Source of the DNA: Oscillospiraceae bacterium
GTDB lineage: Bacteria; Bacillota; Clostridia; Oscillospirales; Ruminococcaceae
Assembly: GCA_009778065.1 (NCBI GenBank)
Contig: WRKM01000009.1
Coordinates: forward strand, 1 to 64,000
Length of the DNA: 64,000 nt
Direction: 5' to 3'
Shown here in pieces: positions 1 through 64,000 of this stretch. The first letter of the stretch is position 1; every line of letters starts with the position of its first letter. Position numbers and translations under genes: made by a program. The notes beneath the pieces are model-generated. The model searched no databases. It saw only the letters and a program-made list of their open reading frames with translations, and was not told the DNA's origin.

Positions 1-63
1 TTGAAGAAGACCACGTTTTATCGGCTTTTGAGGGAGCATCGAGCAAAGAAGGGCAAAAAATAA
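1..63 (+). CDS. C-terminal end of a probable serine recombinase (partial, cut by window start)
   Basis: Frame 1 is open from the first base to TAA at 61-63 and gives 20 residues, with KTTFYRLLREH near the middle. This resembles the recognition helix of the C-terminal helix-turn-helix (HTH_7) of serine resolvases and invertases, which typically ends in S-x-x-T-x-Y/F-R-x-L. The basic tail after it is also usual. The catalytic domain would lie left of the window and cannot be seen. The position directly beside a pair of inverted palindromic sites is what is expected for an invertase next to its own switch. With only 20 residues visible the family call is an inference; it could be the tail of another HTH protein. 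Confidence 0.5.
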   Translation: MKKTTFYRLLREHRAKKGKK

Positions 64-64
64 G

Positions 65-90
65 GTTCGCAAAGGTGTACCTTTACGAAC
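65..90. repeat. Left inverted-repeat site (candidate recombinase crossover site)
   Basis: A near-perfect palindrome with 12-bp arms (65-76 and 79-90, one mismatch) around the central dinucleotide GT at 77-78. Its core AAAGGTGTACCTTT recurs in inverted orientation at 201-228. A palindrome with an asymmetric 2-bp centre is the form of serine-recombinase crossover sites. It could also act as a hairpin terminator for the gene ending at 63. Confidence 0.6.
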
Positions 91-107
91 TTTGTTATTA
101 TGGAATA

Positions 108-136
108 ATTTTACATAAAAATAATCATTTTGTCAA
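108..136 (-). promoter_or_regulatory. Leftward promoter inside the invertible element
   Basis: On the minus strand, -35 TTGACA (131-136) and -10 TAAAAT (108-113) are separated by exactly 17 bp: 11 of 12 consensus bases. It points away from the gene at 256. I found no comparable rightward promoter between 91 and 255, so the dockerin gene appears to lack a promoter in this orientation. Confidence 0.65.
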
Positions 137-200
137 GCTTTTCAAGAAAAATTTGTAAATAATGCACATATATTGTCAGCTTTATTTGTGATATACGACC

Positions 201-228
201 TTTCCGTAAAGGTACACCTTTACGGAAA
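201..228. repeat. Right inverted-repeat site (candidate recombinase crossover site)
   Basis: A perfect palindrome with 13-bp arms (201-213 and 216-228) around AC at 214-215. Read on the minus strand it contains the same AAAGGTGTACCTTT core followed by ACG as the left site, with one difference over the shared 20 bp. The outer bases differ (GAAC on the left, GGAAA on the right), so the two sites are not simple copies over their full length. Confidence 0.6.
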
Positions 229-255
229 AATAATTAACACTTGGGAGGAAACGAA

Positions 256-2115
256 ATGAAAAAACGTATTTTATCAACTATTATCGCGGCGGCGGTAATT
301 TTCTCATTGTCGGCGTGGTTGACGATAATAACAAGAGCGAGCGACACTTACCCCACCCCCGCAGGGTTTAACGACAATGACTATCAAAAGTTGGTATCAT
401 TCGCATTACAGGACGATAATTTGACTAAGTTAGGGTGGACTTTAGACGACCTCGCCACATGGACGGGGATTACTTGGACTTCTTGGACTTATGATGAATC
501 AGAAATTAGGGTTTCAGACATACATCTTTACTCTAAGCAATTATCCGGAAAGCTTGATGTGTCTGATTTTACCGCGCTTATTTATTTGGAAGCACCTCTT
601 AATCAACTCACCGAGCTTGACGTGTCAAATAACACAAATCTTTTTCGATTACTTTTAGTAAATAATCAACTTACCGAGCTTGATGTTTCAAGTAACACAG
701 AACTTAGGCAATTGTATGTAATAAATAATCAACTTACCGAGCTTGATGTTTCAAGTAACACAGAACTTATGACCTTGGATGTATTAAATAATCAACTTAC
801 CGAGCTTGATGTGTCAAAAAATACCGCGCTTATGAGTTTGAATGTAACGATTAACCAACTCTCCGAGCTTGATGTTTCAAAAAATACCGCGCTTACGAAT
901 TTGTGGGCATGGGATAACCAACTCTCCGAGCTTGATGTGTCAAAAAATACCGCACTTAGGGGTTTGAATGTAACGAGTAACCAACTCACCGAGCTTGATG
1001 TATCAAAAAATACTTTGCTTGAGAAACTTACGGCAACGAATAACCAACTCTCCGAGCTTGATGTATCAAAAAATACAAGGCTAACAGAGTTGGATTGCTC
1101 TGATAACCAACTCACCGACATCTCTTCGTTTGAAGATTTAGAAAATCTTATTTTTGTTGATGTGAGAAATAATTTTTTAGACTTAAACAGCGAACCGGTA
1201 AAAGCTTCAATAACTAAAATACAAGCAACAGTTGACAAGAACGGTGGGACGTTTGAGTACTCTCCCCAAAACACTATCAACGAACCCGATGAATCTAACA
1301 CTTTAGATAATGTAATAGAAAACGCTCTCAAAGGCGATAATCCCCGAATCGTCCTTGATGAAGACACAGGAAGCGTTATATCCGAAGACGCACTCGATAT
1401 GATTAAAGACAGTGATAAGGTTGTTGAAATTGAGCTTGAAAGCGGCTTAGTCATAACAATAGACCCCGATAGCATCACAAATAACGCAAAGGCTATTGAC
1501 CTCAATATTGAAATAGCACTGACAAGTACAGGAAATCAAATCCCCGGCGTCCCCGCGAACACACTCGCTATTACGCCGCCGCCCACTACTCACGGTGAGT
1601 TCGGGTTTACAATTAGTTTTAACATAACAGAAGAAGAACTCTTAAACGCCGGAATTAACGGTAACGCAAGCGTGAAATTGTACTATGGTAACGCCGATGG
1701 AACATTTACAGATATGAACCAAAATATAAAACGCAACCCCGATGGTTCTATAACCGTTTCAATTTCAAAGTTCTCGTTCTATGTTCTGTCGGAATTAAAT
1801 CTCGATACCACAAAACCCGAAAATAATAATAACGGCGGCAATAATTACAACCCCGGAAATTATGTCCCGTCTGTCCGTCCACCCTCGGCTATTAGTCGGG
1901 TACCTACCGCCGCAACCTCAACGACAACGCAGATTAAAGGCGACATAAACGGAGACGGCGTACTTAACGCAAGCGATGCACTCGCGATTTTAAAGCACGT
2001 ATCAGGCGTTGAAAAATTAGAGGGCGACGCACTCGAAGCCGCTGATGTAAACGGCGACGGCGTAGTTAATGCAAGCGACGCACTTGAAGTTTTGAAGCTT
2101 GTCGCAGGCGCGTAG
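256..2115 (+). CDS. Secreted leucine-rich-repeat protein with C-terminal type I dockerin
   Basis: A secreted protein of 619 residues. The start is ATG 256, 7 nt after GGGAGG; a TTG at 241 in the same frame sits on that ribosome site and is unlikely. A basic, hydrophobic signal peptide covers the first ~30 residues. About ten leucine-rich repeats of ~21 residues follow (roughly 85-290, pattern NQLTELDVS-N-T-L), then a beta-rich region, an Asn/Gly/Pro linker (~520-550) and a dockerin in the last ~60 residues. The dockerin has two calcium-binding F-hand repeats, DINGDGVLNASDA and DVNGDGVVNASDA. Dockerins bind cohesins on scaffoldins, so this protein is probably docked to a cellulosome-like or cell-surface scaffold; the repeats suggest protein or glycan binding. 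The preceding 230 bp look like an invertible promoter. Terminator at 2151. Confidence 0.85.
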   Translation: MKKRILSTIIAAAVIFSLSAWLTIITRASDTYPTPAGFNDNDYQKLVSFALQDDNLTKLGWTLDDLATWTGITWTSWTYDESEIRVSDIHLYSKQLSGKLDVSDFTALIYLEAPLNQLTELDVSNNTNLFRLLLVNNQLTELDVSSNTELRQLYVINNQLTELDVSSNTELMTLDVLNNQLTELDVSKNTALMSLNVTINQLSELDVSKNTALTNLWAWDNQLSELDVSKNTALRGLNVTSNQLTELDVSKNTLLEKLTATNNQLSELDVSKNTRLTELDCSDNQLTDISSFEDLENLIFVDVRNNFLDLNSEPVKASITKIQATVDKNGGTFEYSPQNTINEPDESNTLDNVIENALKGDNPRIVLDEDTGSVISEDALDMIKDSDKVVEIELESGLVITIDPDSITNNAKAIDLNIEIALTSTGNQIPGVPANTLAITPPPTTHGEFGFTISFNITEEELLNAGINGNASVKLYYGNADGTFTDMNQNIKRNPDGSITVSISKFSFYVLSELNLDTTKPENNNNGGNNYNPGNYVPSVRPPSAISRVPTAATSTTTQIKGDINGDGVLNASDALAILKHVSGVEKLEGDALEAADVNGDGVVNASDALEVLKLVAGA

Positions 2116-2150
2116 TCAGAGGTAATAGGATTATAAAACCCTTTAGGGTG

Positions 2151-2190
2151 AACAAAAGCGTCTGTTTTTACAGACGCTTTTGTTTATTTT
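2151..2190. terminator. Bidirectional intrinsic terminator
   Basis: A perfect stem (arms about 2154-2164 and 2171-2181, AAAAGCGTCTG with its complement) has T-rich tracts on both sides. It lies between the dockerin gene and the convergent nucleotidyltransferase gene and can serve both. Confidence 0.85.
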
Positions 2191-2199
2191 GGGGGATAG

Positions 2200-2523
2200 T
2201 CAAACTGAACTGTAAATAACCTCACCGGTTTTAATGACGTGTTCGACAAAACCGCTTGGGTCGTAGGTTTCGTCTAACAAGTGCGGTTCAATGCCGCTAA
2301 AATCACCTTTGTCCCAACAAATACGGCTCAAATCAATACGAGCATTATACCAATCTTCGCCTTTTATATCTTTTACCAATACTGCTATATCTATATCACT
2401 CCACTCATGAGGGTTTCCGTTGACATAAGAGCCGAAAAGAATAACCTTGTCGGGATTCAAAATCTTTTTGACAGCTTCTGAATATTCGCTTGCTATTTTC
2501 CTAACCTTTGTTTTATCCAACAT
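2200..2523 (-). CDS. MNT-type nucleotidyltransferase, copy 1
   Basis: A small (107-residue) minimal nucleotidyltransferase. It carries the full GSX10DXD signature (GSY at ~31-33, DID at ~43-45), so it looks catalytically intact. In MNT/HEPN toxin-antitoxin systems such proteins neutralise a HEPN RNase toxin by adenylylating it. Here no HEPN gene is adjacent, so it is an orphan. ATG start 2523 is preceded by GGAGG. The second copy at 3571 is near-identical in its C-terminal part and more diverged between about residues 46 and 75. The role without a partner is unknown; a solitary antitoxin is the simplest reading. Confidence 0.8.
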   Translation of the reverse strand: MLDKTKVRKIASEYSEAVKKILNPDKVILFGSYVNGNPHEWSDIDIAVLVKDIKGEDWYNARIDLSRICWDKGDFSGIEPHLLDETYDPSGFVEHVIKTGEVIYSSV

Positions 2524-2654
2524 AGAAATTCCTCCGTTTCTTTAACTTATCTTAAATCCATTCTACCACATTCCCGCCCATAAAGTCAAGTGTTTTAATA
2601 AAACTTATCCCACACACCGACCGCCCGTTCCATTATATACTAAAGAGGTTGAGA

Positions 2655-2680
2655 AAATCCCCCGTGGTTGAACGGGGGAA
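2655..2680 (-). terminator. Probable terminator of the HigBA-like operon
   Basis: Inverted repeat CCCCCGT / ACGGGGG (about 2659-2678). On the minus strand the stem is followed by ATTTTCTC, just after the antitoxin stop at 2688. The U-tract is short, so termination may be weak. Confidence 0.5.
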
Positions 2681-2687
2681 TCTGAAA

Positions 2688-2969
2688 TTATAAAGCCGTT
2701 GTTTCCTCTTTTATAACCGCCAATTTATACCCCAAAGGCTTTAAAATTTTAATCATGCTGTTAATTTGCGGGGAGTGTGCCGCAGATTCAAGCCGTGCTA
2801 TAACGGGCTGTTTTATTCCGCATAGTTCGGATAATTGCTTTTGTGTTAATCCGCTTTGCTCCCGAGCTTCAACCACGGCGCATATTAAAGATTTTTCAAG
2901 GCTTATTATTTCCTCGTCCTCGGCGGTCAAGTTTAATGTTTGGCGGTATTCTTCCCATTTTGTAGCCAT
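2688..2969 (-). CDS. XRE-family antitoxin (HigA-like)
   Basis: A 93-residue DNA-binding antitoxin. A Cro/C1-type helix-turn-helix occupies about residues 36-85 (REQSGLTQKQLSELCGI is the classic helix 1-2 pattern). It overlaps the upstream toxin gene by one base (TAATG), so the two are translationally coupled. Toxin-first order is typical of HigBA. It probably represses its own promoter at 3357-3385 by binding the two direct repeats found there. The N-terminal part, which should wrap the toxin, is short and less conserved. Confidence 0.8.
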   Translation of the reverse strand: MATKWEEYRQTLNLTAEDEEIISLEKSLICAVVEAREQSGLTQKQLSELCGIKQPVIARLESAAHSPQINSMIKILKPLGYKLAVIKEETTAL

Positions 2970-3331
2970 TACTTACCTTTCCTTTCCAAATAATCTGCAA
3001 GGTTGCGCTTTGCTTGCTTTATTTCGCTCGGCGGGGTCTTTCGGGTTTTCTTTATGAAATGATGAAGAAGCAAAAAGACATTGTTCTTATAATATGCAAA
3101 CATAATTCTGTTACTCAAGGGGCGTAGCTCCCATATTTCGCCGTCAATGTGTTTAACAACAGGCTCACCAATTCGCGTACCGTGTTCGCATAGTATATCC
3201 ATATATGCAACGATTTTATTCAAGTTAATTCGTGAATCTTTGTTGATAGCGGCTTTTTGCTTCAACCCGTCTATATACTCTTTAACAGGCTTGTTTCCCT
3301 TGCTGTCCTCATAAAAATCAATATCATACAT
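2969..3331 (-). CDS. RelE/HigB-superfamily toxin (phage Gp49-like)
   Basis: A 120-residue protein of the type II toxin RelE/ParE fold, HigB/Gp49-like branch. Recognisable features are the N-terminal YDIDFYEDSKGNKPVKEY strand-helix, and the central IGEPVVKHIDGEIWELRP followed by NRIMFAYY, which match the family beta-sheet core. Such toxins cleave mRNA on the ribosome. ATG start 3331 has GGAG 9 nt upstream. A perfect consensus promoter precedes it. It forms a two-gene operon with the HTH antitoxin at 2688. Confidence 0.8.
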   Translation of the reverse strand: MYDIDFYEDSKGNKPVKEYIDGLKQKAAINKDSRINLNKIVAYMDILCEHGTRIGEPVVKHIDGEIWELRPLSNRIMFAYYKNNVFLLLHHFIKKTRKTPPSEIKQAKRNLADYLERKGK

Positions 3332-3356
3332 TTTTGTACACTCCTATTCTGATATT

Positions 3357-3385
3357 ATTATAGCAAATTTGATATACTTTGTCAA
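3357..3385 (-). promoter_or_regulatory. Promoter of the HigBA-like operon
   Basis: -35 TTGACA (3380-3385), 17-bp spacer and -10 TATAAT (3357-3362) on the minus strand: a perfect match to the housekeeping consensus. The transcript would start about 20 bp upstream of the toxin ATG. Confidence 0.85.
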
Positions 3386-3400
3386 TAGCAAATTTGATAT
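3360..3400. promoter_or_regulatory. Two direct-repeat operators overlapping the HigBA-like promoter
   Basis: The 16-mer ATAGCAAATTTGATAT occurs at 3360-3375 and again at 3385-3400, 25 bp apart. One copy covers the -10 region and the other abuts the -35, so a bound antitoxin would block RNA polymerase. The binding is inferred. Confidence 0.6.
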
Positions 3401-3429
3401 TATTTGAAATTTTTAATAAAAGCAGGGGC

Positions 3430-3486
3430 GGCGTAGTTAATGCAAGCGACGCGCTTGAAGTTTTGAAACTTGTCGTAGACGCGTAG
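3430..3486 (+). pseudogene. Remnant of a dockerin C-terminus
   Basis: The last 18 codons of a second dockerin (GVVNASDALEVLKLVVDA then TAG) are intact in frame but have no gene in front. The sequence is nearly identical to 2059-2115. It marks the left edge of the duplicated block and shows that a second dockerin-protein gene once stood, or was copied, here. Confidence 0.8.
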
Positions 3487-3523
3487 TCAGAGGAAATAGT
3501 ATTTATTTAACCCTTTAGGGTAA

Positions 3524-3562
3524 ACAAAAGCGTCTGTTTTTGCAGACGCTTTGTTTATTTTG
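3524..3562. terminator. Bidirectional intrinsic terminator (copy 2)
   Basis: The same hairpin as at 2151: AAAGCGTCTG, short loop, CAGACGCTTT, with T-rich flanks. It follows the dockerin remnant and the convergent nucleotidyltransferase gene. Confidence 0.8.
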
Positions 3563-3570
3563 GGGGATAG

Positions 3571-3894
3571 TCAAACTGAACTGTAAATAACCTCGCCCGT
3601 TTTAATAACGTGTTCGACAAAACCGCTTGGGTCGTAGGTTTCGTCTAATAAGTGCGGCTCAATGTCATCGAAATCGTCTTTTTTCCAACGAATTTTTTGC
3701 AAAATATCACACATATCATATCGCTCTTCGTCCGCAATACCGCGAACCAACACAGCAACATCAATATCACTCCACTCATGAGGGTTTCCGTTGACATAAG
3801 AGCCGAAAAGGATTATTTTTTGAGGATTAAGAACGCTTTTTACTTCCAACGCATATTTGTCGGCTACTTCCCTAACTTTTTCTTTACAAAGCAC
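3571..3894 (-). CDS. MNT-type nucleotidyltransferase, copy 2
   Basis: 107 residues with the same intact GSX10DXD site as copy 1. The start is GTG 3894, 7 nt after GGAGG; it aligns with the ATG of copy 1. The C-terminal ~30 residues are identical to copy 1, while the region after the active site has diverged more. It is preceded by an overlapping stump of a HEPN-like gene (3884-3988), which supports descent from a HEPN/MNT toxin-antitoxin pair in which the MNT protein is the antitoxin. Confidence 0.8.
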   Translation of the reverse strand: MLCKEKVREVADKYALEVKSVLNPQKIILFGSYVNGNPHEWSDIDVAVLVRGIADEERYDMCDILQKIRWKKDDFDDIEPHLLDETYDPSGFVEHVIKTGEVIYSSV

Positions 3895-3988
3895 AAGAAT
3901 TCCTCCGTTTCTTTAAGTATTCGCTCACATTTTTGCGAATCAAGTTATCATCACATAAATCAAGCCAATACTCAACCTTATCAAGCAT
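3884..3988 (-). pseudogene. Truncated HEPN-domain gene (partner of the MNT gene)
   Basis: A 34-codon frame begins at ATG 3988 with GGGAGCGG just upstream. Its N-terminus MLDKVEYWLDLCDDNL matches the usual beginning of HEPN proteins of HEPN/MNT modules (K-V-x-Y-W-L-x-L-A-x-x-D-L). The catalytic R-x4-6-H motif and the rest of the ~120-residue domain are missing. The frame ends at TAA 3884-3886, overlapping the MNT start. The likely history is an internal deletion that removed the toxin; the gene in copy 1 is deleted entirely. A functional 34-residue peptide cannot be excluded. Confidence 0.6.
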
Positions 3989-4074
3989 AATTCCGCTCCC
4001 TTAACTTATCTTAAATCCATTCTACCACATTCCCGCCCATAAAGTCAAGAGTTTTAATAAAACTTATCCCACAC

Positions 4075-4118
4075 ACCGACCGCCCGTAATTCTTAAAAAC
4101 GGGCGGTTGGCTTTTTTG
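4075..4118 (+). terminator. Intrinsic terminator-like hairpin
   Basis: GACCGCCCGT (4079-4088) pairs with ACGGGCGGTT (4099-4108), then GGC and T6 follow on the plus strand. No plus-strand gene ends just before it, so it may be a relic. A closely similar right arm recurs at 4958-4976. Confidence 0.6.
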
Positions 4119-4216
4119 TTATAGTATATTAATACTAAAGTGAAAATATCTAAGCAAGTAAAAGGTGTTCTATAAAGATTTACCGAAGCACGAAAAAGAG
4201 CGACCATTAAAGCCGC

Positions 4217-4489
4217 TCATTTATCGCTGTAATGCCCTTTACAACTAAAAATCTCAATCTTACCGTCATCATGAATAATGTATGTTAGGCGGTTTTTATC
4301 GTCAATGGCTCTGCTCCATTTGCCCGACAAGTCATGTCTTAGAGGTTCGGGGTGTCCGATTCCCTCATGCCCGTTTCTGATTATGTCCTTTAAAATTTGA
4401 TTTATTTTCTTTAGGGTTCGTTTGTCCTCGCTTTGCCATGAGATATATTCCTCTAAGCAGTTAAGGGTAAAACTTATTTTATCGGTCAT
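4217..4489 (-). CDS. yoeB: YoeB-family toxin (ribosome-dependent mRNA endonuclease)
   Basis: 90 residues, the usual YoeB length. The family landmarks are in order: W18 in EEYISWQSEDKRTLKKIN, then GIGHPEPLRHDLSGKWSRAID, RLTYII, and the C-terminal CKGHYSD, whose His-Tyr pair belongs to the active site. YoeB cleaves mRNA in the ribosomal A site and is held inactive by its antitoxin. The gene overlaps the antitoxin gene by 4 bp (ATGA), so the order is antitoxin then toxin in one transcript. Confidence 0.9.
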   Translation of the reverse strand: MTDKISFTLNCLEEYISWQSEDKRTLKKINQILKDIIRNGHEGIGHPEPLRHDLSGKWSRAIDDKNRLTYIIHDDGKIEIFSCKGHYSDK

Positions 4490-4815
4490 TGACAGTCCCC
4501 CTTGTGCTTTGCTAAAAAGTCTAAGGCGCGTTGTGGAATAGCCCCTGTTTCCATAGCTTCTAATTCTGCGAAAGATAAGTCAATCGTTTCGCCACGCTCC
4601 GACTGCTCAATGCTGTGCTTTAACCTTTTCAAATTCTCGCCCGTGTAATAATCATCATATGGTTTTAGCGTAAAGGGTATGGATTGTTCACGGATTGCTT
4701 GACGAAAAAATACATTGATAGCGGAGGACATATTCAAGCCAATTTTATTAAACAGCGTTTCGGCTTCTTGCTTTATGCCCTCGTCAATGCGGATTGTTAA
4801 ATTCGTTTGTGCCAT
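4486..4815 (-). CDS. RelB/DinJ-family antitoxin
   Basis: A 109-residue antitoxin. Residues 1-50 (LTIRIDEGIKQEAETLF through MSSAINVFFRQAI) are the ribbon-helix-helix DNA-binding dimer of the RelB/DinJ family. The acidic, less ordered C-terminal half is where the toxin binds. ATG 4815 follows a GGGG-type ribosome site. A perfect consensus promoter lies at 4855-4883. The pairing with a YoeB toxin instead of YafQ/RelE is a mixed combination, but such swaps are common among type II systems. Confidence 0.85.
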   Translation of the reverse strand: MAQTNLTIRIDEGIKQEAETLFNKIGLNMSSAINVFFRQAIREQSIPFTLKPYDDYYTGENLKRLKHSIEQSERGETIDLSFAELEAMETGAIPQRALDFLAKHKGDCQ

Positions 4816-4854
4816 GTCAAAACCCCATTTCTATAATATTTTACTTGCACTAAT

Positions 4855-4883
4855 ATTATATCATATATTATGTGCGTTGTCAA
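4855..4883 (-). promoter_or_regulatory. Promoter of the relB-yoeB operon
   Basis: -35 TTGACA (4878-4883), 17 bp, -10 TATAAT (4855-4860) on the minus strand, a full consensus match. AT-rich repeats of ATAT type around the -10 could form the antitoxin operator. Confidence 0.85.
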
Positions 4884-4934
4884 TGAATATATTAATTATT
4901 TTGCAAAAACACATTCATATAACACTTTAGGGTA

Positions 4935-4978
4935 AAAAAAGTCAACCGTACAATTAAAACGGGCGGTTGACTTTCAGC
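4935..4978 (-). terminator. Inverted repeat with minus-strand T-tract
   Basis: AAAGTCAACCG (4938-4948) and CGGTTGACTTT (4965-4975) form a perfect 11-bp stem; on the minus strand it is followed by a T-run. Its right arm resembles the terminator arm at 4099-4110. Otherwise the 311-bp gap 4816-5126 holds only the relB promoter and a weak rightward promoter. Confidence 0.5.
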
Positions 4979-5026
4979 GTACTTTACGGATATGCCGGAT
5001 GAGGATATACCCGATTCAAAAAACTA

Positions 5027-5055
5027 TTGCTTTTTTTATGATTTTGTGTTATATT
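5027..5055 (+). promoter_or_regulatory. Possible promoter of the CheY-like gene
   Basis: TTGCTT (5027-5032), 17 bp, TATATT (5050-5055) on the plus strand, about 70 bp before the ATG at 5127. The match is moderate. Confidence 0.4.
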
Positions 5056-5126
5056 TAAAAAAGTGTAAAAGGGTTCGGGCGGTATCTCGTTTCATTTTAC
5101 TTTTGTGCGGAAAGGACGTGGAAAAT

Positions 5127-5495
5127 ATGATAAGTGTATTAATTGTTGATGACTCGGCTTATATGCGTACCCTAATAAGAATATCGGTGACAAAGCTCGG
5201 ATTAACCGTGACAGGCGAGGCTGAAAACGGGAAAAGCGGGGTGGATATGTATAAAAAGCTAAAACCCGATGTCGTTTTCATGGATATAATGATGGAGGAG
5301 TTGTATGGGAACGAAGCATTGAAGCAAATAATGGAGTATGACTCAAACGCTGTTGTAATCATGGTCAGTTCGGTTTTGGGTCAGAGCTTTATTATTGAAG
5401 AAATGGAATCATTAGGGGCTAAAGCTCTGTTGAAAAAGCCGCCTGACGAGCAGGGTATAAAAGACGCACTCATAAAGTGCGGGATTAATATATAA
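5127..5495 (+). CDS. Stand-alone response-regulator receiver (CheY-like)
   Basis: 122 residues when started at ATG 5127, where the receiver fold begins; a longer open frame from 4992 has no family support. The acidic pair D8-D9, the phospho-acceptor D53 (VVFMDIMM), the switch Ser (VVIMVSS) and the conserved Lys-Pro (LLKKPP) are all present. There is no output domain, so it acts through protein contacts, most likely at the flagellar switch or in another phosphorelay. GGAAAGGAC lies before the start. The following phosphoribosyltransferase is about 20 bp away and may be co-transcribed. Whether it is the main CheY cannot be told without the che operon. Confidence 0.85.
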   Translation: MISVLIVDDSAYMRTLIRISVTKLGLTVTGEAENGKSGVDMYKKLKPDVVFMDIMMEELYGNEALKQIMEYDSNAVVIMVSSVLGQSFIIEEMESLGAKALLKKPPDEQGIKDALIKCGINI

Positions 5496-5517
5496 ATTGT
5501 GGGATGGTGCGATAAAA

Positions 5518-6105
5518 ATGAAAGAAAGAGAAAATAAATACGCCCTGAAGGTAGCGGGGCTTACACGTAAATTGCGATATTTTCCGCTTGGGGACGGGCT
5601 GTATATCGCGGGCTTTATAATGTTCGGCGATGTGGAGCTTACGGTACGTTGTGCCGAGGAGCTTCTTAAAAAATGTCCGCAGTACGATATATTAGTCACA
5701 GCCGAGACAAAAGGCATACCTCTCGTCTACGAAATGGCAAGACAACGGGGCGACGAAACCTACATAGTCGCAAGAAAACAAAAAAAGCTCTATATGAGCG
5801 ACTTCGTTTCAACAATTGTAAATTCGATAACCACCCAAACCCCTCAGACGCTCTACCTCGATGGCACAGACGCAGAAAAAATCAGAGGGAAGAGAGTTTT
5901 AATTATTGATGATGTAATCTCTGCCGGAGAAACAATCGCGGCGTTAGAGCGGTTAATCACAGAATCAGGCGGAACGGTGGTAGGTTATGCGGCGGTTTTA
6001 GCGGAGGGCGACGCCGTAAAACGGAGCGATATTATATATCTTGCACCACTTCCGCTTTTCACGGAAGAAGAGGTTTTAGGGCAGGACGCAGAAAAAGCTC
6101 CTTAA
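5518..6105 (+). CDS. Type I phosphoribosyltransferase (adenine PRTase-like)
   Basis: 195 residues from ATG 5518; a TTG at 5497 is also in frame and neither has a strong ribosome site. The PRPP-binding loop VLIIDDVISAGETIAAL lies at about residues 121-137, and an upstream segment ILVTAETKGIPLVYEMAR matches the hood/loop region of adenine and xanthine PRTases. It would use PRPP to salvage a purine base, or act as a regulatory PRTase. A relaxed annotation is safest since the base specificity is not readable. The gene is convergent with feoB, the stop codons being only 6 bp apart. Confidence 0.75.
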   Translation: MKERENKYALKVAGLTRKLRYFPLGDGLYIAGFIMFGDVELTVRCAEELLKKCPQYDILVTAETKGIPLVYEMARQRGDETYIVARKQKKLYMSDFVSTIVNSITTQTPQTLYLDGTDAEKIRGKRVLIIDDVISAGETIAALERLITESGGTVVGYAAVLAEGDAVKRSDIIYLAPLPLFTEEEVLGQDAEKAP

Positions 6106-6111
6106 TCAATA

Positions 6112-7989
6112 TTAACCGGCGGCTACGGATAAAGTCTCAAACAATGAAACCGCCATATTGAACCCTGCACAAAAGATTATTCCCACCGCTGTCGGAATTA
6201 AAAACGCCGCCACCGTCCATTTCACACTTTTGGTTTCCTTAAGGATAGTAAGACAGGTGGTGGAGCAAGGGAAGTGCAGAAGAGTAAAAAGTGTTACCGA
6301 AACGGCTGTGACCCATGTCCAGCCATTTTGTATAAGCGATTCTTTAATATGCGATAATTCTGTCGGCTCGATAAGTGTACCCGTCGACATATAACACATT
6401 AAAATCAGCGGTAAAACAATCTCGTTAGCGGGAAAAGCGAGAATAAACGCGAGAATGATTACGCCGTCCATTCCGAGTATATGCCCTACGGGGTCAAGCG
6501 CGGTTGAAATAATCACGAGCAGGGTAGAACCGTCTGCTCCTAAGTGCAGGTTGGCAAGAAGCCAGATTATAAGCCCGGCGGGTGCGGCGACGATGACTGC
6601 CCGTCCAAGCACAAGCAATGTACGGTCAAGGATTGAACGGATTAAAACCTTTATAATCTGCGGTCTGCGATAAGGCGGTAACTCAAGCGTAAAAGAACTC
6701 GGTAAGCCTTTTAAAATCGTAAGCGACAAGAACCGCGAAACGATTAAAGTAACCGCAACACCGAGAATTATAACAGCAGTCAATATTAAAGCGGCTGTCA
6801 GCGTTTTAAAAAAACCGCCTGTTACTCCCGTGAAAAAAATGTATATTATTATAAGAAGAAAAGGAAACCGTCCGTTACAGGGGACAAAAACATTTGTTAA
6901 AATCGCGATAAGTCTTTCACGCGGACTGTCAATAATCCGCGTACCAATTACACCGCAGGCATTACATCCAAACCCCATACACATCGTAAGTGCCTGTTTT
7001 CCGCATGCGTTAGCCTTCTTAAAAAACCTATCTAAATTAAATGCAATTCGCGGCAGATACCCCAAATCTTCAAGTAGTGTAAAAAGCGGAAAGAAAATAG
7101 CCATTGGCGGGAGCATAACCGACACAACCCAAGTTAAAACACTGAAAACCCCGTCAATCAACAGCCCCGAAAGCCAAGCGGGCAGGGCAGAACATAGGTT
7201 TTTAAGCGGCTCATACAACCACCCGAAACCCTTAGCGAGTAACTCCGACGGATAATTTGAGCCTACTATTGTCAACCAAAAAATAAAAGCGAAGAAAAAA
7301 GCCATAACGGGAATCCCTGTTAATTTGTTCGTTAAAAAACGGTCTGCTTTTCCGAAACGATTTTGCGATTTTTCAAATAAAACGCATTGCGAGCTGATTT
7401 TCTCAGCAGTAAGCACATAATGACGGGCGAGTGCGTCAGCGTCCTCTAAATTGGAGATTTCACGCTGTATTACATCATTCTTTAAAAACTCAATTTCTAT
7501 CGCACCGAGAAGGCTGTCTAACCCCTTTCGCTTCCTTGCGGCTGTGAGCAAAACAGGAATACCGAGCAGTTCCGAGAGCCGCTTTTCATCGACCTGTATG
7601 CCCTTGCGTTCCCCCTCGTCCATGAAATTAACGCACAAAACTGTACGCGGTGCGATTTCGATAATCTGTAAGGCTAAATTAAGGTTACGTTCAAGGCAGG
7701 AAATATCACAGATAATTACAACAACGGCAGATGTATGTGATTTTATATAATCCCGCGCGATTTCTTCCTCCTTTGAACGCGCCATAAGCGAATATGTACC
7801 GGGTAAGTCCGTTACCTTATACTTTATATCGTTATAAATACAAAAACCCGAAGCAAGCTCGACGGTTTTGCCGGACCAGTTACCCGTATGCTGTTTCAGC
7901 CCTGTAAGCGAGTTGAAAACCGTTGATTTCCCGACGTTAGGGTTCCCCGATAAAACAATTTCACGTTCCAAAACACCCGCCCCCTTCAT
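6112..7989 (-). CDS. feoB: Ferrous iron transport protein B (FeoB)
   Basis: A 625-residue membrane GTPase for Fe2+ uptake. The N-terminal G domain shows G1 GNPNVGKS at ~14-21, G2 HTGNWSGKTVE, G3 DLPGTYS and G4 NFMD (the FeoB-type NxxD). A helical spacer follows, then about eight membrane segments with two Gate (nucleoside-recognition) domains, including MCMGFGCNACGV, a conserved Cys-containing stretch. No feoA is adjacent, and the protein is at the short end for FeoB because it ends soon after the last membrane helix. ATG 7989 gives a normal N-terminus. No Fur box was identified upstream. Confidence 0.9.
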   Translation of the reverse strand: MKGAGVLEREIVLSGNPNVGKSTVFNSLTGLKQHTGNWSGKTVELASGFCIYNDIKYKVTDLPGTYSLMARSKEEEIARDYIKSHTSAVVVIICDISCLERNLNLALQIIEIAPRTVLCVNFMDEGERKGIQVDEKRLSELLGIPVLLTAARKRKGLDSLLGAIEIEFLKNDVIQREISNLEDADALARHYVLTAEKISSQCVLFEKSQNRFGKADRFLTNKLTGIPVMAFFFAFIFWLTIVGSNYPSELLAKGFGWLYEPLKNLCSALPAWLSGLLIDGVFSVLTWVVSVMLPPMAIFFPLFTLLEDLGYLPRIAFNLDRFFKKANACGKQALTMCMGFGCNACGVIGTRIIDSPRERLIAILTNVFVPCNGRFPFLLIIIYIFFTGVTGGFFKTLTAALILTAVIILGVAVTLIVSRFLSLTILKGLPSSFTLELPPYRRPQIIKVLIRSILDRTLLVLGRAVIVAAPAGLIIWLLANLHLGADGSTLLVIISTALDPVGHILGMDGVIILAFILAFPANEIVLPLILMCYMSTGTLIEPTELSHIKESLIQNGWTWVTAVSVTLFTLLHFPCSTTCLTILKETKSVKWTVAAFLIPTAVGIIFCAGFNMAVSLFETLSVAAG

Positions 7990-8219
7990 TCCCTATTTTA
8001 TACAAGGGTATGAAAAGGACGGGCTTAAAAATGCAAAAAGATTCGGGATAGTATGTTATATAACATAAATTATATTTAACTATATTATTCTAAATCGTTT
8101 TTATCCATAAATCGCCACCGCAAAGGAAATAAACGCAACCACGGTCATTTTCCGTTAGGTCACGAACAAGCACAATCTCTACACTTGTTTTTCTTATTGC
8201 GAAAAAATATTTCAATAAA
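7990..8219. other. Intergenic region feoB-mcrC with no confident gene
   Basis: 230 bp of AT-rich DNA between the feoB start and the mcrC stop. On the minus strand a 41-codon frame (8090-8215, TTG start) reads through VRDLTENDRG and GGDLWIK; it lacks a ribosome site and I do not call it a gene. No clear terminator for mcrC was seen. The feoB promoter should lie at the left end, but no strong match was found. Confidence 0.4.
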
Positions 8220-9293
8220 TCACCCCCAATCTTTATATTCAACATCTACAAATATATCTCTCAAATTCTTCTGCAACTCGTTTTTTATATCTTTAAACTC
8301 TTGATTTAAATTTATCGTCCGCACATAGAAATAATGCCCGAATATGGAGTGTTTGAGGCTGACGGGTTCGCCGCCAACTTGCGGATATAGGAGCATACCG
8401 CTTATAGTTTTATCAGGAGTACTCTTTGCCATGTTCATAACATAAGCAAATATCTGATAGAGGTCAGCAGATTTTGTTGTTTTATTATCATTATGGGGAT
8501 TGCTCTGTAGGGTTATTTTTGAAAATTTTGTATCAATGATTAGTTTTTGCGCTTTGTCTGAAATAACCGTATCGGCACGCATATTCGGTGGCTTGTTGTA
8601 AACCTTGTCGCAATCTTCGCAATCCCAAACTATTTCCTTTTGAAAATGTACTTTATAACCGGAAACAAGATGCTTTTTGTAAAACTCATAGACGAATCGC
8701 TCAAACAATTCCGGTAGCAGTTTTTCGTCAATAGTCCGAAAATCTTTCTCGCCTTTGTCTTGATTTGCTAAAGCTTCATCACAAATAAGTTGGCAGAAAT
8801 ACAAGAGCGTGTTATAATGTGAATTGTTTCGATGAAACACATGGCTGTTCCATTTAATCGCACTTAATTCTATTGTAGCAATCTCGTTAAAATAAAGCAG
8901 AGTTCTCGATATGTCTTTTTTTATACGGCTGTTTATGGGGCGGCGTTTCAAATATAAAAGTGTCGATTTTATAATTTGATTAAAATAAATGTCAGGACTG
9001 AATTCATCAAAATCGCAAACAGCTTTTGCATTTTGAAAAGAAAGTCTACGTATAGAACCGACTATATTTATTCTGCCCCTAATCGCCGTCAATTCTTCGA
9101 TTTGATTTACGTAACTTTTCAAAAACCCACGCTTTATTAAATCGCTTGTCCCGCATAAAAGTAAAGAAGCCAACAAGTCATAAATATTCTCGAACTCTTC
9201 TCGGTCAAGTCTCTCATATTCTTTTGATTTCAACATCTCAAAAACATATACGAGCATATGATAGACGTTCTTTATCGGAATAACACTACTCAT
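8220..9293 (-). CDS. mcrC: McrC: nuclease subunit of a McrBC modification-dependent restriction system
   Basis: A 357-residue McrC. A PD-(D/E)XK nuclease core is visible at about residues 239-258: MRADTVI supplies the first acidic residue and LIIDTKFSK supplies the D-x-K. The N-terminal half resembles the McrB-contacting domain of McrC (VYHMLVYVFEML near the start). In type IV systems McrC is the catalytic subunit that cuts modified foreign DNA when driven by the McrB motor. The start overlaps the mcrB stop by 4 bp (ATGA), which indicates coupled synthesis. Confidence 0.9.
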   Translation of the reverse strand: MSSVIPIKNVYHMLVYVFEMLKSKEYERLDREEFENIYDLLASLLLCGTSDLIKRGFLKSYVNQIEELTAIRGRINIVGSIRRLSFQNAKAVCDFDEFSPDIYFNQIIKSTLLYLKRRPINSRIKKDISRTLLYFNEIATIELSAIKWNSHVFHRNNSHYNTLLYFCQLICDEALANQDKGEKDFRTIDEKLLPELFERFVYEFYKKHLVSGYKVHFQKEIVWDCEDCDKVYNKPPNMRADTVISDKAQKLIIDTKFSKITLQSNPHNDNKTTKSADLYQIFAYVMNMAKSTPDKTISGMLLYPQVGGEPVSLKHSIFGHYFYVRTINLNQEFKDIKNELQKNLRDIFVDVEYKDWG

Positions 9294-11989
9294 TTTAATT
9301 TGTCCTTTGCTTCCTTTAACACATCTTCATCGTCAAAGAAATACTCATTTAACAATTCTTCGATTTCGTATTTTAAAATGCCTTCGATATCCTTTTGAGA
9401 AAATGGCTTTTTGGAACAGAAATAGCTGTGTCCGATTTGGTGTCCGATGTCGAGTTTCTTGGCAATGAAATCATTCAACTTCTTAATTTTTTCAATAATA
9501 GTTTCAGCTTCGTGGTAATTATTTTTGAAATCGGCAATAAATTGATGATGTTCAAAAACAGGCTCTATAGGGACAAAACTAAATCTGCGCCGCAAGGCAT
9601 AATCAATCATTGCAAGACTACGGTCGGCGGTGTTCATCATGCCAATGACATACACGTTTTCGGGAACATAGAAAGGTTCGCATGAATAAGTAAGTTTCAT
9701 TGAAAACTCTTCGCCGCGCTTGTCGTTTTCAAGCAAAAGCATAAGCTCCCCCATTACTTTTGAGAGATTCCCGCGATTTATTTCATCAATAATAAAAAAG
9801 CATTTATATTTGTCTGCTTCTTTTTGTAAATCTTCATCTTTGGAATTTATACAATTGATATATTCCTGCTCATATTTTTTTGCTTCATCGCAAAAGTTAT
9901 AAAAGACCCCCTGCTTTAATTCAAACCCACCATCTTCGCACGGTCTGTATCCCTCGATAAAATCTTCGTAGGAGTAGTTTTGGTGGAACTGAATCATCTC
10001 GATTTTTTCTTCATCTTTTGCCCCGATAATCGAATAGGCAAGCCGTTTCGCCATGTAGCTTTTACCGACACCGGGTGCGCCTTGCAAGATGATGTTCTTC
10101 TTGCGATTAAGCAACGCAACAATATCGTCGTATTTGTCGCTGTTAAAGTAAACTTCGAAGAGAAATTTATTTTTATCATACGACACAAATTCCTCATTAA
10201 AACTGCTTATTACAAATTTCCGCCTTTGCGTTGAATCTATGATTTTTATGCGTTTATCGGAATTGGGGCTACCGTCTTTATAGCTACTGAGTATTGCGTA
10301 AATGGATTGCCAAGGAGTTTTTCCAATTGTACTTAATTGCTCGTCCCAATCTTTGGATAAAGCATATTCCCATATTTCAATATCTGTCATGGGTTTTCGA
10401 GTATCTTCCAAAACTTTTATTGCTAACTCTTTAAGAGAAATAGCAGGTGTTGATATATCGTTATTAATTATTTCGCGATTAGGTAAATAAATACCCGATG
10501 TTTTTTTTAGGAAAGGGATAATATGGCTAAATGAAGCATGAATCCATCCGTCGTTAATTAAATATTGCTCTTTTTCTTTTAAACGCACTTTAATTTTATT
10601 TTTATGTTCATCAAAACTATCTCTCAAATTTTCCAGTTCGCTAATTATTTCGCTCATATCTGGAAAAGTAACGATTTCACCATATCCGAGATAATCGAAT
10701 GTCTTTTTTACTGCGTTTTTATATCTCGAACCATTTCTTTTTACACCGCTATTCTCAACATATATTCTAAATCTATCTAACAATTCGTTAATATTAATAA
10801 CTTGATTTGTAATAAAATTATCGATAATATTTGTAGTGTTTTTGCTAAAAATTTTATCTATATCTTCATCGTTAACCCTATTAATTTCATGTTGATAAAT
10901 TCCGTTTAATTTTACCTTAAGATTTTCGCTTGTTTCCCATTTTATATTAATAATATGCCCTAAATCTTTGTCGTATCTATAGCAATCAACAGCGTTTCCT
11001 GTCACTCTGCCTATAGACTTTATTTCGGAAGGAGTAGAGTATTTATAACTTGAAAAAAGAGCTATTTTGTCACCCTTTTTTATTTGTTTGAATGAAATAA
11101 ATTCAGATTGTTCTTTTTCGGTACGATTTGGCACTTTTTTGATATACTTTAAAAACTCATCCCATTTTTCGGTATTTAAAATACTTTCAGATAAATCATT
11201 ACCTCTAAAACGAGCATAGGCGTATAAATCTTCGGTCATAAATATATCTAAATCATTTTCGTGAGCATAGCAAAGCCAATACGAAATCTTCTCCGCCGAT
11301 TCGTGGTTGTTTTCCAACCAAGCGGTGCGAGAAAGCATGGGAAATGTATCAATTCCGTCACTCCCCAAAACTTTATATTTAACATCTTCGCATATTTTAA
11401 GATAGTTTTCACCACTTGGTATACCTTTGAATGTGAACCCCCTGTTTTTTAGATACGCTCTTGTATTCCCGTCAAGCGGTATGTAGCTGTTAGCCCTAAT
11501 CCAGTAAAGACCGCAGGTTGTAATCCATTTTGATACGGGTTGGGATATGACGAAATTAAATGCTTTTATGAAACGCGCTTTCAATTCATCGGTCGGATTA
11601 TCGGCAAAAAAAATGCTCGCTTCAAATAAATTCCATAGCTCGTCAATATGTTTTGTCCTATCGTAAGCTTTGCTACTGAAAAACCATGACTTCATATTAT
11701 TCAAAATCGGTATACCCTCAAACACTTTAGGGATAGGTGCAACAATGCCGAAGACCTCTGCGAAAGCTTCAAGTGTTTTAATGCGATTGCTGTCTTTAAT
11801 GCCGAGATTGAACATACCCATTGTCGTAAAAGGACACATATCATCTACATCGTGAAAATAATTTTTTCTCTCTGTACGTTCCAAAATGCCTTTAATTATC
11901 GTAAGCAATTCATCCCGATTATTTTTATAAGGCAATAGTTTATTTGCCAACTCCGAATAAAAGGCTATCCAATCATAGGTTGCGTTCAT
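9290..11989 (-). CDS. mcrB: McrB: AAA+ GTPase motor of a McrBC system with HARE-HTH and EVE-like segments
   Basis: An 899-residue protein. The C-terminal third is the McrB AAA+ domain: Walker A GAPGVGKS at ~636, Walker B FFIIDEINRGN at ~730, and the signature GMMNTADRSLAMIDYALRRR at ~783. This is the GTP-driven translocase that recruits McrC. The N-terminal two thirds is unlike E. coli McrB. At ~297-352 FKQIKKGDKIALFSSY leading into a beta-rich stretch resembles an EVE/ASCH-type modified-base pocket. At ~515-597 a winged-helix segment (LKELAIKVLEDTRKPMTDIE) matches HARE-HTH, a domain linked to sensing modified DNA. These domain calls are by eye. Transcribed from the promoter at 12023-12051; RBS GGGAGG before ATG 11989. 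Confidence 0.85.
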   Translation of the reverse strand: MNATYDWIAFYSELANKLLPYKNNRDELLTIIKGILERTERKNYFHDVDDMCPFTTMGMFNLGIKDSNRIKTLEAFAEVFGIVAPIPKVFEGIPILNNMKSWFFSSKAYDRTKHIDELWNLFEASIFFADNPTDELKARFIKAFNFVISQPVSKWITTCGLYWIRANSYIPLDGNTRAYLKNRGFTFKGIPSGENYLKICEDVKYKVLGSDGIDTFPMLSRTAWLENNHESAEKISYWLCYAHENDLDIFMTEDLYAYARFRGNDLSESILNTEKWDEFLKYIKKVPNRTEKEQSEFISFKQIKKGDKIALFSSYKYSTPSEIKSIGRVTGNAVDCYRYDKDLGHIINIKWETSENLKVKLNGIYQHEINRVNDEDIDKIFSKNTTNIIDNFITNQVININELLDRFRIYVENSGVKRNGSRYKNAVKKTFDYLGYGEIVTFPDMSEIISELENLRDSFDEHKNKIKVRLKEKEQYLINDGWIHASFSHIIPFLKKTSGIYLPNREIINNDISTPAISLKELAIKVLEDTRKPMTDIEIWEYALSKDWDEQLSTIGKTPWQSIYAILSSYKDGSPNSDKRIKIIDSTQRRKFVISSFNEEFVSYDKNKFLFEVYFNSDKYDDIVALLNRKKNIILQGAPGVGKSYMAKRLAYSIIGAKDEEKIEMIQFHQNYSYEDFIEGYRPCEDGGFELKQGVFYNFCDEAKKYEQEYINCINSKDEDLQKEADKYKCFFIIDEINRGNLSKVMGELMLLLENDKRGEEFSMKLTYSCEPFYVPENVYVIGMMNTADRSLAMIDYALRRRFSFVPIEPVFEHHQFIADFKNNYHEAETIIEKIKKLNDFIAKKLDIGHQIGHSYFCSKKPFSQKDIEGILKYEIEELLNEYFFDDEDVLKEAKDKLK

Positions 11990-12022
11990 CTAAATCCCTC
12001 CCGTTTTTTCTTTGTACCCCTC

Positions 12023-12051
12023 ATTATACCAAAAAATACTTAATAAAACAA
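12023..12051 (-). promoter_or_regulatory. Promoter of mcrBC
   Basis: TTGTTT (12046-12051), 17 bp, TATAAT (12023-12028) on the minus strand, about 35 bp upstream of the mcrB ATG. It gives mcrBC its own start, separate from the HIRAN gene. Confidence 0.6.
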
Positions 12052-12088
12052 CCCTTTTTGGGAAAATTTTATTAAATTCTCCTCATAT

Positions 12089-12436
12089 TCATACATCGAA
12101 ACTACCTCTCTTTCTGTTATCGTTTACCCTGACAACTATTCTGAACTGGCGTTCGGGGTGTTCTTCGAGATTGCGATAGTTTATTTTCACTTCAAAAATG
12201 TTATCATGCCCGAAATAGAGATGTTTACTGACATAAAACGTCTTTGCTTTCGGAATGTAACCGAGTTTGGTTTCTCCAAAGTAAATCGCGACAGCATCGG
12301 GGTCGTGCGGGTTTTCCGAGTCTGATACAAGCGACACAGACGTTCCGAGCTGAAGTTCGTTTATAACGTCAAGCCCGTCATAGTAGGCGAACCCTGCGAT
12401 ATGGCAGTCAAACAAATTGCGGCTTCTTACGTACAT
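12089..12436 (-). CDS. HIRAN-domain protein
   Basis: 115 residues that are almost entirely one HIRAN domain: CHIAGFAYYDG, then LVSDSENPHDPDAVAIYF, and KLGYIPK are its conserved blocks. HIRAN domains bind the 3' ends of single-stranded DNA or damaged/stalled-fork DNA and are often fused to SNF2 helicases or nucleases. Here it is stand-alone, between a WYL regulator and mcrBC, so a role in sensing DNA for defence is a reasonable inference. AAGGAGG precedes ATG 12436. The only upstream DNA is the strong hairpin plus T8 that ends the WYL gene, so expression may depend on read-through. Confidence 0.8.
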   Translation of the reverse strand: MYVRSRNLFDCHIAGFAYYDGLDVINELQLGTSVSLVSDSENPHDPDAVAIYFGETKLGYIPKAKTFYVSKHLYFGHDNIFEVKINYRNLEEHPERQFRIVVRVNDNRKRGSFDV

Positions 12437-12451
12437 AATAAATTCCTCCTT

Positions 12452-12513
12452 GTAAAAAAAATATCGGACACTTCTTTTGCTACTTAAAGTATAGCAAATG
12501 ATGTGTCCGATAA
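12452..12513 (-). terminator. Long hairpin with T8 between the WYL and HIRAN genes (terminator or attenuator)
   Basis: The outer arms TATCGGACAC (12463-12472) and GTGTCCGATA (12504-12513) pair perfectly. Inside, TTTGCTA pairs with TAGCAAA. On the minus strand the stem is followed by eight Ts, then directly by the HIRAN ribosome site. It is a strong intrinsic terminator for the WYL gene that leaves no space for a separate HIRAN promoter. Confidence 0.75.
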
Positions 12514-12526
12514 AACGGATTTATAT

Positions 12527-13504
12527 TCATAGCCTATTTAAAAATTTCTTCGCTTGTGTTTTCAACTCGTCTTTAAGCTTCTGCGGCGAAACCACCTCGC
12601 AAAGCTCCCCGAACTGGAATAACCAACCGTAGAAAACGGGCGAGAGTGCGACATTAACCCTCACGGTGAAACAATCTTTGCCGTCGGGAATCATTCTCAC
12701 GTCTTTCCCGAAACGGTCTATAACTACCCCTGCGAGCTTGTTACTAACCCGCAGTTTTACATCAAGTTCCTCTCCGCCGTACATTCCAAAGACCTTTTTG
12801 GAATACTCCGCAAGGTCAAAATTGTCGGAAATAAGGCTTCGGTTTTCGTCTAATTTCTCTGTACCGCTCATTCTGTCTACCCTGTAATGGGTCAAGCCCT
12901 CGCGGTCGTCCGAGTGAGCAATTAAGTAATAATAACCTTCGCTCCATTCGAGTACAACAGGACTGACGACATATCGCTCGCCACCCCTGCGAAAAACCCG
13001 CTCTTTTTTTATATTGTAGTCGGAATACTTGAAGCTGATTTTCTTACCCTCTGAAATAGCTCCGTGGAGCGTATCAACACTGTAATAGATGCTTTCGTTC
13101 ATGTTTTTTACACGGTTTTGAATATAGACTTGTCGACGCAACTTTCCGGCGTTGTGGGTGCTTGTAAGGTTTTCGAGCTTCTTAATAAGCGTTTTCGATT
13201 TTCTTTCTGTGATAAATTTCGAGGCTTGAACTGCATCGGCAAGCAGTTTCAATTCGGGCAACTCAAAATCTCGTTCGGCGACATAGTACCCGAACGACTT
13301 TGATTTCTCCATGACAACGTCAATCCCGAATTGGCGTAAAGCTTCAATATCGTCGTAAATGGTCTTCCGCTCGGCTTTTATGTCGTAGGCGGCGAGTTTT
13401 GAAATCAGCTCATTGACTGACAAGAGGTTGTTTTCATCGGTCTGCGTGAGCAAAATCCGCATGAGGTAAAGGATTTTCAACTTTTGGTTGGTGGATTTGG
13501 GCAT
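12527..13504 (-). CDS. WYL-domain transcriptional regulator (YafY/DeoR-type HTH)
   Basis: 325 residues. The N-terminal ~75 residues form a winged helix-turn-helix (KLKILYLMRILL ... SVNELISKLAAYDIKAERKTIYDDIEALRQFGI). The WYL domain spans about 135-225, with EGYYYLIAHSDDREGLTHYRVDRM holding the ligand-binding positions. A WCX-type C-terminal extension follows. WYL regulators often control defence operons and may sense nucleic-acid or nucleotide ligands (BrxR and CapW are examples). Its position above HIRAN and mcrBC suggests it controls this island. Starts at ATG 13504 with GAGG upstream. Confidence 0.85.
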   Translation of the reverse strand: MPKSTNQKLKILYLMRILLTQTDENNLLSVNELISKLAAYDIKAERKTIYDDIEALRQFGIDVVMEKSKSFGYYVAERDFELPELKLLADAVQASKFITERKSKTLIKKLENLTSTHNAGKLRRQVYIQNRVKNMNESIYYSVDTLHGAISEGKKISFKYSDYNIKKERVFRRGGERYVVSPVVLEWSEGYYYLIAHSDDREGLTHYRVDRMSGTEKLDENRSLISDNFDLAEYSKKVFGMYGGEELDVKLRVSNKLAGVVIDRFGKDVRMIPDGKDCFTVRVNVALSPVFYGWLFQFGELCEVVSPQKLKDELKTQAKKFLNRL

Positions 13505-13534
13505 GGTGCTACCTCATTCTTTTTATAAGTATAT

Positions 13535-13567
13535 GTACATTATATCGTACAACGCTTAAAAAAGCAA
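13535..13567 (-). promoter_or_regulatory. Promoter and possible auto-operator of the WYL gene
   Basis: TTGCTT (13562-13567), 17 bp, TATAAT (13539-13544). Two GTAC tetramers flank the -10 (13535-13538 and 13547-13550), a candidate site for autoregulation. The operator idea is weak. Confidence 0.45.
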
Positions 13568-13580
13568 GTCCGGTGGTAAA

Positions 13581-13606
13581 ATAAAAAAGCGGTTTAACGC
13601 TTTTTA
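13581..13606. terminator. Bidirectional intrinsic terminator
   Basis: AAAAAGCG, a 6-nt loop and CGCTTTTT, with T-runs readable on both strands. On the minus strand it ends the transcript of the small gene at 13729. Confidence 0.7.
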
Positions 13607-13728
13607 TGTCTAAATGTTAATAAATTGTGAATTGTTTGAATATGATATTACGAGATTGAAGAACACGCATGGGTAGAATTAACTATATACCATCGGCGGG
13701 GAGTCCCCAAATGTAGTTTTGCGGGGTT

Positions 13729-13938
13729 TTAATTTGCTTTCATTTTATTAAGTTCTTCGAGTAGTAGTGTACCGTCTCCCTTATTTTTTTCCTCAAGAAA
13801 TTTAGCAATATTCATTGCGCCGTTAAAAGTCGTTCCATTAAAAAACGGAGGAATCTCTTCATTTGGCGGTAAAACCGTTTGCATAAAATGCTTTATGTAA
13901 TCAGGGTCTTTAAAATTTACAACTAAATCATTTTTCAT
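13729..13938 (-). CDS. Small protein of unknown function (69 aa)
   Basis: I do not recognise this protein. I start it at ATG 13938 because GAGGAGG lies 6 nt upstream; a longer frame to 13998 skips this excellent ribosome site. It is soluble, acidic in its centre and ends in a Lys-rich helix (FLEEKNKGDGTLLLEELNKMK). A perfect consensus promoter (14050-14078) is about 110 bp upstream, and a terminator follows at 13581, so it is a single-gene transcript. The promoter is a near copy of the one driving the toxin-like gene at 14502. It could be a small accessory or antitoxin-type protein; nothing in the sequence settles this. Confidence 0.55.
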   Translation of the reverse strand: MKNDLVVNFKDPDYIKHFMQTVLPPNEEIPPFFNGTTFNGAMNIAKFLEEKNKGDGTLLLEELNKMKAN

Positions 13939-14049
13939 GTTTTCCTCCTCAAAAATAAAATCATACTTTTCAGCGTTACTGCGAAACCAATCACTCATAA
14001 GATTTTCGAGTATTACTTACCATTACTTGTACGTAAAGTTAGTACTGTA

Positions 14050-14078
14050 ATTATAGCACTATTTTTAATCTTTGTCAA
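14050..14078 (-). promoter_or_regulatory. Consensus promoter, copy A
   Basis: -35 TTGACA (14073-14078), 17 bp, -10 TATAAT (14050-14055). The spacer is nearly identical to that of the promoter at 14953-14981, so the two are duplicated. Confidence 0.85.
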
Positions 14079-14210
14079 CTCCTTTTTGCACACTTCAAAC
14101 TCTCGGCGTAAATTTTCTGCCTGCCGCTGATGCTCCTTGACGGCGTGTTTGATTTCGCGGCTCTGTACGCATCGGCGAAAAGCTCCTGTCTTTTTGTTTT
14201 TTTGCAATAT

Positions 14211-14245
14211 TAAAAACAGCCCCTTTAAAAAGGCTGTCTTTATTT
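14211..14245 (-). terminator. Terminator of the two-gene unit 14269-14933
   Basis: On the minus strand GACAGCC ... GGCTGT forms a hairpin and is followed by T5. It lies 28 bp past the stop of the 78-residue gene. Confidence 0.7.
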
Positions 14246-14268
14246 GATTTTATTGTTTTAAAATACGA

Positions 14269-14505
14269 TTAGTACCATGCTTGAATTGCATCAATAGGGA
14301 GATTCTTTTTTTGAACATATTCCCTTATCCTTTTCATTGCGTTATGCCCGTATCTCCCAAATTCATCGTTTTCAGCACGTTCTGCAACTTCTGCTTCTCC
14401 CGTGCTTACGCTTGCATTAATTCTGCCCGGTTTTCCTTCCCCCTCGGGGATATAAAGATATACAACACTATCGTTTTTAAACTCGGTTAAAACTAATTTG
14501 TTCAT
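14269..14505 (-). CDS. Small partner protein of unknown function (78 aa)
   Basis: Unrecognised. It is a compact protein with an N-terminal beta strand pattern (VVYLYIPEGEGKPGRI) and a C-terminal helix ending in IDAIQAWY. It overlaps the upstream 143-residue gene by 4 bp (ATGA), and the pair has its own consensus promoter and its own terminator. That layout is the layout of a toxin-antitoxin or effector-immunity pair, with this as the smaller second gene. The pairing is seen in the sequence; the functional reading is an inference. Confidence 0.6.
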   Translation of the reverse strand: MNKLVLTEFKNDSVVYLYIPEGEGKPGRINASVSTGEAEVAERAENDEFGRYGHNAMKRIREYVQKKNLPIDAIQAWY

Positions 14506-14933
14506 TTTACTCCCTCCTTCAAGTCAAGTTCCTCGGTATAACTGTGATAATTATACTGCTTTGATGCGATTTTGTGTGCTTCTTCATACGGCAGGCTCTT
14601 TTCTTTCATTAATTTGAATTCGGTGAGCTCATGCTTTAAAAGAACAATATCCATTTCCCTGATGTCTTTACCGTCAATTAATCGTTGCCAAGATACCGCC
14701 ATATCGTAGTTTGGGTCAAATTTTCGCGGCTCGTCTTCTCCAAGCTCGTATTCGTTAATAAATATATGCTGTTTGATTTTTTTAACGTCTTCCGGCAAAA
14801 GCCCTGTGTTTTTAGCAATAGCCTCAATATCCGATGTCCTTTTACGTATTGCCCCATAAAAACGCTCTGCGTGTTCATCCATTCGCGCAATATCTTTTCG
14901 CGGAATCGCTCCGCTTGCTCCTGTTATCTTCAT
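14502..14933 (-). CDS. Phage head-protein/toxin-like C-terminal domain protein (143 aa)
   Basis: Start chosen at ATG 14933, right after the promoter; a longer frame to 15017 would contain the promoter itself. Residues ~35-130 (IAKNTGLLPEDVKKIKQHIF, then FDPNYDMAVSWQRLIDG, LLKHELTEFKLM, and YEEAHKIASKQYNY) resemble a domain I associate with the C-termini of phage head-morphogenesis proteins (SPP1 gp7/Mu gpF type) and with some predicted toxins. The H-E pair in LLKHELTE may be functional. Here it stands alone with a short N-terminal tail, coupled to the 78-residue gene. Family assignment is from memory of the pattern and uncertain. Confidence 0.5.
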   Translation of the reverse strand: MKITGASGAIPRKDIARMDEHAERFYGAIRKRTSDIEAIAKNTGLLPEDVKKIKQHIFINEYELGEDEPRKFDPNYDMAVSWQRLIDGKDIREMDIVLLKHELTEFKLMKEKSLPYEEAHKIASKQYNYHSYTEELDLKEGVK

Positions 14934-14952
14934 TTTGTCACCGCCTGTTTTT

Positions 14953-14981
14953 ATTATAGCACTATTTTTAATTTTTGTCAA
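14953..14981 (-). promoter_or_regulatory. Consensus promoter, copy B
   Basis: -35 TTGACA (14976-14981), 17 bp, -10 TATAAT (14953-14958), about 20 bp before the ATG at 14933. Its sequence repeats promoter copy A with a single change across 29 bp. Confidence 0.85.
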
Positions 14982-15014
14982 CGCCTTTTCCCACTTGTGA
15001 ACATCAAAAATAAA

Positions 15015-15057
15015 CAAAAAATCAACGCCCGCAACTCCCGCAGACGCTGATTTTTCC
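15015..15057. terminator. Terminator after tRNA-Leu
   Basis: A 13-bp stem including G-U pairs (AATCAACGCCCGC against GCAGACGCTGATT) is flanked by A6 and T5, so it can work on both strands. On the minus strand it directly follows the tRNA. Confidence 0.75.
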
Positions 15058-15063
15058 GAATGA

Positions 15064-15147
15064 TGCCGCTGAACGGACTTGAACCGTTACGGTATTGCTA
15101 CCGAGGGATTTTAAGTCCCTTGTGTCTGCCGATTCCACCACAGCGGC
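15064..15147 (-). tRNA. tRNA-Leu (anticodon UAA)
   Basis: 84 nt on the minus strand. The acceptor stem GCCGCUG pairs with CAGCGGC, followed by the discriminator A. The anticodon arm AGGGA-CUUAAAA-UCCCU gives UAA. A long variable arm and the T-loop GGTTCAAGTCC are class II features. CCA is not encoded and must be added after transcription. Confidence 0.95.
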
Positions 15148-15161
15148 GATAAGCATTTATC

Positions 15162-15190
15162 ATTATAACACGAAAACACCGACTTGTCAA
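15162..15190 (-). promoter_or_regulatory. Promoter of tRNA-Leu
   Basis: -35 TTGACA (15185-15190), 17 bp, -10 TATAAT (15162-15167), full consensus, about 15 bp before the mature 5' end. Confidence 0.85.
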
Positions 15191-15263
15191 TATTTTTCTT
15201 AATGTTTCGGTTATTTTTCAAGTTTTTAAACTGCCCTACATTTCCGAAATGTCATATAATGGG

Positions 15264-18200
15264 CTACATTCCGGAAATACTCAATGTTAGAGGTTTTTTA
15301 GGTGTCTCTGTATTTTTCTCAACCCAACTCGCAATCATCAGAGGCGAAAGGATAATCTCGGCAGTTCTCGGCGGCGACATTAACGGGTTCCAACCCTCGT
15401 TATCCGTCTTGCCTATATCGTGGGTAAACTGCTCACGATAAGTCATGGTGCTAAATAGAGATTCCAAGGAGATAGTCTCTGCTTTTATGACTTCTTCCAA
15501 CCATATGAACGGCGATTTTCCGCCTATCACGAGGTCGTCTATAACCCAGCTGTCACAAACGAGTGCGTCATTAGCGCATAGATAAAGTGAAAAGAAGAAC
15601 TGTCTTTCCTTCCCCTCGTGCATGAGCATGGCTTCAAAATCCTTTACCGCAAAGCCGTTAAGCCCGTTAGACTCGTATTTGCAAAATGAGCATACACCGC
15701 CATAACCAAACAGCTTTGAGTTTATATCCTTTGCATAAAAGTTTCTCGCGCTGTAGTTATTCGTTGTTATTCCCTTTACGATTTCGCGCAGATACTTAAA
15801 CTCTTCTTTTTTTATAATCGGCAGTGGTTTCATATAATACGGGAACTGGTCGGGTATAACTATCTTCGCCGCTTTCGCGCCTAAATAGCGTTTACGCATT
15901 ATATCTTTTACTTCGCCGGTTATAATCAGCTCGATTAAATCTGCGAATTCTTCTTTTGTGCTGTCATCGCGTAAAACGATAAACTTCTGTGCTTTTTGGC
16001 ATTTTTCAGCATCCTCGGGAATCAATCCTGTTTTATAATCAATTATATCAATAATTAAATCTTTTTCGCCGAGCAGGGCGATTCTTTCCGCCTTTAACCC
16101 CGCCGCATAAATACCGCCCAAAAGCTCAGTAACCATCTCAGCGGGCAGACTTTCCGTTGCAAGCAGTTTGGCAATTTTCTGCGGCTCGAAGTTGTAGCGG
16201 CTCTCGCCATACGGGAAGCCGAAGCTTCTGCCTTTTAATACGCCGTATTTAATTAATAAGCTTATATCTTCAATAATTTCAAGAAGTTCGGGTGCGGGCA
16301 TATCATCGGGAATCGGAAATAAAGTTTCGTAAACTGCAAAACAATATTTTCCCGCTAAGTCCTGTCTCAGAGTAATTTCTAAAGCCTGAGCTTTGAGTGC
16401 GCGTAAAAAATCTATGGTCTTTTTACCTGCGGCGAAAATTCCGAACACCAGCGCGGCTGTTTCGCTATAATCCTGATAAGTTAAAAACGACTGTCTGTGT
16501 CTGTTTAAGCAACTCATAAGACCTGCGATGTCGGTGATTTTCATCCCGGTAGTTTCGATAAGGAACTCCTCACCCGCTTCTACAATGCAGAGCTTCTTCT
16601 CTTTGAGTGCGATTTTGTATTCTTCTGCATAGACCTCATCGAGAACTGTGATTAGTTTAATAAATCGCTCTTCACTGATTAGCTTATTACCGCCGAGTGC
16701 TTTTTCAAGTATACACTCGGTCATGCTCCTGAATCCGTCATGCAGGTCGTAATCAGTTCCCGCAGGGTTATCCTCGGAGCTTATTGTCATCATCTTACCG
16801 TCTTTATGGAACTCATACGCATACACAATGCCTATGTCTCCGTCAAGCTCACCCTCCCATTCATAACCCGCGTAGAGGATTCTGCTGCCTATATCGGACA
16901 AATTCTCGTTCATTCTGTCAAGCTTATCAAGAATCAGTTCGTCATATGCCGAGCCGTCTAAGTGGTCTTCTTTTGAAACGCCGAGCGATTTACTGAAAAA
17001 AGCGTTTTTCTGCAACTCGGTATAATGGAGCGGCGCCTCGTCTCTCGAATAGCGCAATGATACCGCACGTAAAAAGTCTTTCTTTTGGTTTTGGACAATT
17101 TTACAAGTCAAAATAAAGTTTTTAATAAACTCAAATGCGTAAGATTCGGGACGCAGATAGTACAACCCACCGCCATTTTGATGCGCTACTATTTCGAGTA
17201 CAAAGAACCTCTCATACTCCTTTATAATACTTCTCAAGCTCTCCTCGACACGAGAAACGACCTCCGCCTCTCTATCCGGACGTATTCCGGTACGGAACGA
17301 GGTTATAAGCTGATTCGGCACACTTATGAAAAACGCTGACAACTTTTCACTCGCAAAAGTACTGTTTTCGTCCTGTAAAAGACCCGTTAATTCATATGTG
17401 GAGAAGTAATTATACTTGTCGGATAACAACCCGACCAAATCCGCACGCCTACTCACCGCCACAGCGAACGGAATCAGGCAGACAAAGCCCTCGTTCTCAT
17501 AGCAAATGAAGTCAACCACGCTTTTTCCGCCCTGTGTAAAACGCAATACATTTACGTTCACGTGCTTGTTTAAGTGGTTAAATATCTTATAAAAATCAAT
17601 CAGCTTACCGTTGTGCATGACGGCGATATTAAATGTGCGATTTTCGTTAAATTCCTTCGATACCGCATTGTTAAGTATTTTTTTCCTGTTAAAGGCGAAG
17701 CACAACTCCATTATGTTGATATAATCGCCTTTTCTGACTGTCAGATTTACGAAATTATCTTTTATTCGCTTATGTTCCTCCGCGCTGACCTTTATGACCA
17801 TTTCCGTGCCTTTGAATATAGGGCGGCGCAGGTTTATATCGGTGATTTTAAGGTGTCCGCTGTTGTTCGTTATACAAAAACTGAAATTATTTGAACGCAT
17901 GGAGAGCCACTCGACATTCATAAACACGCTCTTTGCACCCACGCCGAAACGACCCTCGCTCGAAGTTACATTTTTAGTATTACGCCCAAAACTGAGGTAA
18001 AACATAAACTGCTCAAGTATAAACCCGACCTCATTGTACGAAATCGAAATTGTTTGATTATCCTTGAAATTTATGCCTATTTTTATATCCTCCTGTTCAT
18101 AATCGCAGTCGAAGGCGTTTTGCAAAAGCTCCCTGATTACACTTTCTACAGGGTATTCTTTTACGCCAAGCAACGTGTTATATGCTGTGCGTCCGCTGAA

Positions 18201-18368
18201 CAACCCATTAAAGTACTCAATAAACTCAAGATGCGCCGCCTCGCCTGTCATAAGCAGTGCGTCAAGTTCCGCGAGCGTGGTATTCATTTTCTCTCGGTTT
18301 CCTGCGGCGTGTCCCTCATAAAAGTCGCCGACAAGTCCGGTTACGGTTTTTTCTTTATTTTCGGCCAC
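15264..18368 (-). CDS. GHKL/HSP90-like (sacsin-type) ATPase-fold protein
   Basis: 1034 residues. Near residues 70-180 there is a Bergerat-fold ATP pocket: N-box RELLQNAFD (E..N..D intact) and the glycine motif EGRFGVGAKSVF. The adenine-binding DxGxG motif reads YNEVGF, so the usual Asp is absent; sacsin-like bacterial proteins often deviate here (family knowledge, from memory). The ~800 residues after it are unrecognised. Close to the C-terminus, CSFCKYE and a later LCAND...C suggest a zinc-bound element. Start GTG 18368 lies one base after the stop of the SNF2-like gene, so the two proteins are made together. HSP90-like ATPases beside helicase-like proteins occur in defence loci, which fits the island on its left. 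Confidence 0.7.
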   Translation of the reverse strand: MAENKEKTVTGLVGDFYEGHAAGNREKMNTTLAELDALLMTGEAAHLEFIEYFNGLFSGRTAYNTLLGVKEYPVESVIRELLQNAFDCDYEQEDIKIGINFKDNQTISISYNEVGFILEQFMFYLSFGRNTKNVTSSEGRFGVGAKSVFMNVEWLSMRSNNFSFCITNNSGHLKITDINLRRPIFKGTEMVIKVSAEEHKRIKDNFVNLTVRKGDYINIMELCFAFNRKKILNNAVSKEFNENRTFNIAVMHNGKLIDFYKIFNHLNKHVNVNVLRFTQGGKSVVDFICYENEGFVCLIPFAVAVSRRADLVGLLSDKYNYFSTYELTGLLQDENSTFASEKLSAFFISVPNQLITSFRTGIRPDREAEVVSRVEESLRSIIKEYERFFVLEIVAHQNGGGLYYLRPESYAFEFIKNFILTCKIVQNQKKDFLRAVSLRYSRDEAPLHYTELQKNAFFSKSLGVSKEDHLDGSAYDELILDKLDRMNENLSDIGSRILYAGYEWEGELDGDIGIVYAYEFHKDGKMMTISSEDNPAGTDYDLHDGFRSMTECILEKALGGNKLISEERFIKLITVLDEVYAEEYKIALKEKKLCIVEAGEEFLIETTGMKITDIAGLMSCLNRHRQSFLTYQDYSETAALVFGIFAAGKKTIDFLRALKAQALEITLRQDLAGKYCFAVYETLFPIPDDMPAPELLEIIEDISLLIKYGVLKGRSFGFPYGESRYNFEPQKIAKLLATESLPAEMVTELLGGIYAAGLKAERIALLGEKDLIIDIIDYKTGLIPEDAEKCQKAQKFIVLRDDSTKEEFADLIELIITGEVKDIMRKRYLGAKAAKIVIPDQFPYYMKPLPIIKKEEFKYLREIVKGITTNNYSARNFYAKDINSKLFGYGGVCSFCKYESNGLNGFAVKDFEAMLMHEGKERQFFFSLYLCANDALVCDSWVIDDLVIGGKSPFIWLEEVIKAETISLESLFSTMTYREQFTHDIGKTDNEGWNPLMSPPRTAEIILSPLMIASWVEKNTETPKKPLTLSISGM

Positions 18369-18369
18369 C

Positions 18370-20295
18370 TTAAATCACTCCTTTATCGTGTAAATTATAA
18401 AGCTTAATGAAGTCTTTATAGGGCTTTGATATATTCATGGTGAATCTGTAATGCTTCCAGACATTGACGAGTGCCGAGAGCTTTAAGTAATAGGGTAGTT
18501 TCTGCGTCTCGCTCTTTATCAGCGTGAAGTCTTCTTTTTTGCCGGTAAGCTTTTTTACGAAGTTCTCTGCGTTTTTAATTTCGGCTACCCGTTTAGACGG
18601 TGCGGATTCGTTTTTGTTACTTTTGTTGCCTTTTGCATCCGACGGACTTTTGTCAGCGGTAAGGCTCAAAACCCCTTTTTCATCAAGCCGAACTCTTTTA
18701 CCCTTGAATTCTTCTATCTTCTCGGTAAACTGCATGAAAAGCCGTTCGCCGTCTAATTCTTTCTGCTCCATAACGCCCTGTAGTCCGAACATATCGACTA
18801 ATTTTTTCAGTCTCTTCTTAGCTGTAGCGGCGGCGTCTGCGGCTGTTTTCACCCCCGGCGCGTTGTATTCAACGCGAAAACTCTCGACTATATCCTCTGA
18901 CGCATTATCGCATATGAATTTTAAATCTAAAACGAGTACGATTAAATGTTCTTCTATGTTCTCAATATTAAACAAAAGACTCTTATCAGAAATCGCACAA
19001 AACGCACTGCCGAAATTACTAAGCACGGTCTTTCGGAGCATCCTGCCGTCAAATCGGTAATCCTCGTCACAGAAGATATAAAATGCGGGATTATTCGGTT
19101 TTCTGCCCGTGCGGGTCAACCGCTGTTCCAAAACAGCGGGGTTTTCGGGATATTCGTAATTTATTATATGTGTAATCTTCCCTATGTTCAAGAATCTCGC
19201 TCCCACCGCATCGTCTGCCACGATGATTTGCGGCTCTTCGCCCTTTTCAGCACCAAACTCGCTGTTAATATACTCAATATCAACAGAGTTTCGGTCATAT
19301 ACACAAATACCTTTTTTACCCCCGTTACATGCCCATAACGCTTTACTGACATAAGCCGCGGTATTTTGCGATGTGCAGTATACAACGATTCTGTTATCGG
19401 CATCAGACAAGAGCGTAACTATTTCTTTCAGAAACGCCTCTAATTTAGCATCAGCTGACAGAAGGTCTTTCAGCTCTTTTTTGTCGTATTCTTTATTTAA
19501 GTATATTTCTCTTTCGGGGAGGTTATATTCCTCGAATAGGTTTCCGCCGTAACTGTAAAGCGGGATTCCCGAACGTCTGTCGTCTATACGCTCGGTTTTA
19601 GCGACTAAGGCGGTGTTTATTTTATAATTTATAGTCTTTATGTTATAATCGCTGTTAACGCTCCGTCCTGCGACTACCTGACCGTTCGCCCCTGATAAAT
19701 CAATCGGGTACTCCGCCCCTTTTTCTTCTTTTTTGTTACGATGAAGCAATGCTTTCACAAAAGCGGATAACTTTTCGTAATTTGCGCCGAGCGTGTCGGA
19801 TGCAGGCAGGTTAACAAGGAGTTTTTTCGTCTTTGTTTTAACGGATTTCGCATAATCGCCGATAGCCGCGTCATTCAAATGCGGCAGGTCAATAATCATC
19901 AAGTCCCAAATAAAACCCGCATTTCCCGCTTCGCACAGTACCGAACCGCCGCAAAGCAAGCTCTCAGCAGAAGCTATGCAACAATTCGATATAGACGGCG
20001 AGAATATGTCGAGCGACCTTTCAAAAACGCCGATGTACTTAAACTCAACCCCCATATCCCAAAGCAGTGAGCAATACCAGTTGTTTACCCTGCTTTCGGG
20101 GCAGACGATAACGATGTTCGGACTCTCATTTTGCACTAAAACATCGTGAATACAAAGCTCTGCCGTCTGCAATTTACCCTCTTCCATACGGTTTAGTGCA
20201 ATAGCATAACCATGTACGGATAGCTTTTCGGCTATTGCACTCGCATTAGGGTCGGGTTCTGTTTTGCTCATCCAGAGACATTCAACATTACTCAT
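18370..20295 (-). CDS. SNF2-like helicase-fold protein without recognisable ATPase motifs
   Basis: 641 residues with a two-RecA-lobe layout. Lobe 1: IVIVCPESRVNNWY at ~57-70 resembles motif Ia, and WDLMIIDLPHLND at ~129-141 stands where the DEAH box should be (DLPH instead). I find no GKT/Walker A; the N-terminus HGYAIALNRMEEGKLQTAE resembles the Q-motif/motif I region of SNF2 proteins (GxGKT replaced by EEGKLQTAE). Lobe 2: RIVVYCTSQNTAAYVSKAL (motif IV), PQIIVADDAVGARFLNI (motif V) and YPENPAVLEQRLTRTGR (motif VI) are well kept. So it appears to be a pseudo-helicase, or one with a strongly altered site, working with the GHKL partner one base downstream. AAGGAG precedes ATG 20295. Confidence 0.65.
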   Translation of the reverse strand: MSNVECLWMSKTEPDPNASAIAEKLSVHGYAIALNRMEEGKLQTAELCIHDVLVQNESPNIVIVCPESRVNNWYCSLLWDMGVEFKYIGVFERSLDIFSPSISNCCIASAESLLCGGSVLCEAGNAGFIWDLMIIDLPHLNDAAIGDYAKSVKTKTKKLLVNLPASDTLGANYEKLSAFVKALLHRNKKEEKGAEYPIDLSGANGQVVAGRSVNSDYNIKTINYKINTALVAKTERIDDRRSGIPLYSYGGNLFEEYNLPEREIYLNKEYDKKELKDLLSADAKLEAFLKEIVTLLSDADNRIVVYCTSQNTAAYVSKALWACNGGKKGICVYDRNSVDIEYINSEFGAEKGEEPQIIVADDAVGARFLNIGKITHIINYEYPENPAVLEQRLTRTGRKPNNPAFYIFCDEDYRFDGRMLRKTVLSNFGSAFCAISDKSLLFNIENIEEHLIVLVLDLKFICDNASEDIVESFRVEYNAPGVKTAADAAATAKKRLKKLVDMFGLQGVMEQKELDGERLFMQFTEKIEEFKGKRVRLDEKGVLSLTADKSPSDAKGNKSNKNESAPSKRVAEIKNAENFVKKLTGKKEDFTLIKSETQKLPYYLKLSALVNVWKHYRFTMNISKPYKDFIKLYNLHDKGVI

Positions 20296-20344
20296 AGACG
20301 CAACTCCTTATAAATATGGTTAGTAATTGAAAATTATTAATTCT

Positions 20345-20812
20345 TTATTGTTGTTTGGTTGTGCCTGAATATAGCGGCATATACTTCCATTGTTTTCTAA
20401 TCAGAACGAATATTAATATTAAAAATCCGGCAGCAAATAAAATCCCTATTGCTATTCCTATATAAAACCCAATTGTGAATAACGAGTCGACAAGAGCAGT
20501 ATTCAACCCCATATCTGTATAACTCTCCTGTACCTGAGCTAAAACATTTGCTGATGAAATAATATTATAACCATGCGAAATCGCATAACTTACTATCATT
20601 ATATAATACGGCAGGCGTACTCGTTTAATCAACAACCATAATTGGCACGATAAAGTAACCACGCAAAAAATTATAGAAACAAACTGCATATAAAATAAGC
20701 TACTAAGAAGACCGAAGCCGGAAAGTGAAGCACCTATTATCAGTATCACCTTTGCGGGAGTATTAAATTCTACTCTACCGGTTGCGTCATAAATATTATC
20801 CACTTTCTGCAT
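20345..20812 (-). CDS. Small integral membrane protein (four predicted helices)
   Basis: Unrecognised, up to 155 residues. Four hydrophobic segments at about 22-40, 44-62, 70-88 and 110-137 are separated by short polar loops, with a basic C-terminal tail. AAGGAG touches the ATG at 20812 with no spacing, while a GTG at 20803 is 9 nt away, so translation may begin at the GTG. It lies between the GHKL/SNF2 pair and gpmI and has no visible partner. No transporter signature is present. Confidence 0.6.
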   Translation of the reverse strand: MQKVDNIYDATGRVEFNTPAKVILIIGASLSGFGLLSSLFYMQFVSIIFCVVTLSCQLWLLIKRVRLPYYIMIVSYAISHGYNIISSANVLAQVQESYTDMGLNTALVDSLFTIGFYIGIAIGILFAAGFLILIFVLIRKQWKYMPLYSGTTKQQ

Positions 20813-20837
20813 CTCCTTACGATATAATATAACCTTA

Positions 20838-22415
20838 TTAAATCATCGCTTTTTCCCAGCTTTCAGGCGGCGTAAGCCCGAACATGACGGCAAGCGTCGG
20901 CGCAACATTCGCCAATCCGTAATCGCCGTCTTTTATTTTATACTCGTTATCCTTATCATATATTATAAAAGGTACTTTATTGAGAGAGTGAGCGGTACGA
21001 AGCGCGAGATTTCCCTTTTTGTCTTTTTCGAGCATCTCATCGGCGTTACCGTGGTCTGCCGTGACAATCAATGTCACACCGTATTCATCGCAAACGGGTA
21101 TAATCCGCGCAAGCGCGAGGTCAACCGCTTCAACGCCGATAATCGTAGCATCGAGATTTCCCGTATGCCCCACCATATCCCCGTTAGGGAAATTACAACG
21201 TATAAAATCGTATTTTCCGGACTTTACGACCTCGATTAAATCGTCTGTTATTTCCGCCGATTTCATCCACGGACGCAGGTCAAAGCTTACATTATCGGAA
21301 GGAATTTCTCTGAAGGTTTCAAGCTCCTCGCTCGTTTTTCCGCTCCTGTTTCCGTTCCAGAAATACGTCACATGACCGAATTTTTGCGTTTCGGAAACGG
21401 CATATTGATTTATATTATTTGCGACTAAAAGTTCCGAAAGGGTGTCTTTTATTTCGGGCGGGTTCACTAAATACTTTTCAGGCAGGTTTAAATCCCCGTC
21501 ATACTGTAACATTCCCGCATAACGCAGATTCGGCTTTTTTCCCCTATTAAAAAACCCGAATTCGTCATAATCGAAAGCCATAGAGATTTCAATAGCCCTG
21601 TCACCTCTGAAATTAAACAGAACTACACTGTCGCCATCCACAATCGGAGAACCGACAGATGCGCCGCCATCGGATATTACGAAAGCGGGTAAGTCCTGGT
21701 CAATAATCCCCGCGTTCTCTTTTCTGTAGGTCTCAATCGCCTCGCTCGCAGAGGTAAACATTCTGCCCTCGCCGAGAACGTGGGTTTTCCACCCGCATTC
21801 AACCATCGCCCAGTCAGCTTGATACCTGTCCATGGTCACTTTCATTCTGCCGCCGCCGGAAGCGATTTTACCGTCAAAATCGGCGTCGTTTAATTCGCCG
21901 AGGACGTTCTCAAGCTTCTCAACATACGTCAGCGCGCTTGTCGCGGGGACGTCGCGTCCGTCCAATAATATATGAACTCGAACCTTCTTTACGCCGCTTC
22001 TCTTAGCCTCACTAAGCATAGAAAATAAATGCTCTATATTAGAATGGACGTTCCCGTCCGATAAAAGACCGATAAAGTGCAGGGTGTTATTCTCGCTTAA
22101 ACCGCCTGTCAGCTCTTTCCAAACCTCTCCACCGTACATTTTTCCGCTTTCGATTGCTTTGTTCACAAGTTTCGCACCCTGTGAATAAACCTGTCCACAA
22201 CCCAGCGCGTTATGCCCAACCTCGCTGTTACCCATGTCGTCGTCGCCCGGCAAGCCCACGGCTTCACCATGCGCTTTAAGACGGGTGTTGGGACATTCTG
22301 TCAAAAGCCTATCCAAAACAGGAGTGTTCGCCATAGTCACGGCATCGCCTATACCTGTTTTGCTGAAACCTATACCGTCCATTACTATGAGTAAAATTGG
22401 CTTGTTTTTATACAC
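20838..22415 (-). CDS. gpmI: 2,3-bisphosphoglycerate-independent phosphoglycerate mutase
   Basis: 525 residues, slightly over the typical ~510. It interconverts 3- and 2-phosphoglycerate in glycolysis using two Mn2+ ions. The alkaline-phosphatase-fold motifs are complete: MDGIG at ~12-16, DDMGNSEVGH at ~59-68 with the catalytic Ser, LLDGRDVPATSAL, RMKVTMDRY, and TADHGNADEM near the C-terminus. GTG start 22415 has AAGGAG 7 nt upstream. tpiA and pgk are nearby on the same strand, forming a loose glycolytic cluster interrupted by unrelated genes. Confidence 0.95.
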   Translation of the reverse strand: MYKNKPILLIVMDGIGFSKTGIGDAVTMANTPVLDRLLTECPNTRLKAHGEAVGLPGDDDMGNSEVGHNALGCGQVYSQGAKLVNKAIESGKMYGGEVWKELTGGLSENNTLHFIGLLSDGNVHSNIEHLFSMLSEAKRSGVKKVRVHILLDGRDVPATSALTYVEKLENVLGELNDADFDGKIASGGGRMKVTMDRYQADWAMVECGWKTHVLGEGRMFTSASEAIETYRKENAGIIDQDLPAFVISDGGASVGSPIVDGDSVVLFNFRGDRAIEISMAFDYDEFGFFNRGKKPNLRYAGMLQYDGDLNLPEKYLVNPPEIKDTLSELLVANNINQYAVSETQKFGHVTYFWNGNRSGKTSEELETFREIPSDNVSFDLRPWMKSAEITDDLIEVVKSGKYDFIRCNFPNGDMVGHTGNLDATIIGVEAVDLALARIIPVCDEYGVTLIVTADHGNADEMLEKDKKGNLALRTAHSLNKVPFIIYDKDNEYKIKDGDYGLANVAPTLAVMFGLTPPESWEKAMI

Positions 22416-22441
22416 TTTGTATCTCCTTGCCTTTGTTTTAT

Positions 22442-23773
22442 TTATAAACCCTTTAATCTGAGTTTATTGACTAAATCAATGTAGAATTCGCAGACGTCGA
22501 ATCCGTCTATATTCTTCTTAGTTAAATCAATCACATCGCCGTGCGATATGCCTTCGTTACCTTTAGGAACCGCCACTCCGAGAAAATCTCCCCACACCAT
22601 AGATTTAACGCTGACTAATCCGTCATTATCACCCTCGTGCTTTTTTATTAAGTTATAACCGAGAATAAGCGGCGGGATAGAGCCGAACGGCGTTTTCATC
22701 ATCGAGCCTGTGCTTTGGTAGAGGACGTTTTCATCGTCTTTTAAAATCTCATTCCACCTTGCACAACTCTCATCGGTAAGTGGTAGGAGGCTTCCGTAAA
22801 AATCGGGGTTGTCGTCCCCTAATTTAGAAAAGATTTTTTCATATCCGCTCCCGACAAGCGACAAGGTCTTCTGAGAGGTTTTTTCAAGAATCCTTGAAAC
22901 GAATTTACAGCCGTAATGAGGAGTGTTAATTGTCGTGAGAGATGCCGTATATTTACCCATTCCGAGCATACTTATCATATATCGGGCGTCTATTCCGCCT
23001 TTTGAATGGGCGATGATGTTGACCTTTTCGCAGTTCGTTTCCTCTATTATCTTAAGCAAGCCCTGTTTTAGTTCCTCGGCACTTTGCTCAACAGACGCCG
23101 CCGACTGGTGATTTCCATAATAAATTTTCGCGCCGTTTTTTATAAGCTCACCCGGTATTCTTCCCCAATAATTAAAATTCTGCCAGTCTCTGAAAAATAC
23201 ACCGTGAACCATGTAGAGCGGATATTTCGTCTCGCATAACCGTTCATCTCGCCTTTCGGTGTTCAATAAATACCTATACTCGTTGAACTCCATTTCCCGA
23301 TACACCTTTTTCATTATCAGAAAAAGAAGAACCAGATTTAAAATCGGCACCCACCAAAAAGCAAAAACTAAAATTTTCAAAACAACCCCGGGTTGCTTTG
23401 CGGTTACAAAAAGACGTAAGACCCCGTTTACGAGCATAATAAGCGTCAGAAAAAAGCACATGCACGCGCTGACTATAGCAGGAATCCGAGACGCTTCCTC
23501 CACTCTTAAAAACAAGCTTATGTAAAATACTACGTTAACCGATGCGATGATTAAAGCCGCTAAAGTGAGTTCAAACCCGCAGGATGTATATTTCTGCCCT
23601 TTGTCGTTCGTTTTTCGGTGAATCGGGAAAATGTTTAAAAGCACGAAGAGCGTGCCTAAGCACATACAAATCAAAAACCTTAACAACAGCGAGTCAAGCG
23701 GATATACCACCCAAAACAGATTTAAACAAGGAAACAGAACGATATAAAAACCAATTCTTTTTAAATAAATCAT
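22442..23773 (-). CDS. Membrane-anchored alpha/beta-hydrolase (lipase-like)
   Basis: 443 residues. The first ~165 carry about five hydrophobic helices. The C-terminal half is an alpha/beta-hydrolase: YMVHGVFFRDWQNFNYWG (oxyanion-hole region), IIAHSKGGIDARY with the nucleophile Ser in a G/A-x-S-x-G elbow, INTPHYGC, and DGLVSVKSM followed by ISHGDVID with the likely acid and His. This matches bacterial triacylglycerol-lipase/PGAP1-like folds. The substrate is probably a lipid or ester at the membrane; the catalytic domain's side of the membrane is not clear. The gene sits between gpmI and two small uncharacterised genes. Confidence 0.7.
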   Translation of the reverse strand: MIYLKRIGFYIVLFPCLNLFWVVYPLDSLLLRFLICMCLGTLFVLLNIFPIHRKTNDKGQKYTSCGFELTLAALIIASVNVVFYISLFLRVEEASRIPAIVSACMCFFLTLIMLVNGVLRLFVTAKQPGVVLKILVFAFWWVPILNLVLLFLIMKKVYREMEFNEYRYLLNTERRDERLCETKYPLYMVHGVFFRDWQNFNYWGRIPGELIKNGAKIYYGNHQSAASVEQSAEELKQGLLKIIEETNCEKVNIIAHSKGGIDARYMISMLGMGKYTASLTTINTPHYGCKFVSRILEKTSQKTLSLVGSGYEKIFSKLGDDNPDFYGSLLPLTDESCARWNEILKDDENVLYQSTGSMMKTPFGSIPPLILGYNLIKKHEGDNDGLVSVKSMVWGDFLGVAVPKGNEGISHGDVIDLTKKNIDGFDVCEFYIDLVNKLRLKGL

Positions 23774-23809
23774 AATCTCATAAGTTTAAACGTCTCACGC
23801 GCTTTACTT

Positions 23810-24265
23810 CTAAAAAGCACCTCCATGCTCATAAATTTCTTTCTCGTACTGATTAGCAATAAAAAACGCATCGAATTCCTTATATTTCCTCAGCCACACG
23901 CTGTATTCGTCCGTTTTTGTCTTTATTAAATGTTTGTCACCATATCTTTTCACCGATTCAATGTCGCATAAATCGACAGTTTTGCAAGGGACTTTGCTTA
24001 AAGCGTTGGCAAGCGCTTTAAACACTGCAAATGCAGGGTTCTCCGCTTCGGGTTTTATTTTATAGACAATTAACCGCCGATTCGTAAGTGCGACTCTACA
24101 GGTTGAAAATTTATTGTTATATTTCCTGCCGTCATTCAGCCAAGTATACCCTTTTGAAAAAAACACAAGCTGTTCTGTTGACATCGAGCCTACTCTTGTT
24201 TCGCAGACCTTACAATTCGGCTCTTCAGTCTTTGTTTTGCAAATATGGCATTTAATTTTCTCCAT
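23810..24265 (-). CDS. Zinc-ribbon protein with GRAM/PH-like domain
   Basis: 151 residues. An N-terminal zinc ribbon (CHIC and CKVC, residues 5-20) precedes a domain with SKGYTWLNDGR, VALTNRRLIVYKI and VDLCDIESVKRY. The last pattern, a strand reading L-T-N-x-R-L followed by I-x-x-I-x-S-V, is usual in bacterial PH/GRAM-like domains. The function is unknown; membrane or protein binding is likely. It starts at ATG 24265 with GGAG upstream and only 3 bp after the previous gene, so it is co-transcribed with the 210-residue gene. Confidence 0.6.
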   Translation of the reverse strand: MEKIKCHICKTKTEEPNCKVCETRVGSMSTEQLVFFSKGYTWLNDGRKYNNKFSTCRVALTNRRLIVYKIKPEAENPAFAVFKALANALSKVPCKTVDLCDIESVKRYGDKHLIKTKTDEYSVWLRKYKEFDAFFIANQYEKEIYEHGGAF

Positions 24266-24268
24266 AAT

Positions 24269-24901
24269 TTACTCCGCACCGAAAACGGCATCAAGTATAT
24301 ACGGAATAAGTAACGCATTGTCAGTTTTCCACACAGAACTGCACCAAAGCACTTCGCCCGGTTTATCATACACAGCCACGCCGCAAGCCTTTGTAATCTG
24401 ACTTTCACGGTAATTTTCTTTATTTATTACAGGGACTTTTCCTTTTTTCTTCGAGAATGACGAGGCTTCCGTGCTGTTAATAAAAAGTCCGCAAACTTCA
24501 ACTTCAGCCCCTGCTTTTATGCTGTTAATATACTGCCCTGCCATATTTTTGGCGATAATTGCAAACACAGCATCAAGAAGCGGAGGAAAAAGCTTCGAGG
24601 TTTTGCCCGGACTGCCCCCGAAAGGTATTCCGAAAACCCGCATACTGCACAGAGATATTTTCGCAGTTTGGTTGTTTTTAAGTTTAAAATGAACCCCGCT
24701 TCTGAAATCGCTCCATACCGGAATACCGCCATATGTATGAATGGTATAATCGGTATTTGCTCTCAATGTATCAATATCGGCATAATTCACAGTCTGTCCG
24801 CCGAATTCCACGCGTTCATCAAAGAATTTAACACTTTGCCCCTTCTTTTTAAGCGGTACTTCTGCTAAAAAGTTTTCACTTATTGATTGTATGAAGCCCA
24901 C
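24269..24901 (-). CDS. Uncharacterised protein (210 aa), possible PH-like N-terminus
   Basis: Not recognised. The first ~100 residues look like an all-beta module (VKFFDERVEFGGQTVNYADIDTL is compatible with a PH/GRAM-like strand order). The second half includes a run ending in KKKGKVP and the pattern ACGVAVYDKPGEVLWCSS. There are no membrane segments. The start is GTG 24901, whose ribosome site GGGGA almost touches it, so the start is unsure. It is coupled to the zinc-ribbon gene at 23810. Both may belong to a surface or membrane-associated complex; that is a guess from gene order only. Confidence 0.5.
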   Translation of the reverse strand: MGFIQSISENFLAEVPLKKKGQSVKFFDERVEFGGQTVNYADIDTLRANTDYTIHTYGGIPVWSDFRSGVHFKLKNNQTAKISLCSMRVFGIPFGGSPGKTSKLFPPLLDAVFAIIAKNMAGQYINSIKAGAEVEVCGLFINSTEASSFSKKKGKVPVINKENYRESQITKACGVAVYDKPGEVLWCSSVWKTDNALLIPYILDAVFGAE

Positions 24902-24919
24902 TCCCCTTCCTTAAAAACT

Positions 24920-24944
24920 ACTCATTATTCATTACTCATTATTC
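24920..24944. repeat. Short direct repeat (ACTCATTATTC x2)
   Basis: The 11-mer occurs at 24920-24930 and 24934-24944, in the gap before the tpiA stop. Low-complexity; no function seen. Confidence 0.6.
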
Positions 24945-24949
24945 CTTGT

Positions 24950-25744
24950 TCACTGTCCATCGCTCGCCGCCTTGATAATCTCCGTAAAATCTTCCGCTTT
25001 AAGCGATGCGCCGCCGATTAAGCCGCCGTCTACATCTTCTTTAGCGACAAGCTCCGCCGCGTTTACAGCGTTCATAGAGCCGCCATACTGTACTGTTATC
25101 GAATCGGCTACAGATTTTCCGTACAAAGCGGTGAGTCTGTCACGTATTAGCTTACAAGCATCCTGCGCCTGTTCGGCTGTAGCGGTTTTTCCCGTACCGA
25201 TTGCCCAGACGGGTTCGTAAGCAATAACGACCTTAGCCGCGTCTGATGAACTAATCCCCGCGAAGGCAAGTTTAATCTGCCTTGAAACGACTTCTTCGGT
25301 TATGTCGGCTTCACGCTCCCACAAAAGCTCACCCACGCATACAATAGGGATTAATCCCGCTGTCAGAGCCGCTTTTGTACGCTTATTAACGGTTTCGTCC
25401 GTTTCTCCGAAATACTGTCTGCGTTCGGAGTGTCCGATAATAACATACTCGACGCCTATTTCTTTAAGCATCGGTGCGGATATTTCTCCCGTGAACGCTC
25501 CGCTCGCCTCAAAATGCACATTCTGCGCCCCGACTTTTATGCTTGAGCCATAAACAGCTTCCACAGCGGTCGCAAGCGAAGTAAAAGGTACGCAGATAAC
25601 AACCTCGCAAGCCGAGCCGCTATTCTGTGAAGCTACTTCCTTTACGAGCGGTATAAGCTCCGCGATTAACGTCTTGGTCTTGACCGGCGTTTTGTTCATT
25701 TTCCAGTTTCCGGCGATAATCGCCTTCCTGAGTTCTTTTTTCAT
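24950..25744 (-). CDS. tpiA: Triosephosphate isomerase
   Basis: 264 residues, with a few more at the N-terminus than the ~250 usual. It interconverts dihydroxyacetone phosphate and glyceraldehyde 3-phosphate in glycolysis. The (beta/alpha)8 active-site residues are all seen: Lys in AGNWKMNK (~11-18), His in VIIGHSERR and Glu in AYEPVWAIGTGKTAT. YGGSMN and GLIGGASL complete the phosphate-binding loops. It is followed by two small genes, and pgk lies about 830 bp upstream on the same strand. Confidence 0.97.
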   Translation of the reverse strand: MKKELRKAIIAGNWKMNKTPVKTKTLIAELIPLVKEVASQNSGSACEVVICVPFTSLATAVEAVYGSSIKVGAQNVHFEASGAFTGEISAPMLKEIGVEYVIIGHSERRQYFGETDETVNKRTKAALTAGLIPIVCVGELLWEREADITEEVVSRQIKLAFAGISSSDAAKVVIAYEPVWAIGTGKTATAEQAQDACKLIRDRLTALYGKSVADSITVQYGGSMNAVNAAELVAKEDVDGGLIGGASLKAEDFTEIIKAASDGQ

Positions 25745-25788
25745 ATTTTTTAAACCGTCCTGTACCCCCGAAAATTAATTATATGTAA

Positions 25789-26097
25789 TTAATCCTCGAA
25801 AAATTTTTTAGTTCTTTCCGTGAACTCTTCCTCTGTTATAAGACCGCTGTCTGTAAGTATCCTGAGATTTAAAATCGCCATCGCTTCTTTCATCAGCGAC
25901 TCGTATTCGACATTGCGGTCTCTTTCAGAATCGCAGATTTCTATAACCCGTGTGGTCAGTTTATTCCAGAAAGACTTATACCGACTCTCTTTCAGACATT
26001 CCATACACATCCAAATATCATTACTTATCTTTATCAGCTTATGCTTTTCTCCGCACCGAACACAGGTAACGGATAAAAAATCAAATATACCGGACAT
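25789..26097 (-). CDS. Small zinc-finger protein with SHOCT-like C-terminus
   Basis: 102 residues. Two CxxC pairs (TCVRCGEKH at ~10 and MCMECLKE at ~31) make a zinc ribbon. The C-terminal ~30 residues (LRILTDSGLITEEEFTERTKKFF) fit the SHOCT helical hairpin. Such proteins may mediate oligomerisation, but no specific role can be read. It sits between pilZ and tpiA genes; ATG 26097 is preceded by GGGGG. Confidence 0.6.
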   Translation of the reverse strand: MSGIFDFLSVTCVRCGEKHKLIKISNDIWMCMECLKESRYKSFWNKLTTRVIEICDSERDRNVEYESLMKEAMAILNLRILTDSGLITEEEFTERTKKFFED

Positions 26098-26135
26098 ATT
26101 AACCCCCTGTACGCCTTTTAGGCACAGCTGTTTTT

Positions 26136-26507
26136 TTAGTCAGAGTAATTCTTCTTTTTTTGGCGTGTTCTCTCCCTGAATAATACACTTTCGTCGATAC
26201 CTATCCGAACCTCTTTGCTAAGGTTTTTAAATCCCACCCCGTATATAAACATACCTTTTTCGTCATTTCCCTCCTGCCTGCTGATAGTACCTTGTACCTT
26301 CATCTGTTTTTTGGAAAGAAATTCAGGTATATTCAGGTCGAACCATAAATCCACGCCGATTTCAAACATTATATTCGTCACGAATTTAAGCCCGCCCGCC
26401 GAGATGTCAAAAACCCAGGCATCGTGCCAAATATCGCCGTCAAGGCTTATTTTTATCTTCGAGCGGTATAGGGTATCGCGTACATAAGCTCTTCTGTCGG
26501 TATCCAT
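26136..26507 (-). CDS. PilZ-domain protein (c-di-GMP binding)
   Basis: 123 residues, one PilZ domain. The two c-di-GMP contact motifs are present: RRAYVR at ~5-10 (the RxxxR loop) and DISAGGLKF at ~33-41 (the D/NxSxxG strand). A basic tail follows. PilZ proteins turn the second messenger c-di-GMP into changes in motility, surface structures or secretion. This organism has a flagellar operon in the same window, so a link to motility is plausible. It is transcribed with the zinc-finger gene downstream; GGGAGGG precedes ATG 26507. Confidence 0.85.
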   Translation of the reverse strand: MDTDRRAYVRDTLYRSKIKISLDGDIWHDAWVFDISAGGLKFVTNIMFEIGVDLWFDLNIPEFLSKKQMKVQGTISRQEGNDEKGMFIYGVGFKNLSKEVRIGIDESVLFRERTRQKKKNYSD

Positions 26508-26577
26508 TTTAAAGCCCTCCCTGTTATTTGGTTAAACATCTTACGGTTTTTAGCTGAAGGGTTCCCCCTGTAACCGG

Positions 26578-27792
26578 CTATTTATCTTGAATCACCTGTA
26601 TACCCGGAAGAACCTTACCTTCGAGGTATTCAAGAGATGCGCCGCCGCCTGTCGAGATATGGCTCATCCTATCGGCAAAGCCGAGTTTTGTAACAGCCGC
26701 TACGCTGTCGCCGCCGCCTATAACAGTGACCGCATCAGCCTCAGCGACCGCTTTGGCTACTGCGAGCGTACCCTCGGCAAGTAACGGGTTTTCAAATACG
26801 CCCATAGGACCGTTCCAGACTACGGTTTTAGCGGTTTTTACTGCGTCGGCGAAAATTTGTCTCGTTTCTTCGCCTATATCAAGCCCCATGCCATTTGCGG
26901 GGATTGATTCCGCGCTGACCGTTTCAACCTCTATCGGAGCGTCTATCGGGTCGGGGAATTTCTCTGCGACCACGTTATCTGACGGGAGTAACAACGACTT
27001 ACCGAGTTTTTTGGACTTTTCGAGCATTTCTTTGCAATAATCAACCTTTTCATCGTCAACCAACGATTTACCTATTTCAAGCCCCTGCGCCTTCATAAAA
27101 GTATAAGCCATACCGCCGCCTATAATCAGCGTATCGCACTTTTCGAGCAGGTTTGAAATAACATTCAGCTTATCCGCGACTTTCGCGCCGCCGAGAATCG
27201 CCACAAAAGGTCTTTCGGGGTTTTCTACCGCATTACCTAAAAACTCTATTTCTTTTTCCATGAGGTAGCCCACGGCGGTCTGACCGCTGACAAAGTCGGT
27301 AACGCCCGCCGTTGAACAGTGGGCGCGGTGTGCGCTGCCGAACGCATCGTTTACATAATCATCGCAGAGTTCAGCAAGTTCTCTGCTGAAAGCCTCGCCG
27401 TTTTTAGTTTCCTCGGCACGGAAGCGGGTGTTTTCGAGCAACACCACATCGCCATCGCTCATTTTCGCTATTTCGCTTCTCGCATTTTCGCCGACTACGT
27501 TGTCGTCTTTCGCAAAAACAATGTCTTTGCCGAGAAGCTCCGAAAGCCGCTTCGCCACGGGGGCGAGCGAAAAGACGGGTTCTGCCCCGTTTTTAGGTTT
27601 TCCTAAATGCGAACAGAGTATAACCCTGCCGCCGCCCTCGATAAGCTTCTTTATGGTGGGAAGCGCGGCGACTATCCGCTTATCATTAGTTATCGCCCCG
27701 TCCTTTATCGGTACGTTAAAATCGCACCGAACCAACACTTTACGCCCTTTTACGTTTAAGTCTTCCACGTTTTTCTTAGAAAGTTTGCCCAT
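26578..27792 (-). CDS. pgk: Phosphoglycerate kinase
   Basis: 404 residues, a complete enzyme. It makes ATP and 3-phosphoglycerate from 1,3-bisphosphoglycerate. The substrate loop VRCDFNVP (~21-28), CSHLGKP, the hinge and nucleotide regions ([31 protein letters not shown]) are all present. Start ATG 27792 has AAAGGA upstream. Together with tpiA and gpmI it forms a lower-glycolysis cluster; no gapA is visible next to it in this window. Confidence 0.97.
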
Positions 27793-27927
27793 AATCTTTA
27801 TTCCTTTTCTTTAGATGTAAAATATACCTGTATATTATTCTACCACTTTAACGGAATAATTTCAAGTACTTATTTCCAAAATAGCAAATTTATTTTACTT
27901 TTATTTTACGATGCCCTGTTTTTATCC

Positions 27928-28803
27928 CTATCTTCGGGGTTTTCCGCGTACTATAACCCCTATAGCCTTCGTTCCGGCGTTCGAGCCGACCGCCGCCCCC
28001 ACATAGCTCTCCATAGCGGGCGGTCTGCCGGTCTTTTTGGTCATGAGTTCGAGCATGTAGTCCTCCGCTTCGAGGCAGGTAGTACGGAGCATAAGCCACG
28101 GCGTACCCGGTATCATGCGCTTTATCATCTCATCGACCGCCTCTTCAACGGCTTTTTTCTCGCCCCGCGCCTTTCTTATCACCTCGGTTTTTTGGTCAAT
28201 CATCAAAATAACAGGCTTTATTCCGAGCAACCCGCCCACTACGCTTGCCGCCGCGGTGATTCTGCCCGACTTTGCCGCGTGGCGAAGGTCAAAGGTCAAG
28301 AGGAAAATCTCGGCGCAGTTAAACCAGTCCTCAAGGTACGCCGTTATACTCTCTGCGCTTTGCCCTGCGCTTATTTTCTTAGCCGCCTCTACCACCGCAT
28401 ACCCGTATCCGACCGAATAACATCGGCTGTCGATTATGTGCACCTTCATGCCGCCGAGTTTTCCGTTATCTGTAAGGCTCTGCCTCGCCTGTAGTGCATT
28501 ATTATATGTTTGTGAACCTACAGAATTTATCAGTACAACGATTACATCGTTCATGCCTTTTTGCTTACACTCAAGGAACTTTTCCTCGAAACGGGACGAG
28601 AAAATCTGGTTCGTCGTCGGAATACCGGAATAATTGTTCGCCAGTTCGTAAAAATCCTGCGGACTGAGGTCTATTCGTTCCCAGTACTCTTTATCGTCTA
28701 TCATAATGCTGAACGGCATTATGTCAATATTATAAAGTTTTTCCCACCCTGCGGGAATGTCACATCCGCTGTCTGTAATCAGCCATGTTTTGTTCATACG
28801 CAT
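27928..28803 (-). CDS. DegV-family fatty-acid-binding protein
   Basis: 291 residues. DegV proteins (FakB type) bind a long-chain fatty acid and present it to a dihydroxyacetone-kinase-like FakA for phosphorylation. The start TDSGCDIP, the GIPTTNQIFSSRFEEKF segment (T-S-x-P-S/T-pattern), VINSVGSQTYNNA, DSRCYSVGYG and the later GRITAAASVVGGLLGIKPV are family hallmarks. Start at ATG 28803; a second ATG two codons later has better spacing from GGAG. No fakA is nearby. Confidence 0.9.
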   Translation of the reverse strand: MRMNKTWLITDSGCDIPAGWEKLYNIDIMPFSIMIDDKEYWERIDLSPQDFYELANNYSGIPTTNQIFSSRFEEKFLECKQKGMNDVIVVLINSVGSQTYNNALQARQSLTDNGKLGGMKVHIIDSRCYSVGYGYAVVEAAKKISAGQSAESITAYLEDWFNCAEIFLLTFDLRHAAKSGRITAAASVVGGLLGIKPVILMIDQKTEVIRKARGEKKAVEEAVDEMIKRMIPGTPWLMLRTTCLEAEDYMLELMTKKTGRPPAMESYVGAAVGSNAGTKAIGVIVRGKPRR

Positions 28804-28818
28804 TATTCTCCTTTTTTT

Positions 28819-29364
28819 CTATAATTTAAGCCTTCCGAAATTCTGCAATTCGGGATAATCCCATTGTCTCAGAACCTCATACGCCCCTACGGCGACGCTG
28901 TTTGAGAGATTCAGGCTTCGAGCCGCACCCAGCATGGGGATTCTTACGCAGTTTTTAATATTCTCTGCCAACAGCTCTTCAGGGAGACCTTTATCCTCTC
29001 TGCCGAAAATAATATATACGTTGTCGGGATATTCTACGTCAGAATGGGGTTTCGGCGATTTTGTTGAAAAGAAAAAACACTCTCCGTCCACCCTGCTCAA
29101 AAAATTATCTAAATCGTCATAGTAGGTTATATCGAGCATATGCCAATAATCAAGCCCCGCTCTTTTTAATTTAGCCTCATCAATCTCAAAGCCTAACGGC
29201 TTCACAAGATGCAGTCTCGCGCCTGTTGCGGCGCAGGTACGGGCAACGTTTCCCGTATTCTGCGGAATACGAGGCTCAACGAGGACGATATTAAGTTTTA
29301 TTCTTTCATACCCCCCCGCCGAACAGTTTACAGTTATTTTAACATATTTCAAAATAAATTTCAA
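28819..29364 (-). CDS. trmL: tRNA (cytidine/uridine-34-2'-O)-methyltransferase, SPOUT family
   Basis: TrmL methylates the wobble ribose of tRNA-Leu. The family N-terminus LNIVLVEPRIPQNTGNVAR, the SPOUT knot elements IIFGREDKGLP and IPMLGAARSLNLSNSVAVGAYEVLRQ are all clear. The coordinates run to the limit of the open frame (TTG 29364). Homology, however, begins at KLNIVL, where the codon is ATA (29299-29301), 9 nt after a run of seven Gs. There is no ATG, GTG or TTG near that point with a ribosome site, so an ATA start or a base error is likely. Protein would be ~160 residues, as usual. Confidence 0.85.
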   Translation of the reverse strand: MKFILKYVKITVNCSAGGYERIKLNIVLVEPRIPQNTGNVARTCAATGARLHLVKPLGFEIDEAKLKRAGLDYWHMLDITYYDDLDNFLSRVDGECFFFSTKSPKPHSDVEYPDNVYIIFGREDKGLPEELLAENIKNCVRIPMLGAARSLNLSNSVAVGAYEVLRQWDYPELQNFGRLKL

Positions 29365-29396
29365 GGGCTTTGAAATTTTTTGTGTTTATTATTTTT

Positions 29397-29422
29397 GCGG
29401 GACGCCGCCCACGGCGTCCCGC
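29397..29422. repeat. Dispersed GC-rich hairpin (copy 1)
   Basis: GCGGGACGCC and GGCGTCCCGC form a perfect 10-bp stem with a 6-nt loop, in AT-rich surroundings. The same core, CGCCGTGGGCGGCG, with the flank GAATTTGCGG, recurs at 38896-38925 in the opposite orientation. There is no T-run, so it is not a standard terminator. Confidence 0.65.
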
Positions 29423-29437
29423 AAATTCGCACCGCAA

Positions 29438-32269
<2,832 letters not shown>

Positions 32270-32314
32270 GATGATTTTTCCTTTCTGTTGGTGTTGGGTT
32301 TCGGAGTTGGTTAG

Positions 32315-33163
32315 TTAAAACCTTTTAAACTCGCGGGAGAAGTTGTTTTGCGTAAGAAGGGGCAGAATTTCCTCGAAGGCTACGCCGTTTCGCGGCTCTG
32401 TTTTTTTCTCGAATGTCGCTGTTATTGCCGCTTCTGTAAAGGCGGTCGCCCTACCTGCGGCTTCGCCGAGTTCACAGCCTTTTAGCAGACTTCCCGTCAG
32501 CACCGAGGCGAAGAGGTCGCCCGTACCCGGGTAGCTTTCGGGGACGTATTCACATTTTACTGCCCACTGCCCGTTTTTATCCGCACAAATATTAATCACA
32601 TCGCCGTCAGGCAGATGAACGCCTGTTATAACGACTGTCGGGGTACGTTCTCTCAGCCGTTTCAGCCAATTTCGGGCGGTATCTTTTTCCATGAACTGCG
32701 TATATTTCTCGCCGAGCAGAATAGCCGCTTCGGTGACATTCGGGGTGATTAAGTCTGCTACATCCGTAAGCTCGCCCATTCTTTTACACAATTCTTCGGT
32801 ATAAGTACTGTAAACCCTGCCGTGGTCGCCCATAACGGGGTCTACCACTTTCAGCGCATCGGGATAACTCCCGAAAAAATCAAGGCAGTGGTCAATCTGC
32901 GTCTCAGAGGCTAAAAAGCCGCTGTAGACTGCATCGAAATCAATTTTAAGCTCTTTATATTTTTTTAAACTTACGGGAATGAGTTCACTTAAATCCTTCA
33001 TGACTACATCGCCGAAGCCGCCTGTATGGGTCGCCATAACAGCGGTCGGAACGGGACAGACCTGTATACCCATAGCCGAGATTACGGGCAGAATTACCGT
33101 AAGTGAGCAACGCCCGAAGCCCGACATGTCATGAATTGCGGCTACTTTTTTTTGGTTTTTCAT
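32315..33163 (-). CDS. pdxY: Pyridoxal/pyridoxamine kinase
   Basis: 282 residues of the ribokinase-like fold. It phosphorylates the B6 vitamers to feed pyridoxal 5'-phosphate pools. Diagnostic parts are HDMSGFGRCSLTVILPVISAMG at the N-terminus, the CPVPTAVMATHTGGF lid, DPVMGDHGRVYSTY, LITPNVTEA, and the catalytic GTGDLFASVLTG with its Asp. Members in Clostridia are usually annotated pyridoxamine kinase. The gene ends next to the large surface-protein gene and is on the same strand. Confidence 0.9.
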   Translation of the reverse strand: MKNQKKVAAIHDMSGFGRCSLTVILPVISAMGIQVCPVPTAVMATHTGGFGDVVMKDLSELIPVSLKKYKELKIDFDAVYSGFLASETQIDHCLDFFGSYPDALKVVDPVMGDHGRVYSTYTEELCKRMGELTDVADLITPNVTEAAILLGEKYTQFMEKDTARNWLKRLRERTPTVVITGVHLPDGDVINICADKNGQWAVKCEYVPESYPGTGDLFASVLTGSLLKGCELGEAAGRATAFTEAAITATFEKKTEPRNGVAFEEILPLLTQNNFSREFKRF

Positions 33164-33233
33164 TTTTTCACCATGTCTTTATTTAATAATTTCAGCGTCT
33201 GCGAATTTAAAGAGACGTTGAGAACGCCGTCAC

Positions 33234-33632
33234 CTACAACGAATACACCACTGCGTCATCATCGCCGTAATAATTAATTCTGCGTCCCGTTTCTGCAAAT
33301 CCCGCGCTTTCATAAAGTCTGATTGCCGCTGTGTTTTTCGCCCGAACCTCTAAAAAAACTTTATTGTCGCAGGTCTCGATAAACCGCGCAATAAGCTCTT
33401 TAGCCAAACCCTGCCCCCTGTATTTCGGCAGGACTGCGATTCGGTAAAGTTCACTTTCGTTTTCTAATTTCACTCCGGTTACATAACCTGCGGGGACGCC
33501 GTTTATAGTCTTAATCAGCGTCACGGAGTTTTTAGAATTCAAATGTGCCTTAACCATCTCGAAGCTCCACGCATCCGAAAACTCACAAAACGATTCACTT
33601 TCAATCCCGAAAATAATCTCTGCCGTTAGCAT
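33234..33632 (-). CDS. rimI: Ribosomal-protein S18 alanine N-acetyltransferase-like GNAT
   Basis: 132 residues, somewhat shorter than typical RimI (~150). The acetyl-CoA loop reads LPKYRGQGLAKELI (R/QxxGxG/A), followed by VFLEVRAKNTAAIRLYESAGF and the C-terminal NYYGDDDAVVYSL, which is characteristic of RimI (YY-x-D-A). It would acetylate the N-terminus of S18. In many Firmicutes rimI lies next to tsaB/tsaD; that is not the case here, so a broader GNAT call remains possible. Confidence 0.8.
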   Translation of the reverse strand: MLTAEIIFGIESESFCEFSDAWSFEMVKAHLNSKNSVTLIKTINGVPAGYVTGVKLENESELYRIAVLPKYRGQGLAKELIARFIETCDNKVFLEVRAKNTAAIRLYESAGFAETGRRINYYGDDDAVVYSL

Positions 33633-33736
33633 ATTCTACCTCATACTGAATTATATTACGCTGGAAGTTAACAGTAGACGTTTTCTCTGTGTTTCCCCAC
33701 TGTTTGGTACAGGTGTAATAAATTGTCAACTGCTCG

Positions 33737-36166
33737 TCAGTGTGCATCAAACCATGTTTTTCCGCTTTTTACGTCTGCTTTTAAAGGTGCTGTGAGCTTT
33801 GCGGCGGCTTCCATTTCTTCTCTTAAAAGATTTTCAACTTCGCGCATTTCAGAGAGCGGAGCTTCGGCTATCAGTTCATCGTGTACCTGTAAAATCAACC
33901 GCGCTTTAAGTCCGCGTTCTTTAATTTTGTTAAACACCCTAATCATGGCGAGTTTTATTATATCTGCCGCCGTCCCCTGAATGGGCGTATTCATGGCGAT
34001 TCTTTTGCCCATCGCCTCGATGTTCTTATTGGACGAGTTTATTTCCGCTATCATTCTTTTACGTCCGAACATGGTTGACACGCCGCCTGTTTTCTTCGCC
34101 TGTAAAATCGTTTTGTCCATATAGGCTTTTACGCCCTTATACTTGGCGAGATAACCTTTTATATAGCTATCTGCCTCGCTCACGCTCACTGAAATATCTT
34201 TAGCGAGCGAAAACGCGCCTATTCCGTAAACTATACCGAAATTCACCGCTTTTGCCGCCGTTCTGAGTTCGGGCGTCACCCACTGCGGCGGCTGATTAAA
34301 CACCTGCGCCGCCGTAATCGTGTGAATATCCATGTCCTCGGCAAAAGCCCGCTTCATGATTTCGTCATCCGAAATATGCGCTAATACCCGCAGTTCAATC
34401 TGCGAGTAGTCTGCGTCCACAAGCATACAGCCATCCTTCGCCTTAAAAAAACGGCGCATTTGTCTGCCGCGTTCGGTTCGGACGGGGATATTTTGTATAT
34501 TCGGTTCAATAGACGAAATTCGTCCCGTTCGCGTAACGGTCTGCATAAAAGTGGTATGAATCCTGTCATCATCTCCGACCAGTTTTAATAATCCCGCAAC
34601 ATAGGTTGAATTAAGTTTTGACAATGCGCGATACTCGATTATCAGCGGAATGATTTTATGTTTATCCATCAAGCCTTCGAGTACATCCGCATTAGTCGAA
34701 TACCCCGTTTTTGTTTTTTTACCGCTCGGAAGCATTAGCTTATTGAAAAGTATTTCTCCGAGTTGCTTTGGAGACGAGATATTAAAAACCGCATCTGCAA
34801 GTTCGTAAATCTCGCTTTGAACCATGTCAATATCGTTTTCAAGTTCCCGCCCGAAAGCGCGAAGCCCCTCTTTGTCGAGTTCGATTCCCGCACGTTCCAT
34901 ACTGACAAGTACCTCTGTCAGGGGGATTTCGATTTCGGTTAATACATTAAGCATATTCTCATCGGCTATTTTTTCAAAAAGCTCTTCGGGGGTGTGTTCT
35001 TCGGTATTTGTTCCGAGCAGATATGCCGCTAAAGTATTATCGAATGTTACGTTTTTTATTTTTATATCATTCTCAAAAGCATAATTCCACAAGGCTTTCA
35101 GGTCGTGGGTTCTTTTCTTTTCATCGCTTTCTAAAAAAGCGTTTACTTCGTTTTTGCCGAGTTCGCGTTTTGTTTTATCGTCGTAAATAATCACATGATT
35201 GTCTTCATAAACCGCATTTGGACATGCCGAAATTTCAAAATCAATTTCAGACGTATTTCGGCGAGCAACAAACGGCTCATGAGGGACGTCGTCTTCGGTA
35301 TTATCGCCGACATTAACATCAAATTTCTTAATAAAAGAAAACATTTCGAGTTGATTTAAAATCCGCGCAAGCTCCGCATCATCGCGTCCTTTCGGAACAT
35401 AATCGGTAAGTGCAGTAGAAACGGGTGCGTTTTTTATTATTGTTCCGAGTGTACGGCTCAAAAAGCAGATTTCTTTACTGTCTGAAAGTTTCTTTTTTAT
35501 ACCCTGCGTAACGTCAAGTTGTTCAAGGTTTTCATAAATATAATTTATGCTTTTATACTTACGAATAAGCTCAAACGCCGTTTTTTCGCCTATGCCTTTA
35601 ACACCCGGGATATTATCGCTCGAATCGCCCATGAGAGCCTTTACATCTATCATCTGCGCGGGCGTTATACCGTAGGTTTCTTCTATTAACTGCGGTGTAA
35701 ACACAGTATCGTCATTCGTTTTCGCGAGGTTTACGCTGACATTTTCGTTTATCAGTTGAAAAGCGTCCCTATCGCCCGTCGCCAATATACAGTCACTGCC
35801 CTCTGCGGCGGCGGTATCGGCGAGCGTACCCAATATATCGTCTGCTTCAAAGCCCTCGCTTTCGAGTACGGCTATACCGAGAGCCGACAGGATTTGTTTT
35901 ATATAGGGCATTTGAACAGCGAGTTCATCCGGCATACCCTTTCGGTTAGCTTTATATTCAGAATAGAGTTCGGCTCTGAACGTAGGTTTTCTCATATCGA
36001 AGGCGACCGCCACGCCATCGGGTTTAAACTGCTTTTTCAGCTTTAGGTATATATTTAAAAAACCCGTTATCGCATGAGTGGGGACGCCTGCTTTATTTGA
36101 AAGCGGACGTATTCCGTAAAAAGCACGGTTGGCTATACTGTTACCGTCTATGACCAATAGTTTCAT
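33737..36166 (-). CDS. polA: DNA polymerase I
   Basis: 809 residues, shorter than E. coli PolA (928). The N-terminal 5'-3' exonuclease domain is intact (LLVIDGNSIANRAFYG, GFEADDILGT, DSSDNIPGVKGIG). The middle 3'-5' exonuclease region is reduced: no D-x-E pair is visible, so proofreading is probably lost, as in Bacillus and other Firmicutes. The polymerase domain has motif A VDADYSQIELRVLAH, motif B RTAAKAVNFGIVYG and motif C LQVHDELI. It fills gaps in repair and removes Okazaki primers. Confidence 0.96.
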   Translation of the reverse strand: MKLLVIDGNSIANRAFYGIRPLSNKAGVPTHAITGFLNIYLKLKKQFKPDGVAVAFDMRKPTFRAELYSEYKANRKGMPDELAVQMPYIKQILSALGIAVLESEGFEADDILGTLADTAAAEGSDCILATGDRDAFQLINENVSVNLAKTNDDTVFTPQLIEETYGITPAQMIDVKALMGDSSDNIPGVKGIGEKTAFELIRKYKSINYIYENLEQLDVTQGIKKKLSDSKEICFLSRTLGTIIKNAPVSTALTDYVPKGRDDAELARILNQLEMFSFIKKFDVNVGDNTEDDVPHEPFVARRNTSEIDFEISACPNAVYEDNHVIIYDDKTKRELGKNEVNAFLESDEKKRTHDLKALWNYAFENDIKIKNVTFDNTLAAYLLGTNTEEHTPEELFEKIADENMLNVLTEIEIPLTEVLVSMERAGIELDKEGLRAFGRELENDIDMVQSEIYELADAVFNISSPKQLGEILFNKLMLPSGKKTKTGYSTNADVLEGLMDKHKIIPLIIEYRALSKLNSTYVAGLLKLVGDDDRIHTTFMQTVTRTGRISSIEPNIQNIPVRTERGRQMRRFFKAKDGCMLVDADYSQIELRVLAHISDDEIMKRAFAEDMDIHTITAAQVFNQPPQWVTPELRTAAKAVNFGIVYGIGAFSLAKDISVSVSEADSYIKGYLAKYKGVKAYMDKTILQAKKTGGVSTMFGRKRMIAEINSSNKNIEAMGKRIAMNTPIQGTAADIIKLAMIRVFNKIKERGLKARLILQVHDELIAEAPLSEMREVENLLREEMEAAAKLTAPLKADVKSGKTWFDAH

Positions 36167-36193
36167 TTTTCGCCTCCCGCAGTCCGAGCTTTG

Positions 36194-36676
36194 TTAAATC
36201 TCTTTTTTCATATAGCATACAGTAAACGGAAAGTTCGGAAAAATCTTGGTTCCCGTTTCCTTATAGCCTAAGTTTTTATACCATTCCATAAGCCTTTTAT
36301 TCTCGTATATTATCCCGATTGATATAAGCTTTCCACCTGCGTCACGAGCTTGATTTTCGGCATATTTCATAAGCTCTCTGCCACCTCTTCTATGCCTGTA
36401 ATCGGGTAAAACCGCTAATTTTTCAATTTGATAATTCTCTCCGTCTTTAGTTTCGAGTGCGACAAAGCCGACCTGCTTTTCCCATTCGTACAGCCCGAAC
36501 ATCTTCTTACCGCCCTCAAATTCCGTGATTAATTTCTCGTCCTTTAAGAAAGAACCGTGGGTGGGTGTATTTTCTTCTGTGATGCCGAATTCTTCGGCTA
36601 CTGTTTTGTATGAGCGTCTTATTATGTCCGCACTTTTTACGACATCGTTTTCTGTGATTTCGTTTACGTTAAACAT
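36194..36676 (-). CDS. GNAT-family N-acetyltransferase
   Basis: 160 residues. I use ATG 36676, which has AAAGGGG 10 nt upstream; the frame extends to 36715 but would then overlap the ppk coding end. The acetyl-CoA binding region reads LPDYRHRRGGRELMKYAEN and is followed by a GIIYENKRLMEWYKNLGYKETG terminal block, typical of GNAT proteins. The substrate is unknown. It begins 2 bp after the ppk stop, so it is probably co-transcribed with ppk. Confidence 0.85.
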   Translation of the reverse strand: MFNVNEITENDVVKSADIIRRSYKTVAEEFGITEENTPTHGSFLKDEKLITEFEGGKKMFGLYEWEKQVGFVALETKDGENYQIEKLAVLPDYRHRRGGRELMKYAENQARDAGGKLISIGIIYENKRLMEWYKNLGYKETGTKIFPNFPFTVCYMKKEI

Positions 36677-36678
36677 GG

Positions 36679-38877
36679 TTATTTTTTCCCCTTTCCGAAT
36701 AGCTTGAACAGCCATGACAATTTATGCTTTTTCTGTTTTTGATTTTGTATTTCTCTTTCTTTTGCCCTCTCATATGCGCGTTCGTACAGTTCGACCTGTA
36801 CATCTCTGTCCTCCGGGCTTGACGGCTGCTTTTTATATGTCCCGTCGTTTCTTTGAATCCGCGCTTTCAGGTTTTTGCTCATCAGGGCGGAAAAGTTTTC
36901 GAGAATCATCTCTTTTATCTTAGGGTCGCGAATCGGCGCGGCTACCTCCACTCGTTTTTCGGTATTTCGAGTCATAAAGTCGGCTGACGATATATAGAGC
37001 TTCTGCCTCTCTCCCTTTCCGAAAATATAGACCCTGCTGTGTTCTAAGAATCTCCCTACGACGGACGTGACAGTTATATTATCGGTTTCACCCTCTACCC
37101 CGGCGATAAGACAGCATATTCCCCTAACCGAGAGTTCCACTCTGACGCCTTTTTTACTCGCTTGTACGAGCTTTTCTATTATGTCTCGGTCAGTCAGAGA
37201 GTTAAGCTTTAGCCCTATATAACCCTCTTTTCCGTGAATAATCTCTGTGTCTATCATCTCTACGACCCTTGTTTTAAGCCCCTTCGGCGCAACCCACAGC
37301 GCGGATGTATTAGCGACTGTCGCACCGACAGAGAGTGCGTTAAACACGAGCGATGCGTCAGAGCCTATGTCCTGCGCCCCCGTTAATAACATATGGTCTG
37401 TATAGAGACGAGCTGTACGCTCGTTATAATTTCCTGTGCCTATTTGGGCATAATATTTTATTCCGGAACCGCTTTTTTTAGTGATTAACAGTAGCTTTGA
37501 GTGAACCTTTAAATCCTCTAAGCCGTACATAACATTTACGCCGGCTTCTTCGAGCCGTACAGACCAGCCTATATTATTTTCCTCATCAAATCTCGCCCGT
37601 AATTCGACTAAAGCAAGTACGTCTTTTCCGTTTTCGGCGGCGGTTATCAGCGCGTTAATTACCTTACTGTCTCTCGCTACTCTGTAGAGGGTAATTTTTA
37701 TTGAAAACACATCGGGGTCTGTGGCGGCTTCTTCTAAAAGTCTGATGAACGTCGACATGCTTTCATAAGGGAACGACAGCAGAATGTCGCCTTTGTCGAG
37801 TTGTTTTAAAATCTTTACACCGGGTTCCGCCGTTATCGCCTGCTGTGGTGAGAACTTTTTATAAAAAAGCTCTTTTTTGTCTTTCATTCTTTCTTCGAGT
37901 CCGTTTAAAAACGAGAAATTCAGCGGTGTTTCATGCAGAAAAGTAAAATCTTCGTCTAAATCCAAGTTCAGTTTTGAGACTATCTTACTATAATCATCGG
38001 GTATACTCTCCCCTGTGAAGTCGATTCGCACGGGGGTCAGCTTCTTGCGCTTTTTCAGCATTTCCTCCATAATTTCACGGAAGTCAAGCTCCATGTCCTG
38101 GTCAAAAACCGCTTCATCTGCCTCTATATCTGCATTTCTCGTTATCATAAAAATAGTTTTACCGACTATTACATAATTATTGAAAACTAAATCAAGATAA
38201 TATAAAATTAAATCTTCGGCTAAAATGAAACGGATAGTTTCATTCTCCGACGGCAGAAAGAACACTCTTTTAAAAACACCCTGCGACAAAACAGGCACGA
38301 TTCCCACCATTGTATTGCCTTTTTCAAGTCCGTCTGCACCCGCTTTTTTCAAGACAGCGGCGGCATAAACTTCAAGGTTTTTTAAAAAATGATTAGGATG
38401 CCGTTTATCTATGACCGATGGTGTAAGAAACGGTAAAACATCCTGTTTAAAATATTCACGTAATTCCTTTTCGTCACTTTCGGATAATGCGGTTTTACCG
38501 GGTGTGCAGAATTTATTTTCGGGTCTGACCTGTACGAGCGTACCATCCTTTGCTAAGCTTCGCATAATTTCACAGTACGCTTTTGTAAATCTCGGTATAA
38601 GCTCTTTTACACGCTCGGAAATAAGCTTTAACTGTTCAGCCGCGCTGAAAAAGGTTTTAGTATCGAGTTTTTCTTTTTTAAAATGGGTTTGGTCATTTAG
38701 ACCGCCGACTCTAATCATAAAAAATTCATCTAAATTAGAGCGGAAAATAGCGAGAAAACGAAGCCTCTCAAAAAGCGGCACATTTTCATCCTCGGCTTCT
38801 TCAAGCACGCGAGCATTAAACTTGAGCCATGACAGCTCGCGGTTGTCCATATAAGGTTTTGCTGTTTCGGGTGTCAT
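36679..38877 (-). CDS. ppk: Polyphosphate kinase 1
   Basis: 732 residues, normal for PPK1. It makes polyphosphate from ATP at the membrane. The N-terminal DNRELSWLKFNARVLEEA, the autophosphorylated His region KVHSKLLLI, the partner motif IGTGNYNERTARLYTDH and the C-terminal HSRVYIFGKG are all present. AAGGAG precedes ATG 38877. A basic Lys-rich tail (KQKKHKLSWLFKLFGKGKK) ends the protein. The GNAT gene follows directly. Confidence 0.95.
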   Translation of the reverse strand: MTPETAKPYMDNRELSWLKFNARVLEEAEDENVPLFERLRFLAIFRSNLDEFFMIRVGGLNDQTHFKKEKLDTKTFFSAAEQLKLISERVKELIPRFTKAYCEIMRSLAKDGTLVQVRPENKFCTPGKTALSESDEKELREYFKQDVLPFLTPSVIDKRHPNHFLKNLEVYAAAVLKKAGADGLEKGNTMVGIVPVLSQGVFKRVFFLPSENETIRFILAEDLILYYLDLVFNNYVIVGKTIFMITRNADIEADEAVFDQDMELDFREIMEEMLKKRKKLTPVRIDFTGESIPDDYSKIVSKLNLDLDEDFTFLHETPLNFSFLNGLEERMKDKKELFYKKFSPQQAITAEPGVKILKQLDKGDILLSFPYESMSTFIRLLEEAATDPDVFSIKITLYRVARDSKVINALITAAENGKDVLALVELRARFDEENNIGWSVRLEEAGVNVMYGLEDLKVHSKLLLITKKSGSGIKYYAQIGTGNYNERTARLYTDHMLLTGAQDIGSDASLVFNALSVGATVANTSALWVAPKGLKTRVVEMIDTEIIHGKEGYIGLKLNSLTDRDIIEKLVQASKKGVRVELSVRGICCLIAGVEGETDNITVTSVVGRFLEHSRVYIFGKGERQKLYISSADFMTRNTEKRVEVAAPIRDPKIKEMILENFSALMSKNLKARIQRNDGTYKKQPSSPEDRDVQVELYERAYERAKEREIQNQKQKKHKLSWLFKLFGKGKK

Positions 38878-38895
38878 TTTTTTATACTCCTTAGT

Positions 38896-38925
38896 GAATT
38901 TGCGGTACGCCGTGGGCGGCGTACC
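38896..38925. repeat. Dispersed GC-rich hairpin (copy 2)
   Basis: GGTACGCC and GGCGTACC form an 8-bp stem around GTGGGC, preceded by GAATTTGC. It matches copy 1 (29397-29422) on the opposite strand, with a compensating pair change (GGGAC/GTCCC to GGTAC/GTACC) that keeps the stem. Confidence 0.65.
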
Positions 38926-38949
38926 CTGCGGTTGATGATGCTTTGTTTA

Positions 38950-39138
38950 TTATCTTAATTTTTCAAGATTTGCTGCTTTTAACGTAATATTACCACAATT
39001 AAGACAGAGATATGAATCAATCTCCGAGCGTTTTGTATCTTTCCACTCGTGTTTTATCTCAATCGTAAAAAAATTATTATATTTACAATGAGTTATATCA
39101 GCTTTTGTCATTTCCGTTTTACACTTTTCACAAACCAT
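38950..39138 (-). CDS. Small zinc-ribbon-like protein (62 aa)
   Basis: 62 residues with two Cys pairs, CEKC at ~3-6 and CLNC at ~46-49, plus a lone Cys and His between them. This fits a small zinc-binding protein. No family is recognised. A good ribosome site (AAAGGAG) lies before ATG 39138. It stands alone between ppk and a lipoprotein gene. It might be a real small protein or a decayed fragment; length and Cys spacing favour a real one. Confidence 0.55.
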   Translation of the reverse strand: MVCEKCKTEMTKADITHCKYNNFFTIEIKHEWKDTKRSEIDSYLCLNCGNITLKAANLEKLR

Positions 39139-39222
39139 TATAATTCACTCCTTTCTTTAATTATAATGTATAGTTTACAGTTAAAGCATTAGCTATCCAC
39201 TGTCAACTGCCCAATCGCTGTT

Positions 39223-40539
39223 TTAATCAAATCTGTGAACATTTGCAAACTCATAAGAATAAATTTTATTTTCTAACGCGGTCATCGCTTCTTCCGATAA
39301 TACATTTAATATCTTATAATCGGGCAACATTTCAACGAGTTCATCATATGTTATTCCCGCCTCGTAGTAAGCATCGTGGGTGTTATAATATACCCATGAA
39401 AAATTATAGTTTTTATCGTCTTTTTTAATATCAACTACGGTTTCGTCTCTCCAAAGACCGAAAAAATGACCATGATGAATGTAAAAATTTTCGTGAATAA
39501 GATACTCGTAAGGAATCGGCATATTATTATCACGTTCATATCCGAAAATTTCTTTATTGTCGAATGTTTCTCCTGTTAAATTTAAATATTCATAAACCTT
39601 TTGCTCCACGGTTTTTAAACCTGTATCGAAAGCTCTGTTATATCTATATGACTCAAGGATTGACGTTAAATCCTCAATGCTCATTCCTGCTTCTATATAA
39701 TCCTCCGGTGAAGAAAAGAAAAACCACGCCTGGCTGTAATAATTTTTTCCTTTAACTATTGTCCTCCAAAAAGGCGTTTCTCGGGACAGGAAAAGTTTCA
39801 ATAATAGTTCTTCATCTCTGTTTTCTAAAGCACTGTTCTGTTCATCGGTGAAATCATAAAAACCAAAATCGTTTTCGTGTCCTGCATGACCGCGTGTGCC
39901 ATAACGCTCAAAAATTTCATCGCCGGTTTTTTCAAAAAGAATTGGAAGCATTTCTTTCGGGACATCAAAGTCAACTATGAAAGAAAACAAATTGCAACTG
40001 TCCCTCAAAGAGGTGGGTATTAAAGGCCTAACTCCGTTGTTCCAACCGAAAAGAGGATAACCATAAAATTCATCATTATAATAATCGTTACTTTGCTCAT
40101 ATTTCCACTTGCTATCATTAACCCAGTCTATAAAATTTTCTCGTCCGACAAATTCTATAAAAGCATTTGATATATAAAATATATTCCCTCTGAAACTACC
40201 GTACATAAAGGCAGGGTATGTGAAAGGACTGGTGTCCAACTCAAACACATAATCCATTGTCAAATCCCATGACGAGAGATAATGCGGGCCCTGTTCATCG
40301 GTGTAGAGGATTGTATCGGGTTTTTTAACAGGTCTTTTCGCGGCTGGTTCGGGGGGCGAGGTAATAACGGGGGACGTAACGGTTGTTATTTTTGTAGTGG
40401 TTTCTGTAGTCGCAGGGGTTAAAACCGTAATTTCCCCCGATTGTTCAGGTACGGTTACTTCGGTAGATTCAAGCGGGGTTTTCCCGCAGGAAGTCAATAA
40501 GAATGTAGCTGTTAAAAATAACGATACTGTTCTTTTCAT
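39223..40539 (-). CDS. Uncharacterised lipoprotein (438 aa)
   Basis: A type II signal peptide (MKRTVSLFLTATFLLTSCG) with lipobox LTSC puts the mature protein on the outer face of the membrane from Cys18. A Thr/Pro-rich linker of ~60 residues follows. The rest is aromatic and acidic with two similar stretches, YYNDEFYGYPLFGWNNG-type and FYIHHGHFFGLWRDETV, suggesting an internal repeat. Near it, EAGMSIEDLTSIL and EAGITYDELVEML repeat the same pattern. I do not recognise the family. It is preceded by a normal ribosome site and lies downstream of pyrG. Confidence 0.65.
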   Translation of the reverse strand: MKRTVSLFLTATFLLTSCGKTPLESTEVTVPEQSGEITVLTPATTETTTKITTVTSPVITSPPEPAAKRPVKKPDTILYTDEQGPHYLSSWDLTMDYVFELDTSPFTYPAFMYGSFRGNIFYISNAFIEFVGRENFIDWVNDSKWKYEQSNDYYNDEFYGYPLFGWNNGVRPLIPTSLRDSCNLFSFIVDFDVPKEMLPILFEKTGDEIFERYGTRGHAGHENDFGFYDFTDEQNSALENRDEELLLKLFLSRETPFWRTIVKGKNYYSQAWFFFSSPEDYIEAGMSIEDLTSILESYRYNRAFDTGLKTVEQKVYEYLNLTGETFDNKEIFGYERDNNMPIPYEYLIHENFYIHHGHFFGLWRDETVVDIKKDDKNYNFSWVYYNTHDAYYEAGITYDELVEMLPDYKILNVLSEEAMTALENKIYSYEFANVHRFD

Positions 40540-40567
40540 TACACCGCCTCCGAAAATATTAACGCTT

Positions 40568-43067
<2,500 letters not shown>

Positions 43068-43071
<4 letters not shown>

Positions 43072-43598
43072 ATAATGTGTATCCCATATCCAAAGAATTC
43101 TGTAAAACTTCCGCTGAGAATACCGCTTGTATAAAAACCCGAACCGAATGAGCCGAACCTATAAGAGCCTGAGCCGAACCTATAAGAGCCTGAGCCGAAT
43201 CTGTACGAGCCTGAGCCGAACCTGTAAGAGCCGAATTTATACGAACCCGAACCGAATCTATACGAACCTACCCGATATGAACTGTTTTTGATTCTCGCCG
43301 GAGCGGTGTACAGAGCCGTGTTCCTCGTAAAACACACATGCCCTTCGGTAATGAGCGAAGCGTCTTTAGGCGGAAGACTTTTCCGCAGTCCGAAAGAGTA
43401 TTCAAGTCTCGCGTTCAGGTCACCGCAATCGGCAGATTCTTCAAGTCTGCGTGCCTCTTCTTCTCCCCTGTTAGTTTCGAGCCAACACAAAAGACTGCCG
43501 CCTTTATAATAACCGCGCAAAGAGGCAAGGTCGAAATTATTCTTTATATCCCGGGCGTCGGAGACTTTGAACCCGTTAAGCCATAAGCAACATTTCAT
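43068..43598 (-). CDS. Protein with YRFGSGS tandem repeats
   Basis: 176 residues from ATG 43598 (AAGGGA 7-8 nt upstream; an ATG at 43616 is less well placed). The N-terminal ~85 residues contain KCCLWLNGFKV, LASLRGYYKGGSLLCWLE and a run rich in charged residues. The last ~60 residues carry about seven copies of YRFGSG(S), with small changes such as YKFGSY and YRVGSY. Similar small proteins with a GYYxGGSLL...L core and such a tail occur in Ruminococcus-type genomes (recalled, not checked). A glycine-aromatic repeat suggests a disordered, self-associating or surface-exposed tail. It overlaps the glycosyltransferase-like gene downstream. Confidence 0.6.
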
Positions 43599-43634
43599 TT
43601 TTTGTTCCCTTGCCATTTCTTCGGTTTTGAAGGT

Positions 43635-45059
43635 TTAAGCCTTCTGTATCATCTTTTCTGCGGATGCCAAAAGCCTTTGCCGTGTGTTAAATGCGGGAGC
43701 GTCTATAACCATATCGAGCAACCTCTCTAAAATCGCATTTGCCTTCTCATCGTTTCTCACTATACCTTTTTGTATGAGGTCATAGCGGTTTATTGCGAGA
43801 TGATGCAATAAATAACATTCTTTTGCGGCGATAATTTCATTAATTGCGTCAATCTGCCTTTTACAAATCATCGCGGTGTCTTCAAAATCGAGCGAGCGCG
43901 CCTTCAACTCGGCATACTTAAATTGTAGAATTAATTTTAGGCGTTCGGGCGGAATTTCCCGTAGCTTCAGTTTTAATGAGCGGCGGTCGGCGGCAATGTC
44001 GAGGTCTTGATTTTTTATTAAAAAGCCGACTTCTCTCGTTTCGTCTTCTGAAAATCCCATGCGGCGCATTATTCTCAGCGCGTAAATGAAAGAACGCTCG
44101 GCGTGTCCGTAATAGTGTCCAACGCCTTTCTCGTCCTCCGAAAAACAATCAGGTTTTCCGAGTGCGTGCAAGAGCATTGCGTAACGAAGCGTCAGTACAG
44201 GGACCGCATATCCCACACTTCTGAAGGTGTGAGTGAGTGCGTCAAGGCTGTATTCGTTTCGTTTTAAGTCAAAACCCGAAAGCGGTACAAATTCAGGTAT
44301 CAACACCGTAAAAATCTCGGCGTATTCCTCTAAAACCATACTCGCCTGCCTGCCGTGCAGTACCCAACTAAGCTCAGTCCGCAGGTCGGCGGGTGAAATT
44401 TCTCTCACATAATCCTTATGCTTTGTAATTGATTCGCGGGTTGCGGGTGAAATCACATAATCCCCCGATGAATAATAACCCAACGCTTGTAGTATCGAAA
44501 CAGGATTACGCTCGAACGACGAAGTAAACCCTTCTTTTTTATTCCCGTTTTCAGGGCTGCCCTCAGTCACCTCAATTGCGTCTACTATCCCGGTTTCTCC
44601 AAGCAAGCAATTGACGCCGCCGAAAGGGTCTATAAAGCCTTCACGAGGATTGTATGCTATAGCGTTAAAAGAAAAATCACGTCTTCTTAAATCCTCGATT
44701 ATACTTTCGGTATAAATTGGAGAGCCGTCTTTATTTGAGCCTTTGCGATAAGGTGATATTAAAATCGGCAACCCCTGCACTGTTACTAAAACCTCACCTT
44801 TACCGCTGTTTTCCGTATTCACGTTATATATATCGAAAATCGCGCATATCCTGTTCATTTCCGCATCGGTGATAATATCAAAATCAACTGTATTCTCCGA
44901 AACGCCGAAATTTGAAGAATTTGCCGCGCAAATAAGCTCTCTGACACACTTACCCACAATGTAGGCACGGTAAGAATAGGCGTTAAGCCTGTTTAAAAGC
45001 TCGTTCACCTGACTCGGTATTTCTATACTCACAGTATTAACGCCATCGGCTTTAGCCAC
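43635..45059 (-). CDS. cca: CCA-adding / poly(A) polymerase-type tRNA nucleotidyltransferase with HD domain
   Basis: 474 residues. The class II nucleotidyltransferase head has YIVGKCVRELI (usually VGGxVRD) and the catalytic DFDIITDA. The RNA-binding middle is followed by an HD domain (HALGKPD, GHYYGHAERS and a later NQD). It repairs or adds the CCA end of tRNAs; the tRNA-Leu here has no encoded CCA, so such an enzyme is needed. The changed VGK motif and an insertion before the DxD are unusual. GTG start 45059 lies 7 nt after GGAGG and 4 bp past the ttcA stop. Confidence 0.85.
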   Translation of the reverse strand: MAKADGVNTVSIEIPSQVNELLNRLNAYSYRAYIVGKCVRELICAANSSNFGVSENTVDFDIITDAEMNRICAIFDIYNVNTENSGKGEVLVTVQGLPILISPYRKGSNKDGSPIYTESIIEDLRRRDFSFNAIAYNPREGFIDPFGGVNCLLGETGIVDAIEVTEGSPENGNKKEGFTSSFERNPVSILQALGYYSSGDYVISPATRESITKHKDYVREISPADLRTELSWVLHGRQASMVLEEYAEIFTVLIPEFVPLSGFDLKRNEYSLDALTHTFRSVGYAVPVLTLRYAMLLHALGKPDCFSEDEKGVGHYYGHAERSFIYALRIMRRMGFSEDETREVGFLIKNQDLDIAADRRSLKLKLREIPPERLKLILQFKYAELKARSLDFEDTAMICKRQIDAINEIIAAKECYLLHHLAINRYDLIQKGIVRNDEKANAILERLLDMVIDAPAFNTRQRLLASAEKMIQKA

Positions 45060-45063
45060 GACT

Positions 45064-45777
45064 TCACCTCCAACCGTCTACGCCGCTTTTCCTGAGTGCG
45101 CCGAATATCCTTTCCTTAAAGCCCCTGTCCTCTTTTTCTCGCGCATCGAGAAATTCCTTAACCCGTTGTCTTTCGGTATTTTTGTCAACGGGGCAAAGCG
45201 ACTTTATTACCTCGAAGCCATTTTGCCTGCATATATATGAAACCGATTGTTCGGGTGCGAACACAAGCGGTCTTATCATCGTTAAATCTTTTCTCGAGAG
45301 GTAGCTTTTAGGCGCGAAACAGCCTACCCGACCTTCTCTGAAAAGGTTCATTATGAATGTTTCAATCACATCATCGTTATTATGTCCGAGGGCGATTTTA
45401 TTACAACCTTGTCTTTTAGCCTCATCGTGTAAAGCACCGCGGCGCATTTTTGCGCATAAAGCGCAGGGATTTTTCTCTTTACGTATGTCGAAGACAATTT
45501 CGGCAATATTGGTTCGCACCGTCGTAAAATGCACGTCCAAACTTTGGCAAAGCCTTTCAACAGGGGAGTAGTCGCCGTTTTTATTTTCAAAACGGGGGTC
45601 AAGGCTGATTGCACAAAGCTCGTACCTTTTTTCATAAAATCTCATCATTTTCGCAAGTCCCGCCAAAAGAACAAGGCTGTCTTTTCCGCCGGAAACAGCA
45701 ACGGCAATCTTATCACCGTCTTCTATCAAATCGTATTGCTGACAGGCTTTACGGATATATCCGAGAATTTTTTGCAT
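45064..45777 (-). CDS. ttcA: TtcA-family tRNA thiolation enzyme (PP-loop ATPase)
   Basis: 237 residues from ATG 45777, which has GGGAG 8 nt upstream; an ATG at 45804 lacks one. The ATP pyrophosphatase PP-loop SGGKDSLVLLAGL is at about 30-42. The Fe-S ligands are probably the CALC pair in the NPCALCAKMRRG motif and a later Cys in LCPVDKN. TtcA-type enzymes make 2-thiocytidine-32 in tRNA, and TtuA/Ncs6 relatives do similar thiolations. It forms an operon with the CCA-type enzyme, so both act on tRNA. A promoter lies at 45813-45841. Confidence 0.88.
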   Translation of the reverse strand: MQKILGYIRKACQQYDLIEDGDKIAVAVSGGKDSLVLLAGLAKMMRFYEKRYELCAISLDPRFENKNGDYSPVERLCQSLDVHFTTVRTNIAEIVFDIRKEKNPCALCAKMRRGALHDEAKRQGCNKIALGHNNDDVIETFIMNLFREGRVGCFAPKSYLSRKDLTMIRPLVFAPEQSVSYICRQNGFEVIKSLCPVDKNTERQRVKEFLDAREKEDRGFKERIFGALRKSGVDGWR

Positions 45778-45812
45778 AGGCTGTACTCCCTTAATTATCT
45801 GCATACATTATT

Positions 45813-45841
45813 ATGATAACATTTTTTTAAGGATTTTTCAA
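45813..45841 (-). promoter_or_regulatory. Promoter of the ttcA-cca operon
   Basis: TTGAAA (45836-45841), 17 bp, TATCAT (45813-45818) on the minus strand, about 35 bp before ATG 45777. Confidence 0.6.
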
Positions 45842-45849
45842 CCTTTTTT

Positions 45850-45884
45850 TGACAAAAAACAGAAGCGGTTTACAAAAACCACTC
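45850..45884 (-). terminator. Terminator of the oadB operon
   Basis: AGTGGTTT and AAACCGCT form a hairpin (about 45864-45884), followed on the minus strand by TCTG and T6. Confidence 0.6.
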
Positions 45885-45933
45885 CAAAACCCGACAAAAC
45901 TTAAGCTGATAATAGAATAAAACACTCAGAAGA

Positions 45934-47103
45934 TCACCCGAACAAACCGAACATAATACCCGCCACTACAGTTGAGCCGATTATTGCCGACACCGTGGGA
46001 CCCATAGCGTGCATGAGTAAATGGTTACCGGGGTCGGTTTCCTGCCCTACTTTTTGAACGACCCGTGCCGCCATAGGGAGTGCGCTGACGCCCGCCGAGC
46101 CGATTAACGGATTGGTCTTTTTTCCTCCTATGATATACATAAGCTTGCCGAAGAGTATTCCGCTCGCTGTACTCAGCACAAATGCACTCAATCCTAACCC
46201 GACTATCATAAGTGTTTTGGCGTTTAAAAAACTCTCCGCTTTTGCTGTTGCGCCGACAGACATTCCGAGCATAATAATAATGATATTCATAAGTTCATTC
46301 TGCGAGGTTTTTACGAGCCGCTCTACCACGCCGCTCTCTTTAAACAAATTTCCGAGCATGAGCATACCGACTAATCCGAGTGCGTCAGGTACTATGAACC
46401 CGACCAAAACAGTAACAATAATCGGGAAAAATATTTTTTCCTTCCGCGAAACAGGGCGAAGTCTGTCCATTCTTACGGCGCGTTCCTTCCTTGTAGTTAA
46501 AGCTCTCATAATAGGCGGCTGAATAACAGGAATCAACGCCATGTACGAATACGCCGCGATTGCGATTCCGCCCAGCATTTCGGGGGCGAGCTTTGAGGTG
46601 AGCCAGATTGTCGTCGGTCCGTCCGAACTGCCTATTATAGCTATAGACGCCGCCTCGTTAAATGGAAAGCCTAAAGCATACGCGCCGATAAAGGTCAGAA
46701 AAATCCCCGCCTGTGCCGCCGCTCCGAGCAAAAAGCTCGAAGGGTTGGCGATAAGCGGTCCGAAGTCGGTTATACAACCCACCCCAAAGAATACAAGAAG
46801 CGGAAAAATCTGAAGCTTTACGCCTATATATAGTATATCGAGGAATCCGCCCTCACTTAAAACGAGCGAGAAGTTTACTTTTTCATCAGCGAAAAATTCA
46901 GGATTAAACATATTCGCACCCGGGATATTTGTCAAAAGCATACCCGCCGCAATGGGTAAAAGTAAGAGCGGCTCATATTTTTTCGCGACTGCCAAATAAA
47001 TGAGCAATAAGGAAATAACAAGCATAATTAAATCAAGGATGCTTCCGTTTGTAAAAAACGACTTCTCCCACAGCCCTTTTATCGAATCAATAAAAACCTG
47101 CAT
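45934..47103 (-). CDS. Na+-translocating decarboxylase beta subunit (OadB/GcdB family)
   Basis: 389 residues, nine or more membrane helices. The beta subunit decarboxylates carboxybiotin and pumps Na+ outward. Family motifs GSSDGPTTIW and the conserved charged helices (GVGCITDFGPLIANP, GSAGVSALPMAARVVQ, GHLLMHAMGPTV-type) are all seen. Which enzyme it serves (oxaloacetate, methylmalonyl-CoA or glutaconyl-CoA decarboxylase) cannot be read because the alpha and biotin-carrier subunits are absent from the window. OadG precedes it by 20 bp; terminator at 45850. Confidence 0.92.
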   Translation of the reverse strand: MQVFIDSIKGLWEKSFFTNGSILDLIMLVISLLLIYLAVAKKYEPLLLLPIAAGMLLTNIPGANMFNPEFFADEKVNFSLVLSEGGFLDILYIGVKLQIFPLLVFFGVGCITDFGPLIANPSSFLLGAAAQAGIFLTFIGAYALGFPFNEAASIAIIGSSDGPTTIWLTSKLAPEMLGGIAIAAYSYMALIPVIQPPIMRALTTRKERAVRMDRLRPVSRKEKIFFPIIVTVLVGFIVPDALGLVGMLMLGNLFKESGVVERLVKTSQNELMNIIIIMLGMSVGATAKAESFLNAKTLMIVGLGLSAFVLSTASGILFGKLMYIIGGKKTNPLIGSAGVSALPMAARVVQKVGQETDPGNHLLMHAMGPTVSAIIGSTVVAGIMFGLFG

Positions 47104-47123
47104 TGTTTAAAAAACCTCTCGTT

Positions 47124-47516
47124 TTATCTCGTGTTCTCACTTACACCCGCATTGCCCCACGCCGAGCGAACATACCCTTCCCTTTTCTGTATACCGATTA
47201 TTTTATGTTTTTTACCCGTTTTTTCGTTATATGCCGCGATTACCGCAGTGATTACCGCGATTATTTGAAGCTCATCGCCCTCGACGTTATGACTTTTTAA
47301 AAATACCTGCGGCGGCGTTTGCGGAATTGTCCCGGATTTCGGTATAATAATCTGCGACGAGAGTTCTTTAATACGGCGGGTTTTTATCCGTGCCGGTCTT
47401 TTTCCCGTGCTGAGGATTCTCCCCATGAACATAAGAATTATGATTAATACGAGCAGTATTAAAAATACAACCGAAAGTCCCGTAGCCACAACTGAGAATA
47501 CAAAGTACCAGTCCAT
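47124..47516 (-). CDS. Decarboxylase gamma-chain-like protein (OadG family)
   Basis: 130 residues. One N-terminal membrane helix (VVATGLSVVFLILLVLIIILMFMG), then a charged linker and a C-terminal region AVITAVIAAYNEKTGKKHKI. This is the typical OadG architecture; the gamma chain assembles the decarboxylase complex and may hold Zn. It is directly upstream of the beta subunit gene, and AGAAGGGG precedes ATG 47516. Confidence 0.8.
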   Translation of the reverse strand: MDWYFVFSVVATGLSVVFLILLVLIIILMFMGRILSTGKRPARIKTRRIKELSSQIIIPKSGTIPQTPPQVFLKSHNVEGDELQIIAVITAVIAAYNEKTGKKHKIIGIQKREGYVRSAWGNAGVSENTR

Positions 47517-47537
47517 AACGCCCCTTCTCTCCGTTTC

Positions 47538-48449
47538 CTATAAATTATGAGATAAAACGGCGAAGTTGGGTTTATCGCCGAAGCCTGTTATTAGTTCAAT
47601 AGACATATCCCGTACAGTCAGCGGTATGACAAAAATCTGCTTGTCCGAAGCGATTGTCGCAAATTTATATACAGTTGCGTTATCGACGAGCAGTACGTTT
47701 TTCTCGGTCATTATCAGGCTCTGAAAAACATTGGATATACAGTCAAGAAAGGCGCAAAGCGCGCAGTAGCGCGTATCCTTTCGGAACCGCGGAAAACTGT
47801 TTTCGAGTCCGTCATTAAAATTCTGTAAGACTTCTTTCTCTGCGCAGATACCGAGGAAGTAGCGGCGCGGTTCTGTTACGACTTTTTGGAGTGCTACGCG
47901 CTTTGCGAAATAGCTTCTTTCCGGTTTGGCTTTACTTAATTTTATGTTTGTACCGACGAAGCGTAAAATGTATTTCAGCGCGATATTCATGTACTCATTG
48001 GCTAAGACTTCGCCTGTATTGATATGCGCTCCGAGGATTATGTCAAAATCATGCTTTAGGTGGTGCGAAATATTCGGGCTGTTTAGTCCGTAATAATTCC
48101 GCATTTTTTCAAGCAACGGTGCAACCATGTCAGGCGTAATTATACCCTCAACGATAAGTTGGTCAAAGAAAGCGGTATTTAGAATCTCCTGCTTTCTGAC
48201 CGTAAATTTAAACTTTTCTTCATCTGCCCCGCTGTACTCAAAAGCTAAGTTTCCGAGTTTTTCGTCAATCGTATGCTGGATTAATTTAATCAGCATGACC
48301 TGCTTTTCTTCAAGAAAACTGCTCGCTTCGCCCTCTAATTTGTTGAAATTTGTGTGGACTACCTCCTGCCGTGTCATTATCTCCGTCAGCTTATCGGCTT
48401 TAAGCAATCCCTCCTGAACAAAATACTTACCTGCAAAATAATCAATCAT
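47538..48449 (-). CDS. Uncharacterised cytoplasmic protein with a possible CheX-like half
   Basis: 303 residues from ATG 48449 with GGAGG 8 nt upstream; a TTG at 48464 lies on that site and is rejected. The N-terminal ~110 residues are helical (YFVQEGLLKADKLTEIMTR looks like a general secretion/PilB-type N-terminal helix). The C-terminal ~150, from HINTGEVLANEYMNIALKYILRFVG, resembles CheX/CheC-type phosphatase folds but the E-x2-N active-site signature is not clear. It lies between the SBP lipoprotein and OadG. The CheX idea is tentative; otherwise unknown. Confidence 0.45.
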   Translation of the reverse strand: MIDYFAGKYFVQEGLLKADKLTEIMTRQEVVHTNFNKLEGEASSFLEEKQVMLIKLIQHTIDEKLGNLAFEYSGADEEKFKFTVRKQEILNTAFFDQLIVEGIITPDMVAPLLEKMRNYYGLNSPNISHHLKHDFDIILGAHINTGEVLANEYMNIALKYILRFVGTNIKLSKAKPERSYFAKRVALQKVVTEPRRYFLGICAEKEVLQNFNDGLENSFPRFRKDTRYCALCAFLDCISNVFQSLIMTEKNVLLVDNATVYKFATIASDKQIFVIPLTVRDMSIELITGFGDKPNFAVLSHNL

Positions 48450-48464
48450 TAACAAATCCTCCAA

Positions 48465-50855
48465 TTAAACCTTTATTTTTATTTGCCATAATATGTCCGC
48501 CATGTCATAATGCGTTGTCAATCCGTCCTCTATTGTATCGGGGTCGAGCGACGCCCCGAACAAAAAGTATTGTTGCCGCTGATATACCGGTACGCACACC
48601 GCACTTTCAATCACAGCGTCAAGCGCGTTTCTGTGAAATTCTATGCTAAGTGAAGATTCCGCTAACGCTATTCTCTGGTCTGTCATTTCGTCTGAAAATC
48701 CGAAGAAATTATCCTCTCCGTAACTTGAGAAAAGCTTGCCTGTCTGTGGTAAAATCTGCGCCTCGAATACAGCACACCACATATCTGCCTCGCCGTTCAT
48801 TATCGCCGCATACAACTCCCCCTGCGTAACATCTCTCACACTAATATTTATACCCGTAGTACGAAGCGTACCCACAGCCATATTTAAGAGCAGAGAAGAA
48901 GGATGCCGTCCCGCACCGTTACCGTCAATGAAAATCTCATACTCGGTCTTCAGGTCTTCGGGAAATTCGAGTACAGCCGTTCCTGCCGAATTCAACTGCG
49001 CCCCTGCATCTTTAAAAAAACTGAGTGCGGCGTTTTTAGCGGCTTCAAGCCGCCTTGCCTCGGACATGGTTTCAATAAAAATATCACTGCCGTCGGCGTA
49101 TGTGCCGAATGCCGTTTTATATCCGCTGTCGCCTACCCTCGGTGCCGCCCATGAAACGCCCGAAATCGGATATTCAGCGATTCTCGCCGCATACCCGTAA
49201 TAGTCAGTGACGGAAATCTCGCGATAAGCCGCAAAAACAGTCGCAAATCCCTTACGCAGTGCAATACTTTCCTCGCTTTCGGGTTCTCCGTCTACATTAA
49301 CACGCTCGGCATTTATACCTATATAGCCCAAAACACCGTAATCGGTCGCCTGTCCCAGAATCCCCGATGATTCATAAGCATTAATTTCGTCAAGCGTGTC
49401 GCGTGTCGCACCGACAACCGCAATATCCAAAGCTCCGGATGCAGTACCATATATTAAATCGTTGATTCCTGTTTCTTTGAAAGTAATCTGGTGGGTTTGA
49501 ACCTGTCCCTTAAAATAATGCTCGTTCGCCGCAAGCGCGGCAATACCATCGTTATATTCAATAAACCTATACGCTCCCGCTCCGAGGGGCTTCGCACTCC
49601 TTGCCCGGATGGATGAAAGATTACCGCGTTCGAGTCCGAAATTGTCTCTCGCATAGTCATAGAGCGTAATGTCACCATAATAATGAAGCGGAGCCACGGG
49701 GAACACAAAAGAGTAAACAGCCGATGGAATATGTCCTGTCAGCGTTATTTCAACCTCGTAATCCCCGACCCTGCGAATTCCGCTTATATTCCTCGCTCCA
49801 TTGTTGTCGGGGTCAAGTGCGGCTGATTTACCGATAAAAAGCCGTTCGACCTCTTTGAGCGGTTCATCAAGAAGCGGGATGCCGATTTTTTCCGAATCTA
49901 TATAGCTACCAAGGTCGCCATCGTAAAGCTCGTAAAATTCTCTGTAAAAATCCCAAACCGTGGGAAACCTGTTAGTAAGATTCCATTCTCTGCCCAAAAC
50001 GGATTTTAACGGACCGTAAACAGCGTCACTCTCCTCAGTCGCGGTCAAAATTATCTCAAAATCGGCAATACGCCAGACCATCATTGCTAAAGCGACCTGC
50101 ATCCATTCATCCGTATATATATCCCCCTCGCCTATAACATGGGAGAAATCTGCATAGTTATCTACGCAATAGTCTATAATCGCCCTAACATGCGAGAGCC
50201 ACGCTTCCTCATAACATTCATTATACAGTAGGTACTGCTCTTCGTCAAAATCGCCGCTCGCCTCATCGAGACCCGCGTTAATGTCAAAAAATGCGGCGGC
50301 TATCTCTGCGTACTTGTTATATGTCTCCTCGTCCGAATCCGTTCTGTAATAATCCATACCCTCGACAGGTATAAGCGACAGCCCGTAACTACCCTTATAA
50401 TCCGCATCGCAGAGCGTATAGAGCGTAAATATCAAGTCGTCTGCACTCAGATTTTCTCCATCGCTGAAGAAAACATCGTCCCTGAGCCTAAAATTTAAAA
50501 TAGTGGTATAATTGTCTGTTATATTAACAGATACATCGGAAATTCCCTCATAAAAATATTCCTCGCCATCGAACACTCTCCATTCCCCAACGGAGGCATT
50601 ACGGACTATCTCCCCCCTTCTGTCAAGGGTGACGAGCGGCGCATTGACCACGCTCATAACATCATAATCGCCTGTGCCTTTTTTTGTAAAAAACGGAGAA
50701 AAAACGCCCGTCATTCCGCTCGTACCGATAATTATTTCGGTTTTCAGGACGGTCTCTTCTATTTCCGGAATACCGTTTATGTCCTCGTTGGTCACATCGC
50801 CGCAGGACGACAGTAAAACTGTCACAGACAGCAGTGCGATTAGTTTTTTCTTCAT
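48465..50855 (-). CDS. Extracellular solute-binding lipoprotein, family 5-like (large)
   Basis: 796 residues from ATG 50855. A lipobox signal (LLSVTVLLSSCG) makes it a surface lipoprotein. FSPFFTKKGTGDYDVMSVVNAPL, LRDDVFFSDGENLSADDLIFTLYTL and the later PLGAGAYRFIEYND match family 5 binding proteins (peptide/nickel type). At ~800 residues it is much longer than the usual 500-550; a charged insertion at ~165-305 (EQYLLYNECYEEAW...) follows the first domain. No ABC permease or ATPase is next to it. It may bind peptides or a metal chelate; the partner transporter lies elsewhere. Confidence 0.75.
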   Translation of the reverse strand: MKKKLIALLSVTVLLSSCGDVTNEDINGIPEIEETVLKTEIIIGTSGMTGVFSPFFTKKGTGDYDVMSVVNAPLVTLDRRGEIVRNASVGEWRVFDGEEYFYEGISDVSVNITDNYTTILNFRLRDDVFFSDGENLSADDLIFTLYTLCDADYKGSYGLSLIPVEGMDYYRTDSDEETYNKYAEIAAAFFDINAGLDEASGDFDEEQYLLYNECYEEAWLSHVRAIIDYCVDNYADFSHVIGEGDIYTDEWMQVALAMMVWRIADFEIILTATEESDAVYGPLKSVLGREWNLTNRFPTVWDFYREFYELYDGDLGSYIDSEKIGIPLLDEPLKEVERLFIGKSAALDPDNNGARNISGIRRVGDYEVEITLTGHIPSAVYSFVFPVAPLHYYGDITLYDYARDNFGLERGNLSSIRARSAKPLGAGAYRFIEYNDGIAALAANEHYFKGQVQTHQITFKETGINDLIYGTASGALDIAVVGATRDTLDEINAYESSGILGQATDYGVLGYIGINAERVNVDGEPESEESIALRKGFATVFAAYREISVTDYYGYAARIAEYPISGVSWAAPRVGDSGYKTAFGTYADGSDIFIETMSEARRLEAAKNAALSFFKDAGAQLNSAGTAVLEFPEDLKTEYEIFIDGNGAGRHPSSLLLNMAVGTLRTTGINISVRDVTQGELYAAIMNGEADMWCAVFEAQILPQTGKLFSSYGEDNFFGFSDEMTDQRIALAESSLSIEFHRNALDAVIESAVCVPVYQRQQYFLFGASLDPDTIEDGLTTHYDMADILWQIKIKV

Positions 50856-50895
50856 AACCGCGCCTTTCTTGCTTTTCAAATATATTTATTTATTT

Positions 50896-50924
50896 AGTAT
50901 ATCACAAATGAGATTTTTAGTCAA
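50896..50924 (-). promoter_or_regulatory. Promoter of the SBP operon
   Basis: TTGACT (50919-50924), 17 bp, TATACT (50896-50901) on the minus strand, about 40 bp before ATG 50855. It is divergent from the promoter at 50928. Confidence 0.65.
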
Positions 50925-50927
50925 TGA

Positions 50928-50956
50928 TTGACATTGAATAATAAACGTGTTAAAAT
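50928..50956 (+). promoter_or_regulatory. Promoter of the zinc-ribbon membrane protein gene
   Basis: TTGACA (50928-50933), 17 bp, TAAAAT (50951-50956) on the plus strand. Its -35 is only 3 bp from the -35 of the opposite promoter, so the two may compete or share a regulator. Confidence 0.75.
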
Positions 50957-50980
50957 AGGAATATGAAAAGGAGGCGATTA

Positions 50981-51886
50981 ATGATGACTAAATCATGTCC
51001 GAAATGCGGAAGCGAGATGCCCGCAGGCAGTACTGTCTGCGTAAACTGCGGAGCGAACGCCGATGCGAAGCCCGATGTTGACAACAGCGCGGAAATATCG
51101 CGCCTGTTCGGAAAAGAGGACGAAAATATTGTCGTGAACTCAGAAGAATTAAGTGCTAAAGATATAGCCGCTTTTGAATCCGGCTCGGCGATTGAGTTTT
51201 CTCATGGCGGAACATCCGCCGAATTATCCGAGTCCGCAATGGAAAGTATCGCTGAAATGGACGGAATGAAGTTTGAAAACATTCTTCCGCCTGAGTCCGA
51301 TGCGAGCGAATTCGATGACGATAACGACGGTATTATTTTAAAGCATGGTGTGACCGAAATGCACGGCTATAAGATGCCGGGTAAGCTGAAACAAGCTATC
51401 TTAACGGTTTTTGTTTTCCTGCTCGCCTTTTCGTTCGGATTCGGAACTCATTATTTCCTTTCGCAGGGGATATACGGCGGTTACACGAACAGCACCGCTA
51501 TTGAAGCTGTCAAATTCATCACCGAAGTCGAAATCCCCGAAGATAGGGAGTTTAAAGCAGTTGAGATTTATGTTAAGCGCGGCGCCGACAGAACCGAGTG
51601 TATAGTCTTCGGCGTGATTATCGCGGGAGCAAATGATTATACGCAGACTTATTATCATTTAGTCATAGATAATAAGGAGCCGATAAGCAGCGACAGCATA
51701 ACCCGCCCTTTTAACCAAGCGTTACACGATGAACTCGCCGGTAGCAGCGACGCCGCAAAAAGAATGGAGGCGGCTACTATGAGCGGACGGCACGACAGCT
51801 TTCTGCGTACAGTCGCGGAGATTAATTCAGGCAGAGCTAATTGGCAAAAAGCGGATGTCGAACATGTTAACAGAGGGTTAATTTAA
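50981..51886 (+). CDS. Zinc-ribbon protein with one membrane segment
   Basis: 301 residues from ATG 50981 (GGAGG 7 nt upstream; the frame reaches back to 50963). An N-terminal zinc ribbon (CPKCGSEMPAG ... CVNCGAN) and an acidic stretch of ~100 residues lie in the cytoplasm. A single membrane helix (LTVFVFLLAFSFGFGTHYF, ~145-163) leads to an outer domain of about 120 residues. This is a common layout in Clostridia for membrane proteins of unknown role. It is upstream of, and in the same direction as, the pseudokinase that also carries a zinc ribbon. Confidence 0.65.
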   Translation: MMTKSCPKCGSEMPAGSTVCVNCGANADAKPDVDNSAEISRLFGKEDENIVVNSEELSAKDIAAFESGSAIEFSHGGTSAELSESAMESIAEMDGMKFENILPPESDASEFDDDNDGIILKHGVTEMHGYKMPGKLKQAILTVFVFLLAFSFGFGTHYFLSQGIYGGYTNSTAIEAVKFITEVEIPEDREFKAVEIYVKRGADRTECIVFGVIIAGANDYTQTYYHLVIDNKEPISSDSITRPFNQALHDELAGSSDAAKRMEAATMSGRHDSFLRTVAEINSGRANWQKADVEHVNRGLI

Positions 51887-52099
51887 GAAGCAGATTTAAA
51901 ATCATATGAAAATCGTGAAATTGCACAAACTTTGCGATGAAAAACAACAGAAATTGTTGCATAACAGAGAAATAAGCAGAATCCGAAATTATACTAAAAG
52001 AATGGCTATGTTAGTTATAACTTATATCGGAAAAATCATATATAAAGTTACAATAATATTACAATTCGGAAACAAAACGGTTAAGGTTTTTAAAAAGTA
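51887..52099. other. AT-rich intergenic stretch
   Basis: About 210 bp before the promoter of the pseudokinase gene. I see no gene, hairpin terminator or riboswitch in it. A short 65-codon plus-strand frame (51906-52103) is basic and has no good ribosome site, so I do not call it. Confidence 0.5.
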
Positions 52100-52128
52100 T
52101 TGACATTTGCCTCATAATAGGGTATCAT
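52100..52128 (+). promoter_or_regulatory. Promoter of the pseudokinase-ispDF operon
   Basis: TTGACA (52100-52105), 17 bp, TATCAT (52123-52128), about 50 bp before ATG 52178. Confidence 0.7.
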
Positions 52129-52177
52129 GTTATAATAGATATACTATGTATACCATATAATGTAGAGGACGCCGATT

Positions 52178-54067
52178 ATGAGAAAAGAAACTTCCCTGTG
52201 CATGGGTTGCATGGCGGAAATTAAGGACGCCGAGAGAAATACTGATGATAACCAAAAAGTTTGCGCGGTTTGCGGCTATGTCGGAAACAGCGTCTTTCTC
52301 TCGTCCTACCTTAAACCGACGACATTTTTGGCGGAAAGATATATAATAGGCAAACTGATTTCCTATAACGGTGAGGGTGCATATTACATAGCGTTTGATA
52401 CCGTCGGTAATGTAAAGGTGACGGTACGCGAGTATATGCCCGACACACTTTGCGGCAGAAAAAAGGATGCGGAGGCTATTGAGGTCAATCCGCAGTTTGT
52501 CGCACTCTATAAAACCTATATGTCGGAGTTTGTTGAGCTTAACCGCACACTCATGGGTATAGGTCAATCGCTCCGAACGCAAAGGGTACTCGATGTTTTT
52601 TCCGAAAACAATACAGCGTATGCAGTTTATGAATACATAGCGGGTATAAGTCTTAAATCTTACCTGTCAAACCTCGGCGGCGTTTTACCGTGGGAGCAGG
52701 TGAAAGAGCTTTTTACGCCTCTTTTTTCCACGCTCGGCGTTATACATTCGGCAGGCATCATACACAGAGGTATAAGCCCCTCTACCATCCTGCTTAACGA
52801 TAAAAGCGAGCTGGTATTAATAAACTTCGGGATTACGGCTGTACGAACCTACGGTTCGGAAATAAACTATGAGGTTTTCGCGGGCTATGCGGCGCCTGAA
52901 CAGTACTGCGGCAAAGAACGCCACGGGAGCTGTACGGACGTTTACGGATTGGCGGCTGTACTTTATAAGGTTTTGACGGGGCAGATGCCGACCACCGCCA
53001 TTTCGCGTAAAGAAGATGATAATATTACAGAACCTTCTTTAATAAACCGCAATATCCCCCAGTCTGTTTCGGCGGCAATTATGAAAGGGCTGACGCTTGA
53101 CGTTAATGCAAGAACGCAGGAAGTGAGCCGATTTATCGATGGTTTGTTTGAATCCGCTCCGGTCAGCGTACCCGACTCTACAAACGAAATACTGATAAAA
53201 AAGCCGCCGCGTATAGCGGACGATGAAGAAATGCGCCAAAAAGGATATAAGAATCCCGCCCTGCAAAGACGTCGCCGCTCTCATGTACTCCCTGTTACAG
53301 GGCTTGTCCTGCTGTTACTTTTAGTTATAACGATTTTGACGATTATGTTGAACCCCGAGCTTATAAAGTGGACGGGGGGGGATATTGAAAGTACCACCCC
53401 TGTTACGGATAATCGTTTACCTCCACCTATTCCCGGAACACCGCCCGTGAATCCGGTGTCCGATAATACAGGGACTAATCCCGCTACGCCATCGGGTACG
53501 GACATAACAGAGCTTTATATAACCCCCGATTTCACGACCCGTCGATTTGACGTTGTTGAAAATAATGCGGCTTTTGCATTTTTAAAGTTTAATCCGATTT
53601 ATGAATTCAGCTATGATTACGGCGAGGGTTTAATCTTTCATCAGGATATTCCGCACGGAACCGAGGTTGCCCGCGGAACGGAGATAACCTTAATGGTCAG
53701 CAACGGACCGCCCCTTGTTCCTCTTCCCGTATATGAGGGCATGAGCTTGGTCGATTATGAAGAAGTTCTCAATAACGCGAAAATAAATCACTACAACACG
53801 GGCGAGCATCATGACGAAATAGAGGAAGGCTATGTAATAAAGTGCGGTATTCCGGGCGACAGATGGGTTACGGAGGGCGATATTATAGATGTAGGCGAGG
53901 ATGAGACCGTTGTGATATATTACTCACTCGGACCTGAGCAGACGGAAGAAGTTGATGAATACATACAATGGCTGATTGACAACGGGTTAGTTACAGTTGA
54001 TGACGAATCGCAAAACAACGGAGAATCCGATGAAAACGCCGACCCGGAATCGGGACAAAATGAATAG
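52178..54067 (+). CDS. Membrane pseudokinase: zinc ribbon, PknB-like kinase fold, PASTA-like repeats
   Basis: 629 residues. The N-terminal ribbon has CMGC and CAVC. A Ser/Thr kinase fold spans ~55-330. The three catalytic signatures are changed: the ATP-lysine motif reads KVTVREY (K to R), the catalytic loop reads HRGISPSTI (HRD Asp to G), and DFG reads INFG (Asp to N). The structural APEQY and TDVYGLA regions are kept. A membrane helix lies at ~372-392 ([19 protein letters not shown]), then a Pro/Thr linker and two PASTA-like repeats (~445-600). PASTA kinases sense cell-wall fragments; here the protein probably acts as a scaffold or non-catalytic sensor. ispDF overlaps its 3' end. Confidence 0.8.
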
Positions 54068-55238
54068 CCGTAAATCCGCCGCCGCAATAATAGCGGCAGG
54101 AGGTAAAAGCGAGCGAATGGGCGGCTGTGATAAGCTGTTTGCGGATTTGGGCGGTATACCTATTATAATAAGCGCGGTTTCGGCGTTTGAAAAAGCCTCG
54201 GAAATCAGCGAAATCATAATAGCCGCAAAACCCGAAAGCGCAGAGCGAATCCAAAATTTATGCCGTATATATAATATATCCAAGCTCAAAGCCGTAGTCA
54301 AAGGCGGCGCGGACAGACAGGATTCCGTATTAAACGCCTTAAAGGAAGTCGGCAGTAATATAGATATAATCGCCGTACATGACGGTGCGAGACCCTTAGT
54401 GACGTCTGATTTCGTTAATGAAATCACCCTTCTCGCACGGGAGAAGGGTGCGGTAATCCCCGCTGTTCGGGTGAAAGAAACAATAAAATCCGTAAAAGGC
54501 GGCAGAATAATTTCAACACCCGACAGAAAAGAGTTATATTCGGCACAAACGCCGCAGACCTTTCTGCTCTCAAATTATCTTGAAGCCGTTAAATTATCAG
54601 AGAACACCATAAGCAGTTCACCGACAGATGATGCTTCGCTTCTCGAAAATGCAGGCTTTGAGGTTTTTATAACCGAAGGAGACTATAAAAATATAAAAAT
54701 TACCACACCCGAAGACCTAAAGGCGGCGAGAGCAATGATTTATGAAAAGCCACAGACAGAATTACGCATCGGCTTCGGTTATGACGTTCACAGACTTGTA
54801 AAAGGCAGAAGGCTGATTCTCTGTGGTGTTGAAATACCGTATGAAGAAGGGCTTCTCGGTCACTCCGACGCGGACGTTGCGGTTCACTCGCTGATAGACG
54901 CACTCCTCGGAGCGGCGGCTCTCGGTGATATAGGCGTTCATTTCCCCGACAGCGAGCCGCAGTATAAAGATGCCTCAAGTATAAAGCTACTCGCTCATAC
55001 GGTCGCGCTGATTACCGAAAAAGGGTATACACCATCTAATATAGATATAACTATTATCGCAGAACACCCGAAATTAGCCCCATATATCCTGAAAATGCGA
55101 ACAAAAACAGCCGAGATATGCGGCATTTCGCTTGATGCGGTAAGTGTTAAAGCGACGACCGAAGAAGGACTCGGATTATCAGGTAAGGGCATAGGCGCGA
55201 AAACGGTATGTCTGCTCAAAAAGCGAATTATCACATAA
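54030..55238 (+). CDS. ispDF: Bifunctional IspD/IspF (MEP pathway)
   Basis: 402 residues, a fusion. The N-terminal IspD ([35 protein letters not shown]) makes 4-diphosphocytidyl-2-C-methylerythritol. The C-terminal IspF (from [11 protein letters not shown], with [20 protein letters not shown] and the conserved late [15 protein letters not shown]) forms the cyclic diphosphate. Both metal-binding regions look intact. ATG 54030 has GGAGA 6 nt upstream; ATG 54060 fits the homology start more closely, so the first ten residues are uncertain. The gene overlaps the pseudokinase end and is presumably translated together with it. Confidence 0.93.
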
Positions 55239-55275
55239 TCCACACAAAAATATCATATTTTTATCATATTCGAGT

Positions 55276-55303
55276 TAAAGTTTTCATCTCTGTTGTACGA
55301 TAA
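55276..55303 (+). promoter_or_regulatory. Sigma-28 (SigD)-like promoter of the flagellar operon
   Basis: TAAA (55276-55279), 16 bp, TACGATAA (55296-55303). This matches the flagellar sigma consensus TAAA-N15-GCCGATAA at 10 of 12 positions. About 95 bp before flgM, in an otherwise empty gap after ispDF. Confidence 0.65.
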
Positions 55304-55399
55304 TAAATACAGAGCAAAAATAAAACTCGGATTTTGTTATTTTGTTTATCTTTCTTAAAAAGGCTGATAAACGAATATATATATCAGGAGGACAGTAAT

Positions 55400-55693
55400 A
55401 TGGAAATCAAGAATTTAAACAACAGGATGATAAATGCGTACAAAACCGTGGGCGGCGGCGTTCAGTCCAAGGGTAAAGGTTCGCATTCTGAAGCTGAAAA
55501 GGCAGGGAGCGGAGACAACTTTGATAAGATAGAGTTTGATTTCGGGCGTTCCGCAAAAGCGGCTAAGGCTGATATATCGGTTTTAGTATCGGCAAATGCG
55601 GACAATGCGCGAATCGAACAGCTTCAGGTTGATTATGAGGGCGATAATCTGCCTACGACCCCTGAACAAATCGCCGGTTCAATCGTGGGATAA
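55400..55693 (+). CDS. flgM: FlgM-like anti-sigma-28 factor
   Basis: 97 residues from ATG 55400 with AGGAGG 8 nt upstream; the frame extends to 55334 without support. FlgM holds sigma-28 until the hook is finished, then is exported. The C-terminal half, with DKIEFDFGRSAKAAKADI and the following long helix, is the sigma-binding part, though diverged from Bacillus FlgM. The N-terminal half is disordered and Gly/Lys-rich. Being the first gene behind a sigma-28 promoter, and upstream of flgN and flgK, supports the call. Confidence 0.75.
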   Translation: MEIKNLNNRMINAYKTVGGGVQSKGKGSHSEAEKAGSGDNFDKIEFDFGRSAKAAKADISVLVSANADNARIEQLQVDYEGDNLPTTPEQIAGSIVG

Positions 55694-55747
55694 ATCCCGC
55701 GTGTATGCGATGCGCCGCTTCGCGCACTTTTCAGAAAGGATTTAACC

Positions 55748-56230
55748 GTGATGGAATATAACGCCGCATTGGAAATACTTCAATTTTTAGAAAAGTATGA
55801 CGAGCATTTTAAGGAGCTTCGTGCCTTCATAAACGAAAAGCAGGAAAAGGTAGCGGGCGATGACATTGTTTGGCTTCTTGATTCGTTAAATAAAGAGCAG
55901 ACATATATAATGCGCGGAAACTCTCTCGAAGCCAAGAGAAAGCTGATTTTTGAAGAACGCGGAATAGAGGGTTATAACGCGTCGAAGCTGATTGAGAATT
56001 GTCCCGACGAGATAAAGGGCAGAATGAAGCTTGTAACGGGTTCAATAGACGAGTCAGTGACGTATATACAGGAGACCAATAAAAACGTGTTGGAAATGGC
56101 AAGACGCAAGCTCGAGGTTCAGGCGGAAATTTTAGAGGACAGCTTAATCGCAGGGAGCGACACATACAATAATTCAGGTTCAAAAATAAAGAAAATAAAT
56201 AACGACGATAATGTTATCGGTTCTGTTTAG
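55748..56230 (+). CDS. flgN: FlgN-type export chaperone for FlgK and FlgL
   Basis: 160 residues, mostly helical and charged, of FlgN length. FlgN binds the C-termini of FlgK and FlgL and prevents early assembly. YNAALEILQFLEKYDEHFKEL, LDSLNKEQTYIMRGNSLEAKRKLIF fit the family's long helical hairpin. Both GTG 55748 (AAAGGA, 7 nt) and ATG 55751 are possible starts. The gene sits in the canonical flgM-flgN-flgK-flgL order. Confidence 0.75.
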   Translation: MMEYNAALEILQFLEKYDEHFKELRAFINEKQEKVAGDDIVWLLDSLNKEQTYIMRGNSLEAKRKLIFEERGIEGYNASKLIENCPDEIKGRMKLVTGSIDESVTYIQETNKNVLEMARRKLEVQAEILEDSLIAGSDTYNNSGSKIKKINNDDNVIGSV

Positions 56231-56246
56231 CTGAAAGGGGTAAAAA

Positions 56247-58319
56247 ATGCGGTCATCTTTCATGGGTCTGGAAATGTCAAAACGTACAATCCAGCTTTCT
56301 CAAAAATCTTTGGACGTATCGGTAAGCAATATGTCCAACATGAAAACTCCGGGCTTTTCGAGACAGAGAGTGGACGTCCATTCAATGTTTCTCAGCTCAT
56401 ATAAAAACTGGCAGACGCGTATGTCGCGGCTGTCTTTGGCAGGTCAGGGAGCAGGCGCGCATGGCGTAGCACAGGTTCGGGATTTTTACTTAGATAAACG
56501 CTTCCGCGAAATGAACGGCTTCATGGCGGAATGTGAAAGAAAACTACCCATACTCGAAGAGATTCAAACCACTATAGACAACTTTGAAAACGTGGGAATG
56601 GAAGCAAAGTTAGCGCAGTTTAAAGACGCGCTGTCAAAATACGGCACCAACGCTCCGGACGCCGCCGAATTTGCGACTTTAGTAAGAAACTCCGCACAGC
56701 AAATAGCAGATATGCTTAAAACGTATGCGAGGGATTATGACAGACTGCTCGAAAGTAACGTGTTTGAGCTTAATGCCACTGTAGACTATGTAAATACTCT
56801 AATCGAGAAAGTGACCACCCTAAATAAGGCAATCGTAAAAGAATACAAATCGACCGAATACGGCGCGATTTACAACGGCAGAGGGGTTTCTCCCTACGGT
56901 CCGCTTGAACTTATGGACGAGAGAAACTTAGTTTTAGACGAACTTTCATCGTTCGCAAACATTAAGGTTGAGGAAAACGTAGACGGAAGCATAAACGTAT
57001 GGCTCGGCGAGATTCTCATGGTACAGGGAGAGAAATACGAGCATTTCGTTATGCACGAATTCGACAAATTTGATTCGGCGGTAATTTTCGCCTCGAATGG
57101 TCAAGTACCGAACATCAGAAGCGGCGAAATAAAAGCGTACATGGATTTAGTAAACGGAAACGGTCCGTATGCCAACCATCACCAAAGTTCAGCCTACGGG
57201 ATTCCCTATTATAAGTCGGCGATAGATGCGTTTGCCGAAGCGTTTGCCGGACTCATGAACGAGACTAACGGTATGACTTTAGATAACCCTTACAGAGCTA
57301 TGTTCGGCTCTACTCTCGATGTATATGACGAGGAGGGGACTTTAGTTTCCCGCGGACCTATAAACGCCTCTACCATTAGGATTTCGGACGAGTGGATGAA
57401 CGATGCGACCATGATAGGTCTCATGTACAGCGAGAACGAGTCCGTGTTAGTCTCCACTTTCAGCTTTACACAGGCGATTCATACGTTCAGTTTCCCTTCG
57501 GGCGGCGGACCTTATGACTTTGATGTTACCTTAGGAAGCGATACACAGCAAATCAGCTTTGACGGAACTGCCGCTGACCTTCAGACGCAGCTTGACGCCG
57601 CGTTCCCCGGAGGATTTTTAGTTGACGACGACGGCGTCGGTAATATAACCGTGAGTGCGGTTAATTCGTCAGACTTAATAAATGTCGACTCTGCCGATGT
57701 GGCAGTTACCGCGAACGGAGTCGGTCCCTACGATTTTGAAGTGTCTCTTAACGGGGTTGAACAAACGGTTTCCTTTAACGGAACCGCCGCCGACCTACAG
57801 ACACAGCTTGACGCCGTGTTCCCCGGTGGGTTTACAGTCGGGAGTGACGATAGCGGGAATGTAACCATAAACGCGACCGATACGTCGGCTTTGATTGATA
57901 TCACCTCCACGGGTGCTTTAGTCCCCACAGAAGATAAAGAAATCGTTGTCACGGGCGGCTGGGCTTATTCTACCACCTTAGACGGAACCCACGTAAAAGA
58001 GCTTCTTCTCGCACTTGATAAACCCGTAAAATACGGCAGGGCTTTAGATTTCGAGGGTTCGGCATTCGATTACATAGCTTTTATATCAAACCGCTTAGGT
58101 CAAGGAATCAGCTTTATCGAAGAACAACTTGATACAATGGTTGTGACCACTAACAATCTTTTGGACAGCAGGGATGCAGTCATGGGCGTGTCGAACGATG
58201 AAGAAGGAATAAATATGTTAATTTATCAAAAATGGTATAATGCGGCGGCACGTATGATGACCGCACTTGATGAATGTCTTGACAGGGTAATTAACGGTAT
58301 GGGAAGAGTCGGATTATAA
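56247..58319 (+). CDS. flgK: Flagellar hook-associated protein 1 (FlgK)
   Basis: 690 residues, long for FlgK (~550 in many). FlgK joins hook and filament. The N-terminal rod/hook motif (SFMGLEMSKRTIQLSQKSLDVSVSNMSNMKTPGFSRQ) and the C-terminal coiled coil with the terminal YNAAARMMTALDECLDRVINGMG are present. Between them, residues ~415-560 hold two ~71-residue repeats with GGPYDFDV/GVGPYDFEV and GTAADLQTQLDA, the second a clear copy of the first. These are the variable outer domain. Good ribosome site AAAGGGG before ATG 56247. Confidence 0.93.
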   Translation: MRSSFMGLEMSKRTIQLSQKSLDVSVSNMSNMKTPGFSRQRVDVHSMFLSSYKNWQTRMSRLSLAGQGAGAHGVAQVRDFYLDKRFREMNGFMAECERKLPILEEIQTTIDNFENVGMEAKLAQFKDALSKYGTNAPDAAEFATLVRNSAQQIADMLKTYARDYDRLLESNVFELNATVDYVNTLIEKVTTLNKAIVKEYKSTEYGAIYNGRGVSPYGPLELMDERNLVLDELSSFANIKVEENVDGSINVWLGEILMVQGEKYEHFVMHEFDKFDSAVIFASNGQVPNIRSGEIKAYMDLVNGNGPYANHHQSSAYGIPYYKSAIDAFAEAFAGLMNETNGMTLDNPYRAMFGSTLDVYDEEGTLVSRGPINASTIRISDEWMNDATMIGLMYSENESVLVSTFSFTQAIHTFSFPSGGGPYDFDVTLGSDTQQISFDGTAADLQTQLDAAFPGGFLVDDDGVGNITVSAVNSSDLINVDSADVAVTANGVGPYDFEVSLNGVEQTVSFNGTAADLQTQLDAVFPGGFTVGSDDSGNVTINATDTSALIDITSTGALVPTEDKEIVVTGGWAYSTTLDGTHVKELLLALDKPVKYGRALDFEGSAFDYIAFISNRLGQGISFIEEQLDTMVVTTNNLLDSRDAVMGVSNDEEGINMLIYQKWYNAAARMMTALDECLDRVINGMGRVGL
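57504..57930 (+). repeat. Tandem repeat inside flgK (two ~71-residue units)
   Basis: Units 57504-57717 and 57718-57930 encode similar beta domains, each with GTAADLQTQLDA and FPGGF. They share whole stretches at the DNA level (for example GCCGCTGACCTTCAGACGCA against GCCGCCGACCTACAGACACA). Confidence 0.7.
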
Positions 58320-58370
58320 AAAAAATTATATTCCGGCGAGTAAAAAAAGAAACAAACAGGGGGATACACC

Positions 58371-59663
58371 ATGAACATCAGAATCGCAGGCGGAACAGTT
58401 TTAAGACGCTATATGCACAATCTTGAGCGTAATATGGGCAGAAAAAACAGCGAAGAGAATAAATTTTATTCCTCGCGTTCATTTAACAGGGCGAGCCAAA
58501 ATCCTGTCGCCGCTGCCCGCGCACTCAGAGTTCGTAAGGCGATATACGACATAAACACATATCAGGATAACTTAAAAACGGCTGAAATGATTTATGCAAA
58601 CGCCGAAAGCTCTGTTATGAAGGTTTCGTCAATTATACAGTCAACCTACGAACATTTAGTAAAGGGTGCACACGGCTCTCTTAACTCCGATGACGCCGCT
58701 ATTGTCGCCGAATCTATAGACAAATTCGCTGAAGAAATGGTTCAGCTCATGAACATAGTGGTAGCCGACAGAAGAATCTTCGGCGGTATAAATAACTCAA
58801 GTCTTGCTTTTAAAATCGAAGACGGACCGATGGGAAAAATCGCCTACTACCACGACAAGCCCGTAAACCAGTATCAAGACCCGAACCTTTTCCCGTATTC
58901 GGGCGTGTCCTATACCGACATAGGTATAGGCATGACGATGGGCAGGGACAACAGAATAGACCCGCAGTCCGCACTTCCCGTAACCTTTAACGGTGCAGAG
59001 ATTCTCGGTTGCGGTCTTGACGGAAGAACCACATATATTGATTTACATAAATTGGAAGATGGTGAAACATACAGCCTTGACGTAGGACTCGGCGCAGATA
59101 GGAAAACTATTATTTTCACTGCGGGAGCAAATAACAACGATACGGCGAAAAATATAAACGAATCACTTTTTAAAGCCTTCGGCAGTAAAGTCAGTGTAGG
59201 CGCGGAGAGCGGACTGTTAATTTCAAATGTAACCGGAGGAGTATCCGTATCTGTCGAAAATTCGCCGCCGAGAACCGATGGTCAAACATTCTCACAGGCA
59301 AGCATATCTACATATGCGAGTGGTTTTTCCGCTAATGTTATCCAGCTCGTACTCGACTCGGCACAGGCTTTAAAAGCTGATGACAGGCTCTTAGCGGCAA
59401 AATATGCAGACGCACTTTTCGCACTCCAGACCAATGTATCGCTTACTCTTGCAAAAATCGGGAATACGCATGAGTTTATTGAGTTTAACCTTGACAGAAC
59501 GACCAATAATATGATGTCGCTACTCGAACAGCAACGCGATTTAGAGGCGTCAAAGCCGGAAGAGCAAATCACCCTCATAAAAGTTCTTGAGTCTATTTTC
59601 GGCGCACAGTTACAAATGGGGGCGCAACTTTTGCCCATGTCAATATTCAACTTCCTCAAATAG
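58371..59663 (+). CDS. flgL: Flagellar hook-associated protein 3 (FlgL)
   Basis: 430 residues. FlgL is the second hook-filament junction protein. The N-terminal flagellin-like helix has EENKFYSSRSFNRASQNPVAAARALRVRKAI. The C-terminal D0 helix closes the protein. The middle contains a beta insertion (DLHKLEDGETYSLDVGLG to SGLLISNVTGGVS) with the same style of domain as FlgK and FliD in this operon. GGGGG lies 7 nt before ATG 58371. Confidence 0.9.
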   Translation: MNIRIAGGTVLRRYMHNLERNMGRKNSEENKFYSSRSFNRASQNPVAAARALRVRKAIYDINTYQDNLKTAEMIYANAESSVMKVSSIIQSTYEHLVKGAHGSLNSDDAAIVAESIDKFAEEMVQLMNIVVADRRIFGGINNSSLAFKIEDGPMGKIAYYHDKPVNQYQDPNLFPYSGVSYTDIGIGMTMGRDNRIDPQSALPVTFNGAEILGCGLDGRTTYIDLHKLEDGETYSLDVGLGADRKTIIFTAGANNNDTAKNINESLFKAFGSKVSVGAESGLLISNVTGGVSVSVENSPPRTDGQTFSQASISTYASGFSANVIQLVLDSAQALKADDRLLAAKYADALFALQTNVSLTLAKIGNTHEFIEFNLDRTTNNMMSLLEQQRDLEASKPEEQITLIKVLESIFGAQLQMGAQLLPMSIFNFLK

Positions 59664-59730
59664 ATTCGAGGTGTGAATATTAAAACCCGTTCCTATGATA
59701 AAAGTTTACGGTAAAGGAGGTCCCGGAGTC

Positions 59731-60336
59731 ATGAATCACAATCTTTTAAGCATCACCACCGTACCTATTTCCGTTGAAATAAATATCGTAAAGGGAGAAC
59801 TGAGAAATCCCAACGCTCCAAAACCGCAAATAAAGGTTAAGACGGGAGCCGGCGGTATAAAAATCGAGGCGGAAAACGCAAAGATAAACATAGACACCTA
59901 TGCGGCGCGTTCAAGTACAGGTTACGGAAAATACAATTCTGCCGACTTTTACAAAAAAGAAGCTGACAAAGGCATAAAGCTCGCCTATCAAGGCACGGCT
60001 CGTATCGTAAGAGAAGGTAACGCACTCGCGCGGGGAACCACGCCCGGAGAACTCGCTATACAGAATAACGGCGCGGGTAAATCAATCCAGACCGTCATGG
60101 AGCATATACCTAAAGTGGGTGCGGACGTCACCTTTGAAAAAGGCAAGTTAAGCATAAACTATGAGATAAGGGACGTAAATATAGACTGGGATAACCTGAA
60201 AACCGTACCGCTTGAGTTTATACCGGGAAGGGTTGAGTTTAAAGTAAGACAAATGCCGCAGGTCGTAATCGAATACACGGGCAGACCTATATATGTCCCG
60301 CCGAGTGCAGACCCCATGTTAAACACAGTGGTTTAA
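59731..60336 (+). CDS. DUF6470 (YviE-like) protein
   Basis: 201 residues, near the 191 of Bacillus YviE. ATG 59731 is 10 nt after AAAGGAGG; a longer frame from 59695 contains that site. It lies between flgL and fliW, where yviE stands in Bacillus and many Clostridia, which supports the assignment. Conserved patterns are LRNPNAPKPQIKVKTGAGGI, IDTYAARSSTGYGKYN, and PPSADPMLN near the C-terminus. Its exact function is unknown. Confidence 0.8.
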   Translation: MNHNLLSITTVPISVEINIVKGELRNPNAPKPQIKVKTGAGGIKIEAENAKINIDTYAARSSTGYGKYNSADFYKKEADKGIKLAYQGTARIVREGNALARGTTPGELAIQNNGAGKSIQTVMEHIPKVGADVTFEKGKLSINYEIRDVNIDWDNLKTVPLEFIPGRVEFKVRQMPQVVIEYTGRPIYVPPSADPMLNTVV

Positions 60337-60353
60337 TAAGGAGCAGAGTAAAA

Positions 60354-60818
60354 ATGATTGATAAAAAAATAAAAATAGATACCCGCGACTTTGGAGAAGT
60401 CGAAATCGCAGAGGACAGTATATACGAATTTCCGAGCGGCGTTTTCGCCTTTGAAGATACACGGCATTTCGCTTTAATCAGCCCTCTCGGAGAAGATGTT
60501 TTCCCTATGTGGCTACAGTCTGCTGACGATATAACCCCTTGTTTTGTGGTCTTTGACCCTACAATTATTGACGAGGGCTACACCGTCACATTGAGCAAGA
60601 GCGAAAAAGCATTGCTCGATATAAAAGACGATACGAACCTAAGGTACTTAGCCATAGCAAAGGTACCGGAAAATTTCAAAGATACGACGGTAAACATGAA
60701 GTCTCCTATCGTTATTAACTGCGACCTAAACATAGCAGCGCAGTTTATTCTATCACAGGACTATCCGTTTCGGCTTCCGATTTATAAAGACGTGGCGATA
60801 AATAACGCTCGCGTCTAA
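60354..60818 (+). CDS. fliW: FliW flagellar assembly factor
   Basis: 154 residues, normal for FliW. It binds flagellin and, when free, sequesters CsrA so that flagellin mRNA is translated. KIKIDTRDFGEVEIAEDSIYEFPSGVFAFEDTR and the later MKSPIVINCDLNIAAQFIL, YPFRLPIYKD patterns are family features. AAGGAG precedes ATG 60354. The pairing with csrA, 32 bp downstream, is the normal arrangement. Confidence 0.92.
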   Translation: MIDKKIKIDTRDFGEVEIAEDSIYEFPSGVFAFEDTRHFALISPLGEDVFPMWLQSADDITPCFVVFDPTIIDEGYTVTLSKSEKALLDIKDDTNLRYLAIAKVPENFKDTTVNMKSPIVINCDLNIAAQFILSQDYPFRLPIYKDVAINNARV

Positions 60819-60850
60819 AGGAAGTACTAAAAAACAGGGAGTGCGGTTTA

Positions 60851-61096
60851 ATGCTCGTAATCACAAGAAAAACCGATGAAAGCTTGCTAATCGCGGATAA
60901 CATCGAAGTAATTGTACTTGAAGTTTCGAGGGACAGAGTTAAACTCGGAGTAAGTGCGCCGCGGGACATAACCGTAATAAGGTATGAACTCGCAACTACG
61001 CAAAAAGAAAACCGCGAATCTGCGGAGCAGATTTCCAAAGGCGCACTCGACGCGCTTATAAACGCCGTAAAGAACAACAAGGGAAAGGATGAATGA
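60851..61096 (+). CDS. csrA: CsrA carbon storage/flagellin translation regulator
   Basis: 81 residues, slightly longer than the ~60-75 usual. CsrA binds GGA motifs in mRNA leaders and blocks translation, and is held by FliW. The core MLVITRKTDESLLI ... VIVLEVSRDRVKLGVSAPRDITVIRYEL is intact, including the RNA-contact beta strands and R/L positions. Its C-terminal Lys-rich extension differs from most. ATG 60851 follows GGGAG at a distance of about 10 nt; fliD begins 4 bp past the stop. Confidence 0.95.
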   Translation: MLVITRKTDESLLIADNIEVIVLEVSRDRVKLGVSAPRDITVIRYELATTQKENRESAEQISKGALDALINAVKNNKGKDE

Positions 61097-61100
61097 GGTC

Positions 61101-64000
61101 ATGTCAACTATTAAAGGGAGTTCACTCAGAATAGGCGGTTTAAATTCGGGACTCGATACCGAGGCTATTGTAAAAGCTATGTCCGCAGGTACCAAGCTCA
61201 GAATCACCACCAACCAAAGGCAAGTACTGAAGCTTCAGGCGCAGCAGGAGGCTTATCGTTCCATTATCGGTAAGTTCACCGGGTTCAAGGCAAAGTACCT
61301 TGATATTCTAAATGGAAACACGTTTCTCGGAAGCCGTTCTACATTTAACCGCCACACAGCGACCGTAAGTAAAAACGGGGTCGAGCAGAAGCTCACGGGT
61401 ATAAATGTCACGACTAATTCTAACGCTACAGCAGGAAGCTATAAGGTTACGGTTGACACTATAGCAACGCAGGCGAATATTTCATCGAAACCCACCGACT
61501 CTTTAAACACGGTTTTTGAGCCTGATAAATATCAAAATAGCAGCACCTATGCCATGACGATGACCGTAGGAGGCGTTACTAAGGTAATCGCTTTTCAGGG
61601 AAATACCGACCCTGATGAAGTGACCAAAAGTATTAACAGCGCCCTCGTTTCTGCGTTCGGAAAAACTAACACAACCGACATTGACGGAAGAGGCTTGGTC
61701 TATTTCGATGCGACAGACGGAAAATTTGTTTCGACTGAGAAAAAGACGATTTCTACCGGTTTAGTTTCAGAACTCGGTGACCAAGTGAGCTTAGGAAATG
61801 AAAAAACATGGCTCACAGGGGATAATAACAGCATAACCGTAATAATCGCGGGCGAAGTCCAAACCGTAACCCTTCAAACGCTCGGTCAGGATTATTTCGA
61901 TGGTTTCACAATCGAAGATAAAGACGGAACATGGGCTGTCGCTAAACGTGTCGCCACCGCGGCGGACGCAATGAGTCTGTTTGGTATAGACTCTACGGCG
62001 GACTGGGATAAATTAACACAATCACAGCAGGATGCACGCATAGCTGAAGCGCAAAAGGATTTCAACGCAAAAGAAAAAATGCTCAACGACATATTATTCA
62101 GTATGTATAACAAAGAGCGTTTTGCGGAATTTCAAGATTGGCAGGGTGACAGCACTCTCCACGACGGTAAATACAATCCCGATTATTGGCAGATTTCTCT
62201 TGACAGGGATGAGATTTTGGCGGCTTATACCGCAAATGGCGTAGACGTAAGCAGTATAGACCCCGACCCGGATAACTTGACGTTAGCGCAGTTTAACACT
62301 GCTTTGGTTGCGGCGAGAAATGCGGAAGTGGCTGCAAGAGCGGATTTGGCAGGTTTAACGGGTACGGAAAGAACAAAGTTCATAACAGATGAAACGAAAA
62401 AACTGACAGATGAAATAAACAGCGACCAAAATGCGGCTTTACTTACTAAAATTCGTGCGTCCATGTCAGACGAGCAAATAGCTCTGTTCGATGAAGAGCT
62501 TGTCCGCAGAAATACCGCTCTTAAACAGCAGGATTATACCGCGGCTGTGAATAAAGCGTATGACGATTTTTATAAGTGGCAGAGAGACGAACTCGGTATC
62601 CAGGTTGGCTCCGGCAACTTTATGATGATAAACGAGTGGAAAGAAATGCTCGGCATAAGCGATACCATGCCTGCAACCGGAAGCTGGGCGGATGTTTTCC
62701 CTGCCGGTGATGATATGAAGCAAATTGCCGTGGATTATTACACCGCCAAAGAAGCCGACGCTTTAACTCAAATTGCCGGACTTAACGCCGATATACTTGC
62801 CTTAAACGAAACCGACCTTGACTACGAGGAAAACAAAAAGGCTCTGGAAGACCAAATAGCCGCATTACAAGACATAGCCGACCGTAACAACGCCAGGTTG
62901 GATTATTGGGGCGGTGTAAGCGACAGTGATTTTTCAGACGCTGTCGATATAATGGCGGGTGTTTTCACAGATGCTCAATCTAAAGACGGAATAGACGAAC
63001 TCATGTTTTTACGCGGCGGATACTCCGAAAGGGATGCCTATTTTAACCGCTATGCGGAACAGCCGGGACAAAGCTATAACGATTTCTTAGCCACAGCCTC
63101 TGCAATGGGCGTCGGAGAGTTTTCGAGTCATTTCAACGAGACCACGCTTAATCAAAGGCTCGGAAATATTAACTTCGCAGACGGTACAAAGGTCGAAGCA
63201 AGCATATCCGCAACAGGAGATGTAACTCTCAGCGCATACAAGCTTGCCGCAGACGGCGTAACAAAAGAAGCCGTAGACATGGCAGCATATGCGGGAGAAG
63301 ACAGCAAAAACGATTTCGGGCTTGAAACAGCTAAAACGATTGCGAGTACTATTTCAACCTCAACAAGATTGAGCGAACTGGGACTCACACCCGAAAACGG
63401 GAACTATATCTTAGAAATAAACGGCGAGAAACTGACGTTTAACGGAAATACCACGATAAGAGAAATGATGAACGCGGTCAATAATAACGCGAAAATAAAC
63501 GTAAACATGACCTTCTCATCTCTTACAAACACCTTTGAAATTAAATCCAAGGAATACGGGACAGCCGCCGAAATCACATTTGGTGACGACCCTTCAGGTC
63601 TGTTCGCGGCATTGGGCTTTGACGCCTATGTCAACCAAACCGTAAATAACGGTACAAATCTGCGGTTAGATATTAACGGTCAGATAGTTGAGACTGCTTC
63701 TAACTCCTACGAAATTAACGGAACTGTTATAACAGTGGGTGAAAACGCGCAGGTCGGCGAGTCGTTTTTGATTGAGGTTGAACGTGATACCTCGCAAGTA
63801 GCGAATATAATCAAGGACTTTATAAAGGATTATAACGAGCTGATTGATTTTGTTTACGGATTTGTAAACGAAAAGCCGGAAAAGGATTATTATTTCCTCA
63901 CCGACTACGACAGAGAAGAGTTAGGTCTCACTGAATCCCAGGAGAAAAAGTGGGAAGAAAAGGCATCGAAGGGGCTTCTCTACAATGACCGTGCAATCAC
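61101..64000 (+). CDS. fliD: Flagellar filament cap protein FliD (partial, runs off window)
   Basis: The frame is open from ATG 61101 to the right end, 966 codons visible, so the C-terminus is missing. FliD caps the growing filament and guides flagellin folding. The N-terminal FliD_N domain, with GGLNSGLDTEAIVKAMSA, leads into a variable middle. The FliD_C-type region begins near VANIIKDFIKDYNELIDFV. The insert between them is very large (about 700-800 residues) with coiled-coil runs (ILAAYTANGV... EADALTQIAGL...) and a beta domain (LELTPENGNYILEINGEKLTFNG-like). Typical FliD is 450-700 residues, so this one is much longer. Confidence 0.9.
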   Translation, partial: MSTIKGSSLRIGGLNSGLDTEAIVKAMSAGTKLRITTNQRQVLKLQAQQEAYRSIIGKFTGFKAKYLDILNGNTFLGSRSTFNRHTATVSKNGVEQKLTGINVTTNSNATAGSYKVTVDTIATQANISSKPTDSLNTVFEPDKYQNSSTYAMTMTVGGVTKVIAFQGNTDPDEVTKSINSALVSAFGKTNTTDIDGRGLVYFDATDGKFVSTEKKTISTGLVSELGDQVSLGNEKTWLTGDNNSITVIIAGEVQTVTLQTLGQDYFDGFTIEDKDGTWAVAKRVATAADAMSLFGIDSTADWDKLTQSQQDARIAEAQKDFNAKEKMLNDILFSMYNKERFAEFQDWQGDSTLHDGKYNPDYWQISLDRDEILAAYTANGVDVSSIDPDPDNLTLAQFNTALVAARNAEVAARADLAGLTGTERTKFITDETKKLTDEINSDQNAALLTKIRASMSDEQIALFDEELVRRNTALKQQDYTAAVNKAYDDFYKWQRDELGIQVGSGNFMMINEWKEMLGISDTMPATGSWADVFPAGDDMKQIAVDYYTAKEADALTQIAGLNADILALNETDLDYEENKKALEDQIAALQDIADRNNARLDYWGGVSDSDFSDAVDIMAGVFTDAQSKDGIDELMFLRGGYSERDAYFNRYAEQPGQSYNDFLATASAMGVGEFSSHFNETTLNQRLGNINFADGTKVEASISATGDVTLSAYKLAADGVTKEAVDMAAYAGEDSKNDFGLETAKTIASTISTSTRLSELGLTPENGNYILEINGEKLTFNGNTTIREMMNAVNNNAKINVNMTFSSLTNTFEIKSKEYGTAAEITFGDDPSGLFAALGFDAYVNQTVNNGTNLRLDINGQIVETASNSYEINGTVITVGENAQVGESFLIEVERDTSQVANIIKDFIKDYNELIDFVYGFVNEKPEKDYYFLTDYDREELGLTESQEKKWEEKASKGLLYNDRAI

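Follow-up and report, generated by a model that had tools for sequence, protein, structure and literature searches.

The first bases of the window, the 64,000-nucleotide stretch of DNA analysed here, raise the question of whether the gene starting at position 256 is turned on and off by inversion of a short promoter segment, as the original prediction claimed. The window starts at base 1 of contig C9, in a genome of 43 contigs (2.55 Mb, 98.81% complete). Our analysis indicates that the locus is very probably a self-contained phase-variation switch, consisting of a serine recombinase gene, an invertible 137-bp promoter and a target gene.

Anatomy of the promoter segment and its neighbouring genes

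Two palindromic sites, neither assigned to a strand, were located at positions 65-90 (left site, GTTCGCAAAGGT GT ACCTTTACGAAC) and 201-228 (right site, TTTCCGTAAAGGT AC ACCTTTACGGAAA). Their centres, GT at 77-78 and AC at 214-215, are complementary and lie 137 bp apart, and the sites are mutually inverted as originally described. A scan of the 64 kb for like palindromes paired 90-200 bp apart found none besides these two, and 20 local shuffles produced zero such pairs. Based on the comparison with relatives (see below), the predicted invertible segment extends from 77 to 215, again without a strand, and its centre-to-centre distance of 137 bp corresponds to 13 helical turns.

The segment carries a minus-strand promoter at 108-136 (TTGACA at 136-131, a spacing of 17, TAAAAT at 113-108) which points away from the gene at 256, also in agreement with the original prediction. 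Inverted repeats thus flank a promoter, as in an inverton. A scan of window positions 1-400 returned seven promoter-like sites compared to 1.1 expected from shuffles; the minus-strand promoter scored 11/12 and the other six 9/12. The claim that no comparable rightward promoter precedes the gene was therefore upheld in terms of strength (11/12 versus 9/12), but a weak rightward candidate is present within the segment (82-109, TTTACG-16-AATAAT with TG before the second hexamer, 9/12). When the inversion was computed, both centres were regenerated and 71 nt separated the 11/12 promoter from the ATG at 256, in line with a gene that is OFF in the present orientation. A Shine-Dalgarno-like GGGAGG was read from the sequence at 243-248 on the plus strand. 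In the present orientation about 30 nt separate the -10 end of the promoter from the left centre, a distance shared by many relatives. Read leftward, the left site resembles a terminator (55-90, minus strand), with an 11-pair hairpin (fold of -14.9 kcal/mol) followed by CTTATTTTTT, and it faces the OFF transcript; a terminator scan also called it, at 90-65 with the tail CTTATTTTTT. The gene-ward T-run is absent from the right site.

The target gene (256-2115, plus strand) encodes a leader peptide (by eye), leucine-rich repeats (LRR) and a type I dockerin (domain at 1936-2097), and the leader together with the LRR and dockerin domains is all that suggests the surface location named in the original prediction. 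The genome contains 25 dockerin matches, 20 of them over the cut-off, and no cohesin match was found in this 98.81% complete assembly, which gives no support to a role in a cellulosome. Among the literature matches that combine invertible promoters and serine recombinases, which left most subscription journals uncovered, dockerins were not mentioned.

The last 20 codons and the stop codon of a serine recombinase gene (LKKTTFYRLLREHRAKKGKK, then stop) occupy positions 1-63 on the plus strand, ending 1 base before the left site, which fits the predicted promoter inversion by a serine recombinase. The remainder of the gene is located on contig C25 (C25:42858-43463), where the frame is open with zero internal stops; the right end of C25 and the left end of C9 (window 1-118) overlap by exactly 118 bases. 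The assembly break itself was considered as evidence of inversion and rejected, since an inversion fork would be expected near 87-90, whereas window base 118 is where C25 stops. Window positions C9:1-60 match residues 183-202 of a second recombinase, on contig C27, and the C25 and C27 recombinases are 93% identical. The C27 protein (202 aa) scored 84.5 bits against PF00239 Resolvase (cut-off 23.3) and, with this domain and a size within the range of about 180-210 aa, belongs to the resolvase/invertase subfamily of serine recombinases. Against the NCBIfam Mpi model (NF009949) it scored 38.7 bits, below the cut-off of 272. A search of solved structures with the family profile placed Sin nearest (2r0q, E 5.7e-37), followed by gamma-delta resolvase, Tn3 resolvase and DNA-invertase chains, with nearly full-length matches. 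The recombinase adjoining the sites, which is predicted to act on them, has the invariant residues S10, R8, R68 and R71, which we take to be catalytic.

A search for the same palindromes elsewhere in the genome revealed a second pair on C27, also 137 bp apart. The exact site core occurs five times in the whole genome, namely in the window pair, in the C27 pair and once at the C25 end, the latter being the window's own left site within the contig overlap. At the C27 locus the recombinase is followed by the site pair and then by another dockerin gene. The two loci are homologous from a point some 20 bp ahead of the recombinase start as far as the signal peptide, beyond which the protein is different. 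This duplication of the module supports the inversion reading; the window and C27 copies are both in the same orientation. Small nucleotidyltransferase-like genes (by eye) were also seen beside both switch loci (window 2200-2523 and 3571-3894; L016:1870-2187), and their products end alike, with EPHLLD...YDPSGFVEHVIKTGEVIYSSV or near.

Conservation, inverted centres and helical spacing in relatives

Recombinase relatives (E<=1e-50) were found in 76 of the 297 family genomes, source genome included, and among 13 same-genus genomes listed one had a match at E<=1e-70. GTDB contigs held at least 584 confirmed relatives, of which 80 were kept; among the matches listed, the nearest are mostly Oscillospiraceae MAGs with isolate names that suggest termite guts. 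At the DNA level, the matches of window positions 60-300 in the 297 family genomes were short and weak outside the source genome (best E 4e-6). The first set combined 89 family-genome loci (29 + 60, out of 97 non-own recombinase rows by count, with 8 left out), 3 own loci and the 80 GTDB loci, giving 172 regions, or 169 once identical regions were removed.

A site pair was detected just downstream of the related recombinase in 75/169 distinct regions at a score >=22, a threshold that was chosen after the first-set scores were seen, compared to 0/127 windows taken 1 kb further on and 0/169 shuffles. At a score >=20, there were 78 regions, 1 control and 0 shuffles. In a hold-out drawn from a search of the whole order (67 regions taken, 8 skipped as duplicate or too short), the same threshold of 22, unchanged, recovered a pair in 35/59 regions. 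The pair was not detectable in 94/169 first-set and 24/59 hold-out regions, indicating that not every recombinase relative sits directly on a switch; one of the 94 is the recombinase on contig C12, whose associated element starts about 1.2 kb beyond it. Viral regions contained pairs in 8/69 cases, and a phage record (L361) carried an AT/AT pair 137 bp apart. Two of the plasmid relatives (571 records) were examined: a Priestia locus (L359), where there is no pair but a single AT-centred palindrome on the upstream side of the recombinase, and an Enterococcus locus (L360), where there is a pair. On the latter, the E. faecalis plasmid pGTC3 (NZ_KY303941.1), the related recombinase is followed by AG/CT sites 94 bp apart and then by a regulator (Rrf2) and an LRR protein.

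The centres of the 71 non-redundant modules were GT/AC in 40, AC/GT in 15, AG/CT in 4, CT/AG in 2, AA/TT in 1 and AT/AT in 9. All 62 asymmetric pairs were inverted, as were 33/33 in the hold-out (2 of its 35 being AT/AT), giving 95/95 asymmetric non-redundant pairs in total with complementary centres, a further point in favour of the inversion reading. Nevertheless, the dinucleotide class itself varied, with a minimum of 19 changes across the recombinase tree for both sites together. Centres that are always inverted when asymmetric are what a 2-bp crossover requires in an inversion reaction. In the AT/AT modules, which are self-complementary, the orientation of exchange would not be fixed. CsrA-like proteins (by eye) lie directly downstream of the switch in L069, L105, L112 and L113, all with AT/AT centres.

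The centre-to-centre distances ranged from 94 to 176 bp and clustered near 94, 105, 115, 126, 137, 146, 157 and 166 bp. The best period was 10.35 bp (R=0.71, n=71), and equally strong jittered sets were obtained in 0/5000 trials; without the 134-140 group, R was about 0.73 (n=45). The hold-out gave R=0.78 (n=35) with a Rayleigh p value of about 5e-10, a value that assumes independent modules after a redundancy filter of shared k-mers only, and jittered sets were as strong in 0/10000 trials; without the 134-140 group, R was 0.85 (n=19). At a period of 10.5 bp, the mean phase corresponds to a whole number of turns. The 8 viral pairs were spaced 94, 114, 115, 116, 135, 138, 138 and 139 bp. As a second control, the turn class changed at least 51 times on a FastTree tree of 110 recombinases, so the spacing is not one inherited length. 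We read this spacing as a requirement that both sites point to one side of a short loop, and this suggests that no remote enhancer takes part in synapsis. Among the literature matches listed, which left most subscription journals uncovered, nothing was found on helical spacing of invertons.

Promoter orientation and copies in both orientations

Promoter direction was called from consensus scores with approximate matrices, and on this basis the stronger promoter in 72 modules (71 plus the window) was OFF (recombinase-facing) in 43, ON (gene-facing) in 10 and undecided in 19. Restricted to the 35/72 promoters that beat their own shuffles at 0.05, the calls were 30 OFF, 4 ON and 1 undecided; the hold-out gave 22, 3 and 10, and 13, 2 and 1 at 0.05. 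The -10 end was found 27-33 or 37-42 nt from the faced site in 30/35 modules with a significant promoter. At least 5 T within the 8 bases outward of the site occurred at 25/72 left sites compared to 3/72 right sites (Wilcoxon test on T counts, 4.6e-6), and at 10/35 versus 1/35 in the hold-out (p value 0.003). The left palindrome was longer in 45/72 modules and shorter in 21/72, the window's being marginally shorter. OFF transcripts should accordingly end at the left site and ON transcripts read through the right site. The T-run was absent in 47/72 modules, which limits the terminator trait to some members, the window's included.

Copies in both orientations were found within the same genome, as the inversion reading would lead one to expect. 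A second family of elements (family 2, L041-L044) comprises ~206-bp repeats with an invertible promoter on four contigs (C1:40792-40997, C2:31811-32019, C6:100814-101013 and C12:84287-84495), with half-copies at C25:42697 and C31:10866-10942 (L167). Their sites have a GGTGTAC core and outer arms AACTATAAAAA..., the arms differing from those of the window sites, and the four elements have a flank on one side in common. Relative to that flank, and with C1 as the reference, the C2 and C6 segments were identical unflipped in 107/111 and 95/111 columns, respectively, whereas the C12 segment was identical in 100/111 aligned columns when flipped and in 53/117 unflipped, the flip being bounded by the sites. 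The C2 element precedes a dockerin-like gene, from which its promoter is directed away (OFF), and the C31 half-copy has the same 5' leader as the C2 gene with the promoter toward its gene (ON). The C31 switch looks as if it had been locked ON through loss of the other site. The C6 element, whose promoter points away, precedes a LytTR/GHKL operon and a paralogue of the window LRR protein. Beside the C1 and C2 elements, HTH genes (C1:41292-41606 and C2:32056-32702) were noted into which the promoters point antisense, the C2 gene having a possible toxin partner (by eye).

Family-2 elements either have the C12 recombinase (79% identical) about 1.2 kb away or are remote from every recombinase. The C1 element in reverse reads like the C12 element minus about 1.8 kb (the recombinase and a second gene), and thus resembles a non-autonomous derivative of a C12-type element. 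Loci L065, L071 and L411 have a common recombinase and segment, and their homology is lost 3 bp past the right-site centre; the junctions look as if re-targeted at the right site itself. In other related pairs homology ends 17 to 94 bp past this centre, and in L379/L386 and L069/L105 it persists much further.

Across species, the segments of L120/L226, L218/L231 and L374/L414 matched best when inverted and had opposite promoter calls; L158/L233 also matched best inverted, with one promoter call undecided. At 19-40 bp (E 6e-5 to 1e-3), these matches are short and may partly reflect the promoter consensus. Orientation flips were also sought among near-identical phage copies and discarded as evidence, as L261, L262 and L358, out of 20 phage-recombinase relatives, all point the same way.

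Competing readings and relation to known systems

The anatomy, the conservation of the module, the inverted asymmetric centres, the helical spacing and the paralogues in both orientations make it most likely that the adjacent enzyme flips the promoter and thereby turns the secreted repeat protein on and off. The recombinase would bind both palindromic sites and join them on one short loop with a length of a whole number of helical turns; cutting at the 2-bp centre and rejoining would then leave the promoter flipped. In the present OFF orientation the promoter would fire toward the recombinase and its transcript would stop at the left-site hairpin terminator, while in the ON orientation the transcript would pass the right site into the LRR-dockerin gene. 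We infer that this recombinase is the one acting, that the window copy still flips and that transcription follows orientation.

The terminator-like left site and the majority of OFF-facing promoters (30 versus 4 ON at p<=0.05, 13 versus 2 in the hold-out) would also suit palindromes that are terminators or regulator operators around the fixed promoter of a short leftward RNA. We consider this highly improbable, since centres are complementary in 95/95 asymmetric pairs even as the dinucleotide varies (at least 19 tree changes), and neither the serine recombinase beside the pairs nor the flipped paralogues would be explained. The dominance of OFF in assemblies also speaks for an alternative explanation, in which a former switch is now locked, with its anatomy intact and no inversion, while the gene is either silent or transcribed from some other promoter. 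Decayed or half copies do exist in the same genome (the C12 right site, C25:42697 and C31:10866); yet in the window copy both sites are present, the recombinase frame is open and the promoter is near-consensus, and the C27 copy is equally intact, so we regard locking as unlikely.

The recombinase might instead be chiefly a transposase or resolvase, with the pair as its end or res site and the promoter incidental. Sin as the nearest structure by profile (2r0q), the look of the family-2 elements as internally deleted mobile elements, the TnpB/Cas12f-type domain in 3/62 downstream proteins and the loss of homology at 3 bp past the right-site centre in L065, L071 and L411 all lean this way. Resolution, however, acts on directly repeated crossover sites, whereas 95/95 asymmetric pairs here are inverted; moreover, the -10 lies at the two preferred distances from the faced site in 30/35 modules and the same architecture stands before unrelated genes. 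This makes a transposase or resolvase role quite unlikely, and the phase-variation switch remains the preferred reading.

Invertible promoters served by serine recombinases are already known; what is new here is a compact, helically phased and partly mobile family. Mpi-type serine invertases and their invertible promoters have reportedly been described in Bacteroides fragilis by Coyne et al. in 2003. The likeness extends to a serine recombinase of ~200 aa, short inverted-repeat promoters, surface-gene targets and some sites far from any recombinase, such as the family-2 elements; in contrast to Mpi, the recombinase here is directly joined to the switch. The helically phased spacing of the present family may be a further difference. 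Sin differs as a resolvase on directly repeated sites, those here being inverted. Hin and Gin use serine chemistry on inverted sites with a 2-bp centre, as appears to be the case here, and 4m6f and 3uj3, PDB entries named DNA-invertase that are presumably Gin, were among the structure matches. We know of no enhancer for site pairs 94-176 bp apart. Hin/Gin DNA invertases use a Fis-bound enhancer, according to the available text of PMC3798978, whereas sites at the distances found here leave little room between them for such a recombinational enhancer.

A survey of invertons in gut communities (PMC11892184), in its available text, describes two groups of repeat motifs, mostly from Firmicutes_A, that had not been published before, and deals with the same kind of phenomenon as the modules here. 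Those motif groups may already include some modules of the present family; the recombinase linkage, the helical spacing and the terminator sites are described here and are untreated in the portion of that text available.

More broadly, we tentatively propose, as a reading that is plausible if somewhat short of probable, that a broad serine-recombinase clade inverts enhancer-free on loops of 9-17 turns, with selection holding the sites on one helix face. The recombinase-promoter module would be a movable on/off cassette before unrelated genes (adhesin-like, CsrA, GGDEF/EAL, methylase, BrxA, TnpB-like), re-targeted via its own right site. It would also give off invertible-promoter elements without a recombinase, which would spread through the genome and be switched in trans. 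With a DNA persistence length of ~150 bp, the question of how a serine invertase could invert a segment of about this length without a remote enhancer becomes testable, and from the quantised spacing one would expect inversion to be abolished by 5 added bp and restored by 10. A serine recombinase with paired GGTGTACC-like palindromes behind it, spaced by whole turns, is also a simple signature by which candidate phase-variable genes can be picked in Clostridia without reads.

Domains were scanned in 61/67 downstream proteins, the six left out being short or doubtful frames, and in the window's own, making 62. The set was highly diverse: CsrA was found in 5, LRR_5, AMP-binding and Cas12f1-like_TNB in 3 each, EAL, GGDEF and BrxA in 2 each, and DNA methylase and dockerin in 1 each. 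In L160 and L256, TnpB-like proteins (by eye) lie directly downstream of the recombinase and site pair, and could be cases of a phase-variable TnpB.
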